DNA of 64,000 nt from Gammaproteobacteria bacterium (GTDB lineage: Bacteria > Pseudomonadota > Gammaproteobacteria > Steroidobacterales > Steroidobacteraceae), in the NCBI GenBank assembly GCA_016874295.1, contig VGUH01000016.1, forward strand, positions 1-64,000. Direction: 5' to 3'. Position numbers and translations under genes: made by a program. Shown here one piece after another: positions 1-64,000 of the stretch. Position 1 is the stretch's first letter. Each line of letters starts with the position of its first letter. The notes under the pieces are model-generated. The model did no database searches. It was not told the DNA's origin and was given only the letters and a program-made list of their open reading frames with translations.

Positions 1-1
1 C

Positions 2-154
2 ATCTGGGGCCATCTGAAACATCACGAGTTGCCGAATCGGTGTGCCATCAACATGGCTGACCTGAAAACCCACACCCGAGGACGCTTGCGCTCCATGCAA
101 CGCCGCCCCACCCTGGTGCGGGCGTTCTGGCAGCAAGCCGAGCTGGCGCTCTGA
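2..154 (+). mobile_element. IS630-type transposase, C-terminal fragment
   Basis: An open frame runs from the window edge to a TGA at 152-154. The 50-residue tail contains WGHLKHHELPN followed by a basic stretch and a final RAFWQQAELAL. This resembles the end of IS630/Tc1-like DDE transposases, where the last catalytic Glu lies just before the W-x-x-K-x-x-E-L segment; the catalytic residues would lie outside the window. The right end of the element should fall shortly after the stop, before the next gene at 170, but no terminal inverted repeat can be checked without the left end. Family recognition is from motif memory. Confidence 0.65.
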
Positions 155-169
155 GATTGTCATGTATTT

Positions 170-481
170 ATGCAAGGCTCAATAGGTCCGCAGGCGCGGC
201 TCGAGCTGTTCGACGAGCTCGCGAATATCCGCCGCCTCGCCGAGCTCGACGATGACGCCTACGAGCTGGTGCGCAAGGTGCTGTTCGATTTCGACGAGCC
301 GGGCCGCGGCAGCCTGCCGGCGGTCGACGCCTTCCACGCGGGCGTGCTGCTCGAGGTGCTGAAGGACCTGCTTTACCAGGCCTATGTGCGCCGCGGCCGC
401 CTGCAGCAGGCAATGATGGTGCGCCGTTACTTCGCCGAGGACTCCGCGAACGTTACGCCGCTGCCCGGCACGCGGCCCTGA
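170..481 (+). CDS. hypothetical protein, probably a 3' gene remnant behind the IS
   Basis: This open frame of 103 codons has GC-rich third positions like real genes here. It encodes a helical, charged protein (ELFDELANIRRLAELDDDAY at about 12-31, then LLEVLKDLLYQAYVRRG at about 61-77). No family is recognised. It begins 15 bases after the transposase stop, at an ATG with no clear Shine-Dalgarno, so it is likely the 3' part of a gene cut by the IS insertion, or a fortuitous start inside one. The opposite-strand reading at 179-523 is compositionally less protein-like. Function unknown. Confidence 0.45.
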   Translation: MQGSIGPQARLELFDELANIRRLAELDDDAYELVRKVLFDFDEPGRGSLPAVDAFHAGVLLEVLKDLLYQAYVRRGRLQQAMMVRRYFAEDSANVTPLPGTRP

Positions 482-494
482 CAAGCTCCGATTC

Positions 495-590
495 CGGCGC
501 GCGTACTTCGCCGGCGGGACCACCTCCGCTCGCTCGGAAGAACGGACACTCGCTCGCTCCGGGGTCCCGCAACGGCTCGCACGCGCGCCG
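495..590. repeat. long imperfect palindrome between convergent genes
   Basis: Two nested perfect inverted repeats share one centre near 542: a 10-bp outer pair (495-504 with 581-590) and an 8-bp pair (514-521 with 563-570), with CGCTCGCTC repeats inside. It lies between the 3' ends of the gene at 170-481 and purL, so a bidirectional transcription terminator or extragenic palindrome is the simplest reading. There is no T-run, so intrinsic termination is not proven. Apart from this hairpin, 482-628 shows nothing. Confidence 0.5.
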
Positions 591-628
591 AAGCGTCGCA
601 GCGCGCGGAGACATTACCTCGAGCGAGC

Positions 629-3600
629 CTAGCCGACCCAGACCCGCGCGTTGCGGAACATGCGCATCCAGCCGCTGTCTTCGCCGGCCGTGGCTGGGTA
701 CCAGGAGTTCTGCACCGTGCGGTAGACGCGCTCCGGATGCGGCATCAGGATCGTGACGCGCCCGTCGTCAGAGGTGAATCCAGCCGCACCCTGCGGCGAG
801 CCGTTGGGATTCGCCGGGTAACGCATCGCGACGCGCCCGCGGTTGTCCACGTAGCGCAGCGCGACCAGCGCGCCGGCCGCGGCTTCGACCGCGGGGCTCG
901 CGAACTCCGCGCGCCCCTCTCCGTGCGCGACGGCGATCGGCAGCACCGAACCCGCCATGCCTGCAAGCAGCGGAGATTTCGTCGCGGCCACCTCTACCAG
1001 CGACAACCGGCCTTCGAACTGCTCCGAACGGTTGCGCCGGAAGCGCGGCCAGTGCGCCGTGCCCGGAATCAGTTCGGCGAGCGCCGCGAGCATCTGGCAG
1101 CCGTTGCACACGCCGAGCGTGAATCGGCCGTCCCCAGCGAACCAGGCCTCGAACAGGGCGCGCGCGCGCGCGTTGAAGAGGATCGACTTCGCCCAGCCCT
1201 CGCCCGCGCCCAGCACGTCGCCGTAGCTGAACCCGCCGCAGGCGACCAGGCCGTGGAAACCCGCGAGCGTCGCGTCCCGGTCGATGAGGTCGGTCATGTG
1301 GACGTCCACCGCGTCGAAGCCTGCCCGGTCGAAGGCGGCCGCCATCTCGACCTGGCTGTTGACGCCCTGCTCGCGCAGCACCGCGACGCGCGGGCGAGCG
1401 CCCCGCGCAATGAACGGCGCCGCGATGTCATCGTCCGGGTCGAAACCGAGGCGCCAGGCGAGTCCCGGGTCGTCCTCGTCCAGGCGCGCGTCGCGTTCCT
1501 CGTCGGCGCAGGCCGGATCGTCGCGCAGCCGTTGCATGCGCCAGGTCGTCTCCGACCACGCGGCGCGCAGCGCGACGCGGTCCGCGTCGATGAGCGGCTG
1601 CCCGGCGGCGGAGATCACGATGCGCCGTCCCGCCCCCGCGCGCCCGATACGCCGCGACAGCGCCGCGAGGCCATGGCGCGCGAGAATCGCCTCGGCACGA
1701 GCGAGGTCCGCCTCGCGCAGCTGCAACACTGCGCCGAGCTCCTCCGCAAACAACGCCGCGACGGGGCGCGCCACCGGCCCGAGATCGACCTCGAGCGCGG
1801 CGCGGCTCGCAAAGGCCATTTCCAGCAGCGTGACCGCGACCCCGCCGTCCGACCGGTCATGGTAGGCGAGCACCAGCCCCGCTTCGCGGAGTTCCCGCAG
1901 TGCCGCGAAGAACGCGGCGAGGCGGCCGGGATCGTCGAGGTCGGGCGGCACGTCACCGATCCGCCCGTGAACCTGCGCGAGGCAGGAGCCGCCGATGCGG
2001 TCCCGGCCGGCGCCCAGGTCGATGAGCAGGAGCACGGTCGGGGCCGCATCCAGCGCGAGCACCGGCGTCAGCGTGCGCCGCACGTCGCCAACCGGCGCGC
2101 AGGCCGTGACGACCAGCGAGAGGGGCGCGACGACCAGGAGGTCGCGACCGCCCTCGCGCCAGTCCGTGCGCATGGAGAGCGAATCCTTGCCGACCGGGAT
2201 CGCGATGCCGAGCGCCGGGCAGAGTGCTTCGCCGAGCGCGCGCACCGTGTCGTAGAGGTCGGCGTCCTCGGCCGGATCGCCGCAGGACGCCATCCAGTTG
2301 GCGGAGAGCTTGATGTCGCCGAGCCTGCCGACATCCGCGGCGGCGATGTTGGTGATCGCCTCGCCGACGGCCATGCGTCCGGATGCCGGCGCGTCGAGGA
2401 GTGCGATCGCAGGCCGTTCGCCGAGCGCCATGGCCTCGCCGGTCCGGCCGGAGAGCCCGGTGGTCGTGACGGCGACGTCGCTGGCCGGCACCTGCCAGGG
2501 TCCCACCAGCGGGTCGCGGCTGATCATTCCGCCGACGCTGCGGTCTCCGATCGTGACCAGGAAGCCCTTGTCGGCAATCGCGGGCAGGCGCAGCAGGCGC
2601 TCCAGCGACTCGCGCGCATCGACAGATTCCGCGTCGAAGCCGTCGCCGCGCCGGCGGCGGCGCCGTGCGCTCCGCTGCATGCGCGGCAGCCGGCCGAGCA
2701 GGTCCGCGATCGGCATGTCCACGACGCACTCGCCCGTGCGCTCATAGGCGACCACCAGCCGCCCATCGTCCGCGGCCGCCCCGATGACCGCCACCGGGCA
2801 GCGCTCGCGGCGGCACAGCGCCATGAAGCCCTCGAGTGCGTCCGCCTCGAGCGCGAGCACGTAACGCTCCTGGGCCTCGTTGCACCAGATCTCGAGCGGC
2901 GACATCCCGGGCTCGTCGCTCGGCACGCGCGCAAGCTCGATGCGACCGCCGCCCGGCGCAACGATTTCCGGCACGGCATTCGAGAGCCCGCCGGCGCCAA
3001 CGTCGTGGATGATCAGGATCGGGTTGGCCTCGCCTATCGCCCAGCAGGCGTCGATCACCTGCTGCGCGCGGCGCTGCATCTCCGGATTGCCGCGCTGCAC
3101 CGAGGCGAAGTCGAGGGTCTCGCTGCCGGTACCACTGCCCTGCGAGGAGGCCGCGCCGCCGCCGAGGCCGATCAGCATCGCGGGGCCGCCCAGCAGCACG
3201 AGCGGAGCGCCGGCAGGCACCGGCCGCTTCTCGACGTGCACACGCCGGACGTTGCCGATGCCGCCGGCGATCACGATCGGCTTGTGGTAACCGCGCACGA
3301 CCGACTCCGCGTCGCCCGCCACGCGCTGCTCGTAGGTCCGGAAGTAGCCGAGGATGCCGGGGCGCCCGAATTCGTTGTTGAATGCCGCCGCGCCGATCGG
3401 GCCCTCCAGCATGATGTCGAGCGCGGATGCGATGCGAGCCGGGCGGCCGTGATCGGCTTCCCAGGGCTGCACGAAGCCCGGGATGCGCAGGTTGGAAACC
3501 GTGAATCCGGTCAGGCCCGCCTTCGGCTTCGCGCCGCGCCCGGTCGCGCCTTCATCGCGGATTTCTCCGCCCGAACCGGTCGCGGCGCCCGGGAACGGCG

Positions 3601-4501
3601 AGATCGCGGTCGGGTGATTGTGCGTTTCGACCTTGAGCAGGATGTCGACCGGCTCCTGGCACCACCCGTAGCCGCCGCCCGGCTGCGCGAAGAAGCGCGC
3701 GGCCAGCGGCCCCTCGATGACGGCGGCGTTGTCGCTGTACGCGGACAGGACGCCCGCGGGGCTCACCGCCTTCGTGTTGCGGATCATCGCGAACGGCGAG
3801 CGCGCCATGGGCTCGCTGTCGATGCGCCAGTCGGCATTGAAGATCTTGTGCCGGCAGTGCTCGCTGTTCGCCTGCGCGAACATCATGACCTCGACGTCGG
3901 TCGGGTCGCGGCCGAGGCGCCGGAAGACGTCCGCGAGGTAGGCGACCTCCCCGTCCGAGAGCGCGAGCCCCATTCCGGCGTTCGCGCGTGCCAGCGCGCC
4001 CTCCGGGTCGCTGCCGAGCGCGATGCGGCCGAGCGGCCGTACCGGGTGCGCCTCGAACAGGCGCCGAGCCCCGTCCGCGCCGTACAGCACGGCCTCGGTC
4101 ATCGGGTCGAACAGCGGTGCCGCGAGCGCCGCGAGCCGGGGGCGCGGCAGCGGCTCGCCTGTTTCGATGCGCCAGGACCGGCCTCGCTCGATGCGGCGCA
4201 CCGCCGCGAGGCCGCAGACGTGGGCGATATCGGTCGCCTTCGAGGACCAGGGCGAGACCGTTCCGGGGCGGGGTACCGTGAGGAGCGTCATGCCCGGAAG
4301 CTGGGCCGGGACGTCTGCGTCGAAGTCGAGCAGGCGCTCCAGGACCCGCCGCTCGGCCGGCGTGAGCGCGCGCGCCGTGTCAACGAAGTGCAGGTACTCG
4401 ACCCCAAGCCCGTGCACCGCGGGCTCGATGCGACGCAGCGCCGCGAGCAGGCCCTCGATCCGGAAGCTGGAGAGTGCTGGAGCGCCCCGGTACAGCAGCA
4501 T
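629..4501 (-). CDS. purL: phosphoribosylformylglycinamidine synthase PurL
   Basis: Large single-chain FGAR amidotransferase (EC 6.3.5.3), the fourth step of de novo purine synthesis in the cytoplasm; it makes FGAM from FGAR, glutamine and ATP. The 1290-residue length matches the gammaproteobacterial form (E. coli about 1295). Visible motifs are the N-terminal LRGSPALS-like start (LLYRGAPALSSFR), VETHNHPTAISPFPGA near residue 290 in the synthetase domain, and a class I glutaminase domain at the C-terminus with GVCNGCQ (nucleophile Cys near 1131) and PHPER near 1250. I chose ATG 4501 because homology begins there; an upstream in-frame start at 4570 would lie inside the preceding gene. It follows the DUF1820 gene by 7 bases, so the two are co-transcribed. 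The stop is TAG. Confidence 0.97.
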   Translation of the reverse strand: MLLYRGAPALSSFRIEGLLAALRRIEPAVHGLGVEYLHFVDTARALTPAERRVLERLLDFDADVPAQLPGMTLLTVPRPGTVSPWSSKATDIAHVCGLAAVRRIERGRSWRIETGEPLPRPRLAALAAPLFDPMTEAVLYGADGARRLFEAHPVRPLGRIALGSDPEGALARANAGMGLALSDGEVAYLADVFRRLGRDPTDVEVMMFAQANSEHCRHKIFNADWRIDSEPMARSPFAMIRNTKAVSPAGVLSAYSDNAAVIEGPLAARFFAQPGGGYGWCQEPVDILLKVETHNHPTAISPFPGAATGSGGEIRDEGATGRGAKPKAGLTGFTVSNLRIPGFVQPWEADHGRPARIASALDIMLEGPIGAAAFNNEFGRPGILGYFRTYEQRVAGDAESVVRGYHKPIVIAGGIGNVRRVHVEKRPVPAGAPLVLLGGPAMLIGLGGGAASSQGSGTGSETLDFASVQRGNPEMQRRAQQVIDACWAIGEANPILIIHDVGAGGLSNAVPEIVAPGGGRIELARVPSDEPGMSPLEIWCNEAQERYVLALEADALEGFMALCRRERCPVAVIGAAADDGRLVVAYERTGECVVDMPIADLLGRLPRMQRSARRRRRRGDGFDAESVDARESLERLLRLPAIADKGFLVTIGDRSVGGMISRDPLVGPWQVPASDVAVTTTGLSGRTGEAMALGERPAIALLDAPASGRMAVGEAITNIAAADVGRLGDIKLSANWMASCGDPAEDADLYDTVRALGEALCPALGIAIPVGKDSLSMRTDWREGGRDLLVVAPLSLVVTACAPVGDVRRTLTPVLALDAAPTVLLLIDLGAGRDRIGGSCLAQVHGRIGDVPPDLDDPGRLAAFFAALRELREAGLVLAYHDRSDGGVAVTLLEMAFASRAALEVDLGPVARPVAALFAEELGAVLQLREADLARAEAILARHGLAALSRRIGRAGAGRRIVISAAGQPLIDADRVALRAAWSETTWRMQRLRDDPACADEERDARLDEDDPGLAWRLGFDPDDDIAAPFIARGARPRVAVLREQGVNSQVEMAAAFDRAGFDAVDVHMTDLIDRDATLAGFHGLVACGGFSYGDVLGAGEGWAKSILFNARARALFEAWFAGDGRFTLGVCNGCQMLAALAELIPGTAHWPRFRRNRSEQFEGRLSLVEVAATKSPLLAGMAGSVLPIAVAHGEGRAEFASPAVEAAAGALVALRYVDNRGRVAMRYPANPNGSPQGAAGFTSDDGRVTILMPHPERVYRTVQNSWYPATAGEDSGWMRMFRNARVWVG

Positions 4502-4508
4502 CAAGCCG

Positions 4509-4850
4509 TCAGCGCTTCCCGCCCGGGTCGCCGCCGGCCGGGTACAGGGTGACGGGGAACTGGGCGACATTGCCGCCCTCGAGCGCGCTGATCTTGCTGA
4601 CGCCCTGCTTGCGCACTTCGTCGATGCGGATCACCGCGTGCAGCGGCAGGTAGCTGCGCTTGACGCCCGCGAACTCCGCCTTCATGCGCTCCTCGGCCGG
4701 GTCGAGCACGACGCTGCTGCGTTCGCCGAACACCAGCTCCTCGACCTCGACGAAGCCGAACAGGCCCCCATGGCTGACCTTGCGGGCGTAGATCTCGTAG
4801 ACCTTGCCCTGGTTGACGAAGACGACCCTGAATATGTGACTCGCGGCCAT
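4509..4850 (-). CDS. DUF1820 family protein
   Basis: The 113-residue protein matches the small DUF1820 family seen in Pseudomonas and relatives: an N-terminal HIFRVVFVNQGKVYEIYAR segment, then GLFGFVEVEELVFGERSSVV, then PLHAVIRIDEVRKQG and a GGNV near the end. It has no signal peptide or membrane segment. Its function is not established. The start is ATG 4850, where family similarity begins; longer in-frame extensions upstream run into the opposite-strand FHA gene. It is the first gene of a two-gene unit with purL. Confidence 0.85.
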   Translation of the reverse strand: MAASHIFRVVFVNQGKVYEIYARKVSHGGLFGFVEVEELVFGERSSVVLDPAEERMKAEFAGVKRSYLPLHAVIRIDEVRKQGVSKISALEGGNVAQFPVTLYPAGGDPGGKR

Positions 4851-4884
4851 GATCCGGGTGGGGCTCCCCTGGCGTGGGCGCGCT

Positions 4885-4890
4885 ATTATA
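4885..4890 (-). promoter_or_regulatory. candidate -10 box for DUF1820-purL
   Basis: Read on the minus strand this is a perfect TATAAT, 34 bases upstream of the DUF1820 ATG. The only possible -35 at normal spacing (TTCAGC, 4908-4913) is weak and lies inside the start of the divergent FHA gene. The 46-bp gap between the divergent starts must hold both promoters. Confidence 0.4.
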
Positions 4891-4896
4891 CGGGTG

Positions 4897-6035
4897 ATGG
4901 CGCTCAGGCTGAAAATCGTCAGCGACAACGCGTCTGCCGCGGGCGAGCACCCGCGCTGGACCTTTGGCGTCAACGGCGGGCGCATCGGCCGGAATACCGG
5001 CAATGACCGGGTGCTGCGCGATCCGGATCGCTACGTGTCGGACCGGCATGCCGAGATCGAGCACCGGGGCGGCGCCTGGCTGCTGCGCGACACGAGCACC
5101 AACGGCACCTACGTGAACGATTCCGACCAGGCGCTCGGCCCGGATCGGCTGCACCAGCTCTCGAACGGCGACCGGTTCCGCATCGGCGAGTACGAGATCG
5201 AGATCGAGGTCGAAATCACGGGCAGCAACGACTTCCCGCCCTAGGAGCGGGCGCCCGTCACGGATTCGGACCTCGACGCTTCGTTCGAAGTGAAGAACCT
5301 CACTTCGACGGGCCGCCAGCAGCGCGAGGCCCAGGCGGCGCCGCGTCCGCGCCCCGAACCGGCGCCGCCGCGCAGCGTTCCCCCCGCCGTCCAGACGGCG
5401 CCCGCGACGACGCGGAAGCCGGATCAGGAGCAGTGGCCCGGCCTCGTCTCATTCTGCAAGGGCGCCGGCATCGACCCGCTTGCCCTGCCCGCGGAGCTGC
5501 GCGGCACGGCGCTCGCGCAGGCCGGCCAGCTGCTGCGCGAGGCGCTGGTCGGCTTCATGGAATTGGCGCGCACCCGCGCGGACTTCGCGTCCGAGTTCAA
5601 CATTTCCTCCGGCGCGCGCCGGCGCGACGCGACCGGCGCGTTCGCGCGTATCGGCGCGGTCGAGCAGGTTCTCGAACAGCTGCTTGCCGGTCGCGGCACG
5701 GGCGAAGGACGCTCGATCGACGAGATACGCGGGCAATTCGCGCGCGCGCGGCAGCACGAACTCGCGATCAGCGCGGCGCTGCGCGAGGCGGTCGCGGCCG
5801 TATTCGAGAAGCTGAACCCGGAGGCGCTCGAGGAGCAGCTCGGGCGGCGTGCGCAGGGCGTCGCCGGCTCCGAGCTGCAGGCGCGGCTCTGGAACCGGTA
5901 CCTAGAGCTGTATCGTGCGACCGCGCAGCAGGGGATGCCGGGCTACCGGCCGTGTTCCTGGCGGCCTTCGCCCGCGCCTACGAATCACTGGCCGCCGGAG
6001 GCAGCCCGCGGGATCCCGGCGACCGCGAATCTTGA
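4897..6035 (+). pseudogene. tagH/impI-like T6SS FHA protein, interrupted
   Basis: The first part (4897-5241) is an intact FHA phosphothreonine-binding domain: GRIGRNTGND, then VSDRHAEIEH, then NGTYVN. An in-frame TAG at 5242-5244 ends it. The same frame then continues without a stop through a Pro/Arg-rich linker and a helical domain (SFCKGAGIDPLALP, LREALVGFMELARTRADF, ARLWNRYLELYRATAQQG) that matches the C-terminal domain of type VI secretion FHA proteins (TagH/ImpI). Near 5945 the family-like end (AVFLAAFARAYESL) shifts to another frame, implying a 1-base indel, and stops at 6035. The full frame therefore carries one nonsense and one frameshift lesion. No other type VI genes are nearby. The isolated FHA domain (115 residues) could still be expressed. 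A start at GTG 4894 is also possible. Confidence 0.75.
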
Positions 6036-6104
6036 CGGTGCCGGGTCGCACTTATCGCACTTATTGCAAGGGGCAATAAGTGCGATAAGTGCGACCCGGC
6101 ACCG
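6036..6104. repeat. perfect 32-bp inverted repeat, copy 1
   Basis: Arms 6036-6067 and 6073-6104 are exactly complementary over 32 bp with a 5-base loop. Each arm contains GTGCCGGGTCGCACTTAT and a repeated CACTTAT module. It begins one base after the tagH remnant's stop and faces tRNA-Ser on the other strand, so it sits between converging units. A close relative lies at 31295-31375. It could be a bidirectional terminator and/or a REP-type mobile palindrome. Confidence 0.9.
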
Positions 6105-6131
6105 AACTGGCGCGGGACAGCCAGCTTTGGA

Positions 6132-6222
6132 TGGCGGAGAGGGTGGGATTCGAACCCACGAATACCTTGTGGGTATTACTGGAATTCCAGTCCAGCGCCT
6201 TCGACCACTCGGCCACCTCTCC
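6132..6222 (-). tRNA. tRNA-Ser (GGA)
   Basis: Read on the minus strand it folds as a class II tRNA of 91 nt: acceptor GGAGAGG paired with CCTCTCC, D-arm with GTGGCCGAGTGGTCGAAGGC, anticodon arm CTGGA-CTGGAAT-TCCAG with anticodon GGA, a long variable arm (ACCCACAAGGT region), a T-arm with GGTTCGAATCC, and an encoded CCA end (6132-6134). The long variable arm and GGA identify serine. It lies 21 bases after the lipoprotein gene on the same strand and may be co-transcribed with dapA. Confidence 0.97.
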
Positions 6223-6243
6223 GTCCGAAGGGCGCAGAGCCTA

Positions 6244-7182
6244 TCAGAACGCCCAGTGCAGGATGAGCTGGATGGCGTCGAAGGTCGGCGTGCCGTCGGC
6301 CTTCGGGTAATCGACCCAGTTCATCCGGTAGCTGCCGCTCAGCGAGAACGCGGAATTCAAGCGGACGTTGACGCCCGCACCCGCCTGGTAGGCGAACCCG
6401 TCGACACTCTTGGTTTCCTGGAAGCCCTCGCAGATGTACCCGTACCACGGGTTCCACCAGCAGCCGACCTGCGGCGGCGCAGTCGGGATATCCGTGTCCA
6501 CGAAACTCCAGCCGGCGCCGACCGAAATGAATGGCCGGATCCGGCCGGTCAGGAAGTAGTAGCTGAGTTCGAACATCACGCCCGTAGTTTCGATGCTGCC
6601 CCGCGCCGGGAAGACTTCGTCCGGTTCGTCCCCGATGATGCGGGCCTCGACGTCGCGATCGTCATAGCTGAGGTTCGCGCCGATCTCGAAATGCCTCGAC
6701 AACGCATAGCTGAGGCCGATCAGGAAGCCCGTGCTGCTGTTGAATTCGGCCGTCGTCCCGCCGTCGAAGTCGACGTCGGTCGTGGGCTGGTAGTTCGCGC
6801 CCAGCCGCGCCTGCCAGGGCTCGCTGTCCTCCATCGCGCGATCGAGCGAGCGGTCGGCTGCTGCCGCGGCGGCGACCGCCGCTTCCGACGAGGGGGAAAC
6901 CGCGCTCCCGTCCCCGGCGGCCGCGGTCCGGATGGCGGGCGGATGTTCCAGGCAGCTGCCCGAACTGCGCGGAAGTTCGGGCGTGGTCACCTCCGGAATC
7001 CGCAGCGCATTGCGCGTATCAGGCAGGTCCGAGCCCGCCGGCACGCGCAACGGCGCGCGGTCCACGGCCTCATGGTAGGGCTGCGGTTCGTCGCAGCCCG
7101 AATAGGCATCCGGCAGCAGGCCGCAGCTACTCAGCGGCATCGCTGCGGCAAGCCACGCCCACCTGATCACGCGCATCCTCAT
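6244..7182 (-). CDS. lipoprotein with BamC-like N-terminus and predicted outer-membrane barrel
   Basis: The 312-residue product starts with a lipoprotein signal (lipobox LSSC, Cys20). Residues about 45-60 (LRVPAGSDLPDTRNALRIPE) resemble the start of mature BamC, which is encoded after dapA in E. coli. After an Ala-rich linker, about 125-312 shows alternating hydrophobic strands (TTGVMFELSYYF, RPFISVGAGWSFVDT, LSGSYRMNWVDY) and a terminal Phe, as in small OmpA/OmpW-type barrels. ATG 7182 overlaps the dapA TGA by 4 bases (ATGA), so it is translationally coupled; ATG 7176 is an alternative. A lipid anchor together with a barrel is unusual. The function is unknown; the BamC link is inferred from motif and context. 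Confidence 0.75.
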   Translation of the reverse strand: MRMRVIRWAWLAAAMPLSSCGLLPDAYSGCDEPQPYHEAVDRAPLRVPAGSDLPDTRNALRIPEVTTPELPRSSGSCLEHPPAIRTAAAGDGSAVSPSSEAAVAAAAAADRSLDRAMEDSEPWQARLGANYQPTTDVDFDGGTTAEFNSSTGFLIGLSYALSRHFEIGANLSYDDRDVEARIIGDEPDEVFPARGSIETTGVMFELSYYFLTGRIRPFISVGAGWSFVDTDIPTAPPQVGCWWNPWYGYICEGFQETKSVDGFAYQAGAGVNVRLNSAFSLSGSYRMNWVDYPKADGTPTFDAIQLILHWAF

Positions 7183-8057
7183 TCGATCACTCCGGCGCGG
7201 CGCATCGCCGCGAGCACGGTAGCCTGGTGCCGCTCCGAGAGGCCGACGAGCGGCAGGCGGATGCCCGGCCCGATCAGCCCGAGCCGTCCCAGCGCCCACT
7301 TCGAGGGAATCGGGTTCGACTCGACGAACAGCGCAGTGTGAAGACCCGCGAGTCGCTCGTCGAGTTCCCGGGCCGCGTCCTGGTCGCCCTGCAGCTCCGC
7401 CTCCACCATTTCGCGCATCAGCCGCGGCGCGATGTTGCCGGTCACCGTGATGACGCCCTGGGCGCCGGCGCCGATCAGCTCGCGGCAGGTCGGGTCGTCG
7501 CCTGACAGCAGCAGGAAATCGTCGCCGCAGCGCTCGAGGATTTCGCGGCCCCGCGCGACATCGCCGGTCGCCTCCTTGATGCCGATGACCTGCGGATGAC
7601 CCGAGAGCCGCTCGACGGTTTCCGGCAGCAGGTCGCAGGCGGTGCGCGACGGCACGTTGTAGAGCAGGACCGGAACGCTCGAAGCGTCCGCCACCGCGCT
7701 GAAGTGGCGGTACAGCCCCTCCTGCGGCGGCCGGCTGTAATAAGGAGTGACGACCAGCACGGCGTCCGCGCCGAGCTCACAGGCGGTGCGCGTGCGCTCG
7801 ACCGCGAGCGCAGTCGAGCTCGCGCCCGTGCCCGCGATCACCGGCATGCGACTGCCGAGCCGCTGCACGGCGATCTGCAGCAGCTCGGCAGCCTCCGCAT
7901 CCTTCAGCGTCGCGGATTCGCCGGTGCTGCCGGCGACGACGACGCCGTCGCTGCCTTCGCGCGCATGCCAGTCGAGCAGCCGGCCGAACGCGACGTGGTC
8001 GACGTCACCGGACTCGGTCATCGGCGTCACCAGCGCGACCAGACTACCGCGGAACAC
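7179..8057 (-). CDS. dapA: 4-hydroxy-tetrahydrodipicolinate synthase DapA
   Basis: Condenses pyruvate with aspartate semialdehyde in lysine and meso-diaminopimelate synthesis (EC 4.3.3.7). The 292 residues equal the E. coli length. Visible are the N-terminal FRGSLVALVTPM, AGSTGESATL near 43, the catalytic Tyr in LLYNVPSRTACDL and the Schiff-base Lys in IGIKEATGD near 161. The start is GTG 8057, where homology begins; a run of eight G lies four bases upstream and must serve as the ribosome site. It is followed with a 4-base overlap by the lipoprotein gene and faces gcvR divergently across 140 bp. Confidence 0.96.
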   Translation of the reverse strand: MFRGSLVALVTPMTESGDVDHVAFGRLLDWHAREGSDGVVVAGSTGESATLKDAEAAELLQIAVQRLGSRMPVIAGTGASSTALAVERTRTACELGADAVLVVTPYYSRPPQEGLYRHFSAVADASSVPVLLYNVPSRTACDLLPETVERLSGHPQVIGIKEATGDVARGREILERCGDDFLLLSGDDPTCRELIGAGAQGVITVTGNIAPRLMREMVEAELQGDQDAARELDERLAGLHTALFVESNPIPSKWALGRLGLIGPGIRLPLVGLSERHQATVLAAMRRAGVIE

Positions 8058-8197
8058 GTCACCCCCCCCGGCCCGGCGGCCGGCATTCGGAGGCGCGATG
8101 GTACGGGCGCCCGCCATGCCGGCGCAAGGCGCGCGGCCCTGCGATATCATGGCCCGCGCGATCCCGGTACACTGCCGGCCACGCCCGCATCTTCCGC

Positions 8198-8728
8198 ATG
8201 AAACAGTTCATCGCAATCTCTGCAATCGGCGACGATCGCATCGGCCTCGTGCACGACCTGTCGAAGGTCGTGGCGGACTGCGGCGGCAGCATCAGCGAGA
8301 GCCGCATGACCGCACTCGGCTCGGATTTCGCCATGCTGATGCTGGTGGCGGGCAACTGGCACTCGATCGCGCGCATCGAGACCGAACTCGCCAAGCTCGC
8401 GGAGGCGTCGGGCGTCGCGGTCCAGGTGCGCCGCACCGCGCAGCGCGGGACGCGCGAGGACCATGTCCCCTACTCCGTGGACGTGGTCTGCATCGACCAG
8501 GCGGGCATCGTCTCGGGGCTGTCGGGCTTCTTCTCGGCGCGGGGCATCGACATCGGCGAACTGTCGACGCGCGGTTATTCGGCCGCTCACACCGGTGCCC
8601 AGATGTTCTCCGTGTACATGGTCGTCAATGTCCCGTCGCGGATCCACGTGGGCGCGCTGCGCGAGGAATTCATGGACTTCTGCGACCAGATGAATCTCGA
8701 CGCGATCCTCGAGCCGGTGAAGAACTGA
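8198..8728 (+). CDS. gcvR: GcvR-like ACT-domain regulator
   Basis: This 176-residue protein consists of two ACT domains: about 4-75 (ISAIGDDRIGLVHDLSKVV) and about 95-170 (VVCIDQAGIVSGLSGFFSARG). This is the architecture of GcvR, which in E. coli binds GcvA and represses the glycine cleavage operon in response to glycine. It has no DNA-binding domain. It is divergent from dapA and directly abuts the peroxiredoxin gene, as gcvR-bcp does in E. coli. That GcvA partners exist elsewhere in this genome is assumed. Confidence 0.88.
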   Translation: MKQFIAISAIGDDRIGLVHDLSKVVADCGGSISESRMTALGSDFAMLMLVAGNWHSIARIETELAKLAEASGVAVQVRRTAQRGTREDHVPYSVDVVCIDQAGIVSGLSGFFSARGIDIGELSTRGYSAAHTGAQMFSVYMVVNVPSRIHVGALREEFMDFCDQMNLDAILEPVKN

Positions 8729-9193
8729 ATGACACCCGCAAAGCCGGCGGCGAAGGCACCGAGATTCGCGGTTCCGACCACCGCCGGACCGTTCCGCCTC
8801 GGCGATCAGGGCCGCGACAAGCTGGTGGTCTATTTCTATCCGCGCGACAACACGCCGGGTTGCACGCTCGAGGGCGCCGACTTCCGCGACCTCGCCGCGT
8901 CCTTCCGGCGCGCCGGCACCCGTATCCTCGGCATTTCCACCGACACGCTCGAATCGCACCGCAGGTTCAAGGAGAAGATGAGGTTCCCCTTCGAGCTGGG
9001 CGCGGACGAAGACCACGCCGTCGCCGTACGGTTCGGCGTATGGCGGCAGAAGAACATGTACGGCCGCAAGCTCATGGGCATCGAGCGCAGCACCTTCCTG
9101 ACCGACGCGCAGGGCAGGATCCGCCGCGAATGGCGCAAGGTCCGCGTCAAGGGTCACGCGGCCGAGGTGCTCGCGGCCGCAAGAGAAATCTGA
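8729..9193 (+). CDS. bcp: thioredoxin-dependent peroxiredoxin (Bcp/PrxQ)
   Basis: This 154-residue thioredoxin-fold peroxidase reduces hydroperoxides. The peroxidatic cysteine is Cys45 in YPRDNTPGCTLEG, with the matching Arg in the C-terminal part. The resolving Cys that many PrxQ proteins carry five residues later (CxxxxC) is absent: the motif reads CTLEGADFRD, and no other Cys is present. It should therefore act as a 1-Cys type using an external thiol. The ATG immediately follows the gcvR TGA, so the two genes are coupled. Confidence 0.93.
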   Translation: MTPAKPAAKAPRFAVPTTAGPFRLGDQGRDKLVVYFYPRDNTPGCTLEGADFRDLAASFRRAGTRILGISTDTLESHRRFKEKMRFPFELGADEDHAVAVRFGVWRQKNMYGRKLMGIERSTFLTDAQGRIRREWRKVRVKGHAAEVLAAAREI

Positions 9194-9197
9194 GCCG

Positions 9198-10619
9198 ATG
9201 CTGAAGAACCGGCCCGCGAAGGGCGCCCGCCGCGCGTTCGTGCTCGACACGAATGTCCTGATGCACGACCCCGCGGCCGTGTTCCGCTTCGAGGAACACG
9301 ACATCTACCTGCCGATGGGCGTGCTCGAGGAACTCGACGCCGGCAAGAAGGGACTTTCCGAGTCGGCGCGCAATGTCCGCCAGGTCAGCCGCTTCCTGGA
9401 CGAGCTGATGGCGAACGCGACCAAGGAGCAGATCGACAAGGGCCTCGAGCTGCCGAGCGGCCGGTCCGGCAACCACGGCAAGAAGCCGCCGACCGGGCGG
9501 CTGTATTTCCAGACCCGGCGGCTCGCGGCGGGCCTGCCCGACACCCTGCCGGGCCACCGTATCGACAACGCGCTGCTCGGCTATACGCTCGCGCTGCAGA
9601 TGGAACTGCCCGGCACGCGCGTCACGCTGGTGTCCAAGGACATCAACCTGCGGATCAAGGCGGCGATCCTCGGCGTGCACGCGGAGGACTACTTCAACGA
9701 CCGCACGATCGAGGACGCGGATCTCCTGTTCACCGGCGTCACTGCGCTGCCCGCAGACTTCTGGGAGACCCACGGCAACAACGTCGAATCGTGGCACGAG
9801 CAGGCGCTCACCTACTACCGCGTGCGCGGGCCGCTGGTCGGCGAGTGGCACCCGAACGAGTTCCTCTACGACGCGAAGAACGACGGTTTCGAGGCGATCG
9901 TGCGCAAGATCGAGGGAGAAGTCGCGACGCTCGAGGTCACGCAGGACTACCGCAGCGATCGCCACGCCGTCTGGGGGATCACGGCGCGCAACCGCGAGCA
10001 GAACCTGGCGCTCAACCTCTTGCTCGACCCGGAAGTCGACTTCGTCACGATCCTCGGTCCCGCCGGCACCGGCAAGACGCTGCTGACGCTCGCCGCGGGC
10101 CTCGCGCAGACGCTCGATACCAACCGCTTCAGCGAGATCATCATGACCCGGGTGACGATCCCGCTCGGCGAGGACATCGGCTTCCTGCCCGGCACCGAGG
10201 AAGAGAAGATGGAGCCCTGGATGGGCGCGCTGATGGACAACCTCGAGGTGCTGACCCAGGGCCAAGAGGGCGGCAGCTGGAGCCGCGCGGCGACGCAGGA
10301 CCTGCTGCGCCACCGGATCAAGATCCGCTCGCTCAACTTCATGCGCGGCCGGACCTTTCTCAACCGCTACCTGATCCTGGACGAGGCCCAGAACCTCACT
10401 TCGAAGCAGATGAAGGCGCTGGTCACGCGCGCGGGTCCGGGCACGAAGCTCGTATGCCTCGGCAACATCGCGCAGATCGACACCCCCTACCTCACCGAGA
10501 CGACTTCCGGTCTGACCTACGTCGTCAACCGCTTCCGCGGCTGGCAGCATGCCGGCCACGTGACGCTGGTGCGCGGCGAGCGCTCCCGGCTCGCGGATTT
10601 CGCCTCGGAAGCGCTCTGA
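9198..10619 (+). CDS. PIN-PhoH family ATPase (YlaK/PhoH2-like)
   Basis: The 473-residue protein joins an N-terminal PIN ribonuclease domain (FVLDTNVLMHD at 14-24, acidic Asp17) to a C-terminal PhoH ATPase with Walker A GPAGTGKT near 291 and Walker B RYLILDEAQNLT near 390. Related PIN-PhoH proteins have been described as RNA helicase/RNases; the substrate here is not known. ATG 9198 lies 4 bases after the peroxiredoxin stop, in the run gcvR-bcp-phoH. Confidence 0.92.
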   Translation: MLKNRPAKGARRAFVLDTNVLMHDPAAVFRFEEHDIYLPMGVLEELDAGKKGLSESARNVRQVSRFLDELMANATKEQIDKGLELPSGRSGNHGKKPPTGRLYFQTRRLAAGLPDTLPGHRIDNALLGYTLALQMELPGTRVTLVSKDINLRIKAAILGVHAEDYFNDRTIEDADLLFTGVTALPADFWETHGNNVESWHEQALTYYRVRGPLVGEWHPNEFLYDAKNDGFEAIVRKIEGEVATLEVTQDYRSDRHAVWGITARNREQNLALNLLLDPEVDFVTILGPAGTGKTLLTLAAGLAQTLDTNRFSEIIMTRVTIPLGEDIGFLPGTEEEKMEPWMGALMDNLEVLTQGQEGGSWSRAATQDLLRHRIKIRSLNFMRGRTFLNRYLILDEAQNLTSKQMKALVTRAGPGTKLVCLGNIAQIDTPYLTETTSGLTYVVNRFRGWQHAGHVTLVRGERSRLADFASEAL

Positions 10620-10684
10620 CCCGGGGCGGCCGAACCATGCGGGCTTTTCGCGGTCGAAATAGGGTTGTCGCCAGGAATCCGCCG

Positions 10685-12178
10685 ATGCGCGCTTGGTCCC
10701 TGATTCTCCTGCTGCTCGCCGCCGGGCCGGTGCCGGCTGCCGCGCAGACCGCGGGCAGCGAGCTGCCGGACATCGGCACGCCGGCGAGCCAGGCGCTGTC
10801 CCTCGCCGACGAGTACAAGATCGGCCTGATGATCGTCCGGCAGCTGCGCGAAGCGGGTCAGATCATCGAGGATCCGGAAATCAACGAGTACCTGCAGGCG
10901 CTCGGCATGCGTCTCGCGAGCCAGGCGCACGAGGGCGCGCACCGCTTCACCTTCTTCGCCGTGCGCGACCCGGCGATCAATGCCTTCGCGCTACCGGGCG
11001 GCTTCATCGGCGTCAACGCCGGCCTCGTCACCGCGACCAGGAACGAAGCCGAGCTCGCCGGCGTGCTCGCGCACGAGATCGCGCACGTCACCCAGCGCCA
11101 CATCGCCCGCTCGATCCAGAATGCGAGTCGCGCGAATCTCGCCTCCGCCGCCGCGTTGCTGGCCGCGATCCTGATCGGCGCGACGACCAGCGTCCCGACC
11201 GACGTCGTGATGGGCGGCGTCACGGCCGCGCAGGGCATGGCGGCGCAGAGCCAGATCAACTACACACGTTCGAACGAGGCGGAGGCGGACCGCATCGGCA
11301 TCGGCATCCTCGCGGCGGCGGGTTTCGACCCGGTCGGCATGCCGGAATTCTTCGGCACCATGCAGCAGCGGCTAGGCGGCGCCGGCCGCAACATCCCGGA
11401 CCTGCTGCGTTCGCACCCGGTCACCAGCGAGCGCATCGCCGAGACGCGCGATCGGGCGATGCGCATGCCGAGGTCGAACGCGCCCGACAGCACGGGCTAT
11501 GCCCTGGTCCGCGACCGGCTCCTGCTCGAGGCGCTGCCGGATGACGCCCGATTGCGCGACCTGTTCGCGACGGCGCAGAGTGCCGATTATCCCTCCACCG
11601 ACGCGGAGCAGTACGGCCGCGCGCTCGCCCTGTTGCGCGCCGGTTCGCCCGACGAGGCGATCGAGATGCTGAAAGCCCTGCGCGACCGGCGGCCGGACGT
11701 GACCCTGTACCACACGGCGCTCGGGCAGGCGCAGCTGGCCGCGGGCCAGGTGGAGACTTCGCGCGCGACGCTCGAGGACGCGATGCGGCTGTTCCCGCGC
11801 AACGTGCCGGTCACCGTGCGCTACGCGGAAACGCTGATGCGCGACGGCGACGCGAAGCGCGCGCACCTGGTACTGCTCGACCTGTTCAACAACGTGCCGC
11901 CGACCGCCGAGCAGGCCCGGTTCACGGCGATCGCGGCGAATGCCGCCGGCGACGTCGCCGACTCCTACTACTACATGTCCGAGTACCACGTGATCAGCGG
12001 CGACCTCACGCTCGCGATCAACCAGCTGAAGCTGGCGCAGGCGGTGCCCGGGATCAACACGGTGCAGCGCGAGCGCTTCGACGCGCGCATCCGTGAGCTG
12101 CAGGAGTACCTGCCCAAGGGCCGCCGCGCCCGCGAGGTCGCGGAGCCGCAGGGTCCGGAACCCGGCGGCAGCGGCTAG
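10685..12178 (+). CDS. bepA: beta-barrel assembly-enhancing protease BepA
   Basis: Periplasmic M48 metalloprotease and chaperone for outer-membrane protein assembly and LptD maturation. It has 497 residues: a signal peptide (SLILLLLAAGPVPAAAQ), the zinc motif LAHEIAHVTQRH (HExxH) near 135, the third ligand region SNEAEADRIG near 200, and C-terminal TPR-like helices (YHTALGQAQLAAGQ, YYYMSEYHVISGD). I prefer ATG 10685 because the hydrophobic signal begins there; an in-frame ATG at 10637 would add 16 basic residues. The stop is TAG. mlaA follows 34 bases later. Confidence 0.92.
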   Translation: MRAWSLILLLLAAGPVPAAAQTAGSELPDIGTPASQALSLADEYKIGLMIVRQLREAGQIIEDPEINEYLQALGMRLASQAHEGAHRFTFFAVRDPAINAFALPGGFIGVNAGLVTATRNEAELAGVLAHEIAHVTQRHIARSIQNASRANLASAAALLAAILIGATTSVPTDVVMGGVTAAQGMAAQSQINYTRSNEAEADRIGIGILAAAGFDPVGMPEFFGTMQQRLGGAGRNIPDLLRSHPVTSERIAETRDRAMRMPRSNAPDSTGYALVRDRLLLEALPDDARLRDLFATAQSADYPSTDAEQYGRALALLRAGSPDEAIEMLKALRDRRPDVTLYHTALGQAQLAAGQVETSRATLEDAMRLFPRNVPVTVRYAETLMRDGDAKRAHLVLLDLFNNVPPTAEQARFTAIAANAAGDVADSYYYMSEYHVISGDLTLAINQLKLAQAVPGINTVQRERFDARIRELQEYLPKGRRAREVAEPQGPEPGGSG

Positions 12179-12212
12179 AATCCGGCTTGCGCCACCAGCC
12201 GGGGACCCGCAG

Positions 12213-13067
12213 ATGACATTCCTGATCCGCGCCGGCGCGGGCTTCGTGCTGGCCGCGGCGCTCGCCGGCTGCGCCACCACGAACCTGGGAACGCCCGGCG
12301 ACGCGCTCGAGCGCATGAACCGCGGCACGCACCGCTTCAACACCGCCGTCGACCGCGCGGTGCTCCGGCCGGTCGCCGTGGGGTATCGCAACCACGTGCC
12401 GGCGCCGGTGCGCGTCGGCGTCAACAATTTCCTCGAAAACCTCGCCTACCCGACTACGATCGTCAACAACCTGCTGCAGGGCAAGTTCAAGGACACGCTC
12501 AACGACATCGGTCGCTTCACGGTCAACACGACGATCGGTCTCGCGGGGATCTTCGACCCGGCGACGCATTTCGGCTTCGCCAGGAACGACGAGGATTTCG
12601 GCCAGACGCTGGGCCGCTGGGGCGTGCCGGCCGGTCCCTATCTCGTGCTGCCGTTCTTCGGGCCTTCGACGCTGCGCGACGGGCCCGCCATCATCGTCGA
12701 CTGGCAGACCGACCTGCGCGTGGGCGACCAGGTAGAACCAGCGGCCGAGTGGACGCTGATCGGATTGTCACTGGTCAACCGCCGCGCGCAGTTCCTGGAG
12801 TTCGACGCGACCTGGGAGTCGGCCTACGACCCGTATGCATTCATCCGTGACGCCTGGCTGCAGCGGCGCGAATACCGCGTGCGTGACGGCGATGTCGGGG
12901 ACGCGGATCCGCTCGAGGGCCTCGAGGACCCGGAGGCGCCCGAGGAGCCGGGGCCGGAAGAAGCGGCGCCGCCGCCGGGCGATCAGCCGGCCGCGGAGCC
13001 CATGAGCAGCTCCGAGACGTCGCTGATGCCGGCGAGCGACGTGACGGCGGGCGGTACGTTGCGGTAG
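12213..13067 (+). CDS. mlaA: outer-membrane lipid asymmetry lipoprotein MlaA (VacJ)
   Basis: MlaA removes mislocalised phospholipid from the outer leaflet and passes it to MlaC. The 284-residue precursor has a lipobox ALAGC (Cys20), the family core DALERMNRGTHRFNTAVDR, NNLLQGKFKDTLNDIGRF and WGVPAGPYLVLPFFGPSTLRD. A Pro/Glu-rich low-complexity tail (about 235-284) follows the conserved domain. The last 85 bases overlap the 3' end of mlaB on the opposite strand. The other Mla genes converge on it rather than sharing its operon. Confidence 0.95.
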   Translation: MTFLIRAGAGFVLAAALAGCATTNLGTPGDALERMNRGTHRFNTAVDRAVLRPVAVGYRNHVPAPVRVGVNNFLENLAYPTTIVNNLLQGKFKDTLNDIGRFTVNTTIGLAGIFDPATHFGFARNDEDFGQTLGRWGVPAGPYLVLPFFGPSTLRDGPAIIVDWQTDLRVGDQVEPAAEWTLIGLSLVNRRAQFLEFDATWESAYDPYAFIRDAWLQRREYRVRDGDVGDADPLEGLEDPEAPEEPGPEEAAPPPGDQPAAEPMSSSETSLMPASDVTAGGTLR

Positions 13068-13294
13068 CGGATTTGCCGGCCTGCGGCGCGCGCCGCAAGC
13101 GACCACTCGATCAGGAGCGCGAGCCCGGCGCTGTCGATGCGCGTCACGCGCGCGAGATCCACCTCGACCGCCCGCAGCGGCGCGAAAGCCCGGTCACCTT
13201 CGGCCAGGAGGCGCGCGGCGTCGCCGAAGCCGACCGTGCCTGCCAGCTCGTACATCCCGGGACCCGCGGCCGTGAGCCGGCCGGCTTCAGCCAT
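12983..13294 (-). CDS. mlaB: STAS-domain protein MlaB
   Basis: This 103-residue STAS domain protein is the cytoplasmic subunit that stabilises the MlaFE ABC transporter. The core VEVDLARVTRIDSAGLALL at about 44-62 matches the STAS phosphoacceptor-loop region (IDSAG). ATG 13294 lies inside the end of mlaC (8-base overlap), so it is translationally coupled. The last 28 codons are antisense to the 3' end of mlaA. Confidence 0.9.
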   Translation of the reverse strand: MAEAGRLTAAGPGMYELAGTVGFGDAARLLAEGDRAFAPLRAVEVDLARVTRIDSAGLALLIEWSLAARAAGRQIRYRNVPPAVTSLAGISDVSELLMGSAAG

Positions 13295-13928
13295 CGCTCT
13301 TGGCCACGGCACGCGGGCCGGCGGTCTCGAGGCGCTTGATCACCGACTCGAGGCCGGCTTGGTCCACTTCCGCGCCGACGTCGTTCCTGAAATTGCGCAC
13401 GTAGGAAATGCCCTCGATGGTCACGTCCCAGGCCTTCCAGCCCTGCGGCGTCGCGTGCAGCGAATAGTTGACCGGCACGCGCTGACCATTGCTGCGCTTG
13501 ACCTCGGTGCGCACCATTGCCTGGCCCGAGCTCAGGTCGCCGCGGAATGGCAGCACCGCGAGGCGGTCGGCGGTGAAGTCGGCGAGCGCCGAGCCGTAGT
13601 TCCTGAGCTGCGACTGGTAGAAGGCGTCGATGAAGCGCTGGCGCTGCTCGGGCGTCGCGGTCCGCCAGTGCCTGCCGAGCACCAGGCGCGCCGAGTAGTC
13701 GGTGTCGAAGTGCGGCAGCAGAATCTGGTCCACCAGCTGGCGTACTCGCGCCGGGTCCTTCCTGGCCAGCTCGCGATCCGCGTCGAGCGCCTCGAGGAGC
13801 CTGCGCGCCGTCACGTCGATGAGCTCCTGCGGCACCGGTCCCGGCACGCTCTCCGCCGCGCGCCCGGCGACGGCGAAGACGGCGGGCAGCAGCAGCACCG
13901 CGAGGGTCATGGCGAGGCGTCGCGTCAT
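13287..13928 (-). CDS. mlaC: periplasmic phospholipid-binding protein MlaC
   Basis: This 213-residue precursor has a Sec signal (LAMTLAVLLLPAVFAVAGRA). MlaC family features are RVRQLVDQILLPHFDTDYSARLVLG, the WRTATPEQRQRFIDAFY segment and VNYSLHATPQGWKAWDVTIEGISYVRN. It shuttles phospholipid between MlaA and the inner-membrane MlaFEDB complex. Its start overlaps the mlaD stop by 4 bases (ATGA). Confidence 0.95.
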   Translation of the reverse strand: MTRRLAMTLAVLLLPAVFAVAGRAAESVPGPVPQELIDVTARRLLEALDADRELARKDPARVRQLVDQILLPHFDTDYSARLVLGRHWRTATPEQRQRFIDAFYQSQLRNYGSALADFTADRLAVLPFRGDLSSGQAMVRTEVKRSNGQRVPVNYSLHATPQGWKAWDVTIEGISYVRNFRNDVGAEVDQAGLESVIKRLETAGPRAVAKSDG

Positions 13929-14425
13929 GGGTTCGATTCCTGGGCGGCTTGATCCGCTGGCTGTTGCTCCGCGGCCTTCGAGAACAGGAACTTGCTGATC
14001 AGGTTCTCGAGCACGATCGCGGACTGCGTGAACTGCATTCGATCCCCGTCCCTGAAGAAAGTTTCCGAGGCGCCGGCGCCGATCGCCACGTACTGACCGC
14101 CGAGCAGGCCCGCGGTCAGGATGCTGGCGTCGCTGTCGTCGGGGATCCGGTCGTACTGCGGATCGATGCGCAGCGTGACGCGGGCGCGGTACTCGCCGAA
14201 GTCGTAGGCAATCGACTCCACGCGGCCGACGGTCACGCCCGACATGGATATCGGCGCGCCGGTCTTCAGGCCGCCGACCTGGTCGAAGCTCGCGGTCAGG
14301 CGATAGCCGCCGCTGCCGAGGCCGAATTCGCGGCTCGTGATCTGGGTGACGAGGAAGAACAGCGCGGCGAATCCGAGCAGCACGAACAATCCGGTCCCGA
14401 GTTCGATGGCGCGCGTCTGGCGCAT
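13925..14425 (-). CDS. mlaD: MCE-domain protein MlaD
   Basis: This 166-residue inner-membrane protein has one N-terminal transmembrane helix (LGTGLFVLLGFAALFFLVTQ) and an MCE domain (about 40-120: YRLTASFDQVGGLKTGAPISM, GVTVGRVESI). The hexameric MCE ring binds phospholipid between MlaE and MlaC. A polar Gln/Ala-rich tail ends the protein. It is separated by 36 bases from mlaE and overlaps mlaC. Confidence 0.95.
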   Translation of the reverse strand: MRQTRAIELGTGLFVLLGFAALFFLVTQITSREFGLGSGGYRLTASFDQVGGLKTGAPISMSGVTVGRVESIAYDFGEYRARVTLRIDPQYDRIPDDSDASILTAGLLGGQYVAIGAGASETFFRDGDRMQFTQSAIVLENLISKFLFSKAAEQQPADQAAQESNP

Positions 14426-14461
14426 GTCAGGCTCCTTGAGTAAGTCCCGTGCGGGACTCGA

Positions 14462-15235
14462 TCACAGCATCACCGCGGTCAGCATGTAGTCGAGCAACAG
14501 CACGCTGACCGATGAAATCACGACCGTCCGCGTCGTCGCGCGGCCGACGCCCTCCGCGGTCGGCAGGGAATGATAGCCCTCGTACACGGCGACCAGGCTG
14601 CAGGCGATGCCGAACACCACGCTTTTCAGCACCCCTTCCATCACGTCGCCATGCTCCACGGCGCCGCGCATCTGCGACCAGAACTGGCCCTGGTCCACGC
14701 CCATCAGCTGTACGCCGACGAGCTGCGCGCCGTACAGGCCGATCATGCTGAAGATCGCCGCGAGCAGCGGCATCGAAATCACGCCACCGAGGAAGCGCGG
14801 CATCACGATCCGGCGTACCGGGTCGACCGCCATCATCTCGATCGCCGCGAACTGGTCGGTCGCGCGCATCAGGCCGAGTTCGGACGCCAGCGCCGTGCCG
14901 GCCCGGCCCGCGAACAGCAGGGCCGTGATGACCGGGCTGAGCTCCTTGAGCAGGCCGAGCGCGGCGGCCGTGCCGAGCGACTCTTCGGAGCCGAAACGCT
15001 CGAGCAGGTCGAAGCCCTGCAGGCCCAGCACCATGCCGACGAACAGCCCCGACAGCATGATGATCACCAGCGACAGTGCGCCGGTGTTGTACACCTGCTC
15101 GACGACCAGCCGGAACCGCAGCAGCGCCCGCGGCGTCTCGATGGCCAGCCGCGCGCCGAACAACGCATAGCGGCCAAGCGCGCCCAGCGCCGCCTGCAGG
15201 CTGCCGATCAGGTCGCGGATCATCGCCGCCGCCAT
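14462..15235 (-). CDS. mlaE: phospholipid ABC transporter permease MlaE
   Basis: This 257-residue integral membrane protein is the permease of the Mla system. It has several hydrophobic helices and the conserved cytoplasmic segment ELSPVITALLFAGRAGTALASELGLM near 95-120, followed by EQ-loop-like residues and VDPVRRIVMPRFLGG. ATG 15235 shares its A with the mlaF stop (TGATG). Met5 at 15223 is an alternative start. Confidence 0.95.
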   Translation of the reverse strand: MAAAMIRDLIGSLQAALGALGRYALFGARLAIETPRALLRFRLVVEQVYNTGALSLVIIMLSGLFVGMVLGLQGFDLLERFGSEESLGTAAALGLLKELSPVITALLFAGRAGTALASELGLMRATDQFAAIEMMAVDPVRRIVMPRFLGGVISMPLLAAIFSMIGLYGAQLVGVQLMGVDQGQFWSQMRGAVEHGDVMEGVLKSVVFGIACSLVAVYEGYHSLPTAEGVGRATTRTVVISSVSVLLLDYMLTAVML

Positions 15236-16056
15236 CAGCGCACCTGCCCGGCCTGGTCGGCGTAATCGGGCGCCGGGTAGTGAAATGGCACCGGCCCGTC
15301 CGGCAGTCCGTGCATGAACTGGCGCACGTCCCCGCGCGTGCTGGCGGCGACCTCGGCGGGCGGTCCGCTCGCGACGATGCGCCCGCCCGACAGCAGGTGG
15401 CAGCAGTCCGCTACCGCGGTGATCTCGCGCACATCGTGCGACACGACGATGCTGGAAACGCCGAGCGTGTCGTTCAGGCGCCGGATCAGGCGCAGCACGA
15501 CGCCCAGCGAGACCGGGTCGAGCCCGACGAAGGGCTCGTCGTAGATGAGCAGCTCGGGATCCATCACGATCGCGCGTGCGAGCGCGACGCGGCGCGCCAT
15601 GCCGCCCGAGAGCTCGGCCGGCATCAGCCGTGCGGCGCCGCGCAGGCCTACGGCCTGCAGCTTGGTCAGCACCAGGTGCCGCACCAGGCGCTCCGGCAGG
15701 CGGGTGTGTTCACGCAACGGAAAGGCGATGTTCTCGTAGACGTCGAGGTCGGTGAGCAGCGCGCCATTCTGGAACAGCATGCCCATGCGCCGGCGCATGC
15801 GGTACAGCGCCGCGCGCGGCAGCGCCACGACCTCCTGCCCGTCGAACTCGACGCTGCCCCGCTCAGGCCGCGCCTGGCCGGTGATCAGCCTGAGCAGCGT
15901 CGTCTTGCCGCAGCCGCTCGGGCCCATAACCGCAGTTACCGCGCCGCGCGGGAAGTCGAGGTCGACGCCCGCGAAGATCTCGCGGCCGCCCGCACGGTAA
16001 TGCAGGCCGCGCACGCGCACGATCGCGGCGGAATCGGAGCTGGAGTCGGTGGCCAA
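15235..16056 (-). CDS. mlaF: phospholipid ABC transporter ATPase MlaF
   Basis: This 273-residue ABC ATPase energises Mla phospholipid transport. It has Walker A GPSGCGKTTLL near 45, Q-loop in GMLFQNGALLTDLDVYENI, signature LSGGMARRVALARA near 147, Walker B ELLIYDEPFVGLDP and the H-loop in VVSHDV. The C-terminus (FMHGLPDGPVPFHYP) contains the FxxG-PvpFHYPa signature usual in MlaF. It is 20 bases downstream of fda on the same strand. Confidence 0.96.
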   Translation of the reverse strand: MATDSSSDSAAIVRVRGLHYRAGGREIFAGVDLDFPRGAVTAVMGPSGCGKTTLLRLITGQARPERGSVEFDGQEVVALPRAALYRMRRRMGMLFQNGALLTDLDVYENIAFPLREHTRLPERLVRHLVLTKLQAVGLRGAARLMPAELSGGMARRVALARAIVMDPELLIYDEPFVGLDPVSLGVVLRLIRRLNDTLGVSSIVVSHDVREITAVADCCHLLSGGRIVASGPPAEVAASTRGDVRQFMHGLPDGPVPFHYPAPDYADQAGQVR

Positions 16057-16076
16057 GAACGGGCCGGGCGCGACCT

Positions 16077-17099
16077 TCAGGCCGCGGCCTGTTCCATGGC
16101 CGCCTCGTAGCTGCCGTCGCGCGCGAGGCCGTTGAATCGCGCGCGGCGCAGGAATGCCCTCTGCGCGGCGGCGACATTGCCGGGCTTGCCCTTCCAGGCG
16201 TCGAGCGTGCTCTGCTGCAGCGCGCGCCCGTAGCTGAAGGACAGCTCCCAGGGCAGCTTGCGGCCGCGGTTCATCAGCGAGAGGTGCAGCGTCGCCTCGG
16301 CCTCGCTCTGCCCGCCGGACAGGAACGCGATGCCCGGGATAGCCGCCGGCACGCGGCGCAGCAGGCAGCGCACGGTCGCCTCGGCGACCTGCTCAGGGCC
16401 GGCCTGCCTCGCGCTCTTCTTGCCCGCGATGACCATGTTCGGCTTCAGGACCATGCCCTCGAGCCGCACGCGGTGCAGGAACAGCGCATCGAATACCGTC
16501 TCGAGCGTCGCGTCCGTCACTTCCTCGCAGCGCTCGATGCCGTGATCGCCGTCCATCAGCACCTCCGGCTCGACGATCGGGACGATCGTGGCCTCCTGGC
16601 ACAGGGCCGCGTAGCGGGCCAGCGCCTCGGCATTGGCGGCGAGGCTGGCCGCGGTCGGGATGCCGGCGCCGACGTCGATGACCGCGCGCCACTTCGCGAA
16701 GCGAGCGCCGAGCCCGCGGTATTCCGCGAGCCGCTCGCGCAGGCCGTCGAGGCCCTCGGTGACCGTCTCGCCCGGAAAACCCGCCAGCGCCTTTGCGCCG
16801 GCGTCCACCTTGATGCCCGGCAGGATGCCTCGCGCGGCAAGCAGTTGCGGGAACGGCCTGCCGTCCGCGGTCTGCTGGCGAATGGTTTCGTCGTACAGGA
16901 TCACGCCGGAGATGTACTTTTCCGCGTCGGGCGCGGTGAACAGGAGTTCGCGGTACGTGCGGCGCGACTCGAACGAGGACTCGAGTGCGATCTTGTCGAA
17001 GCGCTTCTTGATCGTGCCGGTCGATTCGTCGGCCGCCAGGATGCCCTTGCCGCGCGTCACCATCGCGGCGGCATTCGTGTCCAGTTCCTTGATGTCCAT
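16077..17099 (-). CDS. class I fructose-bisphosphate aldolase
   Basis: The 340-residue Schiff-base aldolase cleaves fructose-1,6-bisphosphate in glycolysis and gluconeogenesis. The N-terminus RGKGILAADESTGTIKKRF is the class I signature. The central VPIVEPEVLMDGDH and LEGMVLKPNMVIAGKKS (catalytic Lys in LKPNM) follow, then FLSGGQSEAEATLHLSLMN and the phosphate-binding FSYGRALQ. This eukaryote-like form differs from the class II FbaA of E. coli. It lies just upstream of mlaF and divergent from the SUF regulator. Confidence 0.95.
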   Translation of the reverse strand: MDIKELDTNAAAMVTRGKGILAADESTGTIKKRFDKIALESSFESRRTYRELLFTAPDAEKYISGVILYDETIRQQTADGRPFPQLLAARGILPGIKVDAGAKALAGFPGETVTEGLDGLRERLAEYRGLGARFAKWRAVIDVGAGIPTAASLAANAEALARYAALCQEATIVPIVEPEVLMDGDHGIERCEEVTDATLETVFDALFLHRVRLEGMVLKPNMVIAGKKSARQAGPEQVAEATVRCLLRRVPAAIPGIAFLSGGQSEAEATLHLSLMNRGRKLPWELSFSYGRALQQSTLDAWKGKPGNVAAAQRAFLRRARFNGLARDGSYEAAMEQAAA

Positions 17100-17177
17100 C
17101 TGCCCGGGATCCTCCGAATTTCAGGGCGCGAAGGATACCAGTTGGCGGCCTCCACCCCCTATCGCCGGCACGCTAAT

Positions 17178-17194
17178 AGTACTAAAATTGTACT
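17178..17194. promoter_or_regulatory. candidate operator dyad upstream of the SUF operon
   Basis: AGTAC (17178-17182) and GTACT (17190-17194) form an inverted repeat around a 7-base AT-rich centre (TAAAATT), in the only AT-rich stretch of the 125-bp fda/regulator gap. It lies 30 bases before the regulator ATG. Rrf2 regulators commonly bind such dyads in their own promoters, so autoregulation is inferred. No convincing -35/-10 pair was found with it. GGAGAGG at 17213-17219 is the ribosome site for the regulator. Confidence 0.5.
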
Positions 17195-17224
17195 GTTTAT
17201 TTCCAGGCACGCGGAGAGGCCCCA

Positions 17225-17686
17225 ATGCTACGCATCAGCCGCCTGACCGACTACGCAACGGTGATCCTGGCGAGCCTCGCCGGTGGCCGCCTGGCGAGCG
17301 CCGCGGACATCGCGGAGCGCACGCGCATCGGCCTGCCGACCGTCAGCAAGCTGCTCAAGGAGCTGCAGCGCGCGGGCCTGGTGCACTCCGTGCGCGGCGC
17401 GCGCGGCGGTTACCAGCTCGCCCGTCCCGCGGCCTCGATCAATGCCGCGGAGATCATCGCTGCGGTCGAGGGCCCGATGGCGCTCACCGAGTGCGCGGAT
17501 GGCGCCGGCCGCTGCGGCATCGAGGCCACCTGCCTGGTTGGGCACGGCTGGCAGCGCATCAGCCGCGCCATCCGCCGCGCGCTCGTCGAGGTGAGCCTCG
17601 AGGAACTGGTGAGCCGCGAAGTCACATTCGCCGCGCCGGACCTGCTGCGCCTCGCGGCGCCCACCCGCCTGCCGGCCCGGGGTTGA
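17225..17686 (+). CDS. Rrf2-family SUF operon regulator
   Basis: This 153-residue winged-helix repressor has an N-terminal HTH (MLRISRLTDYATVILASLAG, then GLPTVSKLLKELQRAGLV) and three cysteines, C90, C97 and C103, in the loop where Rrf2 proteins bind a [2Fe-2S] cluster. The spacing (C-x6-C-x5-C) is the Rrf2/IscR pattern. It heads the sufBCDSUT genes, 11 bases before sufB, so it probably senses cluster supply and controls its own operon. It matches the SUF assembly regulator group rather than IscR proper, judged by context. Confidence 0.93.
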   Translation: MLRISRLTDYATVILASLAGGRLASAADIAERTRIGLPTVSKLLKELQRAGLVHSVRGARGGYQLARPAASINAAEIIAAVEGPMALTECADGAGRCGIEATCLVGHGWQRISRAIRRALVEVSLEELVSREVTFAAPDLLRLAAPTRLPARG

Positions 17687-17697
17687 GCGGAGCACCC

Positions 17698-20986
<3,289 letters not shown>

Positions 20987-20990
<4 letters not shown>

Positions 20991-22294
20991 ACTCGCCGAG
21001 CCCCATCGACCGCATGACTGCTGTCCGACCCGGGCTGCCGGGCGGCCCCGCCTGGACGCAACGCCGCGAGCGCGCGCTCGCGACGCTGCGCGAGCGCGGG
21101 CTGCCCGACCGGCGCGACGAGAACTGGAAGTACCTCGACCACCCGCGGCTCGCCGCCTACGCCTTCGAGACGGCGCCCGCGGCCCGCGCGGCCGCCCTGC
21201 CCGAGCCGGGGCTGCTGCCGATCGAGGGGGCGCGGCGCATCGTGCTCATCGACGGCCGCTTCGACGCGGCGCTCTCCAACCGCCTCGCGACGCCGGGGCT
21301 CGAAGTCACGGACCTCGGCGCTCTGTTCAAGCAGGAGCCCGGTGCGGCGCTCGAGGTTCTGCGCGAACCCGGCGCGGACGCGGACGACCGCTATGCGCTG
21401 CTCGCCGACGCGTTCGCCGCGGGGGGCGTGCTGATCAGGGTCGCGCAGCAGCGCGACATCGCCGAGCCGCTCTACGTCGTCCACGTCGCGACCGCGGCCG
21501 AGCCCGCGGTCCAGCATGCCCGCCTTGTGGTCCAGGCGGGTGCGCACTCGCGGCTCACGCTGGTCGAGCATTTCGTCTCGGCGGGCGACGCGGCGGTGCT
21601 CGGCAATCTCGCCGCCGAAATCGCGCTCGCCGAGGGCGCCGCGATGACGCACCTGCGCCTGCACCGGCAGGCGCCGGCGGCGGCCCAGGTTGAGAGCTGG
21701 CGGGTGCGCCTGGCAGCGAACTGCCGCTATGACCAGCACCTGCTGGCGCTCGGCGGCGGCCTCCTGCGCTCGAACCTGCACGTCGCCCTCGAGGGGCGTG
21801 ACGCCGCCTGCCGGCTCGACGGGCTGTTCCTGGCTGACGGCGAGCGCCAAGTCGACCTGCTGACGCGGGTCGAGCACCACGGCGCCGCCACGAAGACGGT
21901 TCAGGATTACCGCGGCATCGCCGCCGGGCGCGGACGCGGTGCGCTGAACGGCCGGATCGTCGTGCATCCGGGGGCGCGGGGCGCCGACGCGAGCCAGTCG
22001 AGCCGCAACCTGCTGCTCACGCCGCTCGCCGAGATCAACGCGCGCCCGCAGCTCGAGATCCACGTCGACGACGTGCAGTGCCGGCACGGCGCGACGACCG
22101 GCACGCTCGACGAGGCGCAGCTGTTCTACCTCGTGTCGCGCGGGCTCGACCCTGCGGCGGCGCGCGCCCTCCTCACCCTCGCCTTCTGCCAGGACCTGAT
22201 CGGGCGCGTGCCGCTCGAGCCGGTGCGGACGGCGGCGCAGGCACTGCTCGCCGCAGCCATTCCTGACCGCGGACCGAGCGCGGGGACGGGCTGA
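20987..22294 (+). CDS. sufD: Fe-S cluster assembly protein SufD
   Basis: This 435-residue SufB paralogue of the SufBCD complex is needed for iron entry. The N-terminal helical part (PDRRDENWKYLDHPRLAAY) is typical of SufD. The C-terminal beta-helix ends with LEIHVDDVQCRHGATTGTLD, in which His and Cys of the SufB-SufD interface are kept, then QLFYLVSRGLDPAAARALL. The start overlaps sufC (ATGA) and the end overlaps sufS (TGATG), so it is translationally coupled on both sides. Confidence 0.96.
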
Positions 22295-23538
22295 TGGTCG
22301 CTGCCCGCGAAACCGCCCTGCCGCTCGACCTCGCGCGCATCCGCGCGGATTTTCCCGTGCTGTCGCGCCAGGTCAACGGCCATCCCCTCGTCTATCTCGA
22401 TAGCGCGGCCTCGGCGCAGCAGCCCGCCGCCGTGATCGACGCGGTCGCCGGCTACGCCCGTGCCCACCATGCCAACGTGCATCGCGGCGTGCACACCCTG
22501 TCGCAGGAGGCGACCGCGCTGTACGAAGGCGCGCGCGAACGGGTGCGCCGCTTCGTCAATGCCGCGTCGGTCGCGGAGATCGTGTTCGTGCGCGGCGCGA
22601 CCGAAGCCATCAACCTTGTGGCGCAGTCCTTCGGGCGACCGCAATTCGCCGCCGGCGACGAGATCGTCGTCACCCGGCTGGAGCACCACTCGAACATCGT
22701 GCCCTGGCAGCTGCTCGCGGCCGAGACCGGCGCCCGGGTCCGCGTCGTTCCGATAAACGGGCGCGGCGTCGTCGACTTCGAGGCGTACCTCGGCCTGCTC
22801 GGCCCGCGCACCCGCCTGGTCGCGCTCGCGCATGTCTCGAACGCCCTCGGCACGGTGCTGCCAGTTGCCGCGTTCGTCGCGGCGGCGCGCGAGCGCGGGA
22901 TCGCGACCGTCATCGACGGCGCCCAGGCCGCGCCGCACCTGCCGGTGGACGTGCAGGCGATCGGCTGCGACTTCTACGCGTTTTCCGCCCACAAGATGTA
23001 CGGGCCGACCGGCATCGGCGTGCTGTACGCGCGCGAGGCGCTGCTGGCCGCCATGCCGCCCTGGCAGGGCGGCGGCGACATGATCCTCACGGTCTCGTTC
23101 GAGGGTTCGACCTGGAATCACCTGCCGCACCGCTTCGAGGCCGGAACGCCGAACATCGGCGGCGCCGTCGGCCTCGGCGCCGCGATCGACTATCTCGGCG
23201 GCGTCGGTGCGGCGCGTATCGCGGCCCACGAGCAGGACCTGCTCGAATACGCGACCGCGAGGCTCGCCGGCATCCCCGGCCTCACGCTGGTCGGCACCGC
23301 GCCGGACAAGAGCAGCCTCGTCTCGTTCACGGTCGAGGGCGTGCACCCGCACGACCTCGGGACGGTGCTCGATTCGCGCGGCATCGCCGTGCGTACGGGT
23401 CACCACTGCGCGATGCCGGTCATGGAGCACTTCGGCGTGCCGGCGACGACGCGCGCTTCGTTCGGTCTCTACAACACGCGCGCGGAAGTCGACGCGCTGC
23501 ACGCCGCGCTCGGCGACGCCATCCGGATGCTGCGCTGA
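22294..23538 (+). CDS. sufS: cysteine desulfurase SufS
   Basis: This 414-residue class II PLP desulfurase supplies persulfide sulfur. It shows LDSAASAQQP near the N-terminus, HHANVHRGVHTLSQEAT, the PLP Lys in FSAHKMYGPTGIGVLY near 232, and the catalytic Cys in VRTGHHCAMPVMEHF near 370. With sufU next to it, SufU rather than SufE is the likely sulfur acceptor. It shares single-base overlaps with sufD and sufU. Confidence 0.97.
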   Translation: MVAARETALPLDLARIRADFPVLSRQVNGHPLVYLDSAASAQQPAAVIDAVAGYARAHHANVHRGVHTLSQEATALYEGARERVRRFVNAASVAEIVFVRGATEAINLVAQSFGRPQFAAGDEIVVTRLEHHSNIVPWQLLAAETGARVRVVPINGRGVVDFEAYLGLLGPRTRLVALAHVSNALGTVLPVAAFVAAARERGIATVIDGAQAAPHLPVDVQAIGCDFYAFSAHKMYGPTGIGVLYAREALLAAMPPWQGGGDMILTVSFEGSTWNHLPHRFEAGTPNIGGAVGLGAAIDYLGGVGAARIAAHEQDLLEYATARLAGIPGLTLVGTAPDKSSLVSFTVEGVHPHDLGTVLDSRGIAVRTGHHCAMPVMEHFGVPATTRASFGLYNTRAEVDALHAALGDAIRMLR

Positions 23539-23978
23539 TGGACCTCGCCGACCTCTACCGCGACGTGATCGTCGACCACAACCGCAGCCCGCGGAACCGG
23601 GGCCGGCTGCCCGCCGCCTGCCGCCACGCCGAAGGCAACAATCCGCTGTGCGGCGACCGCCTGCTGCTCGACGTCGACCTGGATGGCGACCAGATACGCA
23701 ATCTGCGCTTCGACGGCAGCGGCTGCGCGATTTCGACCGCCTCGGCCTCGCTGATGAGCGAGGCGGTCAAGGGCCGGACGCGCGCCGAGGCGGCCGAACT
23801 CTTCGACGCGGTGCACGGCATGCTGACCGGCGCGCCCGCCGACGTGGCGCGGCTCGGCAAGCTCGCCGCACTGACGGGCGTCGCCCAGTTCCCGGCCCGC
23901 GTAAAGTGCGCGAGCCTCGCCTGGCATACGCTGAACGCGGCGCTCGCCGGCGACGTCGCGCCGGTCACGACGGAGTGA
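23538..23978 (+). CDS. sufU: SufU-type zinc-dependent sulfurtransferase
   Basis: This 146-residue IscU-fold protein has three conserved cysteines: NPLCGDRL near 38, GSGCAISTAS near 65, and RVKCASLAW near 127. The long segment between the second and third Cys (including ADVARLGKLAALTGVAQFP) is the insertion that separates SufU from IscU. SufU accepts sulfur from SufS in Bacillus. Its use in a gammaproteobacterial suf operon in place of SufE is a point of interest. It overlaps sufS by one base. Confidence 0.94.
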   Translation: MDLADLYRDVIVDHNRSPRNRGRLPAACRHAEGNNPLCGDRLLLDVDLDGDQIRNLRFDGSGCAISTASASLMSEAVKGRTRAEAAELFDAVHGMLTGAPADVARLGKLAALTGVAQFPARVKCASLAWHTLNAALAGDVAPVTTE

Positions 23979-23980
23979 TC

Positions 23981-24532
23981 GTGCGCCGCCCCGGACACGA
24001 GCCCATCGTCGTCAATCGCGACGTGCGCGCCGTGATTGTCCCGGCGGGCGTCGAAGTCAAGCTCCGGCCCGGAACCGTCGGCCATGTCACGCAGGCGCTC
24101 GGTGGCAGCTACACGATCTACGTCGAGGGCAATCTGTTTCGCATCGCGGGTGTCGACGGCGACGCGATCGGCAAGGATCCGATCCAGCCTCCGGCGTTGC
24201 CGGCCAGGGCGAGCGACGAGGATGTTTCCAAGGTCGTCTGGGATCAGCTGCGCGCCTGCTATGACCCCGAAATCCCGATCAACATCGTGGAACTCGGCCT
24301 GGTCTATGACTGCCGCATCACGGCGAACGAGGACGGCACGCGCGATGTCGCCGTGAAGATGACGCTCACCGCGCCCGGCTGCGGCATGGGCGAGGTCCTC
24401 GTCGCCGATGTGCGCGACAACCTGAAGCTCATCCCGACGATCCGCAACGCCGACGTCGAACTGGTGTTCGACCCGCCGTGGAATCACGCGATGATGTCGG
24501 AAGCGGCGCGGCTGCAGACCGGGATGATGTGA
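23981..24532 (+). CDS. sufT: SufT, MIP18/DUF59-type Fe-S maturation protein
   Basis: This 183-residue protein has an N-terminal SufT-specific domain (VVNRDVRAVIVPAGVEVKL) and a C-terminal MIP18/DUF59 domain (IPINIVELGLVYDCRI, TAPGCGMGEVLVADVRDN). The DUF59 Cys in APGCGMG is present. SufT proteins assist delivery of Fe-S clusters. GTG 23981 is preceded by GGAG at 23972-23975, which decides the start; an in-frame GTG at 23975 would bury that site. Last gene of the operon. Confidence 0.93.
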   Translation: MRRPGHEPIVVNRDVRAVIVPAGVEVKLRPGTVGHVTQALGGSYTIYVEGNLFRIAGVDGDAIGKDPIQPPALPARASDEDVSKVVWDQLRACYDPEIPINIVELGLVYDCRITANEDGTRDVAVKMTLTAPGCGMGEVLVADVRDNLKLIPTIRNADVELVFDPPWNHAMMSEAARLQTGMM

Positions 24533-24544
24533 AAGGCGGCGGGC

Positions 24545-24596
24545 CGGGGGCCTACAGGGACGTATTCACGGCGGTCCCGAAAGGGGCCGTCCCCCG
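24545..24596. repeat. nested hairpin between sufT and putA
   Basis: CGGGGG (24545-24550) pairs with CCCCCG (24591-24596), enclosing GGGAC (24557-24561) / GTCCC (24574-24578). It lies in the 88-bp gap between converging sufT and putA. It may terminate transcription from either side. The inner CAGGGACGTATTCACGGCG wording recalls REP-type extragenic palindromes of gammaproteobacteria, but only one copy is in the window. Confidence 0.45.
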
Positions 24597-24620
24597 AGCC
24601 GCGCTCGCCCAGTGACGGCT

Positions 24621-27600
24621 TCAACTCTCCCCGAGCGACAGCAACGTCGCGTTGCCGCCGACCGCGGCGGTGTTGATGGTCACGGTCTGCTCGGTGGCGA
24701 AGCGCAACAGGTAGTGCGGACCTCCGGCTTTCGGGCCCGTGCCCGATAGCCCGCAGCCGCCAAACGGCTGCACGCCGACCACCGCGCCGATCATGTTGCG
24801 GTTCACATAGACGTTGCCGACGCGCGCGCGGGCCGCGATGCGCCGCGCGAGTCCGTCGATGCGCGTGTGCACGCCGAGCGTCAGCCCGTAGCCGCTCGCG
24901 TTGACCTGGTCGACGACCTCCTCGATACGCGGGCCCGGGAATCGGACCACGTGCAGCACCGGCCCGAAGACCTCGCGCGTCAGGCGCGCAAGGCCGTCGA
25001 TCTCGACCGCGAGCGGCGCGAACCAGTGGCCGCGCGGCAGACCCTCCGGCAGCCGCGCGCGGTGGTGCCAGGGCGCGCCCGCGACGATCGCCTGAGCATG
25101 GGCCTCGAGGGTCGCGAGCGCATCCGCATCGATCACCGGGCCGATGTCGGTGGACAGGAGCGCAGGGTCACCGATCGCGAGCGTGTCCATGACGCCTGCG
25201 AGCAGCTCGAGCACGCGCGGCGCGATGTCTTCCTGCACGAACAGCACGCGCAGCGCCGAGCAGCGCTGGCCTGCCGCGTTGAAGGCTGAAGTCACGGCAT
25301 CGTTCACGACCTGCTCCGCCAGCGCCGAGCTGTCGGCCAGCATTGCGTTCTGCCCGCCGGTCTCCGCGATCAGCGCAGGCAGCGGACCGTCGTGCGCGGC
25401 CAGCGACCGGTTGATGAGGCGCGCCGTCTCGGTCGAGCCGGTGAAGGCGACGCCGGCGACCCGCGGGTCGCCGGTCAGCACGGGTCCGATCTTCGACCCG
25501 CGACCGGGCACCAGGTGCAGGACCTCGCCCGGCACGCCGCTGCCGAGCAGCAGGCGCACCATCGCGGCCGCGACCAGCGGCGTCTGCTCGGCGGGCTTCG
25601 CGACCACGGCGTTGCCCGCCGCGAGCGCCGCGGCGACCTGGCCGGTGAAGATCGCGAGCGGGAAATTCCACGGGCTGATGCAGGCGAACACGCCGCGGCC
25701 ACGCAGGGACAGCCGGTTCGATTCGCCGGTCGGACCCGGCATGGCGAGGCTCCGCCCGAAGGACTCCTCTGCGCGCGCGGCGTAGTAGCGCAGGAAGTCG
25801 ACCGCCTCGCGCACTTCGGAGACCGCATCAGGCACGGTCTTGCCGGCCTCGACGACCAGCAGCCCGACGAAGTGTGGCGTGTCGCGCTCGAGCCGGTCGG
25901 CCGCGTCGCGCAGGATGCGCCCGCGCGTCGCGGCCGGCACGCGGTCCCACTCAGGTTGCGCGCCCGTGGCGATCCCGATGGCGCGCGCGGCGAGTGCCGC
26001 GTCGGCGTCGGCCGCCTCTCCGACCACGCGCGCGAGGTCGGACGGCGAGCGGCACTCCCGGCGCCCGCCGTTCTGCTCCTCGCCGCCGACGATCGGCCGC
26101 GCCCGCAGCGGCTTGCCGAGCGCCGCGCGGCAGCCGTCCGCGAGCCGGCGCTGCGCCTCGCCGTCGGCCAGATTGATGCCGGCGGAATTAGCGCGTTCGG
26201 CGCCGAACAGTCCGCGCGGCAGCGGGATGTGCGGGTGCGGCCCGCTGCCGGCGGCTTCGACGTCCGCGACCGGGTCGCCGACCACGTCCTCGACCGGCAG
26301 CGACTCGTCGACGATGCGATTCACGAATGACGTATTCGCGCCATTCTCGAGCAGGCGCCGCACGAGGTACGGCAGGAGCTCCTCGTGCGATCCGACCGGG
26401 GCATACACCCGGCACGGCAGCGCGCGACCTGCCGGGTCGGTGAGCTCGGCGTAGAGTTCCTCGCCCATCCCGTGCAGGCGCTGGAACTCGAAGTCCCGGT
26501 CGCGGCCGCGCGCGAGGTGAATGATCGAGGCCGCCGTGTGCGCGTTGTGGGTGGCGAACTGCGGGTAGACCCGGCGCGTTCCCTCCAGCAGGATCCGTGC
26601 GCAGGCGAGGTAGGCGACGTCGGTGTTCGCCTTGCGCGTGTAGACCGGGTAGCCCGGCAGGCCGCGTTCCTGGGCACGCTTGATCTCGCTGTCCCAGTAG
26701 GCGCCCTTCACGAGCCGGATATGCAGCGCGCGACCCGCCGTGTCGGCCCGCTGCTGCAGGTAGCGAAGCACGTCGGGCGCACGCTTCGAGTAGGCCTGGA
26801 CCGCGAGACCGAGCCCGTCCCAACCGGCGAGCGCCGGCGCGTCGAGCAGCCGGTCGAAGAGGCGCAGCGACAGCTCGAGGCGGTCGGCCTCCTCCGCGTC
26901 CACGGTCATCGCGATGCCCGCCTCGCGCGCGGCGAGCGCCAGCGACTCGATCCGCGGCCCGAGCTCCGCGAGCACCTGGTCCTGCCGGCCGAACTCATAG
27001 CGCGGGTGCAGCGCGGAGAGCTTGACCGAGACGCTCGGCCAGCCCGCGGGCGGGCTGCCGGGGCGCAGCGAGCGGCCGACCGCGACGATCGCGGCACGGT
27101 AGGAATCCAGATAGCGCAGCGCATCCGCTTCCGATAGCGCCGATTCGCCCAGCATGTCGTAGGTGTGGCGGTAGCGCGCGCTTTCCGCGGAGGCGGCGCG
27201 CTCGAGCGCCTCGCCGATGTCGCGGCCCATCACGAATTGCCGCCCCATGATGCGCATCGCCTGCCGGAACGCGGTGCGTACCACCGGCTCGCCGAGGCGC
27301 GCGACCAGCTGGCGCAGGAAGGTCGCCGGGTCGCGGATTTCGATCTCGGAATCGCGCACCAGTTTGCCGGTCAGCATCAGGCCCCAGGTCGAGGCGTTGA
27401 CGAACAGCGAATCGGCGGCGCCGAGGTGCTCCGACCACTGCCCGATCGCGATCTTGTCCGCGATCAGGCGGTCCGCCGTGTCGGCGTCGGGAATGCGCAG
27501 CAACGCCTCGGCGAGGCACATGAGGATCACGCCCTCCTGCGACGCGAGGCCGTACTGCTGCAGGAAGGACTCGATCCCGGCCTTGCCCTCCCGCCGGCCG

Positions 27601-27797
27601 CGCGCCGCAACCACCAGCGAAACCGCGTCCTGGCGGATCGCCTCGCGCTCCGCGGCCGGCAGGCGCGCAAGCGCGAGCAGCTCCGACACGACGGTCTGCT
27701 CGTCGGCGAGGAATCGGGCGTTGACGGCCCGGCCCGCGGCGGAGTCGAATCCGGGGTCGTCGGGGCGGAGAAAACGCGGCGTGCGGCGATCCTGCAT
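24621..27797 (-). CDS. putA: bifunctional proline dehydrogenase / P5C dehydrogenase PutA
   Basis: Oxidises proline to glutamate in two steps. It has 1058 residues: an alpha domain, then a PRODH FAD barrel (VKLSALHPRYEFGRQ, HIRLVKGAYWDSEIKRAQ, YPQFATHNAHTAASI; about 100-480), then an aldehyde dehydrogenase domain (SPWNFPLAIFTGQVAAAL, catalytic Glu in IAETGGQNAML, catalytic Cys in NAAGQRCSALRVL) and PFGGCGLSGTGPKAGG. The DNA-binding ribbon-helix-helix of E. coli PutA is missing at the N-terminus, so it is a non-regulatory, shorter-type PutA. The start is ATG 27797. Confidence 0.96.
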   Translation of the reverse strand: MQDRRTPRFLRPDDPGFDSAAGRAVNARFLADEQTVVSELLALARLPAAEREAIRQDAVSLVVAARGRREGKAGIESFLQQYGLASQEGVILMCLAEALLRIPDADTADRLIADKIAIGQWSEHLGAADSLFVNASTWGLMLTGKLVRDSEIEIRDPATFLRQLVARLGEPVVRTAFRQAMRIMGRQFVMGRDIGEALERAASAESARYRHTYDMLGESALSEADALRYLDSYRAAIVAVGRSLRPGSPPAGWPSVSVKLSALHPRYEFGRQDQVLAELGPRIESLALAAREAGIAMTVDAEEADRLELSLRLFDRLLDAPALAGWDGLGLAVQAYSKRAPDVLRYLQQRADTAGRALHIRLVKGAYWDSEIKRAQERGLPGYPVYTRKANTDVAYLACARILLEGTRRVYPQFATHNAHTAASIIHLARGRDRDFEFQRLHGMGEELYAELTDPAGRALPCRVYAPVGSHEELLPYLVRRLLENGANTSFVNRIVDESLPVEDVVGDPVADVEAAGSGPHPHIPLPRGLFGAERANSAGINLADGEAQRRLADGCRAALGKPLRARPIVGGEEQNGGRRECRSPSDLARVVGEAADADAALAARAIGIATGAQPEWDRVPAATRGRILRDAADRLERDTPHFVGLLVVEAGKTVPDAVSEVREAVDFLRYYAARAEESFGRSLAMPGPTGESNRLSLRGRGVFACISPWNFPLAIFTGQVAAALAAGNAVVAKPAEQTPLVAAAMVRLLLGSGVPGEVLHLVPGRGSKIGPVLTGDPRVAGVAFTGSTETARLINRSLAAHDGPLPALIAETGGQNAMLADSSALAEQVVNDAVTSAFNAAGQRCSALRVLFVQEDIAPRVLELLAGVMDTLAIGDPALLSTDIGPVIDADALATLEAHAQAIVAGAPWHHRARLPEGLPRGHWFAPLAVEIDGLARLTREVFGPVLHVVRFPGPRIEEVVDQVNASGYGLTLGVHTRIDGLARRIAARARVGNVYVNRNMIGAVVGVQPFGGCGLSGTGPKAGGPHYLLRFATEQTVTINTAAVGGNATLLSLGES

Positions 27798-27806
27798 GCG
27801 CGAATT

Positions 27807-28232
27807 CTAGCGTTGCCGGCCGGCGGCCCGGCGCCGGGCGAGGTAGTCGGCGATGATGCGGTCGTGGTCGAAGGCGAGCGGCGGCGCGGCTGCGGGATCG
27901 ACCACGAGAATGGCGGCCGCATCGTCGCCCGCCTGCGGCGCCCCGGGTGCGGACGCCAGGTAGACGATCGACACCGTGTGCCCGCGCGGATCGCGCGCCG
28001 GGTCGGAATAGACGCCGAGCAGTTCGTGCAGCCGCACGTCGAGACCGGTTTCCTCGCGCGCCTCGCGCAACGCCGCGTGTTCCACCGTCTCGCCGACATC
28101 CACGAAGCCGCCCGGCAGGGCATGACCTTCGGGAGGATGGCCGCGGCGGATCAGCACGATGGGCCGACCCGGGCGGTCCTCGAGCTCGATCACGATATCG
28201 ACCGTGAGCTCGGGCGTACGCGGCCGCGGCAT
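27807..28232 (-). CDS. Nudix hydrolase
   Basis: This 141-residue protein has a complete Nudix box, [24 protein letters not shown] near 41-64 (G-x5-E-x7-REUxEExGU). The substrate is probably a nucleoside diphosphate derivative and cannot be deduced. It sits between putA and the queuosine-precursor transporter; its start overlaps the transporter's stop by 1 base. Confidence 0.92.
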
Positions 28233-29032
28233 CAGGCGCCGTCCCGGTCCGGCCGTGTCAGGTAGGCGCGGATCAGCCGGCGGCCGACGTACAACAGCGG
28301 GATCAGCGCGATCGCCATGGTCATCTTGTACGCGTAGTTGACCGTCCCGACCGCGAGGAAGAGCGGCACCGGCCAGTGCTGCGGCCCGATCACGAAGGCG
28401 ATGTAGAGCACGATGAAGCTGTCAATGAGCTGCGAGACCGCGGTCGAGCCGGTCGCGCGCAGCCAAACCCAGCGCTCGCCGGTCGCGGCCCGGATGCGCT
28501 GGAACACCGTGACGTCGATCATCTGCCCGACCAGGAACGCCGTGACGGAACCACCGATGGTCCACAGCCCCTGGCCGAAGATGTTCGCGAACGCGGCCTG
28601 CATGTCGGGCACGCCCCGTTCCGCTCCGACCGTCAGCCACCACGATGCGGGCGCAAGGTCGATCGCGAGGTAGGCGAACAGGAAGGCGTAGACGATGAAG
28701 CCGACCGCGAGCCAGGACACCAGCCGGACGCCGCGCACGCCGAAGTGCTCGTTGATGACGTCGGTCATGATGAACACGACCGGCCAGAGCATCACGCCGG
28801 CGGTGAACGACAGGGATCCGGTCTGGCCGAACAGGCGCCAGTCGAAGGGCTCGACGCCGAGCGTGTCCTCGAGCGCGAAGATCTTGACGCCGACGAATTC
28901 GGCGATCAGCGCGTTGGTGACGAACAGCCCGGCGAGCGCGACGAGCAGGCGCGCTTCGCGCGAGGCGAGCACGGCCGCAGCGGGTGCCGCGGGCCCCGCC
29001 GCCGAGCGAGCGGCCGATTTCGCATCCGTCAT
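28232..29032 (-). CDS. queuosine precursor transporter (YhhQ, DUF165)
   Basis: This 266-residue inner-membrane protein has about six hydrophobic helices and family motifs [29 protein letters not shown] and [19 protein letters not shown]. YhhQ imports preQ0/preQ1 for tRNA queuosine. queG, the last enzyme of queuosine synthesis, is also in this window at 61541. A short Ala-rich N-terminal extension precedes the first helix. Confidence 0.92.
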
Positions 29033-29051
29033 TGCGCCTCCCCGCGCCGAT

Positions 29052-29057
29052 TATACT
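29052..29057 (+). promoter_or_regulatory. candidate -10 box close to kbl
   Basis: TATACT lies 7 bases before the kbl ATG (29065), in the 32-bp gap with the divergent transporter gene. A transcript from here would start at or next to the ATG, that is, be leaderless. No good -35 is seen at normal spacing. A similar GATTATACTGGCC occurs before queG (61510-61522). Confidence 0.4.
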
Positions 29058-29064
29058 GGCCCGC

Positions 29065-30270
29065 ATGGACCAGGCCCTGCTCGACCGGCTCGCAGCCCAG
29101 ACCGCGGAACTCACGCGCACGGGTCTCTACAAGCGCGAGCGCGTGATCGCCTCGCCGCAGCAACCCGTGGTCCGGCTGGAGGACGGCCGCGAGGTGATCA
29201 ACCTCTGCGCCAACAATTACCTCGGCCTCGCCGACCATCCGGCAGTGGTTGCCGCCGCGCACGCGGCGCTCGACCGTCACGGCTACGGCATGGCCTCGGT
29301 GCGCTTCATCTGCGGCACGCAGACCGTGCACCGCGAGCTGGAGCGGCGTTTGTCGGTCTTCCTCGGCACCGAGGACACGATCCTCTATTCCTCCTGCTTC
29401 GACGCCAACGGCGGCCTGTTCGAAACGCTGACCGACGAGCAGGACGCGATCATCTCCGACGCGCTCAACCACGCGAGCATCATCGACGGCATCCGGCTCT
29501 CGAAGGCGAAACGCCTGCGCTACGACAACGCGGACCTCGGCCAGCTCGAGGCCCGGCTGGTCGAGGCGAAGGACGCCCGTACCCGCCTGATCGTGACCGA
29601 CGGCGTGTTTTCGATGGGCGGCGTGATCGCGCCGCTCGCGGGGATCTGCGAGCTCGCCGCGCGGCATCGCGCGACGGTCATCGTCGACGACTCGCACGCG
29701 ACCGGGTTCATGGGCCGAAGCGGGCGCGGCACGCACGAGCATTGCGGCGTCATGGGGCGCGTCGACATCCTGACCGGCACGCTCGGCAAGGCGCTCGGCG
29801 GCGCGAGCGGCGGCTACGTGTCCGGCCCGGCAGCGGTCGTCGGCTGGCTGCGCCAGCGCTCGCGGCCTTACCTGTTCTCCAACACTGTCGCGCCGGTCGT
29901 CGCGGCCACGACGCTCGCGGTTCTCGACCTGCTCTAGTCGGACCCGGTGCCGCGCCGCCGGCTCGCCGAGAACGCCGCCTGGTTCCGCGCGCGTCTCGCG
30001 GCCAAGGGATTCGACCTCGTGCCCGGCGAGCATCCCATCGTTCCGGTCATGCTGGGCGATGCCGCACTCGCGGTGCGCATGGCGGACCGCCTGCTGGAGC
30101 TCGGCGTGTACGCGGTCGGATTCTCGTATCCCGTGGTCCCGATGGGCAAGGCGCGGATCCGCACGCAGATGTGCGCCGGCCACACGCGCGCCATGCTGGA
30201 AAAGGCCGCGACGGCATTCGCACAGGCCGGGCGCGAGCTCGGCGTCATCGGCACACAGGGGATCGCATGA
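29065..30270 (+). pseudogene. kbl: glycine C-acetyltransferase Kbl, interrupted by in-frame TAG
   Basis: Kbl (2-amino-3-ketobutyrate CoA ligase) converts the Tdh product to glycine and acetyl-CoA. The reading frame of 401 codons matches E. coli Kbl (398) from end to end, but codon 291 (29935-29937) is TAG. Before it: [27 protein letters not shown] and the PLP Lys in [14 protein letters not shown] near 244. After it, in the same frame: [48 protein letters not shown] to TAG is the simplest lesion (VLDLL-E-SDPVP). A GTG at 29947 could in principle start the C-terminal fragment. Otherwise nothing is degraded, so the lesion is recent, is a base error, or is read through. It overlaps tdh by 4 bases. 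Confidence 0.85.
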
Positions 30271-31295
30271 AGGCATTGATCAAGTCGCGCCGGGAGCCCG
30301 GCATCTGGCTCGGCGAGCTGGCGAAGCCGGAGCCCGGTCCGAACGACGTGCTGATCCGCATGCGCAAGACCGCGATCTGCGGCACGGACATCCACATCTG
30401 GCAGTGGGATGCCTGGGCCGAGCGCACCATTCCGGTCCCGATGCAGGTCGGCCACGAGTACTGCGGCGAGATCGTCGCGCTCGGCAGCGAAGTGCGCGGG
30501 CTCTCGGTCGGCGATTGCGTTTCCGGCGAGGGTCACATTACCTGCGGTCATTGCCGCAACTGCCGCGCCGGTCGCCGGCACCTGTGTCGCAACACGCTAG
30601 GAGTCGGCGTCAACCGGCCCGGTTGCTTCGCGGAATACATGGTCCTGCCGGCCGCGAACGTGTTCCGCCTGCCGGCCGGCATCAGCGACGAGATCGGCTC
30701 CATCCTCGACCCGCTCGGCAATGCCACACACGCCGCTTTGTCGTTCAACACGGTGGGGGAGGACGTGCTGATCACGGGCGCGGGACCGATCGGCATCATG
30801 GCGGTCGCGATCGCCCGCTTCATCGGTGCGCGCCATGTCGTCATCACCGACGTCAACGACTACCGGCTCGACCTCGCGAGGCGCATGGGCGCGACCCGCG
30901 CGCTCAACGTGCGGAACGAGAAAATCGATGACGCGATGCACGAGCTCGGCATGGAAGAAGGCTTCGACGTCGGCCTCGAGATGTCCGGGAACGCCTCGGC
31001 GTTCCGCGACATGCTGCGCATCATGCACCACGGCGGCAGCATCGCGATGCTCGGCATCCCGCCCGGCGAGGTCGCGATCGACTGGAACCAGGTGATCTTC
31101 AAGGGCCTGGTCATCAAGGGCATCTACGGTCGCGAGATGTTCGAGACCTGGTACAAGATGGCCGCGATGCTGCAGAGCGGGCTCGACGTGAGCGGCGTGA
31201 TCACGCACCGCTTCCCGGCCTCCGACTACGCGCGCGCCTTCGAGACCATGGGCGGCGGCCAGTCGGGTAAGGTCATCCTCGACTGGGCGGCGTAG
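30267..31295 (+). CDS. tdh: L-threonine 3-dehydrogenase Tdh
   Basis: This 342-residue zinc alcohol-dehydrogenase-family enzyme oxidises threonine to 2-amino-3-ketobutyrate. Catalytic zinc ligands are in ICGTDIHIW and [12 protein letters not shown]. The structural zinc site is [15 protein letters not shown] near 96-110. The NAD-binding motif is [21 protein letters not shown] 30267 overlaps the kbl stop (ATGA), so expression is coupled to translation of the interrupted kbl. The stop TAG touches the palindrome at 31295. Confidence 0.96.
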
Positions 31296-31375
31296 AACTG
31301 ATGGTGCCGGGTCGCACTTATCGTACTTATTGCAACGCAATAAGTACGATAAGTGCGACCCGGCACCATCAGTTC
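31295..31375. repeat. perfect 39-bp inverted repeat, copy 2
   Basis: Arms 31295-31333 and 31337-31375 are exactly complementary over 39 bp around a 3-base loop. The arms share GGTGCCGGGTCGCACTTATCG-type sequence with copy 1 (6036-6104), differing inside by one base that is compensated on the other arm (CGCACTT vs CGTACTT). It spans precisely the space between the stop codons of tdh (plus) and sppA (minus), even including parts of both. Confidence 0.92.
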
Positions 31376-33218
31376 ACTCCACGCGGCACGAACAGAGATA
31401 CACCGGCCGCCCCGCGGCGGCGAGTCCAAGGAGCGCCCGCGCGCGCGCGAACGTATCGCCGAGCCACGGCAGGTTCACCCGGCGGGGCGCGACGGCCTCG
31501 ACCAGCCAGGCGGCGCCACTGCGCAGGCGCCTGACGAGCGCTTCCTGCCACGAGAGTTCCTGCTCCATCCAGCGCACGTCGTAGCCTTCCTCGAGACCGG
31601 CGAGCTCGGCCGCCTTCGCGATCGCCTCGTCGATGCCCCCGAGCTCATCCACGAGACCGGCCGCCTGCGCGTCCGCACCCGTCCAGACGCGGCCCTCGGC
31701 GATGCTTTCGATCTCCTCGGCCCGGCGCTTGCGCGCCTCGGCGACGCGGCCGACGAAATAGCGATAGTGATGCTCGACCGATGCCTGCAGGATCGCCCGC
31801 GCATCGGGCCCGATGTCGCGCGACAAATCGAGCTGGCCCGCCAGGCGCGTGGTGCCGAAGCCGTCGCTCGTGACGCCGACCTTGCCGAGCGTGTCCTGGA
31901 AGGTCGGGATGACCGCGAAGACCCCGATCGAGCCGGTGATGGTCGTCGGCGCCGCGTAGATCCGGTCGGCATCCATCGCGATGTAGTAGCCGCCCGACGC
32001 CGCGACCGTACTCATCGTGGCGACCACGGGCTTGCCCGCAGCCTTCAGCGCCGCCACCTCGCGGCGGATCACCTCGGAGGCCATGATGCTGCCGCCCGGG
32101 CTGTCGATGCGCAGCACGACCGCCGCGAGGTCGTCGTCCGTGCGCGCCTCGCGCAGCACTTCGGCGAGCGAGTCGCCGCCCACGAGTCCCGGCCCGCGCC
32201 GCCCGTCCAAGATCTCGCCCGAAGCGACGATGACCCCGACGGCCTGGTCGCCGAACTCGCGCAGTTCGCGCTGCGCGCGAACGTACGGCAGGTACCCGCG
32301 CCAGTCGACCGCCGAATAGCCGTTCTCGTCATCTTCGTCGTCCCGGCCGACGGTCGCGGCGACGATCTCCTCGAACTCGTGACGGGTCTTGAGTGCGTCC
32401 ACGAGCCCGCGCGCCAGCGCGTATTGCGCCAGGTCCCCGCGGGTCGCGCGCACGCCCTCGGCCGCCTCGTCGGCATACGCCTGGATCAGGCCTGGCTCCA
32501 GCTTGCGCGCCGCGCCCACGTCGGCCTTGTACGCGTCCCAGAGCGCGCCGAGCCAGACACCGGCGTTCTCGCGGTCCTCGTCCGACATGTCGGTCCGAGT
32601 CCACTCGTCCGGCGCCGACTTGTGGCTGCCCGCCTTGAAGACGTTGAGATCCACCGCAAGCTTGTCGAGCGTGCCGCGGAAGTAGGTGCGGAAGTAGCCG
32701 TAGCCCTCGAGCAGGACATAGCCCATCGGGTCGAGGTACACCTCGTCCGCCTGCGCGGCGATGAAGTACTGGCGTTGGGAGAAGGACTCGCCGTAGGCGT
32801 AGACCTTCTTGCCGCTCTCCCGGAACCAGCGGATCGACTGCGCGAGGTCCTGCAGCATCGGCAGGCCCGCGCCGGCGAGGTCGTCGAGGTCGAGCACGAG
32901 CGCCTGGATACGGTCGTCGTCGCGCGCCTCGTCGATCACGTCCACGAGGTCACGCAGGCGCGTCTCACCGCGCAGCTCGCCGGTCGCCCCCGCCAGGGCG
33001 CGCTCGAGCGGGTCGCCCGAGAGTTCCTCGACCAGGTAACCGTCGGGAGACAGCACGAGCGCCGCACGCCTGGGCACGAGAGGCAGCTCCGTCTGCCCAG
33101 CGATCAGGAGCAATCCGAACAGGACCAGCAGCAGGATAAGGTGCAGGACCTTGCGCAGGCCGTCCAGCGCGACCCAGACGCCCTTCAGGAAGGACCAGAG
33201 CGCGTGCAGCACCGGCAT
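31374..33218 (-). CDS. sppA: signal peptide peptidase SppA, 67-kDa type
   Basis: Inner-membrane S49 serine peptidase of 614 residues that digests cleaved signal peptides. It has an N-terminal transmembrane helix (VLHLILLLVLFGLLLIAG). The first S49 repeat has the catalytic Lys in AGSHKSAPDEW near 196. The second has the nucleophile Ser in VAASGGYYIAMDADRIY and TITGSIGVFAVIP. It starts 5 bases after rplS, so it is the distal gene of the rpsP-rimM-trmD-rplS unit. Confidence 0.95.
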   Translation of the reverse strand: MPVLHALWSFLKGVWVALDGLRKVLHLILLLVLFGLLLIAGQTELPLVPRRAALVLSPDGYLVEELSGDPLERALAGATGELRGETRLRDLVDVIDEARDDDRIQALVLDLDDLAGAGLPMLQDLAQSIRWFRESGKKVYAYGESFSQRQYFIAAQADEVYLDPMGYVLLEGYGYFRTYFRGTLDKLAVDLNVFKAGSHKSAPDEWTRTDMSDEDRENAGVWLGALWDAYKADVGAARKLEPGLIQAYADEAAEGVRATRGDLAQYALARGLVDALKTRHEFEEIVAATVGRDDEDDENGYSAVDWRGYLPYVRAQRELREFGDQAVGVIVASGEILDGRRGPGLVGGDSLAEVLREARTDDDLAAVVLRIDSPGGSIMASEVIRREVAALKAAGKPVVATMSTVAASGGYYIAMDADRIYAAPTTITGSIGVFAVIPTFQDTLGKVGVTSDGFGTTRLAGQLDLSRDIGPDARAILQASVEHHYRYFVGRVAEARKRRAEEIESIAEGRVWTGADAQAAGLVDELGGIDEAIAKAAELAGLEEGYDVRWMEQELSWQEALVRRLRSGAAWLVEAVAPRRVNLPWLGDTFARARALLGLAAAGRPVYLCSCRVE

Positions 33219-33223
33219 CCGCC

Positions 33224-33574
33224 TCAGCTACCGAGCTTTTCCTCGATGCGGGCCGACTTGCCCGAGCGGTCGCGCAGGTAGTAGAGCTTTGCGCGGCGGA
33301 CCTTGCCGCGGCGCTTGACCTCGATGTCCGCGATCGCCGGGCTGTGGGTCTGGAACACGCGCTCGACGCCTTCGCCGTGCGACACCTTGCGCACGGTGAA
33401 CGAGCTGTTGTGACCGCGGTTGCGGCAGGCGATCACGACGCCCTCGTAGGCCTGCACGCGCTCACGGTCGCCTTCGCGCACCTTGACCTGCACGACGACC
33501 GTGTCGCCCGGCCCGAACTCGGGCAGCTTGCGCTTCTGCAGGCGCGATTCCAGTTCCAGCATCAGTTTGTTCAT
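33224..33574 (-). CDS. rplS: 50S ribosomal protein L19
   Basis: This 116-residue protein has the L19 signature: [55 protein letters not shown] and [21 protein letters not shown] chose ATG 33574; a TTG at 33580 in frame is also possible. It is 36 bases after trmD in the classic S16-RimM-TrmD-L19 operon. Confidence 0.98.
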
Positions 33575-33610
33575 GTTCAAGTTCCCGATTGACGTCGGAT
33601 TCCGACTCTC

Positions 33611-34363
33611 TCACCGTGGCGGTTCGACACCCGCCGCCCTGCAATACTCCTCGAGCAGGGCCCGCTCGTCGCTCGACAGCCGCCGCCGCGCGAGCAGGTC
33701 CGGCCGCGTCTGCCAGGTCCGGCCCAGTGCCTGCATCAGGCGCCAGCGCCGGATCGCGGCATGATTGCCGCCCAGCAGGACCGGCGGCACCGGCCGGCCA
33801 TTCCACACTTCCGGCCGCGTGTACTGCGGCCAGTCGAGCAACCCGTCGCCGAACGAGTCCTCGGCTGCGGATGCCTCGTCGCCCAGCACGCCCGGCAGGA
33901 GGCGCGTGACTGCGTCGATCACCACCAGCGCCGGCAGCTCGCCGCCCGACAGCACATAGTCGCCGATCGACAGTTCCTCGTCGATCAGGGCCTCCAAAGC
34001 GCGCTGGTCGATGCCCTCGTACCGCCCGGCCACCAGTCCGAAGCCGGCAAGCCCGGCCAATCGGCGCGCCGCCGCTTGGTCGAACGACGCCCCGTGCGCG
34101 GCAAGCCCGATCACCGGCGCGCCTGCCGGCAACCGGCCGCGGGCTGCGGCGATTGCCCGCGCGAGCGGCTCGGCTTTCAGCACCATGCCGGGCCCGCCCC
34201 CGAACGGACGATCATCGACCGTCCGGTGCGGGTCGTCGGCGTGGTGGCGAGGATTCTCGAGGCCGACCTCGAGTCTGCCCGTCGCCACCGCCCGCCCCAG
34301 TACCCCGGCGGCCAGTCCCGCCTCGACCAGCGCGGGAAAGAGTGTCACCACTTCAATCCGCAT
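33611..34363 (-). CDS. trmD: tRNA (guanine-37-N1)-methyltransferase TrmD
   Basis: This 250-residue SPOUT methyltransferase makes m1G37 in tRNAs for Leu, Pro and Arg. The N-terminus RIEVVTLFPALVEAGLAAG, the DDRPFGGGPGMVLKAEPL motif, the AGRYEGIDQR and IGDYVLSGGELPALVVIDA knot region (cofactor site) and NGRPVPPVLLGGNHAAIRRWR are all present. It is 3 bases from rimM. Confidence 0.98.
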   Translation of the reverse strand: MRIEVVTLFPALVEAGLAAGVLGRAVATGRLEVGLENPRHHADDPHRTVDDRPFGGGPGMVLKAEPLARAIAAARGRLPAGAPVIGLAAHGASFDQAAARRLAGLAGFGLVAGRYEGIDQRALEALIDEELSIGDYVLSGGELPALVVIDAVTRLLPGVLGDEASAAEDSFGDGLLDWPQYTRPEVWNGRPVPPVLLGGNHAAIRRWRLMQALGRTWQTRPDLLARRRLSSDERALLEEYCRAAGVEPPR

Positions 34364-34366
34364 CGG

Positions 34367-34864
34367 TCAGAACTCCGCATCCCAGTCGACGGTGATGCAG
34401 CGCTCCGCCGCATTCACCTGGAGCCGCTGGCCGGGCCCCACGGGCAACCAGCGCTCGCGCTCCCCGACCACGACCATCACCGGGTTCGCCGGGAGGTCGA
34501 GAAAATGGTCCACGCGACCGAGGTGCACACCCTCCAGATTCACCACCTCGTAGCCCACCAGGTCCGCCTGGTAGTGCTCGCCGGGGCGGAGCGCAGGCAA
34601 CTCGTCGCGCTCGACCCAGAACTCGGGCTTGCCGAGCGCGATCGCCGCGTCGCGATCTTCGATGCCCTCGAGCCGCACCACGAGGCCCTTGCCGTGGGCC
34701 CTGCCCTCTGCGGGCCGCAGCTCGCGACTTGCGCCGCCCAGCCCCGCCGCCTGCCAGCGCGGGTACGCGAGGATCTTGTCGCGGGGCTCGGTGAACGAGG
34801 CGACCTTGACCCAGCCGCGCACGCCGAACGGCCCCGTTACCCGGCCCAGCACGATCCGTGTCAC
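34367..34864 (-). CDS. rimM: ribosome maturation factor RimM
   Basis: This 165-residue 16S processing factor binds S19 during 30S head assembly. The N-terminal RimM barrel begins VLGRVTGPFGVRGWVKVASFTEP, and the C-terminal PRC-barrel-like domain carries YQADLVGYEVVNLEGVHLG and DWDAEF at the end. The start is GTG 34864. It lies between rpsP and trmD in the standard order. Confidence 0.97.
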   Translation of the reverse strand: MTRIVLGRVTGPFGVRGWVKVASFTEPRDKILAYPRWQAAGLGGASRELRPAEGRAHGKGLVVRLEGIEDRDAAIALGKPEFWVERDELPALRPGEHYQADLVGYEVVNLEGVHLGRVDHFLDLPANPVMVVVGERERWLPVGPGQRLQVNAAERCITVDWDAEF

Positions 34865-34887
34865 CGGAATCGCGCCCGCGCCGCCCG

Positions 34888-35142
34888 TCAGGCAGCCGCT
34901 TGCTTCCGCGCCGAACTCACGAGTGTGCGCACGCGGTCGGACATCGTTGCGCCGTTGCCGGTCCAGTAGGCGATGCGCGTGAGGTCGAGCTCGAGTTTCC
35001 TGTCCTTGCCGCGCGCGACCGGGTTGAAGAACCCGACCTGCTCGAGCACCGTGCCACCCTGCCGCTTACGGCTGTCGGTGACGACGACGTGATAGAAGGG
35101 CGAGTTCCTGCCGCCGCGGCGCGTCAGACGGATCGTGACCAT
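34888..35142 (-). CDS. rpsP: 30S ribosomal protein S16
   Basis: This 84-residue S16 begins VTIRLTRRGGRNSPFYHVVVTDSRKRQGG and has IAYWTGNGATMSDRVRTL, both typical. First gene of the rpsP-rimM-trmD-rplS-sppA unit; the 123-bp gap to ffh holds its promoter and an ffh 3' hairpin. Confidence 0.98.
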   Translation of the reverse strand: MVTIRLTRRGGRNSPFYHVVVTDSRKRQGGTVLEQVGFFNPVARGKDRKLELDLTRIAYWTGNGATMSDRVRTLVSSARKQAAA

Positions 35143-35210
35143 CGATTGAATTCCTCGCAGCCTCGCTGCGTCATTTCCGCAGGGCTTCCGGCCCCGTTAA
35201 AGAGCCGCGC

Positions 35211-35239
35211 ATTCTACTTAAATCCCCCGTCGAATGAAA
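35211..35239 (-). promoter_or_regulatory. candidate promoter of the rpsP operon
   Basis: On the minus strand TAGAAT (35211-35216) is a good -10 box 69 bases before the rpsP ATG. A weak -35 (TTTCAT, 35234-35239) lies 17 bases upstream. The stretch just downstream is GC-rich (GCGCGGCTC), as at many ribosomal-protein promoters. Confidence 0.45.
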
Positions 35240-35251
35240 GGCTTAAGGGAG

Positions 35252-35265
35252 CGGGGCAAGCCCCG
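35252..35265 (-). terminator. short hairpin after ffh
   Basis: CGGGGC-AA-GCCCCG lies immediately downstream of the ffh stop on the minus strand. The stem is short and no T-run follows, so termination is uncertain; read-through from ffh into rpsP is possible. Confidence 0.3.
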
Positions 35266-36624
35266 TCAGCGCGGGCCGAACCCGCCCGGAAACGGCCCGG
35301 AAAGACTGCGCATCAGCTTCCTGAGCCCCCCGCCTTTCATCTTCTTCATGATCTTTTCCATCTGCGTGAACTGCCTGAGGAGGCGGTTCACTTCCTGGAC
35401 CTGCACCCCCGCCCCGGCCGCGATCCGGCGTTTGCGGGAGGCGGCGATGATCGCCGGCCGGCGGCGCTCCTGGGGCGTCATGGAATCGATGATCCCCATT
35501 TGCCGCCGGATCGCGCCCTCGTCTGCCTGGGCGAGCGCGCCGGGTGGCAGGGCGTGATTCGGGAGCCTGGACGCGAGCGCCTGCAGCCCGCCCATGCGAC
35601 TGAATTCCGCGAGCTGTTCCCGCAGGTCCGTGAAGTCGAAGCCGCGGCCCTTGGTAAGCTTCTCGGCGAGCTTCGCGGCCTTCTGCTGGTCGGCGGTGTC
35701 GCGCACCTGCTCGATCAGTGAAATCACGTCGCCCATCCCGAGGATGCGGGCGGCAATGCGTTCCGGGTGGAACGGCTCGAGCGCCTCGGTCTTCTCGCCG
35801 ACGCCCACGAACAGGATCGGCTTGCCGGTGACCTGCCGCACCGAGAGCGCGGCGCCGCCGCGCGCATCGCCGTCCGCCTTGGTGAGGATCACGCCGGTGA
35901 GGTCGAGCGCCGCGTTAAAGCTCTGTGCCGCGCGCACCGCGTCCTGGCCCGCCATGCTGTCGACCACGAACAGGCGCTCGGTCGCGCCGACCGCGGCGTC
36001 GATCGCGCGCACCTCCTCCATCATCGCCGCATCGACGTGCAACCGGCCCGCCGTGTCGACGATGAGCACGTCGTGCTGGTGGCGACGCGCGTGTTCGAGC
36101 GCCGCGGTGGCAATCGCGACCGGCTGTGCGCCCGATGGGGGGACAAAATAGTCGGCGCCGACCTGCCCGGCGAGCCGCTCGAGCTGCGTCATCGCCGCCG
36201 GGCGATACACGTCGGTGCTCGCGAGCAGCGGCTTGCGCCTGTGCTTCTCGACGAGGTGGCGCGCGAGCTTGGCGGCGGTCGTCGTCTTGCCCGCACCCTG
36301 CAGGCCCGCGAGCAGCACGATCACCGGCGGTGCCGCGTGCAGGTTGAGCCCGCGGCCGGGCTCGCCCATCACGCGCGTCAGTTCCTCGTGAATGATGCCG
36401 ATGAACGCCTGGCCGGGCGTGAGGCTCCGGGTCACTTCGGCGCCGATGGCGCGCGCGCGCGCGGCATCGGTGAACGCCTTCACCACCGGCACGGCGACAT
36501 CGGCCTCGAGCAGCGCCATGCGTACCTGGCGCAGCGTGTCGGCGACGTTCTCCTCGGTCAGTCGGCCGCGCCCGCGCAGCGAGTCGACGGCCTTGCCGAG
36601 CCGTTCAGAGAGCGCGTCGAACAT
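35266..36624 (-). CDS. ffh: signal recognition particle protein Ffh
   Basis: This 452-residue SRP54 GTPase targets membrane proteins co-translationally with 4.5S RNA. It shows the N domain (MFDALSERLGKAVDSLRGRG), G1 GLQGAGKTTTAAKLA near 107, DTAGRLHVD, TKADGDARGGAALS, and the Met-rich M domain with RMGGLQALASRLPNH and IIDSMTPQERRRP. ATG 36624 is chosen; an adjacent ATG at 36627 gives one extra Met. It is divergent from the CcsA-like gene. Confidence 0.98.
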   Translation of the reverse strand: MFDALSERLGKAVDSLRGRGRLTEENVADTLRQVRMALLEADVAVPVVKAFTDAARARAIGAEVTRSLTPGQAFIGIIHEELTRVMGEPGRGLNLHAAPPVIVLLAGLQGAGKTTTAAKLARHLVEKHRRKPLLASTDVYRPAAMTQLERLAGQVGADYFVPPSGAQPVAIATAALEHARRHQHDVLIVDTAGRLHVDAAMMEEVRAIDAAVGATERLFVVDSMAGQDAVRAAQSFNAALDLTGVILTKADGDARGGAALSVRQVTGKPILFVGVGEKTEALEPFHPERIAARILGMGDVISLIEQVRDTADQQKAAKLAEKLTKGRGFDFTDLREQLAEFSRMGGLQALASRLPNHALPPGALAQADEGAIRRQMGIIDSMTPQERRRPAIIAASRKRRIAAGAGVQVQEVNRLLRQFTQMEKIMKKMKGGGLRKLMRSLSGPFPGGFGPR

Positions 36625-36737
36625 CATTCGTCCCGGTTGCGCGGCCCTGCCTCGCCGCCGGTGTGGATTATAGGGGTCCGGCGGCTGCGGTCCCGTCCCC
36701 TGTACAATGAACCGGCGCGTTCCGGGAGCTTTGGTAC

Positions 36738-37538
36738 GTGAGCGGATTCCTCGTCGTGCTGCTCTACCTCGTGGCCGCGGCCGCCGCGCTGCACGCGGCG
36801 CGGCGCGCCGCACCGCGCCCCGCGCTGCGCGAGAGCGCGTTCTACCTGGCGACCGCGGCGCTCGCGGCGCATGCGGCCTGGCTGTGTGACACGCTGGAGA
36901 TCGACGGCGGGCTCTCCCTTGGACTTGCGGACAGCGCCTCGCTGTTGGGTCTGGCGATCGGCGCCGGCGGCCTCGGCGCGATCTTCGCGCCGCGGTTTCG
37001 CACGGTTGCAGCGGTCTGCTTCGGCATCGCGGCGCTGCTCACGGCCGGCACCGGGAGCCTCCCGGCGCAGCGCGAAATTGCCGCTGCGAGCTGGCCGCTC
37101 GCGATGCACGTGATCCTCGCGATGGGCTCGGCCGGGATGTTCGCGATCGCCGCCATCCTGGTCGTGCTGCTGGCGCTGCAGGACTCGGCGCTGCGCGGCG
37201 GGCGCAGCGACGGCTGGCTCGCGACGCTGCCGCCGGTCGAAAGTCTCGAGCACGCGCTGTTCTCGGTGATCTCGATCGGCACGGCGGCGCTCACGGTCGC
37301 GATCCTCGCCGGCCTCCTGTTCGTCAGCGACCTGTTCGCCCAGCACCTGGTCCACAAGACGGTGCTGGCGATCCTCGCCTGGGCCATCTTCGCCTGCCTG
37401 CTGTTCGGCCGCTGGCGCTTCGGCTGGCGCGGCCGCCTCGCAGCGCGCTACACCATCGCCGGCTTCGTCGTGCTCACGATCGCCTACTTCGGCAGCAAGT
37501 TCGTGCTGGAGATCCTGCTCGACCGGCACTGGAACTGA
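36738..37538 (+). CDS. CcsA/CcmC-like membrane protein (YpjD family)
   Basis: This 266-residue integral membrane protein has about eight hydrophobic helices and a cytochrome c assembly (CcsA-type) domain. Conserved His positions lie in AMHVILAMGSAGMF and HKTVLAILAWAIFACLLFGR. In many gammaproteobacteria it sits next to ffh and a CorC-like gene, exactly as here. A role in heme or cytochrome handling is family inference. The start is GTG 36738 with GGGAG upstream. Confidence 0.88.
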   Translation: MSGFLVVLLYLVAAAAALHAARRAAPRPALRESAFYLATAALAAHAAWLCDTLEIDGGLSLGLADSASLLGLAIGAGGLGAIFAPRFRTVAAVCFGIAALLTAGTGSLPAQREIAAASWPLAMHVILAMGSAGMFAIAAILVVLLALQDSALRGGRSDGWLATLPPVESLEHALFSVISIGTAALTVAILAGLLFVSDLFAQHLVHKTVLAILAWAIFACLLFGRWRFGWRGRLAARYTIAGFVVLTIAYFGSKFVLEILLDRHWN

Positions 37539-37542
37539 GCGG

Positions 37543-38721
37543 GTGTATATATTCCTGGCGCTCGCGCTGATCGCGCTCGCCGCCCTCGTCGAGGCGGCCA
37601 TGCCGGAGCTGCGGACAAGACGCGCGGCGCCCGCCTCCCTCGAGCAGGCCTGGATCGCGGGCCTGCGCCGCCGCATGGCCGAAGAGCCGCGCCGGACGCG
37701 CATCGCGGCCGTGCTGCTCCGCGCGCTCGTGCTGGCGGCGCTTTTCGCCTGCATTGCGCTCGCGCCGGAGGGCGAGCGCGACGCCGTGGCCGTGGTCGCG
37801 GCGACCGGGCTGGCGCTGATCCTGCTGCTCGGCAGCCTCGGATGGTTGCGACGCGACGGACTCGTGCGCCGCCGCTCCGCAGCAGTCATCGCCTGGCTGG
37901 TCGCGCCCTGCTTTCTGTTGCTCCCACGGCGCGACGCCGTCGACGCCGAGTCGCGCGACGCGGTAGACACGGTCGCGGACCTTGCCGACGCGCTGGCCGC
38001 GGAATCCGCGGAACGCCAGGGCATGGTCGAGGCCTTGCTCGACCTCGAGCGGCTCCGGGTCGAGGACGTCATGGTGCCGCGCAGCGAGATCGACGCGATC
38101 GACGTCGCCGCGCCCTGGGACGAGATCGTCGCACGCCTGCGCGCGACGGCGCACACGCGGATGCCGCTGTGCGACGGTGACCTCGACCGCGTGGTCGGGA
38201 TCGTTCACATGCGCCTGGTCGCCAACGAGCTCGCGGCAGGCCGGCTCACTCGCGAGCGTCTGCGGGAGATCGCCGTACGGCGCGAGGCGCTGTTCACGCC
38301 GGAAGGCACGACGCTTTACGAGCAGCTGCTGCGCTTCCGGCGCCTGCGGCGCCGCATCGCCTTCGTGGTCGACGAGTACGGGGACCTGCAGGGGCTGGTC
38401 ACCCTCGAGGACATCCTCGAGGAGGTGGTCGGCGAGTTCACGACGCAGGCGGAACCGGAACTCGGGCGCATCAACGCGTATTCCGACGGCAGCCACGTGG
38501 TGCCGGGCAGCCTCGCGTTGCGCGACATCAACCGGCGCCTTGGCGCCGCGCTGCCGGTGAACGGCCCGCGCACGCTGTCGGGACTCATCGTCGAGCGGCT
38601 CGAGTCGATCCCGGAGCCCGGCGCGGTGCTCACGATCGGCGCGGCGACCATCGAGGTGCTGCAGGTCGCCGGCAATGCCGTGCGCACCGCGCGGCTCAGG
38701 ATCCCGCCGACGGAGGGCTGA
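37543..38721 (+). CDS. HlyC/CorC-family CBS-domain membrane protein
   Basis: The 392-residue protein has N-terminal transmembrane helices (about 1-130), then a CBS pair (about 165-290: LRVEDVMVPRSEIDAIDV, FVVDEYGDLQGLVTLEDILEEVVG) and a C-terminal CorC/HlyC domain (RDINRRLGAALPV, TLSGLIVERLE). Family members influence Mg/Co efflux. Start GTG 37543 is 4 bases after the CcsA-like gene, so the two form an operon. It converges on radA with 1 base between stop codons. Confidence 0.92.
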   Translation: MYIFLALALIALAALVEAAMPELRTRRAAPASLEQAWIAGLRRRMAEEPRRTRIAAVLLRALVLAALFACIALAPEGERDAVAVVAATGLALILLLGSLGWLRRDGLVRRRSAAVIAWLVAPCFLLLPRRDAVDAESRDAVDTVADLADALAAESAERQGMVEALLDLERLRVEDVMVPRSEIDAIDVAAPWDEIVARLRATAHTRMPLCDGDLDRVVGIVHMRLVANELAAGRLTRERLREIAVRREALFTPEGTTLYEQLLRFRRLRRRIAFVVDEYGDLQGLVTLEDILEEVVGEFTTQAEPELGRINAYSDGSHVVPGSLALRDINRRLGAALPVNGPRTLSGLIVERLESIPEPGAVLTIGAATIEVLQVAGNAVRTARLRIPPTEG

Positions 38722-38722
38722 G

Positions 38723-40069
38723 TCAGCCGAGCGCGGCGAGCGCCTCGGAAATGCTCGCCACCGCGGCGACCGCGAGCCCCGCGGGCGGCTGGCGCGGCGC
38801 ATTCGCGCGCGGCACGACGGCACGGCGGAACCCGTGCTTGGCGGCTTCCCGCAGGCGTTCTTCGCCGTAGGGCACGGGCCGGATCTCGCCGGTGAGACCG
38901 AGCTCGCCGAACACCACCAGGTCCTGGGCCAGCGGCGTGGCCTTCAGGCTCGACACGAGGGCCGCGACTACTGCGAGGTCGGCGGCCGTTTCCGCGAGCC
39001 GCACGCCGCCGACCACATTGACGAACACGTCCTCCCCGTGCAGGGCGATGCCGGCATGGCGGTGCAGCACCGCGAGCAGCAGCGCGAGGCGGTTCGGCTC
39101 GAATCCGACCGCGATCCGGCGCGGATTCGCGAGCGGACTCGCGTCGACGAGCCCCTGCACCTCGATCAGCATCTGGCGCGTGCCCTCACGCGCCACGGTG
39201 ACGGCGGAGCCCGGCACGGCCTCCGTGCCGCGCGACAGGAAGATGGCGGACGGGTTGCGCACTTCGCGCAGGCCTTTCTCCTCCATCGCGAACACGCCGA
39301 TCTCGTTGACCGCGCCGAAGCGGTTCTTGACGGCGCGAATCACGCGAAAGCGGCTGCCCGAGTCGCTTTCGAAGTACAACACCGTGTCTACCATGTGCTC
39401 GAGCACGCGCGGCCCTGCAATCACGCCCTCGCGCGTCACGTGGCCGATCAGGAGCACGGCCGTGCCGCTCGCCTTGGCGTGCCGCACCAGGCTCGCCGTC
39501 GATTCGCGCAGCTGCGTCACGGCGCCCGGGGAGGATTCCACGGCGGCGACGGTCATGGTCTGGATCGAGTCGATCACCAGCACCGCCGCGCCCGCCTCGG
39601 CCGCGAGCTCGACGATCCGCTCGACGGCGGTCTCGGCGACCAAGTTGAGACTGCCGGCGTCCACGCCCAGCCTGCGCGCGCGCTCGGCCACCTGGCGCAC
39701 GGACTCCTCGCCGGTCGCATACAGGACGCCCCGTCCAGCAGCCAGCGACGCCGCGCACTGCAGCAGCAGCGTGGACTTGCCGATGCCGGGTTCGCCGCCG
39801 ATCAGCGTCACGGAACCTGGAACCAGGCCTCCGCCCAGCACACGGTCGAATTCGGCGAAGCCGGTGTTCCAGCGCGCCTCCGGAAGCGCCGCGAGGCGGC
39901 CGATCGCCTCGAGCCGCCCGCCGCGTGCAGCCTGACCTGTGCCGCGTACCCGCGCTTCCGCGAACGGCGCGAGCGTGTTCCACTCGCCGCAGGACGGGCA
40001 TTGCCCGCTCCAGCGTGGTGCATCGGCGCCGCAGGACGAGCAGACGAATACCGTGCGGGGCTTGGCCAT
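38723..40069 (-). CDS. radA: DNA repair protein RadA
   Basis: This 448-residue RecA-like branch-migration helicase acts in recombinational repair. It has an N-terminal zinc finger CSSCGADAPRWSGQCPSCG (11-29), Walker A GGEPGIGKSTLLLQ near 88, the RadA-specific KNRFG motif (VKNRFGAVNEIGVF) near 248, and a C-terminal Lon-like domain (VVGGVRLAETAADLAVVAA, EIRPV). All typical elements are intact. The start is ATG 40069; TAGCAT about 35 bases upstream could be its -10 box. Confidence 0.97.
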   Translation of the reverse strand: MAKPRTVFVCSSCGADAPRWSGQCPSCGEWNTLAPFAEARVRGTGQAARGGRLEAIGRLAALPEARWNTGFAEFDRVLGGGLVPGSVTLIGGEPGIGKSTLLLQCAASLAAGRGVLYATGEESVRQVAERARRLGVDAGSLNLVAETAVERIVELAAEAGAAVLVIDSIQTMTVAAVESSPGAVTQLRESTASLVRHAKASGTAVLLIGHVTREGVIAGPRVLEHMVDTVLYFESDSGSRFRVIRAVKNRFGAVNEIGVFAMEEKGLREVRNPSAIFLSRGTEAVPGSAVTVAREGTRQMLIEVQGLVDASPLANPRRIAVGFEPNRLALLLAVLHRHAGIALHGEDVFVNVVGGVRLAETAADLAVVAALVSSLKATPLAQDLVVFGELGLTGEIRPVPYGEERLREAAKHGFRRAVVPRANAPRQPPAGLAVAAVASISEALAALG

Positions 40070-40257
40070 GGGCAGGGGCGTCTAGACCGGGAAGTGGGGA
40101 TGCTAGCACGCAGGTCGCCGGCGGCCCGCCTGCGCGGGACTGGGGTGCAAGTCGCGGTTTCGGCGATAAGCAATTGAAAATTCGACCCTCCCCGGTTCCT
40201 GAGCGTCGAAGGCCCGTTTATGATCCGCGGGTCAGGGTGACTGCGGGGCCGGTTCTC

Positions 40258-40434
40258 CACCGCGTCCCCGCCCGCAAGCAGCGGCGCGAGCCGCGCCGTT
40301 TCGCGCACGTCGGCCACCTCGGCGGTCAGCGCGCCGGGCCTGTGATCGACGCCGGTCACCCGGTGGCGCAGCGCGAGCCGCGCCGCGATCGCGCTGCCGA
40401 TCCGCCCGGAAGTGCCGGTGACCAGGACCTTCAC
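40258..40434 (-). pseudogene. 5' fragment of an NAD(P)-dependent epimerase/dehydratase gene
   Basis: The first 59 codons are a clean Rossmann start: VKVLVTGTSGRIGSAIAARL (GxxGxIG), then VTGVDHRPGALTAEVADVRE and LLAGGDAV, as in SDR-extended sugar-nucleotide epimerases. After that the frame stays open but turns into unrelated sequence up to the radA promoter, so the gene has lost its 3' part. GTG 40434 overlaps the alr stop (GTGA), showing that it was once the next gene in the alr operon. The join near 40258 is followed by an AT-richer stretch (40160-40230) that may be an IS end or deletion scar. Confidence 0.6.
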
Positions 40435-41492
40435 GCGTCTCGGGTCGCGAAGGTGACACGCCGCCCGACGCGGCAGGTCAGCTCGTAGGCAATGGTGCCG
40501 GACGCGGCCGCCACGCGTTCGATGGGGACCTCGCGGCCCCAGAGTTCCACGCGATCGCCGGCCGCGACGCCGGCGAGGCCGGTCACGTCGATCGACAGCA
40601 TGTCCATTGACGGCCGGCCCACGACAGCGGCCGGCCGGCCGGCGACGCCGACCGGCGTGCCGCTCGCGGCGCTGCGCGGGTAGCCGTCGCCGTAGCCGAC
40701 CGCGGCGACCGCAATGCGCGCGTCGCAGGGCGCCGACCAGGCGCCACCGTAGCCCACGCGCTCGCCGGCAGCGACGTCGCGGACGGCGATGACCTCGGTC
40801 TCGAAGGTCATCGCGGGCACGAGGCCGAGTTCGGCGCCGGTGCGATCCGCGAACGGCGAGATGCCGTACAGCGCGATGCCGGGGCGGACCCAGTCGGCGC
40901 GCGCCTCTGGCCAGGCGATGAGCCCCGCCGAATTGGCGATGCTGCGTTCCCCTGGCAGGCCGGAAGTCGCGGCAGTGAAGGCGCGCAACTGCTCTGCGGT
41001 GACCGGGAGATCGGTGCGCTCGGCATCGGCCAGGTGGGTCGCGAGCAGGACCGGCTGCGCCACCGCACGGCAGGCTGCGAGCCGCGCGGCGACGGCCGGC
41101 ACCTGCGCGGGTGCGAAGCCGAGCCGGTGCATGCCGCTGTCGATTTTCAGCCAGACGCGCAGGATTTGCGGGCCGCGGAAGGACTCCAGCAGCGCAACCT
41201 GCCATGCCTGGTGCACGAACGGCTCGAAGCCGTGGCGCGCCGCCGCCTTGAGCTCGGCGGCGTCGCGCACGCCCTGCAGCAGCACGATCCGCGCCCGGCA
41301 GCCAACCTCGCGCAGCGCGAGCGCCTCGCCGAGGCGCGCGACTGCCAGGCCGTCCGCGCCGGCCAGCGCCTCGGCCGCCGTCACCAGCCCGTGGCCGTAG
41401 GCGTTTGCCTTGATGACGGCCAGCACCCGGCAGCCTGGCGCCAGTGCGCGGACCCGCGAGAGGTTGTGCCTGAGCGCCGCCGTGTCGATCAC
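40431..41492 (-). CDS. alr: alanine racemase
   Basis: This 353-residue PLP enzyme makes D-alanine for peptidoglycan. The N-terminus AVIDTAALRHNLSRVRA and the PLP-Lys motif VIKANAYGHG near 34 are present, and the C-terminal domain has VGYGDGYPRSAASG and GRPSMDMLSIDVT. The start is GTG 41492, where the family begins, with GAGG upstream. It follows dnaB by 17 bases, as in many proteobacteria. Confidence 0.96.
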   Translation of the reverse strand: MIDTAALRHNLSRVRALAPGCRVLAVIKANAYGHGLVTAAEALAGADGLAVARLGEALALREVGCRARIVLLQGVRDAAELKAAARHGFEPFVHQAWQVALLESFRGPQILRVWLKIDSGMHRLGFAPAQVPAVAARLAACRAVAQPVLLATHLADAERTDLPVTAEQLRAFTAATSGLPGERSIANSAGLIAWPEARADWVRPGIALYGISPFADRTGAELGLVPAMTFETEVIAVRDVAAGERVGYGGAWSAPCDARIAVAAVGYGDGYPRSAASGTPVGVAGRPAAVVGRPSMDMLSIDVTGLAGVAAGDRVELWGREVPIERVAAASGTIAYELTCRVGRRVTFATRDA

Positions 41493-41509
41493 GGCGCGGA
41501 GCCTCGAGC

Positions 41510-42880
41510 TCAGAACGCGCCCTCGCCGTAGGATTCGGCGACCAGGTTCTCGAAGCGCGTGTACTCGCCGAGGAAGGTCAGCTGCACCTCGCCGACCGGG
41601 CCGTTGCGCTGCTTGGCGATGATGATGTCGGCCACGCCGCGCCGCGCCGTGTTCTGGTCGTAGACCTCCTCGCGGTAGATGAGGAGGATCAGGTCGGCGT
41701 CCTGCTCGATCGCGCCCGACTCGCGCAGGTCCGACATCACGGGTTTCTTGTCGGTGCGCTGCTCGACCGCGCGGTTGAGCTGCGAGATCGCGATGACCGG
41801 GACCTGCAGCTCCTTGGCGAGTGCTTTCAGGCCGCGCGAGATCTCGGAGATCTCGGTGGCGCGGTTCTCCTTGGTGCCCGGCACCTGCATGAGCTGCAGG
41901 TAGTCGACGATCACGAGGCCGAGGCCGCGCTCGCGCTTCAGGCGCCGCGCGCGGGCGCGCAGTTCGGTCGGGGTCAGCGCCGGGGATTCGTCCAGGTAGA
42001 TCGGCGCGCCGGAGAGCTGCGCCATCGCGCCCTGGATGCGCGACCAGTCCTCGTCCGTAAAGTTGCCGGTCCGCAGGTGGGAGGCGTTGACGCGGCCGAG
42101 CGAGGAGATCATGCGCAGCGTCATCTGCTCGGACGACATTTCCATCGTGAAGATGGCGGCCGGCACGCCCTTGGCGATCGCCGCGCTCTCGGCGATGTTG
42201 ACCGCGAGCGTCGACTTGCCCATCGACGGGCGTCCCGCGATCACGACCAGGTCGCCGGGCTGCAGGCCGGCGGTCTTCCTGTCGAGCAGCGTGAAGCCGG
42301 TCGGCACGCCGCGGATCTCGCCGGGATTCTGGTGCAGCGTGTCCAGCCGGTCGATCGCCTGCGGCAGGATGTCGCGCACGGCGATGAAGCCCGAGCGGCC
42401 GCGGCTGCCCCGCTCGGCGATCGCAAACACGCGCCGCTCCGCCTCGTCGACCAGTTCGTGCGCCGCCCGGCCGCGGCTGTCGGTCGCGGCCGCGGCGATC
42501 TCGCCGCCCGCCGCCACCAGCTGGCGCAGGATCGAGCGCTCGCGGATGATTTCCGCATAGGCGCGCACGTTGGCGGCCGAGGGCGTGTCGCGGGCGATGG
42601 TGCCGAGATAGGCGAGCCCGCCGATCTCCTCCAGCCGGCCCTTGCGCTCGAGGTGCTCGGAGATCGTGACCGCGTCGCAGGAACCGCGGATCTCCGCGAC
42701 ATCCGCGATCGCCTCGAAGATGAGCCGGTGGTCGCGGCGGTAGAAATCGGCGGCGACGATGATGTCGGCGACCGCATCCCAGGCGTTCGCGTCGAGCATA
42801 AGCCCGCCCAGCACGGCCTGCTCCGCCTCCACCGAATGGGGCGGCGTGCGGACCTCGTCCTGGCGGATCATCGCGACCAC
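41510..42880 (-). CDS. dnaB: replicative DNA helicase DnaB
   Basis: This 456-residue hexameric helicase has an N-terminal primase-interaction domain (PHSVEAEQAVLGGLMLD), Walker A GRPSMGKSTLAVN near 206, EMSSEQMTLRM, Walker B LGLVIVDYLQLM, and C-terminal SQLNRAVEQRTDKKPVMSDL. GTG 42880 is preceded by GGAGGAG five bases upstream, which decides the start over ATG 42871. It lies between rplI and alr. No intein is seen at the sites often used in DnaB. Confidence 0.98.
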   Translation of the reverse strand: MVAMIRQDEVRTPPHSVEAEQAVLGGLMLDANAWDAVADIIVAADFYRRDHRLIFEAIADVAEIRGSCDAVTISEHLERKGRLEEIGGLAYLGTIARDTPSAANVRAYAEIIRERSILRQLVAAGGEIAAAATDSRGRAAHELVDEAERRVFAIAERGSRGRSGFIAVRDILPQAIDRLDTLHQNPGEIRGVPTGFTLLDRKTAGLQPGDLVVIAGRPSMGKSTLAVNIAESAAIAKGVPAAIFTMEMSSEQMTLRMISSLGRVNASHLRTGNFTDEDWSRIQGAMAQLSGAPIYLDESPALTPTELRARARRLKRERGLGLVIVDYLQLMQVPGTKENRATEISEISRGLKALAKELQVPVIAISQLNRAVEQRTDKKPVMSDLRESGAIEQDADLILLIYREEVYDQNTARRGVADIIIAKQRNGPVGEVQLTFLGEYTRFENLVAESYGEGAF

Positions 42881-42923
42881 GGGAACTCCTCCACCCCAGC
42901 ATACTGCCGGGGCGCACGCTGCG

Positions 42924-43388
42924 TCAGCCGCTGGCGGCGGCTTCCTCCGCGACCACGGTCAGCGGAACTTCCACGTTCACGTCGCTGTGCAGGTGCAGGG
43001 AAATCAGGTGTTCGCCGACCGCGCGGATCGGCCCGCCCGGGAGGCGCACCTCGGCGCGCTCGATCACGTGGCCGGCCTTCTGGCAGGCCTCGGCGATGTC
43101 GGCCGTGCCGATCGACCCGAACAGCTTGCCCTCGCTGCCCGCCTTGGCGGTGATGCTGAGCTTGAAGCCCTCGAGCGCCGCGGCCCGGGCCTGCGCTGAC
43201 GTCAGGTCGGCCGCGGCCCGGGCCTCGAGTTCCGCGCGCCGGCTCTCGAATCGGGCGATGTTCTCGGCCGTCGCCAGCGTCGCCTTGCCGCCCGGCAGCA
43301 GGTAATTGCGGCCGAAACCCGGCTTGACCTTCACGCGATCGCCGATGTCGCCGAGATTCGCGATCTTCTGCAACAGGATGACTTCCAT
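42924..43388 (-). CDS. rplI: 50S ribosomal protein L9
   Basis: This 154-residue L9 begins [19 protein letters not shown] and has the signature [17 protein letters not shown], a long connecting helix, and a C-terminal lobe with [14 protein letters not shown]. The ATG 43388 start fits the family; a longer frame starts at 43415 without homology. It is 4 bases after the DUF2232 gene. Confidence 0.98.
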
Positions 43389-43392
43389 CGAC

Positions 43393-44316
43393 TTACACTC
43401 CTTGCCGCGGCGCAAAGCGCTCGCGAAAGCGGACCCAGGTGTCCGCGAAGCCGATGCCCACCAGGGCCATCGGCACCAATAGCACCGCCACGTAGGCGAG
43501 AACCACCGACAATACGCCGATCACCTGCAACTCGCGCAAGCTGTGCACGACGGCGAGCGCCTGCACCAGGAACGCGGCCGCCAGCACGAACAGCACGTCG
43601 TCGACCGGCTGCCAGCCGGTGGGCGCCAGGCGGTGCCCCAGGAAGCTCGCCGCGAAGGCCGCAACCAGCAGCCAGGCGACGAAACGCCCGAGCGTGAGGC
43701 GCCGGAACTCGCGGCCGAACAGCCCGGGCTCGCGCAGGCGGCCGAAGGCCCAGAGCCCCGCGCACTGCGTGGCGAACGCGTGCAGCAGCACCATCCAGCC
43801 GAGCGTGGCCCAGGCGGCGCGCGCGGTCGCGGCGCCGATTTCGGCCGGCGTGCTCTCGATGCCGAGCTGCGACAGCGTCTCCGCGGTGCGCCGCAGCATC
43901 GGCTCGAGCTCGGCGATGACCGGCGCGAGCGCGCGTACCGGGTCGCCGAGCAGGCCGTGAATCGCGAGCACCAGGAGGCAGGCCGCCACCGTCAGGGCCT
44001 GGAAGACGAACGTGAGGCTGCGGCTGCGCTCGAGCGCGAATGCCGCCGCCGCGGCCGGCAGCAGGGTCGCGACGGCGATCGCGAGCGCGGGGCCCGCGCC
44101 GAACATCGGCGCGAACGCCCAGACGAGCACGGCCGCCGCGCCGGCGGCGGCCGCGAAGGCGGTCGACTGGCCGGCTGCGAGCAGCGCGAACACGATGAGC
44201 CCGGCCGGCAGCCAGGCAGCCATCGGCAGGGCAATGAGGGCGATGAGCGCGGCCAGCCCCGCGGCCAGGAAGGCCCGGAACGGGTTCGCGGTCGTCCATT
44301 GCAGCAGCGCCGTCAT
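43393..44316 (-). CDS. DUF2232-type membrane protein
   Basis: This 307-residue, very hydrophobic protein has about eight transmembrane segments (e.g. [37 protein letters not shown]). A protein of this type lies between rpsR and rplI in Pseudomonas and many related bacteria, as it does here. No catalytic motif is visible and its function is unknown. Confidence 0.85.
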
Positions 44317-44353
44317 CGGATCGCGTCGCGCGGCGGGCTCGCGCCCGCCGGCC

Positions 44354-44578
44354 TCAGTGCTGGTCGGTGTACGGCAGCAGCGCGAGGTAGCGCGCCCGCT
44401 TGATCGCGATCGCCAGCTGCCGCTGGTAGAACGAGCGCGTGCCGGTGATCCGGCTCGGGACGATCTTGCCGGTCTCGGTGACGTACGCCTTCAGCGTCGC
44501 CAGGTCCTTGTAGTCGATCTGGTCGGTGCCGTCGGCCGTGAACTTGCAGAATTTCTTGCGCCGGAAAAAACGTGACAT
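44354..44578 (-). CDS. rpsR: 30S ribosomal protein S18
   Basis: This 74-residue S18 has [12 protein letters not shown] at the N-terminus, then [19 protein letters not shown] and [20 protein letters not shown]. It forms a heterodimer with S6, encoded 13 bases upstream. Confidence 0.98.
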
Positions 44579-44591
44579 CGTCGCCTCCCGC

Positions 44592-44966
44592 TCAGTCCAT
44601 GCCCATCGCGTCGCCGATCGCGTCGCGCTCGCCGCGCTCGCGCTCTTCAGGCTCCTTCGCCATCGGCGAGGGATCCGTCACGGCGCGGTCCATCTTCACG
44701 ACCAGGTGCCGCAGCACCGCGTCGGAGAAGCGGAACGCGCCGGTCAGCTCCTCGAGCGCCTTGCCGCTGCACTCGACGTTCATCAGCACGTAGTGCGCCT
44801 TGTGCATCTTGGCGATGGGAAACGCGAGCTGGCGCCGGCCCCAGTCCTCGAGGCGGTGGACATTGCCGCCGTCCGCGGCGATCAGGCCGCGGTAGCGCTC
44901 GATCATGGCGGGAACCTGCTCGCTCTGGTCGGGATGGACCAGGAAGACGATCTCGTAATGCCGCAT
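44592..44966 (-). CDS. rpsF: 30S ribosomal protein S6
   Basis: This 124-residue S6 begins [21 protein letters not shown] and has [20 protein letters not shown] and [16 protein letters not shown]; an acidic/basic tail of about 25 residues follows. It heads the rpsF-rpsR-DUF2232-rplI-dnaB-alr unit. GGAG lies 6-9 bases before the ATG. Confidence 0.98.
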
Positions 44967-44984
44967 CTTGTGCTCCTTGTGGGT

Positions 44985-45018
44985 TTGCCCCGCGCTGGAT
45001 GCGCTCGCGGTGGGGCAA
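44985..45018 (-). promoter_or_regulatory. candidate S6:S18-binding mRNA leader
   Basis: On the minus strand, 18 bases before the rpsF ATG, TTGCCCC (45012-45018) pairs perfectly with GGGGCAA (44985-44991). Inside, GCGC-ATCCA-GCGC forms an upper stem, leaving a one-sided internal bulge ACCGCGA on the 5' strand. A hairpin with a 5' bulge containing CCG is the known S6:S18 autoregulatory leader design, so feedback by the S6:S18 dimer is inferred. GC-clamped pairing and position support it. Confidence 0.6.
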
Positions 45019-45021
45019 GGA

Positions 45022-45045
45022 GAAAAACGCCCCGGCAGCCCGGGG
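45022..45045 (-). terminator. rho-independent terminator of rlmB
   Basis: On the minus strand CCCCGG-GCTG-CCGGGG is followed by CGTTTTTC, 14 bases after the rlmB stop. It is a classic GC stem with a T-run. It should separate rlmB transcripts from the rpsF unit, whose promoter must then lie in or just after it. Confidence 0.85.
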
Positions 45046-45059
45046 AAGGGCCGCGTAAG

Positions 45060-45827
45060 TTACCGGACCGGCTCGGGTTTCGCAACTTTCTGGCGGCGCT
45101 GGCGCAGGGCCTCGTACAGGGCGATGCCGGCGGCCACGGACACGTTGAGGCTCGCGACCGAGCCGCGCATGGGCAGCTGCAGGCTGAAGTCGCAGCACTC
45201 CCGGGTCAGGCGCCTGAGGCCCCTGCCCTCCGAGCCCATCACGAGGGCGAGAGGCCCACGCAGGTCAGCCTCGTAGAGGTCCTTGTCTCCGTCCCCGGCG
45301 GTGCCCGCGATCCACAGGCCCGCCTCTTTCATGTCGCGCAGCGCCCGGGCCAGATTCGTCACCTGCGCGAATGGCATCGTCTCGGCAGCGCCAGCTGCGA
45401 CCTTGCGCACCACGGGGGTCAGCCCGGCGGCACGGTCGCGCGGCGCGACGACCGCGGTCGCCCCGGCGGCGTCCGCCGTGCGCAGGCAGGCACCGAGGTT
45501 GTGCGGGTCGGATACCCCGTCGAGCACCAGCACGAGGGCCGGCCCTTCTGCCGCCATCAGGAGTTCGAGCAGCGAGTTCTCGTTGAGCGGCGTGCTCGGC
45601 CGCACCTCCGCCACCACCCCCTGGTGCACGGCACCGCCGGTCTCGAGGTCGAGCGCCTCGGCGCTCGCCGCCACGGGCGTGACCCCCTGGGATACGGCCA
45701 GCGCGCGCAGCTCCCTTGCGCGCGCGTCGTCGCGCGCCGCGGCGACCGACAGCCGCAGCACATCCTTCGGCCGCCGCGCCAGCACCGCGCGCACCGCGTG
45801 CAGGCCGAAGACCAGCGACCCGCTCAC
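45060..45827 (-). CDS. rlmB: 23S rRNA (guanosine-2251-2'-O)-methyltransferase RlmB
   Basis: This 255-residue SpoU-type methyltransferase has a short L30e-like N-terminal domain (FGLHAVRAVLARRPKDVLRL) and a knotted catalytic domain with LVLDGVSDPHNLGACLRTA (motif 1), LVMGSEGRGLRRL (motif 2) and LPMRGSVASLNVSVAAGIAL (motif 3). The start is GTG 45827, where homology begins. rnr lies upstream on the same strand, as in E. coli, but 222 bases away behind a hairpin-rich spacer. Confidence 0.95.
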   Translation of the reverse strand: MSGSLVFGLHAVRAVLARRPKDVLRLSVAAARDDARARELRALAVSQGVTPVAASAEALDLETGGAVHQGVVAEVRPSTPLNENSLLELLMAAEGPALVLVLDGVSDPHNLGACLRTADAAGATAVVAPRDRAAGLTPVVRKVAAGAAETMPFAQVTNLARALRDMKEAGLWIAGTAGDGDKDLYEADLRGPLALVMGSEGRGLRRLTRECCDFSLQLPMRGSVASLNVSVAAGIALYEALRQRRQKVAKPEPVR

Positions 45828-45830
45828 GAG

Positions 45831-46093
45831 GGGAGCTCTGCCCAAGGGGCATGGAGCGCGTTGCGCGCGCGCCGCGCGGCCGCAAGGCGCGACCGACGAA
45901 GTGGGTCGAACACCCACGAGGAGTGAGCAACGCGGTGGCCGCGCGGCCCGCGCGCAACCCTCCGGGGCCGGGCGGATAGGCGATCGGGCGGCGTCACTCG
46001 TCGCTCATGTATCGCGATACACATCGCTCCTCGTTCCTTGCCCGATCGCCTATCCGCCGCGGCCGCGCCCATGCCCCTTGGCCAAAGCTCCCC
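45831..46093. repeat. hairpin-rich inverted-repeat array between rnr and rlmB
   Basis: Four dyads are visible. A perfect 19-bp inverted repeat (45971-45989 with 46040-46058) is centred exactly on the 14-bp palindrome TGTATCGCGATACA (46008-46021). A near-match outer pair, GGGAGCTCTGCCCAAGGGGC (45831-45850) with GGCCAAAGCTCCC on the far side (46080-46092), flanks them with the intervening CATGCCCCTTG. GTGGGTCGAACACCCAC (45901-45917) is a separate 6-bp hairpin. The right arms run into the last codons of rnr. It may terminate or process the rnr-rlmB transcript. Confidence 0.7.
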
Positions 46094-48326
46094 TGCGCTT
46101 CGCCGGCGTCCTGCCGCCGCGGCGCCGCGGATGGTGATGGGTCTCGGTCTTGGCGACGTGCTCGAAGTCGATCTTGCGCTCGGCGGAATCCACCCGCAGC
46201 AGCCGCACGCGAAGCTCGTCGCCGATCGAGAAGCGCTGGCGCGTGCGCTCGCCGACCAGCGTGCGGTCGCGCTCGTGGAAGTGGAAGTAATCCGCCGGCA
46301 GCGAGGTCACGTGCACGAGGCCATCGACCTGCATCGCCTTCAGCTGCACGAACAGGCCGAAGTCGGTGACGCCCGTGACCACCGCGTCGAATTCCTCGCC
46401 GACGCGCGGGCGCATGTACTCGCACTTGAGCCAGGCGATGACCGAGCGCGCCGCCTCGTCGGCGCGCCGCTCGCGGAACGAGCACTCGGTGCCGAGCGCC
46501 TCCATCTCGCGCGCCGGGTGCGCGAAGTTCGCGGCACTCCCGCCGCCGAGCGCGTGCCGGATGCCGCGATGCACCAGCAGGTCCGGGTAGCGCCGGATCG
46601 GCGAGGTGAAGTGCGCGTACTCGGCGAGCGCGAGGCCGAAGTGGCCGATGTTAGCCGGCTGGTACAGCGCCTGCGGCAGCGAACGGATGATCGCGTTCTC
46701 GAGTACCGCGGCGTCGGGCCGCCCGGAGATTGCTACCAGCACCTTCGCGAGGCGCACCGGTTTCAGCTCGCCGGAGAGGTCGAGGTGCACGCCGCGCATC
46801 GCGAGGAAGCGCTTGAGCTCCTCGATGCGGTCCTCGTCCGGCTGGCCGTGGATGCGGAACAGCGCCGGCAGGCGCTTCTTCTTCAGGAAGCCGGCCGCCT
46901 GCACGTTGGCCGCGATCATGCATTCCTCGATCAGGCGATGCGCGTCGTTGCGCGGGTACTCACGGATGTCGGTCGGCCTTCCGGCAGCGTCCACCAGTAC
47001 CTTGACCTCGGGCGCCTCGAAGTCCAGCGCCCCGCGCTTTTCGCGCTCGCGGCGCAGCGCCCGGTAGACCTGGTGCAGGCAGTCGACCACGGGCGCGAGG
47101 CGCGCATGCGGCCCGCGCGCCAGCGGCTCGCGACCCTCGAGGTGCGCCGCGACGCGCGTATAGGTGAACCGGGCCTGCGAGCGCATGACGGCCGGGTAGA
47201 AGCGGCTCTTCGCGACGCTGCCGGCGCGCGTGACCTGCATGTCGCAGGCCATGCACAGCCGGTCCACTTCCGGCATCAGCGAGCACAGGTGGTTCGACAA
47301 TTCCTCCGGCAGCATCGGCAGCACGCGGCTCGGGAAGTACACCGATGTCGCCCGTTCGCGCGCCTCGCGGTCGAGCGCCGTGCCGGTCCGCACGTAGTGG
47401 CTGACGTCCGCGATCGCGACCACGAGCCGGTAGCCGCTGCCCGACGGCTCGGCGAACACGGCGTCATCGAAGTCGCGCGCGTCCTCGCCGTCGATCGTCA
47501 CCAGCGGCAGCCCGCGCAGGTCCTCGCGACCGGCACGGGTACCGGCCGTGACCTCGGCGCCGTGGCTGCGCGCCTCGGCGAGCGCCTCCGGCGGGAAGGC
47601 ATGCGACAGCCCGAACGAAGCGATCGCGAGGTCGATCGCCGTATCGGCTCCGCCACCGTCCGGTAGCACGCGCAGGACCCGCCCGACCGGGTCCCGGTTG
47701 CGGCTCGGCTGCTCGGTGATCTCGACCACCGCGAGCTCGCCGTGGCGCGCCGGCCCGGCTGCTTCGCGCGGCACGACGATGCGCTGGCTGATGCGCCGGT
47801 TGTCCGGCGTCACGAAGCCGACGCCGCCCTCGAGCGTGAAGCGGCCGGCCACCTGCCGCGTGCGGCGCTCGAGCACCTCGACGATCGCGCCCTCCGGGCG
47901 GCCGCGCTCGTCGCGTCCCGCCACGCGCGCCGCCGCGCGGTCGCCGTGGAACAGCATGCGCATCTCGCGGTACGGCAGGAACAGGTCGTCGCCGCCGTCG
48001 TCCGGCACCAGGAAACCGAATCCGTCGCGGTGCCCGCACGCCGTGCCGACGATGAGCGACAGGCGATCCACCAGGCAGTATTCGTTCGCCCGGTTGACGA
48101 GCAACTCGCCGTCGCGCGCCATTGCTGCGAGGCGCTTGCCGAGCGCGTCCCGCTCGCCCGGGTCGCGAATGCCGAGCATCTCTGCGAGCGCCTCGAAGCC
48201 GAGCGGCTGCGAGGCCTCGGCCAGCTTCGCGAGCAGGAACACGCGGCTCGGGACCGGGCGGTCATAGCGCGCGGATTCCGCTCGGAAACGCGGATCTTCC
48301 TGCTGCCAGCGTGGCTTGCGGGTCAT
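46050..48326 (-). CDS. rnr: ribonuclease R
   Basis: This 758-residue 3'-5' exoribonuclease degrades structured RNA and trans-translated mRNA. It has an N-terminal winged helix, two cold-shock OB domains (VGTACGHRDGFGFLVPDDGG), the RNB catalytic core with TIDGEDARDFDDAVFAEPS (Asp cluster) near 285, and a C-terminal S1 domain (GEEFDAVVTGVTDFGLFVQL). It ends in a basic tail (RRRGGRTPAKRRG, then GHGRGRGG). The last residues are encoded inside the inverted-repeat array, which may account for their odd composition. Confidence 0.97.
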   Translation of the reverse strand: MTRKPRWQQEDPRFRAESARYDRPVPSRVFLLAKLAEASQPLGFEALAEMLGIRDPGERDALGKRLAAMARDGELLVNRANEYCLVDRLSLIVGTACGHRDGFGFLVPDDGGDDLFLPYREMRMLFHGDRAAARVAGRDERGRPEGAIVEVLERRTRQVAGRFTLEGGVGFVTPDNRRISQRIVVPREAAGPARHGELAVVEITEQPSRNRDPVGRVLRVLPDGGGADTAIDLAIASFGLSHAFPPEALAEARSHGAEVTAGTRAGREDLRGLPLVTIDGEDARDFDDAVFAEPSGSGYRLVVAIADVSHYVRTGTALDREARERATSVYFPSRVLPMLPEELSNHLCSLMPEVDRLCMACDMQVTRAGSVAKSRFYPAVMRSQARFTYTRVAAHLEGREPLARGPHARLAPVVDCLHQVYRALRREREKRGALDFEAPEVKVLVDAAGRPTDIREYPRNDAHRLIEECMIAANVQAAGFLKKKRLPALFRIHGQPDEDRIEELKRFLAMRGVHLDLSGELKPVRLAKVLVAISGRPDAAVLENAIIRSLPQALYQPANIGHFGLALAEYAHFTSPIRRYPDLLVHRGIRHALGGGSAANFAHPAREMEALGTECSFRERRADEAARSVIAWLKCEYMRPRVGEEFDAVVTGVTDFGLFVQLKAMQVDGLVHVTSLPADYFHFHERDRTLVGERTRQRFSIGDELRVRLLRVDSAERKIDFEHVAKTETHHHPRRRGGRTPAKRRGALAKGHGRGRGG

Positions 48327-48339
48327 GGACTCACCGAAA

Positions 48340-48368
48340 TTGACATGAAACAGGTGCCTGCGTAAATT
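48340..48368 (+). promoter_or_regulatory. sigma-70 promoter for tRNA-Leu
   Basis: A perfect TTGACA (48340-48345), 17-base spacer and TAAATT (48363-48368), then a GC-rich discriminator (GACGCGCCC) typical of stable-RNA promoters. The tRNA starts about 40 bases downstream. It overlaps the region just upstream of divergent rnr. Confidence 0.75.
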
Positions 48369-48407
48369 GACGCGCCCTCGCCGGGGTCCGCCCCGGCCGC
48401 AGCCTGT

Positions 48408-48492
48408 GCCCAGGTGGCGGAATTGGTAGACGCGCTAGGTTCAGGTCTTAGTGCCGAGAGGCGTGGAGGTTCGAGTCCTCTCCTGGGCACCA
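48408..48492 (+). tRNA. tRNA-Leu (CAG)
   Basis: This 85-nt class II tRNA has acceptor GCCCAGG with CCTGGGC, D-arm GGCGGAATTGGTAGACGC, anticodon arm CTAGG-TTCAGGT-CTTAG with anticodon CAG, a variable arm (TGCCGAGAGGCGT), T-loop GGTTCGAGTCC, and encoded CCA at 48490-48492. It is nearly the same as E. coli tRNA-Leu(CAG) in the D and anticodon arms. Confidence 0.97.
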
Positions 48493-48535
48493 TTTTCTTC
48501 TCTTCCAGTGCGGCATTGTAGACGAGGTTGTGCCG

Positions 48536-49447
48536 ATGCCCGCTACTTTCGAAGACGCGGCCTGGCGCGCGAACCCGGACGCGGTGCGCGAGGCGCTCGA
48601 GGCGAACCGGATCGTCTATTTCCCTGCCTGCCCGCTGCCGCTGCCGCCGGAAGACACGCTCGATTTCCTGCGTCGCGAACTGCCCTCGCGCCTGAAGCTG
48701 AAGAACATCAGCTATCACCCCGAGGCCGGCAAGGTCAGCGGCCTGGAGGCGGACGCGGAGACGACGCGGCGCGTGACGGAAACGCTGCGCTCGCACCTCG
48801 ACGAGGTCCAGGCCTTCCTGCGCCGCGTGACCGGCGACCTGGTCGAGGGCGCACGGGTCGGCACCTGCAGCTTCCGGCCGATCGAGGAGCAGGGGCGCAA
48901 CCTGAAGCCGCACGCGAGCAACGAGCTCGTGCACGTGGACGCCGGTGCCTACGGCGCCACCGACGGAGACCGCATCCTGCGGTTTTTCGTGAACGTGAAT
49001 CCCGCACGCGACCGGGTCTGGGCGACCAAGGGCAGCTTCGAGGACATGATCACGCGCTACGGCGCGCGCGCCGGGCTGCTCGACGACGCGGGCCGGCTGC
49101 GCCTGCCCATCGAGAAGCGCGGCGGCGACCGCCTGGTGTCCGCGCTGGTCGCGGGGCTTGCCCGCCTCAACCCGCTCGCGACCGTGCTCGACACGAGCCC
49201 GTACGACCGCGCGATGCGTCGCCTGCACAACTACATGAAGGACGATCCGGAGTTCCGGGCTGACATGGCGGGCTACGAGGAGATCCGTTTCCCGCCGCGC
49301 TCCGCGTGGATGGTGTTCACCGACGGCGTGAGCCACGCGAGCCTCGAAAGGCAGTTCGCGCTGGTCACCACGATGATCGTGCGCCGGGCGCGGATGCGCT
49401 GGCCCGAGCGGGCGCCGTTCAACGCGCTGCTCGCGCGCGCTGCTTAG
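48536..49447 (+). CDS. Kdo 3-hydroxylase family protein (KdoO)
   Basis: The 303-residue protein resembles Fe(II)/2-oxoglutarate-dependent Kdo hydroxylases that convert Kdo to Ko in the lipopolysaccharide inner core. Visible are SRLKLKNISYHPEAGKVSG, ASNELVHVDAGAYGATDGDR (His-x-Asp metal pair near 133) and a later SAWMVFTDGVSHASLERQF that would hold the second His and 2-OG-binding residues. No signal peptide, so it is cytosolic or peripheral. I prefer ATG 48536, with GAGG at 48524-48527; GTG 48530 is an alternative. The stop is TAG. Confidence 0.85.
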   Translation: MPATFEDAAWRANPDAVREALEANRIVYFPACPLPLPPEDTLDFLRRELPSRLKLKNISYHPEAGKVSGLEADAETTRRVTETLRSHLDEVQAFLRRVTGDLVEGARVGTCSFRPIEEQGRNLKPHASNELVHVDAGAYGATDGDRILRFFVNVNPARDRVWATKGSFEDMITRYGARAGLLDDAGRLRLPIEKRGGDRLVSALVAGLARLNPLATVLDTSPYDRAMRRLHNYMKDDPEFRADMAGYEEIRFPPRSAWMVFTDGVSHASLERQFALVTTMIVRRARMRWPERAPFNALLARAA

Positions 49448-49450
49448 GCT

Positions 49451-49777
49451 TCACCAGTGCACGCCGCGTAGCAGCGAGGCGAATATCACCGCCTCCTGCG
49501 TGGGCGCCGCTTCCGGTTTTCGTTCCCCTTCCCCGCCTTTCGCCGCGGCCTTGGTCGCGACCTTGCTGCCCGCGGATTTCAGCTTCGCGCCCTGCGCGAT
49601 CGCCTCGGCGAACTCACCGCGGTGGAAGGCACGCCAGGCGGACTGCAACCTGGCGTCCGCCGGAAACGGCTCGCGGTCGCCGCGGTGCAGGCGGTCCCAG
49701 GCCTTGCGCAGCGCATCGCCTTCGTAGGCGTAGGCGTCGTCGTCGTAGGGGAACGCAGGAATCTTCGCCGCGACCAT
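49451..49777 (-). CDS. shortened member of a TPR-like family, next to phasin
   Basis: The first 75 residues (IPAFPYDDDAYAYEGDALRK, WDRLHRGDREPFP, AWRAFHRGEFAEAIAQG) look like the start of a roughly 250-residue TPR-like family I remember from other proteobacteria. After SKVATKAAA the sequence changes to a polar Lys/Glu segment and ends at residue 108 (LLRGVHW). It thus seems to have lost most of its TPR region through deletion or frameshift. It is divergent from the phasin gene by 74 bp; its stop is 3 bases from that of kdoO. Function unknown. Confidence 0.6.
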   Translation of the reverse strand: MVAAKIPAFPYDDDAYAYEGDALRKAWDRLHRGDREPFPADARLQSAWRAFHRGEFAEAIAQGAKLKSAGSKVATKAAAKGGEGERKPEAAPTQEAVIFASLLRGVHW

Positions 49778-49851
49778 CCTGTACTCCCTGCGTGAACGCG
49801 CTATTCTGCCGCAACGGACCGCGTTCGCGTCGAGGCCGGCAGGAGTGCCCC

Positions 49852-51520
<1,669 letters not shown>

Positions 51521-51718
51521 TCAGTGTCGCGCGAACCAGAGTACGAGCACGCCGGCCAGCATGCTGGCGATGCCTGCCGCCCGGAGCGTGCCGTCGTCCA
51601 CCGAGGCGATGCGCTCGAGCGCGCGCCGCATGCCGCGCGGGTTCAGGAACGGGAGGATGCCCTCGATCACCAGCAGGAGACCGAGCGCGGCCGCGAGCTC
51701 AGGCCAGGCGATGCGCAT
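51521..51718 (-). CDS. DUF2065 small membrane protein (YjeT-like)
   Basis: This 65-residue protein has two hydrophobic segments (LAAALGLLLVIEGILPFLNP and AAGIASMLAGVLVLWFA) joined by RRALERIASVDD. It matches the DUF2065 proteins found between hflC and purA in E. coli (yjeT) and relatives. Function unknown; the hflC position suggests a link to that membrane complex. Confidence 0.92.
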   Translation of the reverse strand: MRIAWPELAAALGLLLVIEGILPFLNPRGMRRALERIASVDDGTLRAAGIASMLAGVLVLWFARH

Positions 51719-51733
51719 GGAATGGGTCTGCCC

Positions 51734-52600
51734 TTACCGGCCGGACTGCTTGAAGTGCTTGAAGAACTCGCCCTTGGGCGCGATCACCAGCACGTCGTTC
51801 GGCTGGCCAATCGAGTTGCGGTAGGCCTCGAGGCTGCGGTGCAGCGAGAAGAACTCGGGGTAGCGCCCGTAGGCGCGCGCGTAGGTGAGCGCCGCCTGCG
51901 CATCGCCCTCGCCGCGGATCACGTCCGCGTCGCGGTTGCCATTGGCGAGCAGCTCGGTGCGCTCGCGTTCCGCCTCGGCGCGGATGCGCTGCGCCTGCTC
52001 GTCGCCCTCGGCGCGCAGCTGCGCGGCCTGGCGCGCGAAGTTCTGGCGCATGCGGTTGTACACTGACTCGGACACTTCCTCCGGCAGGTCGATGCGCTTC
52101 ACGCGCACGTCGACCAGCGTGATGCCGAGCTGGCCGACCGAGGTGCCCGAGAACTGCAGGATGTCGCCGATGAACTCGGTGCGCGCGGCAGCGACGACCT
52201 GCTGGATCGTGCGCTTGGCGATCACGCCCTTCAGTCCGTCCTTGACGATCTCGGCGAGGCGGCCGGCGGCGGCCTCCTCGTCGCCGTTGGTTGCAAGGTA
52301 GAACTGGCCGACGTCCGATATTCGCCACTTCACGAAGAAGTCGACGTTCAGGATCTTGCCTTCGCTGGTCAGGAACGGCTCGGCCGGGTAGTTGCGCGTC
52401 AGCACGCGCCGGTCGAATTGCTGCACCGCCTCGATCCACGGGAGCTTGAAGTGCAGGCCCGGCTCGTAGTCGGTGGCGACGATCTCGCGCAGCCGGAACT
52501 TGATCGCAAGCTCGGTCTCCTTGACGGTGAAGATCGAGGCGGAGGCCAGCCACGCCACGAGCAGGATGCCGGCCAGCACCTGGAACGCGTTGCGGCTCAT
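51734..52600 (-). CDS. hflC: protease modulator HflC
   Basis: This 288-residue inner-membrane SPFH/stomatin protein forms the HflKC cage that controls FtsH. It has one N-terminal helix (VLAGILLVAWLASASIFTV), an SPFH domain (PWIEAVQQFDRRVLTRNYP) and a long coiled coil (QAAQLRAEGDEQAQRIRAEA). ATG 52600 lies one base after the hflK stop. Confidence 0.97.
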   Translation of the reverse strand: MSRNAFQVLAGILLVAWLASASIFTVKETELAIKFRLREIVATDYEPGLHFKLPWIEAVQQFDRRVLTRNYPAEPFLTSEGKILNVDFFVKWRISDVGQFYLATNGDEEAAAGRLAEIVKDGLKGVIAKRTIQQVVAAARTEFIGDILQFSGTSVGQLGITLVDVRVKRIDLPEEVSESVYNRMRQNFARQAAQLRAEGDEQAQRIRAEAERERTELLANGNRDADVIRGEGDAQAALTYARAYGRYPEFFSLHRSLEAYRNSIGQPNDVLVIAPKGEFFKHFKQSGR

Positions 52601-52601
52601 C

Positions 52602-53732
52602 TCAGCGCTCCTTCCTGGCGCGCGGATCCGCGGCCTCGAGCTCGCTGCCATCGTCGAGCCGGATCGTGGGCGGCGTGTCGGAGGGGCCGCGCGCGGGGCT
52701 GCGCAGCTCCATAAGCTTGTCGATCGGCAGGTAGATCATGTTGCCGGTGCCTTCGACGTCCACCACCACCTTGGCGGAGGCGCCGAGCACCTGCTCGATG
52801 GTCTCGAGATAGAGGCGCTCGCGCGTGACCGCCGGTGCGCGCTGGTATTCCGCCGCGAGCGCGAGGAAGCGCTGCGTCCGGCCGTCGGCGTCGGCGATCA
52901 CCCGGTTGCGGTAGGCGCGCGCGCCCTCGACCACGCTCACCGCGGCACCGCGCGCCTTGGGCACGATGTCGTTCGCATAGGTCTCGGCGGCGAGCGTCGC
53001 GCGCTCCTTGTCCTCGCGCGCCTTGATCGCGTCCTTCTGTGCAGGGGCCACCTGGTCCGGGACGCTGACGCCCTGCAGGTTGACGCTGATGACCTCGATG
53101 CCCGTGTTGTAGGCGGCGATGGTCCGCTGCACGAGGTCCTTGGTCTTGGCGCTGATCTCCTGGCGCCCGGCCTCGAGCACGAAGTCGAGCTTGCTCTGCC
53201 CGATCACCTCGCGGATCGCGCTCTCGCTCACCTCGCCGAGCGTCGCCTCCGGGTCGCGCACGTTGAACGCGAACTTGACCGGGTCGGCGCGCCGGTACTG
53301 CACCGCGAGGTCGATGTCCACCAGCGCCTCGTCCTGCGTCAGCATGCGCGTGCGGTCGGTGAAGCTGACGAACTCGGTGACGTTGATGACGGTGCGCCGG
53401 TCGATCGGCCACGGCAGGCGCATGTTGAAGCCGCCGGCGGTGGTCTTGACGTACGCGCCGAAGCGCGTGATCACCGAGCGCTCGGCCGCGCCATTCAGGT
53501 AGAAGCTGCCGAACAGGATCCAGGCCGCGGCGGCAATGGCGAGCAGCGTGCCGACGCCGACCGCGCGGCTGCCGCTCCCGGCGGAGCCGCCGCCCGACAG
53601 GCCGCCACCGCCGCCGCCGAGCAGTCCGCGCAGCCGCTGCAAGCGGCGCAGGAGTTCGTCGAGGTCCGGCGGACCCTTCTCGGGCCGGCGTTGCCAGGGA
53701 TTCTCTTTCTTGCCGGGATCGTTCCAGGCCAT
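52602..53732 (-). CDS. hflK: protease modulator HflK
   Basis: This 376-residue partner of HflC has a Gly-rich cytosolic N-terminus (LLGGGGGGLSGGGSAGSGSR), a transmembrane helix (LLAIAAAAWILFGSFYL), an SPFH domain (ERSVITRFGAYVKTTAGG) and a coiled coil (YRNRVIADADGRTQRFLALA). Together with HflC and FtsH it handles membrane-protein turnover. It is 25 bases after hflX. Confidence 0.97.
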   Translation of the reverse strand: MAWNDPGKKENPWQRRPEKGPPDLDELLRRLQRLRGLLGGGGGGLSGGGSAGSGSRAVGVGTLLAIAAAAWILFGSFYLNGAAERSVITRFGAYVKTTAGGFNMRLPWPIDRRTVINVTEFVSFTDRTRMLTQDEALVDIDLAVQYRRADPVKFAFNVRDPEATLGEVSESAIREVIGQSKLDFVLEAGRQEISAKTKDLVQRTIAAYNTGIEVISVNLQGVSVPDQVAPAQKDAIKAREDKERATLAAETYANDIVPKARGAAVSVVEGARAYRNRVIADADGRTQRFLALAAEYQRAPAVTRERLYLETIEQVLGASAKVVVDVEGTGNMIYLPIDKLMELRSPARGPSDTPPTIRLDDGSELEAADPRARKER

Positions 53733-53757
53733 GGTGATGTTTGCTCGACTCGGGAAA

Positions 53758-55098
53758 TCAGGCCGCGGAACTCGCGGTGTCGCGCGGGAATTCTACGAAG
53801 CCGGGCGCGGGCAGACAAGGCGAGACCGCGGTGGCAAAATCGACGCCTGCGTCGCGGCACAGCGACTCGAGCAGCGGCAGGGACGCCTCCACCAGGAGGC
53901 GCGCGTTGCCGTCCGGCAGCGCTTCTTCGGCGCGCACCAGTTCGAGGTCGTACAACCGCGCGCGCAGCCGCCCCTGCGACGGCGGCAGCAACACGGCGAG
54001 CTGCATCGCGGCCTGGCCGAAGATCTCCTGCAGGGCGTCGCGCAGCAGGTTCACGCCCGCGCCGGTCGCGGCCGAGAGCCAGACGGCCGCGGGCCGGCCC
54101 GCGGCGTCGCGCAGGAGCTCCGGCCGGCGACCGAGCCGGTCGATCTTGTTGAACACGCGCAGCTGCGGAATCGCGCCCGCGCCGATGCTCTCGACCAGCT
54201 CCTGGACCTGAGCGACGCGCTGCTCGCGCTCCGGGTCCGCGGCGTCGACCACGTGCAGCAGGAGGTCCGCCTCGCGCGCCTCCATGAGCGTCGAGCGAAA
54301 TGCCGCGACCAGCTCGTGCGGCAGGTCGCGCACGAAGCCGACCGTGTCCGCGACCACGATGTCGGGCGTGTGCGGCAGGCGGAGCCTGCGCACGGTCGGG
54401 TCGAGCGTCGCGAACAGCTGGTCTGCGACATAGGCGTCGGCGCCGGTGAGCGCGCGAAACAGCGTCGATTTGCCGGCATTCGTATAGCCGATCAGGGCGA
54501 CACCCGGCACCGGCACGCGCTTGCGCACCTGGCGGCCGGTGTCGCGCCGCTGGGCGCGTTTTTCGAGCTTCGCCGTGAGCGTGCGGATGCGTTTGCCGAT
54601 CAGCCGGCGGTCGGTCTCGAGTTGCGTCTCGCCGGGACCGCGCAGGCCGATGCCACCCTTCTGGCGCTCCAGGTGCGTCCAACCACGCACCAGGCGCGTG
54701 GACAGGTGCCGGAGCTGGGCGAGCTCGACCTCGAGCTTGCCTTCGGCGCTCTGCGCACGGGTCGCGAAGATGTCGAGGATCAGGCCAGTGCGATCGAGCA
54801 CGCGCCGGCCAGCCAGCTTCTCGAGGTTGCGCTCCTGCGAGGGCGAGAGCTTGTGGTCCACGAGCACGAGCTCGGCCGAGGCGGCCTGGGCGCGCTCCCG
54901 GACCTCATCCGCCTTGCCGCTGCCGATGAAATAGCGCGGCTCCGGGCTGCGGCGGCTGCCGGTGATGGTCGCGACCGGGACCGCGCCCGCGGAGCGCGCC
55001 AGCGCGTCGAATTCGGCCAGCTCGTCGGCGTCGGGCGCCTGGCCGAGGCCGATGCGGACCAGGACGGCGCGCTCGCCGCGCTCAGGCCGTTCGAACAA
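53758..55098 (-). CDS. hflX: ribosome-splitting GTPase HflX
   Basis: This 446-residue GTPase rescues stalled or heat-damaged ribosomes. It has the N-terminal HflX domain (YFIGSGKADEVRERAQ, VLDRTGLILDIFATRAQS, GGIGLRGPGETQLETDRR) and G-domain motifs GYTNAGKSTLFRAL, ATLDPT, DTVGFVRDLPHELV and FNKIDRL. The start is TTG 55098, the only start that matches the family's MFERP N-terminus; AGG is 6 bases upstream. It is 18 bases after hfq. Confidence 0.96.
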   Translation of the reverse strand: MFERPERGERAVLVRIGLGQAPDADELAEFDALARSAGAVPVATITGSRRSPEPRYFIGSGKADEVRERAQAASAELVLVDHKLSPSQERNLEKLAGRRVLDRTGLILDIFATRAQSAEGKLEVELAQLRHLSTRLVRGWTHLERQKGGIGLRGPGETQLETDRRLIGKRIRTLTAKLEKRAQRRDTGRQVRKRVPVPGVALIGYTNAGKSTLFRALTGADAYVADQLFATLDPTVRRLRLPHTPDIVVADTVGFVRDLPHELVAAFRSTLMEAREADLLLHVVDAADPEREQRVAQVQELVESIGAGAIPQLRVFNKIDRLGRRPELLRDAAGRPAAVWLSAATGAGVNLLRDALQEIFGQAAMQLAVLLPPSQGRLRARLYDLELVRAEEALPDGNARLLVEASLPLLESLCRDAGVDFATAVSPCLPAPGFVEFPRDTASSAA

Positions 55099-55116
55099 GG
55101 CGACCTGCCGTGCCGG

Positions 55117-55377
55117 TCAAGCGGTCTCCGAGACCGGCGCTTCCTCGTCGGCGCCCTCCGCCGACGGCAGCCGCACGTTGCGTGCCGGCACGACCGTCGA
55201 GATCGCGTGCTTGTAGACCATCTGGCTGACCGAGTTCTTCAGCAGCACCACGAACTGGTCGAAGGAGTCCACCTGGCCCTGAAGCTTGATGCCGTTGACG
55301 AGATAAATGGATACCGGCACGCGTTCCTTGCGCAGTGCATTCAGGAACGGATCCTGCAGTGACTGACCTCTGGCCAT
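55117..55377 (-). CDS. hfq: RNA chaperone Hfq
   Basis: This 86-residue Sm-like hexameric sRNA chaperone has [20 protein letters not shown], Sm1 ([20 protein letters not shown]) and Sm2 with [10 protein letters not shown]; the C-terminal tail is short and acidic. AAGGAG sits 7 bases before the ATG, directly preceded by a run of eight A on the mRNA strand. Confidence 0.98.
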
Positions 55378-55389
55378 GATAACTCCTTG

Positions 55390-55397
55390 TTTTTTTT
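55390..55397 (-). promoter_or_regulatory. A8 tract in the hfq leader
   Basis: On the minus strand AAAAAAAAC immediately precedes the AAGGAG ribosome site of hfq (A8 complement at 55390-55397). Hfq's distal face binds A-rich RNA, and E. coli Hfq represses its own translation at leader sites. Autoregulation here is inferred from that and from position. Confidence 0.4.
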
Positions 55398-55434
55398 AGC
55401 ACTTTCATGCCGCTCTAAAGGTGTCCGGCGGCTA

Positions 55435-55464
55435 TAAATTCGGACCATTCCGGGCAATTTCAAG
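55435..55464 (-). promoter_or_regulatory. candidate hfq promoter, heat-shock-like
   Basis: On the minus strand CTTGAAA (55458-55464), a 13-base spacer and TCCGAATTTA (55435-55444) resemble a sigma-32 promoter (CTTGAA and CCCCATnTA). It lies in the 118-bp miaA-hfq gap, about 58 bases before the hfq ATG. A sigma-70 reading (TTGAAA with AATTTA, 17 apart) is equally possible. Confidence 0.4.
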
Positions 55465-55495
55465 ACGCAAGGGGCGTCGCCCGCATGTGTTGAGT

Positions 55496-56452
55496 CTAGC
55501 ACCTCCGTGCCGGGAAGCCTTGCCTCTCCAGCCATTCGGCAACGCGGGCGACGATCCGTTCAGGCGTCGCTGCCTGCTCGGCTTCGAACCACTCCGCGCG
55601 CGGTTCCGCCCGCAGCCAGGTGAGCTGGCGCCGCGCGAGCTGGCGGGTCGCCGCCACGGCCTTGTCCGACGCCTCGCCGAGGGTCAGGGCGCCTTCCAGG
55701 TGCTGCCACAGCTGGCGGTAGCCGATGAGGCGGATCGACGGCAGCCCCGGGTGCAGGTCACCGCGCGCGCGCAGCCCGCGCACCTCGTCCAGGAAGCCGC
55801 GCTGCATCATGGCGTCGAATCGCGCGGCCAGGCGGGTGGCCAGAAGCGCGCGATCCGCCGGTGCGAGCACCAGCGGCAGGTCGCCTCCGCTCGCGGCGCC
55901 GCGCAGGTCCTCGGCGAGTTGCGCCGACAGCGGCCGCCCGCTTTGTTCGATCACCTCCAGCGCCCGCTGGATGCGCTGGCGGTCGTTCGGGCGGATGCGC
56001 GCCGCGGCGGCGGGGTCGAGCCGCGCGAGTTCCGCGTGCAACGCCGGCCAGCCCTCGGCGGCGGCGCGTTCATCGAGGCGGCGGCGGATCGCGGCATTAG
56101 CGGCCGGAAGCGTCGCGAGGCCCGACTGCAGCGCCCGGAAGTAGAGCATCGTGCCGCCGGCGAGCAGCGGAACCCGCCCGCGCGCGGCGATCGCCGCCAT
56201 CGCGCTGCGCGCGTCGGCCAGGAAACGCGCCGCGGAATAGCTCTCCGCCGGATCGAGGATGTCGACCAGATGGTGCGGCGCGCGCGCGAGCAGCTCGCGG
56301 GTCGGCTTCGCCGTGCCAATGTCCATGCCGCGGTACACCATTGCGGCGTCCACGCTCACGATCTCGAGCGGCAGCCGCTCGACGAGCCGGACGGCGAGGT
56401 CGGTTTTCCCCGCGCCCGTCGGGCCCATCAGCAGTACCGCACTGCCGCGCAT
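55496..56452 (-). CDS. miaA: tRNA dimethylallyltransferase MiaA
   Basis: This 318-residue enzyme adds the dimethylallyl group to A37 of tRNAs reading UNN codons. P-loop [51 protein letters not shown] and [14 protein letters not shown] are present. ATG 56452 is chosen; GTG 56458 overlaps the mutL stop (GTGA) and is a realistic alternative. Confidence 0.96.
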
Positions 56453-56454
56453 GG

Positions 56455-58173
56455 TCACCGACCGCGCAGGAAGATGCGGTCGAGCTCGGCAAGCGTGAGC
56501 CGCGTCCAGGTCGGACGGCCGTGACTGCATTGCCCCGCACGCTCCGTGCGCTCCATGTCGCGCAGCAGCGCATTCATCTCCGGCAGCGTGAGCTGACGGT
56601 GCGCGCGCACCGCGCTGCGGCAGGCGATTTTCGCGAGCAGCTCGTTCTGGCTGATGTCGATTCGGTGCGCCGTGCCGCCGGCGCCGAGATCGGCGAGCGC
56701 ATCGGCGAGGATCGCCGCGACGTCCTCGCCCGCGAGCGCGACCGGCACCTCACGCACGGCGAGTGTCGCCGGGCCGGCGCGATCCACCGCGAAACCCGCG
56801 GCGGCAAGCTCGGCGGCGTGCTGCTCCGCGAGTGACGCCTCGGCTTCCGTGGTCGCGAGCAGCGCCGGCACGAGCAGCGCCTGGCGCGGCCCGCGGCCCG
56901 AGTCCAGCGCCGACTTCAGGCGCTCGTACAGGATGCGCTCGTGGGCGGCGTGCATGTCCACGAGTACCATGCCGTCGGCCGACTGCGCGACGATGTAGAT
57001 GCCGTGCAGCTGCGCCACGGCATGGCCGAGCGGGTGATCGCCGTCCGCCGCGCCCGATGCGGCGGCCGGCGGGCGCTCCGGCCCCGCGCCATAGCCCGGA
57101 GCGGCTTCGCCGAGGGCGAGAGCCGCGGCGGGCGGCGGCGGCAGGGCCCAGCGCGACGCGGCAGCGACCGGCGCGGAACCCGACTCGGCGAGCGCGCGCT
57201 CGACCGTGCGGAACAGGAAATCATGCACGCCGCGGCCGTCACGGAAGCGCAGCTCGAGTTTCTGCGGGTGCGCATTCACGTCCAGCTGCAGCGGATCCAG
57301 CGCGAGGTAGAGCAGCCACGCCGGGTGCCGGCTGCCGTGGCTCACGTCGCGATAGCCGAGGCGCACCGCGCTCGCGAGCAGCCGGTCGCGGACCATGCGG
57401 CCGTTGACGAACAGGAACTGGCGGTCCGGCTGGGCGCGGGACGCCGACGGCAGCCCGATCCAGCCCTCGACCGCATAGCCCGCCTGCGCATGCGTCACAT
57501 AGCGCGAGGCGGCGACGAAGTCCGCGCCCACGAGGCGCGCGATGCGCGCCTCGCGCTCCAGCCGCCCGTGCGCGGCCGGCAGTGCGATTTGCTCGCGCCG
57601 GTTGTGGGTGAGCGTGAACCCGACCGCGAAGCGCGACAGCGCGAGCCGCGCGACGGTCTTCTGCACGTGCTGGAACTCGGTCGCCTCCGCGCGCAGGAAC
57701 TTGCGGCGCGCGGGCACGCGGTGGAAGAGATCGCGGACCTCGACGGTCGTGCCCTCGGGGTGCGCGGCCGGCCGCACGCGGCCCGGCCGGCCGTCGACGC
57801 ACTGGATTTCCGCGCCCGCCGCGGCACCCCGCGCCCGCGATACGAGCCGCAGCGCCGATACCGATGCGATCGACGGCAGTGCCTCGCCGCGGAACCCGAG
57901 CGAGGCGACCCGCTCGAGGTCCTCGAGCGAGGCGATCTTGCTGGTCGCGTGCCGCGCCAGCGCGAGCAACAGCTCCGCCGCGGCGATCCCGGCACCGTCG
58001 TCGCGCACCCGCACCAGGCGGATGCCGCCGTGCTCGACGTCGATCGACACCTGGCGCGCGCCAGCGTCGAGCGCATTCTCGACCAGCTCCTTGACCACCG
58101 ACGCCGGGCGCTCGATGACCTCGCCCGCAGCGATCTGGTCGACGAGCGGGCCTGCGAGGATGCGGATGGACAT
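56455..58173 (-). CDS. mutL: DNA mismatch repair protein MutL
   Basis: This 572-residue protein has an N-terminal GHKL ATPase: [42 protein letters not shown]-type region and a DMSR-like linker. A Pro/Ala-rich linker of about 50 residues lies near 330-390. The C-terminal domain has [13 protein letters not shown], which fits the D-x-HA-x2-E-x4-E metal site of MutL endonucleases, unlike dam-dependent E. coli MutL. It lies between the amidase gene and miaA. Confidence 0.96.
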
Positions 58174-58214
58174 GGCGCGGCGACTGCCGCGCCAGTGTAC
58201 CGGTTAGGGCTCCC

Positions 58215-59474
58215 CTAGGTGCCGGCGACGGGAATCTCGCCCTGCGCGACGGTCTGGCGCAGCGCCTGGCCGCGCTCGCGGGCGGCGAGTGACGCCACGC
58301 GCGACCCGGGCGGCGGGTGGTCGTAGAAATAGCGGCGCAGGCCCGCATGGATCGCACCGGCGAGCCGGTCCTGGTGCCCGGGATCGCGCAGCTTCTTCTC
58401 TTCATCCGGGTTCGAGATGAAGGCGGTCTCGACCAGCATCGAGGGTACATCGGGCGAGGTCAGCACGATCAGGCTTGCGTGCTGCACCTCGCTCTTCTTG
58501 AGCTGCCCGACGTGGTCGAGCTCGACCAGCACGCGGGACGCCGCCTCGCGGCTCGCGCTGATCGCGGCGTTCTGCGACAGGTCGAGCAGCACCGAGGCGA
58601 GCACGTCGCTCTTGTCGTCGAGCGACACGCCGCCGATCAGGTCCGCGGCGTTCTCGCGCTCGGCGAGCCAGCGCGCGGCCTCGCTGCTCGCGCGGCGCGT
58701 CGACAGCACGTAGACCGACGAGCCGCGGACCGAGCGGTCCATGAACGCGTCGGCGTGGATGGAAATGAACAGGTCCGCCTGGTGCACGCGCGCGCGGCGG
58801 ATGCGCTCGCGGAACGGCACAAAATAGTCGCCGGTGCGGGTCAATACCGCCTTCATGCCCGGCTCGGCGTTGATGCGCTCCGCGAGCTTGCTCGCGACCG
58901 CGAGTGCGACGGTCTTCTCGCGCGTGCCGGACTTGCCGATCGCGCCCGGGTCCTCGCCGCCGTGGCCGGCGTCGATCGCGATCACGAGGTCGCGCTCCGC
59001 GCCGTCGCCCGCCACCTTGACGGGCTTCGGCGCCTCGGCCGGCGCCGCAGGCGGCTGGCCCTGGACCTGTGCGTCGGCCTTGCCCGAGCCGAGGTCGACT
59101 ACCAGCCGATGCCCGTAGGTCTCGTTCGGCGGCGTGAGGAAGGCCTTGACGTCGACCTTCGCGTTGACGTCGAGCACGACGCGCAGGCCAGAATTTCCGC
59201 GCGCGCCGAGCCGCACGGCTTGCACGAACCCGGTGCCATCGGGAAGCTTGATGGCGGACGGGTCCGCCTGAAGGCGCTCGAAATCGATGACGACGCGGTC
59301 GGGACCTTCGAGCGGGAATACCGTGTAAGCCGCCGGGGCGGTGAGATCGAGCACGACGCGGGTGAAATCCGGGCTCGCCCAGACACGGACGTCGCGCAAC
59401 GCCGGTGAGTCGGCCGCCGCCGAGACCGAGGCGAGCAGCAGGACGAAAAGACCGAATGTCCGCATGGGACGCAT
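58215..59474 (-). CDS. N-acetylmuramoyl-L-alanine amidase (AmiC/AmiB type)
   Basis: This 419-residue periplasmic amidase splits septal peptidoglycan. It has a signal peptide (FGLFVLLLASVSAAADS), an AMIN domain (about 25-130: RVVLDLTAPAAYTVF) and an Amidase_3 catalytic domain with zinc ligands in IDAGHGGEDPGAIG, REKTVALAV, SIHADAF and MLVETAFISNPDEE. It ends after the domain without a LysM repeat, unlike E. coli AmiB. It sits between tsaE and mutL. Confidence 0.94.
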   Translation of the reverse strand: MRPMRTFGLFVLLLASVSAAADSPALRDVRVWASPDFTRVVLDLTAPAAYTVFPLEGPDRVVIDFERLQADPSAIKLPDGTGFVQAVRLGARGNSGLRVVLDVNAKVDVKAFLTPPNETYGHRLVVDLGSGKADAQVQGQPPAAPAEAPKPVKVAGDGAERDLVIAIDAGHGGEDPGAIGKSGTREKTVALAVASKLAERINAEPGMKAVLTRTGDYFVPFRERIRRARVHQADLFISIHADAFMDRSVRGSSVYVLSTRRASSEAARWLAERENAADLIGGVSLDDKSDVLASVLLDLSQNAAISASREAASRVLVELDHVGQLKKSEVQHASLIVLTSPDVPSMLVETAFISNPDEEKKLRDPGHQDRLAGAIHAGLRRYFYDHPPPGSRVASLAARERGQALRQTVAQGEIPVAGT

Positions 59475-59538
59475 GACCGCCGTGCGCTCAGGTACCCCGC
59501 GGTTACTCTAGCGATCGAGGATTTTTAATTCAAGCTTT

Positions 59539-60033
59539 TCAGCAAGATACGCCGCACACTTCGAGTAGGGCGCGACTCGCGGTGAGCCACGCGCGCCCAC
59601 TTTCGCCGGCTGCGGCCAGCGAAATTTGCCGCCCGCTCCCCTCGTGCGCGAGGCAGGCGGCGATATCGGGCCTGCCGAGCGCTGTGCCCGCACGCTCGGG
59701 CCACTCGACCAGGACCAGGCCCGGCTGGCCGCGCAGGTCGCGATACCCGAGTCCCTCGAGCGCGGCCGCGCCCGGCGCGAGGCGGTAGAGGTCGAGGTGG
59801 TGCACGGAACCACGCGTCGTCTCGTAGGGCTCGATCAGCGTGAACGTCGGGCTGCGGATCGTCCCCGTGACGCCAAGCTCGCGCAGCAGCGCGCGCGCGA
59901 GCGTCGTCTTGCCGCTGCTGAGCTCGCCTGACAGCGCGAGCAGCAGGCCCTGCGACGAAAGGTCAGGCAAGCCGCGTGCCAGTGCCGCGCCCACGCAGGC
60001 GGTCGCCGCCTCGTCCGGCAGGCTCAATTCCAC
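59539..60033 (-). CDS. tsaE: tRNA threonylcarbamoyladenosine biosynthesis ATPase TsaE
   Basis: This 164-residue ATPase of the TsaBDE complex is needed for t6A37. Its P-loop is GELSSGKTTLARAL, with Ser-Ser where the family usually has Gly-Ala; SPTFTLIEPYE and HHLDLYRL follow. The start is GTG 60033 and it overlaps the nnr stop by 10 bases. Confidence 0.94.
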   Translation of the reverse strand: MELSLPDEAATACVGAALARGLPDLSSQGLLLALSGELSSGKTTLARALLRELGVTGTIRSPTFTLIEPYETTRGSVHHLDLYRLAPGAAALEGLGYRDLRGQPGLVLVEWPERAGTALGRPDIAACLAHEGSGRQISLAAAGESGRAWLTASRALLEVCGVSC

Positions 60034-61502
60034 GGATGGTTCACGACGCCGCGCAGCTCCGCGAGGATGTCGCTCGCGATCATGCCGCGCATGCCGGCGC
60101 GCGCCGCGCGATCGCCCGCCTCGGCATGCAGGAACACGCCCGCGGCCGCGGCCTCGACCAACCCGTCGGCGCAGGCCAGCAGCGCCGCGATCACGCCGGT
60201 CAGCACGTCGCCGCTGCCGGCGGTCGCCATCCCGGGATTGCCGCGGTCGCAGACCCAGGGCACCGACGTGCCCCCGTGCACCAGCGTGTTCGCTCCTTTC
60301 AGCACGCAGGTCCCGCCGTAGCGATCGACGATCTCGCGCACGGTGTCGAGGCGGCTGCGCGGTACGGCGGTCGCGCTGGAATCAAGGAGCCGACGGGCCT
60401 CGCCGGGATGCGGCGTCAGGATCCAGTGCGCGGCCTTCCTGGGGCGTGCGGCGAGCAGCGTCAACGCATCGGCATCGACGACCAAGCGATCGCGGGTCGC
60501 GAGTGCCGCCTCGAATGTGCGCTCCGCCCCGGCGTCGAGGCCGAGTCCGGGTCCAAGCGCGAGCGCACGGAGCTCGCCGCCGGACTCGAGGTCTTCGGGC
60601 CGCAGGTCGCTGCGGACGATCAGCTCCGGCCGGCCCGCCAGGATCGCCGCGGCGCTCGCGGCGGACGTCACGATCGACACGAGCCCGGCGCCGGTGCGCA
60701 GCGCCGCCTCCCCTGCGAGCCGCGCCGCACCCGGCATGGCGTGTCCGCCGACGATCACCACGCGGCCGTGCGCGCCCTTGTGCGCGGACCGGCGCCGCGG
60801 CGGCAGGGCGCGCGCCGCAAGCGGGCCGTCGATTCGGCGCATGACCGGCTGCTCTGCCGCGCGGATCCCCGGCGGAAGTTCGAGCCCTGCGAACTCGAGG
60901 CGGCCGACGTAGTCCGGCGCCATGCCGAGGTAGTAGCCACTCTTCAGCGCGACAAACGCGAGGGTCACCGTGGCGATGACCGCCTGGCCGTGCGGCTCGC
61001 CGCTGTCGGCATCGAGGCCCGAGGGAATGTCCAGCGCGAGGACCGGCGCGCCGCGCTGGTTCAGCTGGCGCACGACCGAGGCGAACGGCTCCTCGAGCGG
61101 GCGGTCGGTACCGGTGCCGAGCAAGGCGTCGACGAACACGTCGTGGCGCTCGAGCAAGGCGCTGCCGGATGATTCGGTGTGGCCGCCGTCCGCGGCGAAA
61201 TCCACCTGCGCGCGCGCCGCATCGCCCTGAAGTCCACGCGGGTCCGAGACCGCGATGACGCGCACGTCGAGCCCCGCGGCGCGCGCGAGGCGGGCGACGA
61301 CGTAGCCGTCGCCCGCATTGTTGCCGGGGCCGCACAACACGCCGACCGATCGCGCGCCAGGCCAGTGGCGGCGCAAGGTCGCGAACGCCGCTTCGCCCGC
61401 GCGCTGCATCAGGACGTACCCGGGAATCCCGCCCGCGATGGCGCGTCGATCCATCGCGCGCACGGACGCGGCCGAATAGACCTCGACGGGCAGCGGACCC
61501 AT
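60024..61502 (-). CDS. nnr: bifunctional NAD(P)H-hydrate epimerase / ADP-dependent dehydratase
   Basis: This 492-residue enzyme repairs hydrated NAD(P)H. The N-terminal YjeF epimerase domain (about 1-215) has VGVLCGPGNNAGDGYVVARL. The C-terminal carbohydrate-kinase-like dehydratase has VVIVGGHAMPGAARLAGEAA, LTPHPGEARRLL and the catalytic NPGMATAGSGDVLTGVIAAL. It is divergent from queG, as yjeF and queG are in E. coli. Confidence 0.96.
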   Translation of the reverse strand: MGPLPVEVYSAASVRAMDRRAIAGGIPGYVLMQRAGEAAFATLRRHWPGARSVGVLCGPGNNAGDGYVVARLARAAGLDVRVIAVSDPRGLQGDAARAQVDFAADGGHTESSGSALLERHDVFVDALLGTGTDRPLEEPFASVVRQLNQRGAPVLALDIPSGLDADSGEPHGQAVIATVTLAFVALKSGYYLGMAPDYVGRLEFAGLELPPGIRAAEQPVMRRIDGPLAARALPPRRRSAHKGAHGRVVIVGGHAMPGAARLAGEAALRTGAGLVSIVTSAASAAAILAGRPELIVRSDLRPEDLESGGELRALALGPGLGLDAGAERTFEAALATRDRLVVDADALTLLAARPRKAAHWILTPHPGEARRLLDSSATAVPRSRLDTVREIVDRYGGTCVLKGANTLVHGGTSVPWVCDRGNPGMATAGSGDVLTGVIAALLACADGLVEAAAAGVFLHAEAGDRAARAGMRGMIASDILAELRGVVNHPWN

Positions 61503-61511
61503 GCGCGTGAT

Positions 61512-61517
61512 TATACT
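61512..61517 (+). promoter_or_regulatory. candidate -10 box for queG
   Basis: TATACT lies 23 bases before the queG ATG in the 38-bp gap with nnr. The surrounding GATTATACTGGCC recurs upstream of kbl. No clear -35 is seen. Confidence 0.4.
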
Positions 61518-61540
61518 GGCCGCTCCGCCGAGCCCCCGGA

Positions 61541-62614
61541 ATGGCCCCGCCCCTCACCGACGCCGACCTCGCGAAGCTGCGTGCCCGGCTCGATGCGCTC
61601 GCGCGCGAGCTCGGCTTCGACCAGGTGGGGGTCGCGGACACCGACCTCGCCACGGACGAGGCGAACCTGGAGCGCTGGCTCGCCGAACGGCGTCACGGCG
61701 GCATGGACTACATGGCGCGCCACGGCCGGCGCCGCAGCCGCCCGGCGGAACTCGTGCCCGGCACGCTGCGCGTCATCAGCCTGCGCATGCGCAGCTCCGC
61801 GCCCGACGCCGCGCCGGCGAGCGCGGTGCTGAATGACGGCGCCAGGGCCTACATCGCCCGCTACGCACTCGGCCGCGACTACCACAAGCTGCTGCGCGGG
61901 CGCCTCGCCGAACTCGCGGCCCGGCTCACCGCCGAATTCGGCCCCTTCGGTCATCGCGCCTTCTGCGACTCGGCGCCGGTGATGGAAAAGCCGCTGGCGC
62001 GCAATGCCGGGCTCGGCTGGATCGGCAAGCACACGAACCTGATCAACGACCGCGCCGGCTCGCTGTTCATGCTCGGCGAGCTGTACACCGACCTGCCGCT
62101 CGCGCCGGACGCGCCCGCGAAGGACCGCTGCGGCACCTGCACGGCGTGCCTGCCCGCCTGCCCGACGGGCGCGATCACGGCGCCCTACCAGCTCGACGCG
62201 CGGCGCTGCATTTCCTATCTCACCATCGAGCACCACGGCCCGATCCCCGAGGCGCTGCGGTCCGCGATCGGCAACCGCGTGTTCGGCTGCGACGACTGCC
62301 AGCTCGTCTGCCCCTGGAACAAGTTCGCCGAGGTCGCCGCGGAGCCGGACTTCCGCGTGCGCCACCGGCTCGACAGCGCGGATCTCGTCGAGCTGTTCGC
62401 GTGGAGCGAGGCGGAGTATCTCGAGAAGACCGAGGGCAGCGCGCTGCGGCGTCTCGGCTACGGGCGGTGGCTGCGCAATCTCGCGGTCGCGCTTGGCAAC
62501 GCGCCGCGCTCCGCGGCTGCCGCGGCGGCGCTCGCCGCGCGTGCCGGCGACGCCGATCCCGTGCTGCGCGAGCACGTCGCCTGGGCGCTCGCGCGCCAGG
62601 CGCAGGCGGGCTAG
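61541..62614 (+). CDS. queG: epoxyqueuosine reductase QueG
   Basis: This 357-residue cobalamin and Fe-S enzyme makes queuosine from epoxyqueuosine in tRNA. The N-terminal domain has GFDQVGVADTDL. Two [4Fe-4S] sites are CGTCTACLPACPTGAI near 189-204 and FGCDDCQLVCPWNKF near 246-260. The C-terminal HEAT-like part ends AWALARQA. Its TAG stop shares the CTAG with the stop of the opposite deoxynucleoside kinase. Confidence 0.96.
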   Translation: MAPPLTDADLAKLRARLDALARELGFDQVGVADTDLATDEANLERWLAERRHGGMDYMARHGRRRSRPAELVPGTLRVISLRMRSSAPDAAPASAVLNDGARAYIARYALGRDYHKLLRGRLAELAARLTAEFGPFGHRAFCDSAPVMEKPLARNAGLGWIGKHTNLINDRAGSLFMLGELYTDLPLAPDAPAKDRCGTCTACLPACPTGAITAPYQLDARRCISYLTIEHHGPIPEALRSAIGNRVFGCDDCQLVCPWNKFAEVAAEPDFRVRHRLDSADLVELFAWSEAEYLEKTEGSALRRLGYGRWLRNLAVALGNAPRSAAAAAALAARAGDADPVLREHVAWALARQAQAG

Positions 62615-63279
62615 CGGCGTACCGGGTTGACGTAATGCCGGCCGCTGGTCGTGCGGCGGATGGTCTCGAACAGGTCCTCGAAGTCGCGCGAGTTGTTGGC
62701 GGGATCGATCTCGGCCGTGTTGACGATCAGGAGCGGCGAGGCCGTGTATTGGTGGAAGTAGCGCGTGTAGGCCTCGCTCAGGCGCTCGAGGTAGGCGGCG
62801 TCGATGTATTTCTCGAAGGGGATGCCACGCCGCTCGATGCGCTGCAGCAGGACATCGACCGGCGCCTGGAGGAACACGACGAGATCAGGCGTCGGAGCGT
62901 CCATCGCGAGGCGCGCGTAAATCTGGTCGTAGAGCTTGAACTCCTCGTCGTCGAGCACGATGCGCGCGAACAGGCGGTCCTTGTCCAGCATGTAGTCGGC
63001 GACTCGCACCTGCGCGAACAGGTCGTGCTGGCGGAGCTCCGCGAGCTGGCGCGAGCGCTGGAAAAGAAAGTACAGCTGGGCGGGGAACGCGGCCGCGCGC
63101 CGGTCCTTGTAGAAGCGCTCGAGGAACGGGTTGTCCATCGGCTGCTCGAGCACGGTGCCGGCGCCGGTCGCTTCGGCGAGGTTGCGCGCGAGGCTCGTCT
63201 TGCCGACGCCGATCAGGCCCTCGACGACCACCAGCCGGTGCGGCCAGCCCTGGACTTGTTCCTGATCCTCAGTCGTCAC
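62611..63279 (-). CDS. deoxynucleoside kinase (dNK family)
   Basis: This 222-residue P-loop kinase phosphorylates deoxynucleosides for salvage. P-loop VVEGLIGVGKTSLARNL near 19, the ERD-like region YKDRRAAAFPAQLYFLFQR, and the lid/RIERRG segment are present, followed by EKYIDAAYLERLSEAY. GTG 63279 lies inside the end of folK (11-base overlap), so it is coupled to folK. Substrate preference (dA/dG or dC/T) is not readable. Confidence 0.92.
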   Translation of the reverse strand: MTTEDQEQVQGWPHRLVVVEGLIGVGKTSLARNLAEATGAGTVLEQPMDNPFLERFYKDRRAAAFPAQLYFLFQRSRQLAELRQHDLFAQVRVADYMLDKDRLFARIVLDDEEFKLYDQIYARLAMDAPTPDLVVFLQAPVDVLLQRIERRGIPFEKYIDAAYLERLSEAYTRYFHQYTASPLLIVNTAEIDPANNSRDFEDLFETIRRTTSGRHYVNPVRR

Positions 63280-63787
63280 CGGAACCCCGTGCCGCGAGCC
63301 GCTCGATTCCCGCAGCCGGAACCCCGTCGCGCAACCGGCGGACCCGAGCGAGTCCCGGCACCTGGAGCTCCGCGGCGATTTCAGCCAGAGGATACAGGAC
63401 GAAATTGCGCTGGTGCAGGCCCGGATGCGGCAGGACGAGCCCCTCTTCCGCGATATGCAGGTCGCCATAGAGGAGGAGATCGAGGTCGATCACGCGCGGT
63501 CCCCAGCGAACGACGGGCTCGGCCTTCCCGAGCCGCCGCTCGATCGCCTGCAGCGACGCGAGCAGCGCCCGCGGCTCCGCAGTCGTCAGGAGTCCCGCCA
63601 CTGCGTTGACGAAGTCCGGCTGGTCCTGCGGTCCCATCGGCCGGGCGAGCCAGAGGCTGGAGCGCGCGACGAGCCGCGTATCGGGCAGCTGCGCCAGCGC
63701 CTCGAATGCCGCCTCCACCTGCCGGGCCGGTTCGGACAGGTTGCTGCCGAGCGCCACGTAGGCGGGACGCCAGGCCAATGGCCGCAC
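63269..63787 (-). CDS. folK: HPPK, 2-amino-4-hydroxy-6-hydroxymethyldihydropteridine diphosphokinase
   Basis: This 172-residue folate enzyme adds pyrophosphate from ATP to the pterin. AYVALGSNLSEPARQVEAAF, PDFVNAVAGLLTT, GPRVIDLDLLLYGD (metal-binding DxD) and LVLPHPGLHQRNFVLYPLAEI are present. The start is GTG 63787, directly after the pcnB TGA (TGAGTG). Confidence 0.97.
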   Translation of the reverse strand: MRPLAWRPAYVALGSNLSEPARQVEAAFEALAQLPDTRLVARSSLWLARPMGPQDQPDFVNAVAGLLTTAEPRALLASLQAIERRLGKAEPVVRWGPRVIDLDLLLYGDLHIAEEGLVLPHPGLHQRNFVLYPLAEIAAELQVPGLARVRRLRDGVPAAGIERLAARGSGDD

Positions 63788-64000
63788 TCAGGTCTCGGCG
63801 GGTGGCGGCGCGTGGCGCCGGCCGCCGCGCCGGCGGCGCCGGCGGCGGCGTGGCCCCGGCTCGTCGCCGCCCGGGCCGCCGTCAGTGCCGACGCGCTCGC
63901 GCTGCTGCTCGGGCGAGAGCGCGAGGAACTCGGTCCACCAGCGCGCGATCGCCGGATTCTCGGCGCCCGCGTGCGCGCGCAGCAGCAGGAAGTCGTAGGC
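63788..64000 (-). CDS. pcnB: poly(A) polymerase I, C-terminal fragment (gene runs off the window)
   Basis: The last 70 residues: AYDFLLLRAHAG, then RWWTEFLALSPEQQRERV, then an Arg-rich tail with eight consecutive Arg, which fits the basic C-terminus of PcnB. pcnB-folk is a usual gammaproteobacterial pair. The catalytic head lies beyond the window edge. Confidence 0.85.
   Translation of the reverse strand, partial: AYDFLLLRAHAGAENPAIARWWTEFLALSPEQQRERVGTDGGPGGDEPGPRRRRRRRRGGRRHAPPPAET

Follow-up and report, generated by a model that had tools for sequence, protein, structure and literature searches.

The REPs of E. coli consist of a short stem with a bulge. The wider question behind the present analysis is how REP-like palindromes are spread and kept nearly perfect. 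Families of TIR repeats have been described together with the TIRYTs/TIRtrons (Di Nocera et al. 2013, PMC3733652), and the TnpA-Y1 proteins of subclass 2.1 are long and possess a C-terminal helix-turn-helix-like part (Quentin et al. 2018, PMC6006769). In related strains, syntenic RAYTs have been found to be flanked by different classes of REPs, a phenomenon named orthoswitch (Nunvar et al. 2013, PMC3686654). The genus analyzed here represents a natural experiment, in which a conserved head is found together with inner arms particular to each species, orthologous slots and a single transposase, syntenic in two species. Overwriting of resident copies can therefore be weighed directly against their re-insertion.

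In the window, i.e. the whole stretch of 64,000 nucleotides under analysis, the gap between the convergent genes tdh and sppA is entirely occupied by a perfect inverted repeat of 81 nt (31295-31375). According to a repeat search, a 39-nt left arm (31295..31333, plus strand) is separated by an AAC loop of 3 nt (31334..31336) from a right arm (31337..31375, minus strand) that is its exact reverse complement, the arms being 100% complementary. The 39-bp palindrome reported in a previous, sequence-only reading of this DNA is thus real, although strictly 39 bp is the length of each arm and 81 nt that of the whole. When folded as RNA, this stretch reaches -78.8 kcal/mol (z -14.9), and none of 200 shuffled sequences was equally good. 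The gene tdh (30267..31295, plus strand) encodes an L-threonine 3-dehydrogenase (NF003808, 1e-175; TIGR00692) and sppA (31374..33218, minus strand) a signal peptide peptidase (TIGR00705, 2e-151; PF01343), and the ends of the arms overlap their stop codons, by one base in the TAG of tdh (31293-31295) and by two bases in the TGA of sppA (31376-31374, minus strand). The inner 31 nt of the arm are those of a repeat family and read GGTGCCGGG, TCGCACTTA, TCGTACTTA and TTGC. The 12-nt head GGTGCCGGGTCG, also present in two sister species, G003 and G001, is located at 31303..31314 on the plus strand and at 31356..31367 on the opposite one, and the two 9-nt units TCGCACTTA and TCGTACTTA of the left arm (31312..31329, plus strand) have their mirror in the right arm (31341..31358, minus strand). 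The outer 8 nt, GAACTGAT, are a copy-specific extension outside the family arm, yet mirrored within the copy: on the left (31295..31302, plus strand) they overlap the tdh stop by its final base and on the right (31368..31375, minus strand) the sppA stop by its final two. Another copy in the window (copy 1, 6037..6103) displays 31-nt arms and a 5-nt loop. In comparison with copy 1, the tdh/sppA palindrome bears T for C at 31324 (plus strand), which is arm position 22, and A for G at 31346 (plus strand), and the two bases pair, in agreement with the compensated base change first noticed from the sequence.

The whole source genome (G000; 2.37 Mb, 46 contigs) was searched for the family, which gave 86 matches with both strands counted, and a 17-nt pattern of the head, with 3 mismatches allowed at most, found 90 matches, against 17 for the reversed control. 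In stretches around the head matches (about 207 kb, plus the window), on which the copy count rests, the family amounts to 38 paired copies, including one with a transposase gene inside, and 6 unpaired heads. The dispersed family considered likely from the two copies in the window is thus found genome-wide. Among copies with unbroken arms the loop measures from 1 to 36 nt, the transposase copy excepted, and the inner extensions of the stem vary from copy to copy, yet pair inside each copy. Arm position 22 (left/right) is C/C in 22 copies, T/T in 12, C/T in 3 and C/G in a single copy, which has an indel; position 13 is C/C in 33, T/T in 4 and T/C in 1, and position 16 is T/T in 36 and A/A in 2. 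Positions 13 and 22 are equivalent to each other within the two 9-nt units. When the 36 indel-free copies are taken together, the arms of the same copy differ at 9 positions in total, compared to a mean of 37 and a minimum of 26 when the right arms are shuffled (none of 2000 shuffles was as low); with all 38 copies, the two indel copies included, the figures are 26 and 54. Checked genome-wide, as had been recommended, the arms therefore vary in concert. The cause had been sought in selection for the fold or in the copying of one arm onto the other. The second of these may act at the edges, but both miss a better-fitting cause, the copying of whole palindromes by a mobile-element system, given that arms match within each species but are unrelated between species at a shared junction. 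The palindrome is a member of a family of small, putatively mobile repeats, and the compensated change reflects the copying and turnover of whole palindromes of that family; selection on an RNA fold is unnecessary to explain it. A caution follows for "compensatory" changes in genome repeats, which do not prove a functional RNA.

In the genome of G000 a single match to Y1_Tnp is found (PF01797, 1.3e-12), corresponding to a frame of 295 aa on the minus strand (C12:10570-11457, L020). The gene sits between two arms of the family (C12:10546-10574 and C12:11579-11607), perfect over 31 nt, with a span of about 1062-1066 nt. Since the only Y1/RAYT gene of the genome lies between arms of the same repeat, the palindrome can be assigned to a TIR-type RAYT (TIRYT/TIRtron). 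We hypothesize, with a probability of roughly 0.87, that it is a non-autonomous REPIN-like repeat, composed of two RAYT/TIRYT TIRs back to back and moved by the single Y1 transposase of the genome, the safest reading being a TIRYT's TIR in dimeric form, resembling a REPIN. The protein scores 80.6 bits against the REP-associated tyrosine transposase model NF047646, barely above the cut-off of 80, and its alignment keeps the HUH motifs N-H-x-H and Y-x-H-L-N-P of the RAYT branch of Y1 transposases. Residues 229-254 show a weak likeness to Bac_DnaA_C (E 0.0093, 16.4 bits, below the 31.5 cut-off). A resemblance of the 9-nt unit to the DnaA box was dropped, the match by eye being inexact. In the AlphaFold model of the G003 orthologue (mean pLDDT 85.8) residues 222-287 are mostly helices, and the best PDB match of this model is 4er8, a REP-associated tyrosine transposase with a bound REP hairpin (E 5.9e-7), followed by the transposases of IS608 and ISDra2. 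The gene is syntenic in G000 and G003, with the same two neighbors, and a search of the G001 assembly (75% complete) gave no Y1_Tnp gene. The identity between the two syntenic transposases (L020:10570-11457 in G000, C68 in G003) is 50%, against 73%, 84% and 70% for the three nearest genes, a divergence that may reflect fast evolution or replacement in place.

A scan of contigs with an alignment of eight such transposases yielded 75 loci, mainly from MAGs and many of them titled Gammaproteobacteria or Steroidobacteraceae, 44 of which (L172-L214, L217) were scanned for flanking inverted repeats. At 41 of these 44 an inverted repeat of at least 12 nt is present, as a raw count with no shuffled control, and at 24 of 44, likewise with no shuffled control, GGTGCC begins within the first 7 arm positions; the remaining arms carry GTGCCGG, GGTACCGG or GGGGTCAGG, and some are unlike. 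Of 30 typed arms, which include L188 and L189, one identical arm, 24 contain a tandem unit that is significant when compared to shuffles (p<=0.05), and the other 6 have no significant inner repeat. The period of the unit is 8 or 9 in 22 arms and 6 in the 2 others. The related transposases mostly have a GGTRCCGG-type end, followed by units of 8-9 nt. In G030, a genome of another genus, there are two similar transposase loci (L123 and L137), each flank of which is a full TGGTAACAATCGTGCC/GGCACGATTGTTACCA palindrome, and one palindrome of this type is borne by the tdh/sppA junction (L090).

Regarding the position relative to genes, which in G000 were called with our own simple gene finder (the one used for G003 was seeded from the G000 calls), 20 of the 38 copies are located at convergent junctions, 17 at tandem and 1 at a divergent junction. 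None is wholly inside a called gene, and called genes overlap 4 of the 38, by 17-45 nt. In the same stretches, junctions with an element number 18/16/1 (convergent/tandem/divergent) and those without 19/158/35, and the preference for gene ends and convergent pairs predicted from the two window copies is in fact pronounced (Fisher p 2e-8). A gene 3' end is faced by 57 of the 76 element edges. Since REPs of two species show the same gene-end preference, most of the convergent ones being less than 20 bp from both 3' ends (Di Nocera et al., PMC3733652), placement at gene ends is ordinary for the wider kind.

To the sequence-only reading the element looked like a dual terminator, and a transcription terminator acting in both directions could have evolved, or been recruited, where convergent genes end. 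The very stable stem (-78.8 kcal/mol) and the excess of elements at convergent junctions are in line with such a role, as is the proximity of stops to the arms, 47 of 76 edges being 1-42 nt from a gene 3' end. Nevertheless, no terminator-like T-tract site was detected at the locus in a scan of 30800-31900, and T-runs follow 2 of the 76 element ends, results that bear on terminators of the intrinsic type. Furthermore, at C8:51286 and C17:22640 an ordinary, ready intrinsic terminator stands immediately before the element, in five of the six other genus members searched the stop-to-stop gap at tdh/sppA is just 1, 2, 18, 1 and 1 nt, and the sequence of the palindrome follows the transposase family, not the genes. 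The terminator is thus very improbable, and this part of the earlier interpretation is not supported. Likewise, the intrinsic terminator (GC stem, then T-run) was rejected as a definition of the family, based on the terminator scan and the T-run count. A long stem at the stop codon may protect the mRNA or slow translation.

G003 and G001, which belong to the same genus, harbor families of their own with the identical 12-nt head GGTGCCGGGTCG and other inner arms, of which each species has more than one variant. Six of the 14 own-family copies of G003, the transposase copy included, share a G000 slot on both flanks and a seventh does so on one flank; of the 16 copies of G001, 2 share a G000 slot on both flanks and 2 on one. 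With rates extrapolated from the 63 junctions of the window, 6/14 shared slots would arise by chance with a probability of 2e-4 if the convergent rate is applied, and of 5e-8 if the rate for all junctions is used; minus the transposase copy (5/13), these values become 1e-3 and 1e-6, respectively. Six shared slots, five of them shared on both flanks and one (C15:32298) on one flank, with the transposase slot excluded, were compared in sequence. The head is 99% identical. For the inner arms, the identity is 86% among different slots of one species, 29% if the slot is shared but the species differ, and 30% if neither is shared. This comparison suggests that a slot persists longer than the sequence occupying it.

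In G003, nine of the G000 slots were examined together with the neighbors on either side (C8:51286, C14:47080, C15:7962, C15:50286, C16:31303, C17:22640, C17:50468, C24:9369 and C17:53733), and all nine hold a palindrome, which belongs to the family of G003 itself in four and to an unrelated GGGGAC type in five, tdh/sppA included. At C15:7962 the called end of the neighboring gene runs 42 nt into the element, and the G003 slot is filled. In G030 the tdh/sppA junction holds a third palindrome type, the arm of its own transposase. A GGGGAC palindrome is also nested in the loop of the GGTGCC-headed family, in G000 at C15:11957 and in G001 at L289, a possible intermediate. The sequence AAGGGGACGCG, found 22 times in G000 and 0-4 times in the five other genus members, is present in 161 copies in G003 (L291-L330), where it constitutes a second, much larger palindrome family. 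Other genus members lack a palindrome at the junctions read: tdh/sppA is empty in 5/5 read, C17:53733 in 4/4 (G006 left out) and C24:9369 in 3/3 (G002 and G005 left out).

Because inner-arm identity is 29% at the same slot compared to 86% within species, 9/9 slots are filled and GGGGAC palindromes are nested in loops of the GGTGCC-headed family, we tentatively propose, at slightly short of an even chance, that gene-end slots are inherited and kept filled, the resident palindromes being overwritten in place by the transposase of each species via the conserved 12-nt head. Unrelated families could take a slot over, perhaps by inserting in the old loop. An alternative that is less likely than not is that slots are common to species merely since permissible junctions are few and independent insertions hit the same ones. 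In its favor, under one rule for slots and background, by which a junction is filled if it contains a GGTGCC or GGGGAC palindrome, 30/99 G003 convergent junctions are already filled with arms of at least 11 nt, and 28/99 with arms of at least 12 nt. However, C8:51286, C14:47080 and C17:22640 came from stretches selected for a G003 copy, and the other six slots, all convergent and not chosen for a palindrome, are filled in 6/6 at the 11-nt threshold (chance about 8e-4) and in 5/6 at the 12-nt threshold, where tdh/sppA of G003 fails because its unbroken arm measures 11 nt. The G003 sample leans to contigs bearing own-family copies, and in the G003 stretches not picked for such copies 0/10 convergent junctions are filled, which also speaks against independent insertion. 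The same applies to the 6/14 G003 copies whose slots agree with those of G000 on either side (at the convergent rate, p 2e-4, or 1e-3 if the transposase copy is left out), and to the two shared slots that are tandem, a class of junction filled in 19/483. Shared slots with switched arms thus suggest renewal in place, independent re-insertion at favored junctions being possible.

At the edges of the G000 elements, the base beside the head is C or T in 69/76 and A is found at -2 in 57/76. The flank word depends on the species: TRAY in G000, ACTT in G001 (15/32) and, in G003, mostly A followed by T or C, with A at -2 in 19/28 edges. In 9/38 G000 copies the two flanks mirror each other over at least 5 nt beyond the shared head, compared to 0.7 expected, and the mirrored outer flank extends for 8 nt at the tdh/sppA copy and for 18 nt at C8:51286. 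Together with inner stem extensions that are copy-specific yet paired, this mirroring would fit arms that match because, in each copy separately, one arm is corrected locally from the other by hairpin template switching, instead of by whole-copy descent. The mirroring, however, weakens past -8 and is restricted to 2/16 copies in G001 and 0/14 in G003, and arm-to-arm correction alone would not give one inner arm to all copies of a species, which makes it an unlikely explanation. Short tandem duplications of at least 9 nt, whose units mostly comprise the flank and the first head bases, were observed at 25/76 G000 edges against 3/194 gene 3' ends (p 1e-12), for example at C5:121154-121270, C24:21419-21514 and C25:27674-27746. 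They occur at 7/32 edges in G001 (L290:1533-1590) and at 1/28 in G003, where 4.9% of random windows contain one; being at background in G003, they cannot be generalized to the whole kind, and slippage at the foot of the hairpin is one guess as to their origin. By eye, the flank tetranucleotide might pair with the arm in three species, in the manner of the guide and target of IS608, but the offsets differ and no such pairing is proposed.

If the palindrome is indeed a TIR dimer moved by the Y1 transposase, the HUH/tyrosine domain would cut hairpins of single-stranded DNA where the head meets the TRAY flank and would paste the copies, and the 8-9-nt units may be recognized by the C-terminal region. 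Insertions just past stops, above all between convergent genes, would be the least harmful and would survive. New copies would descend whole from the current source copy, so that the two arms would change together, and might take the place of older palindromes in a slot or fill that slot anew.

Among the described systems, the one reported here resembles the TIRYTs/TIRtrons in having a RAYT-like Y1 transposase with long terminal inverted repeats, and not GTAG REPs, and in that TIRs are dispersed, often as dimers (PMC3733652), here in 38 paired copies with one around the gene. It differs from them in that the GGGGWSAS motif of some TIRs is absent, the head being GGTGCCGGGTCG, of a GGTRCCGG type in many relatives, and in the repeated units of 8-9 nt, unmentioned in the text of PMC3733652 and PMC6006769, the TIR figure aside. 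The extension typical of subclass 2.1 (Bac_DnaA_C, HTH_23 or HTH_28-like) is perhaps also present, with a sub-cut-off match to Bac_DnaA_C (E 0.0093). REPINs likewise combine inverted repeats folding as one hairpin, a cognate RAYT, an extragenic position and compensatory changes in the spacer (Bertels and Rainey 2011, PMC3116915), which is mirrored here by an inverted doublet with one cognate RAYT; in contrast, REPINs are built of REPs with a GTAG foot, whereas the arms described here are nearly perfect over 31-39 nt. An assignment to GTAG-REPs/REPINs was in fact rejected, given that the flank at the foot is mostly TRAY in G000 and ACTT in G001. The palindromes of the E. coli REP/BIME system are also mostly intergenic and associated with TnpA-REP (PMC6006769), but the flank found here is not GTAG. 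In the orthoswitch, old REPs stay and decay, as far as the text of PMC3686654 describes it, whereas here orthologous slots bear new species-specific arms. The text of the open literature searched, figures and supplements aside, gave no account of slot sharing with switched arms, of a GGTRCCGG head or of 8-9-nt units, and GGTGCC as a search term has 0 matches in PMC3733652, the other literature having been searched by topic and not by motif. Judged against that text, the kind of palindrome is itself known, and what appears to be new is the combination in G003 and G001 of the same 12-nt head with other inner arms, in palindromes that stand at some of the orthologous junctions.
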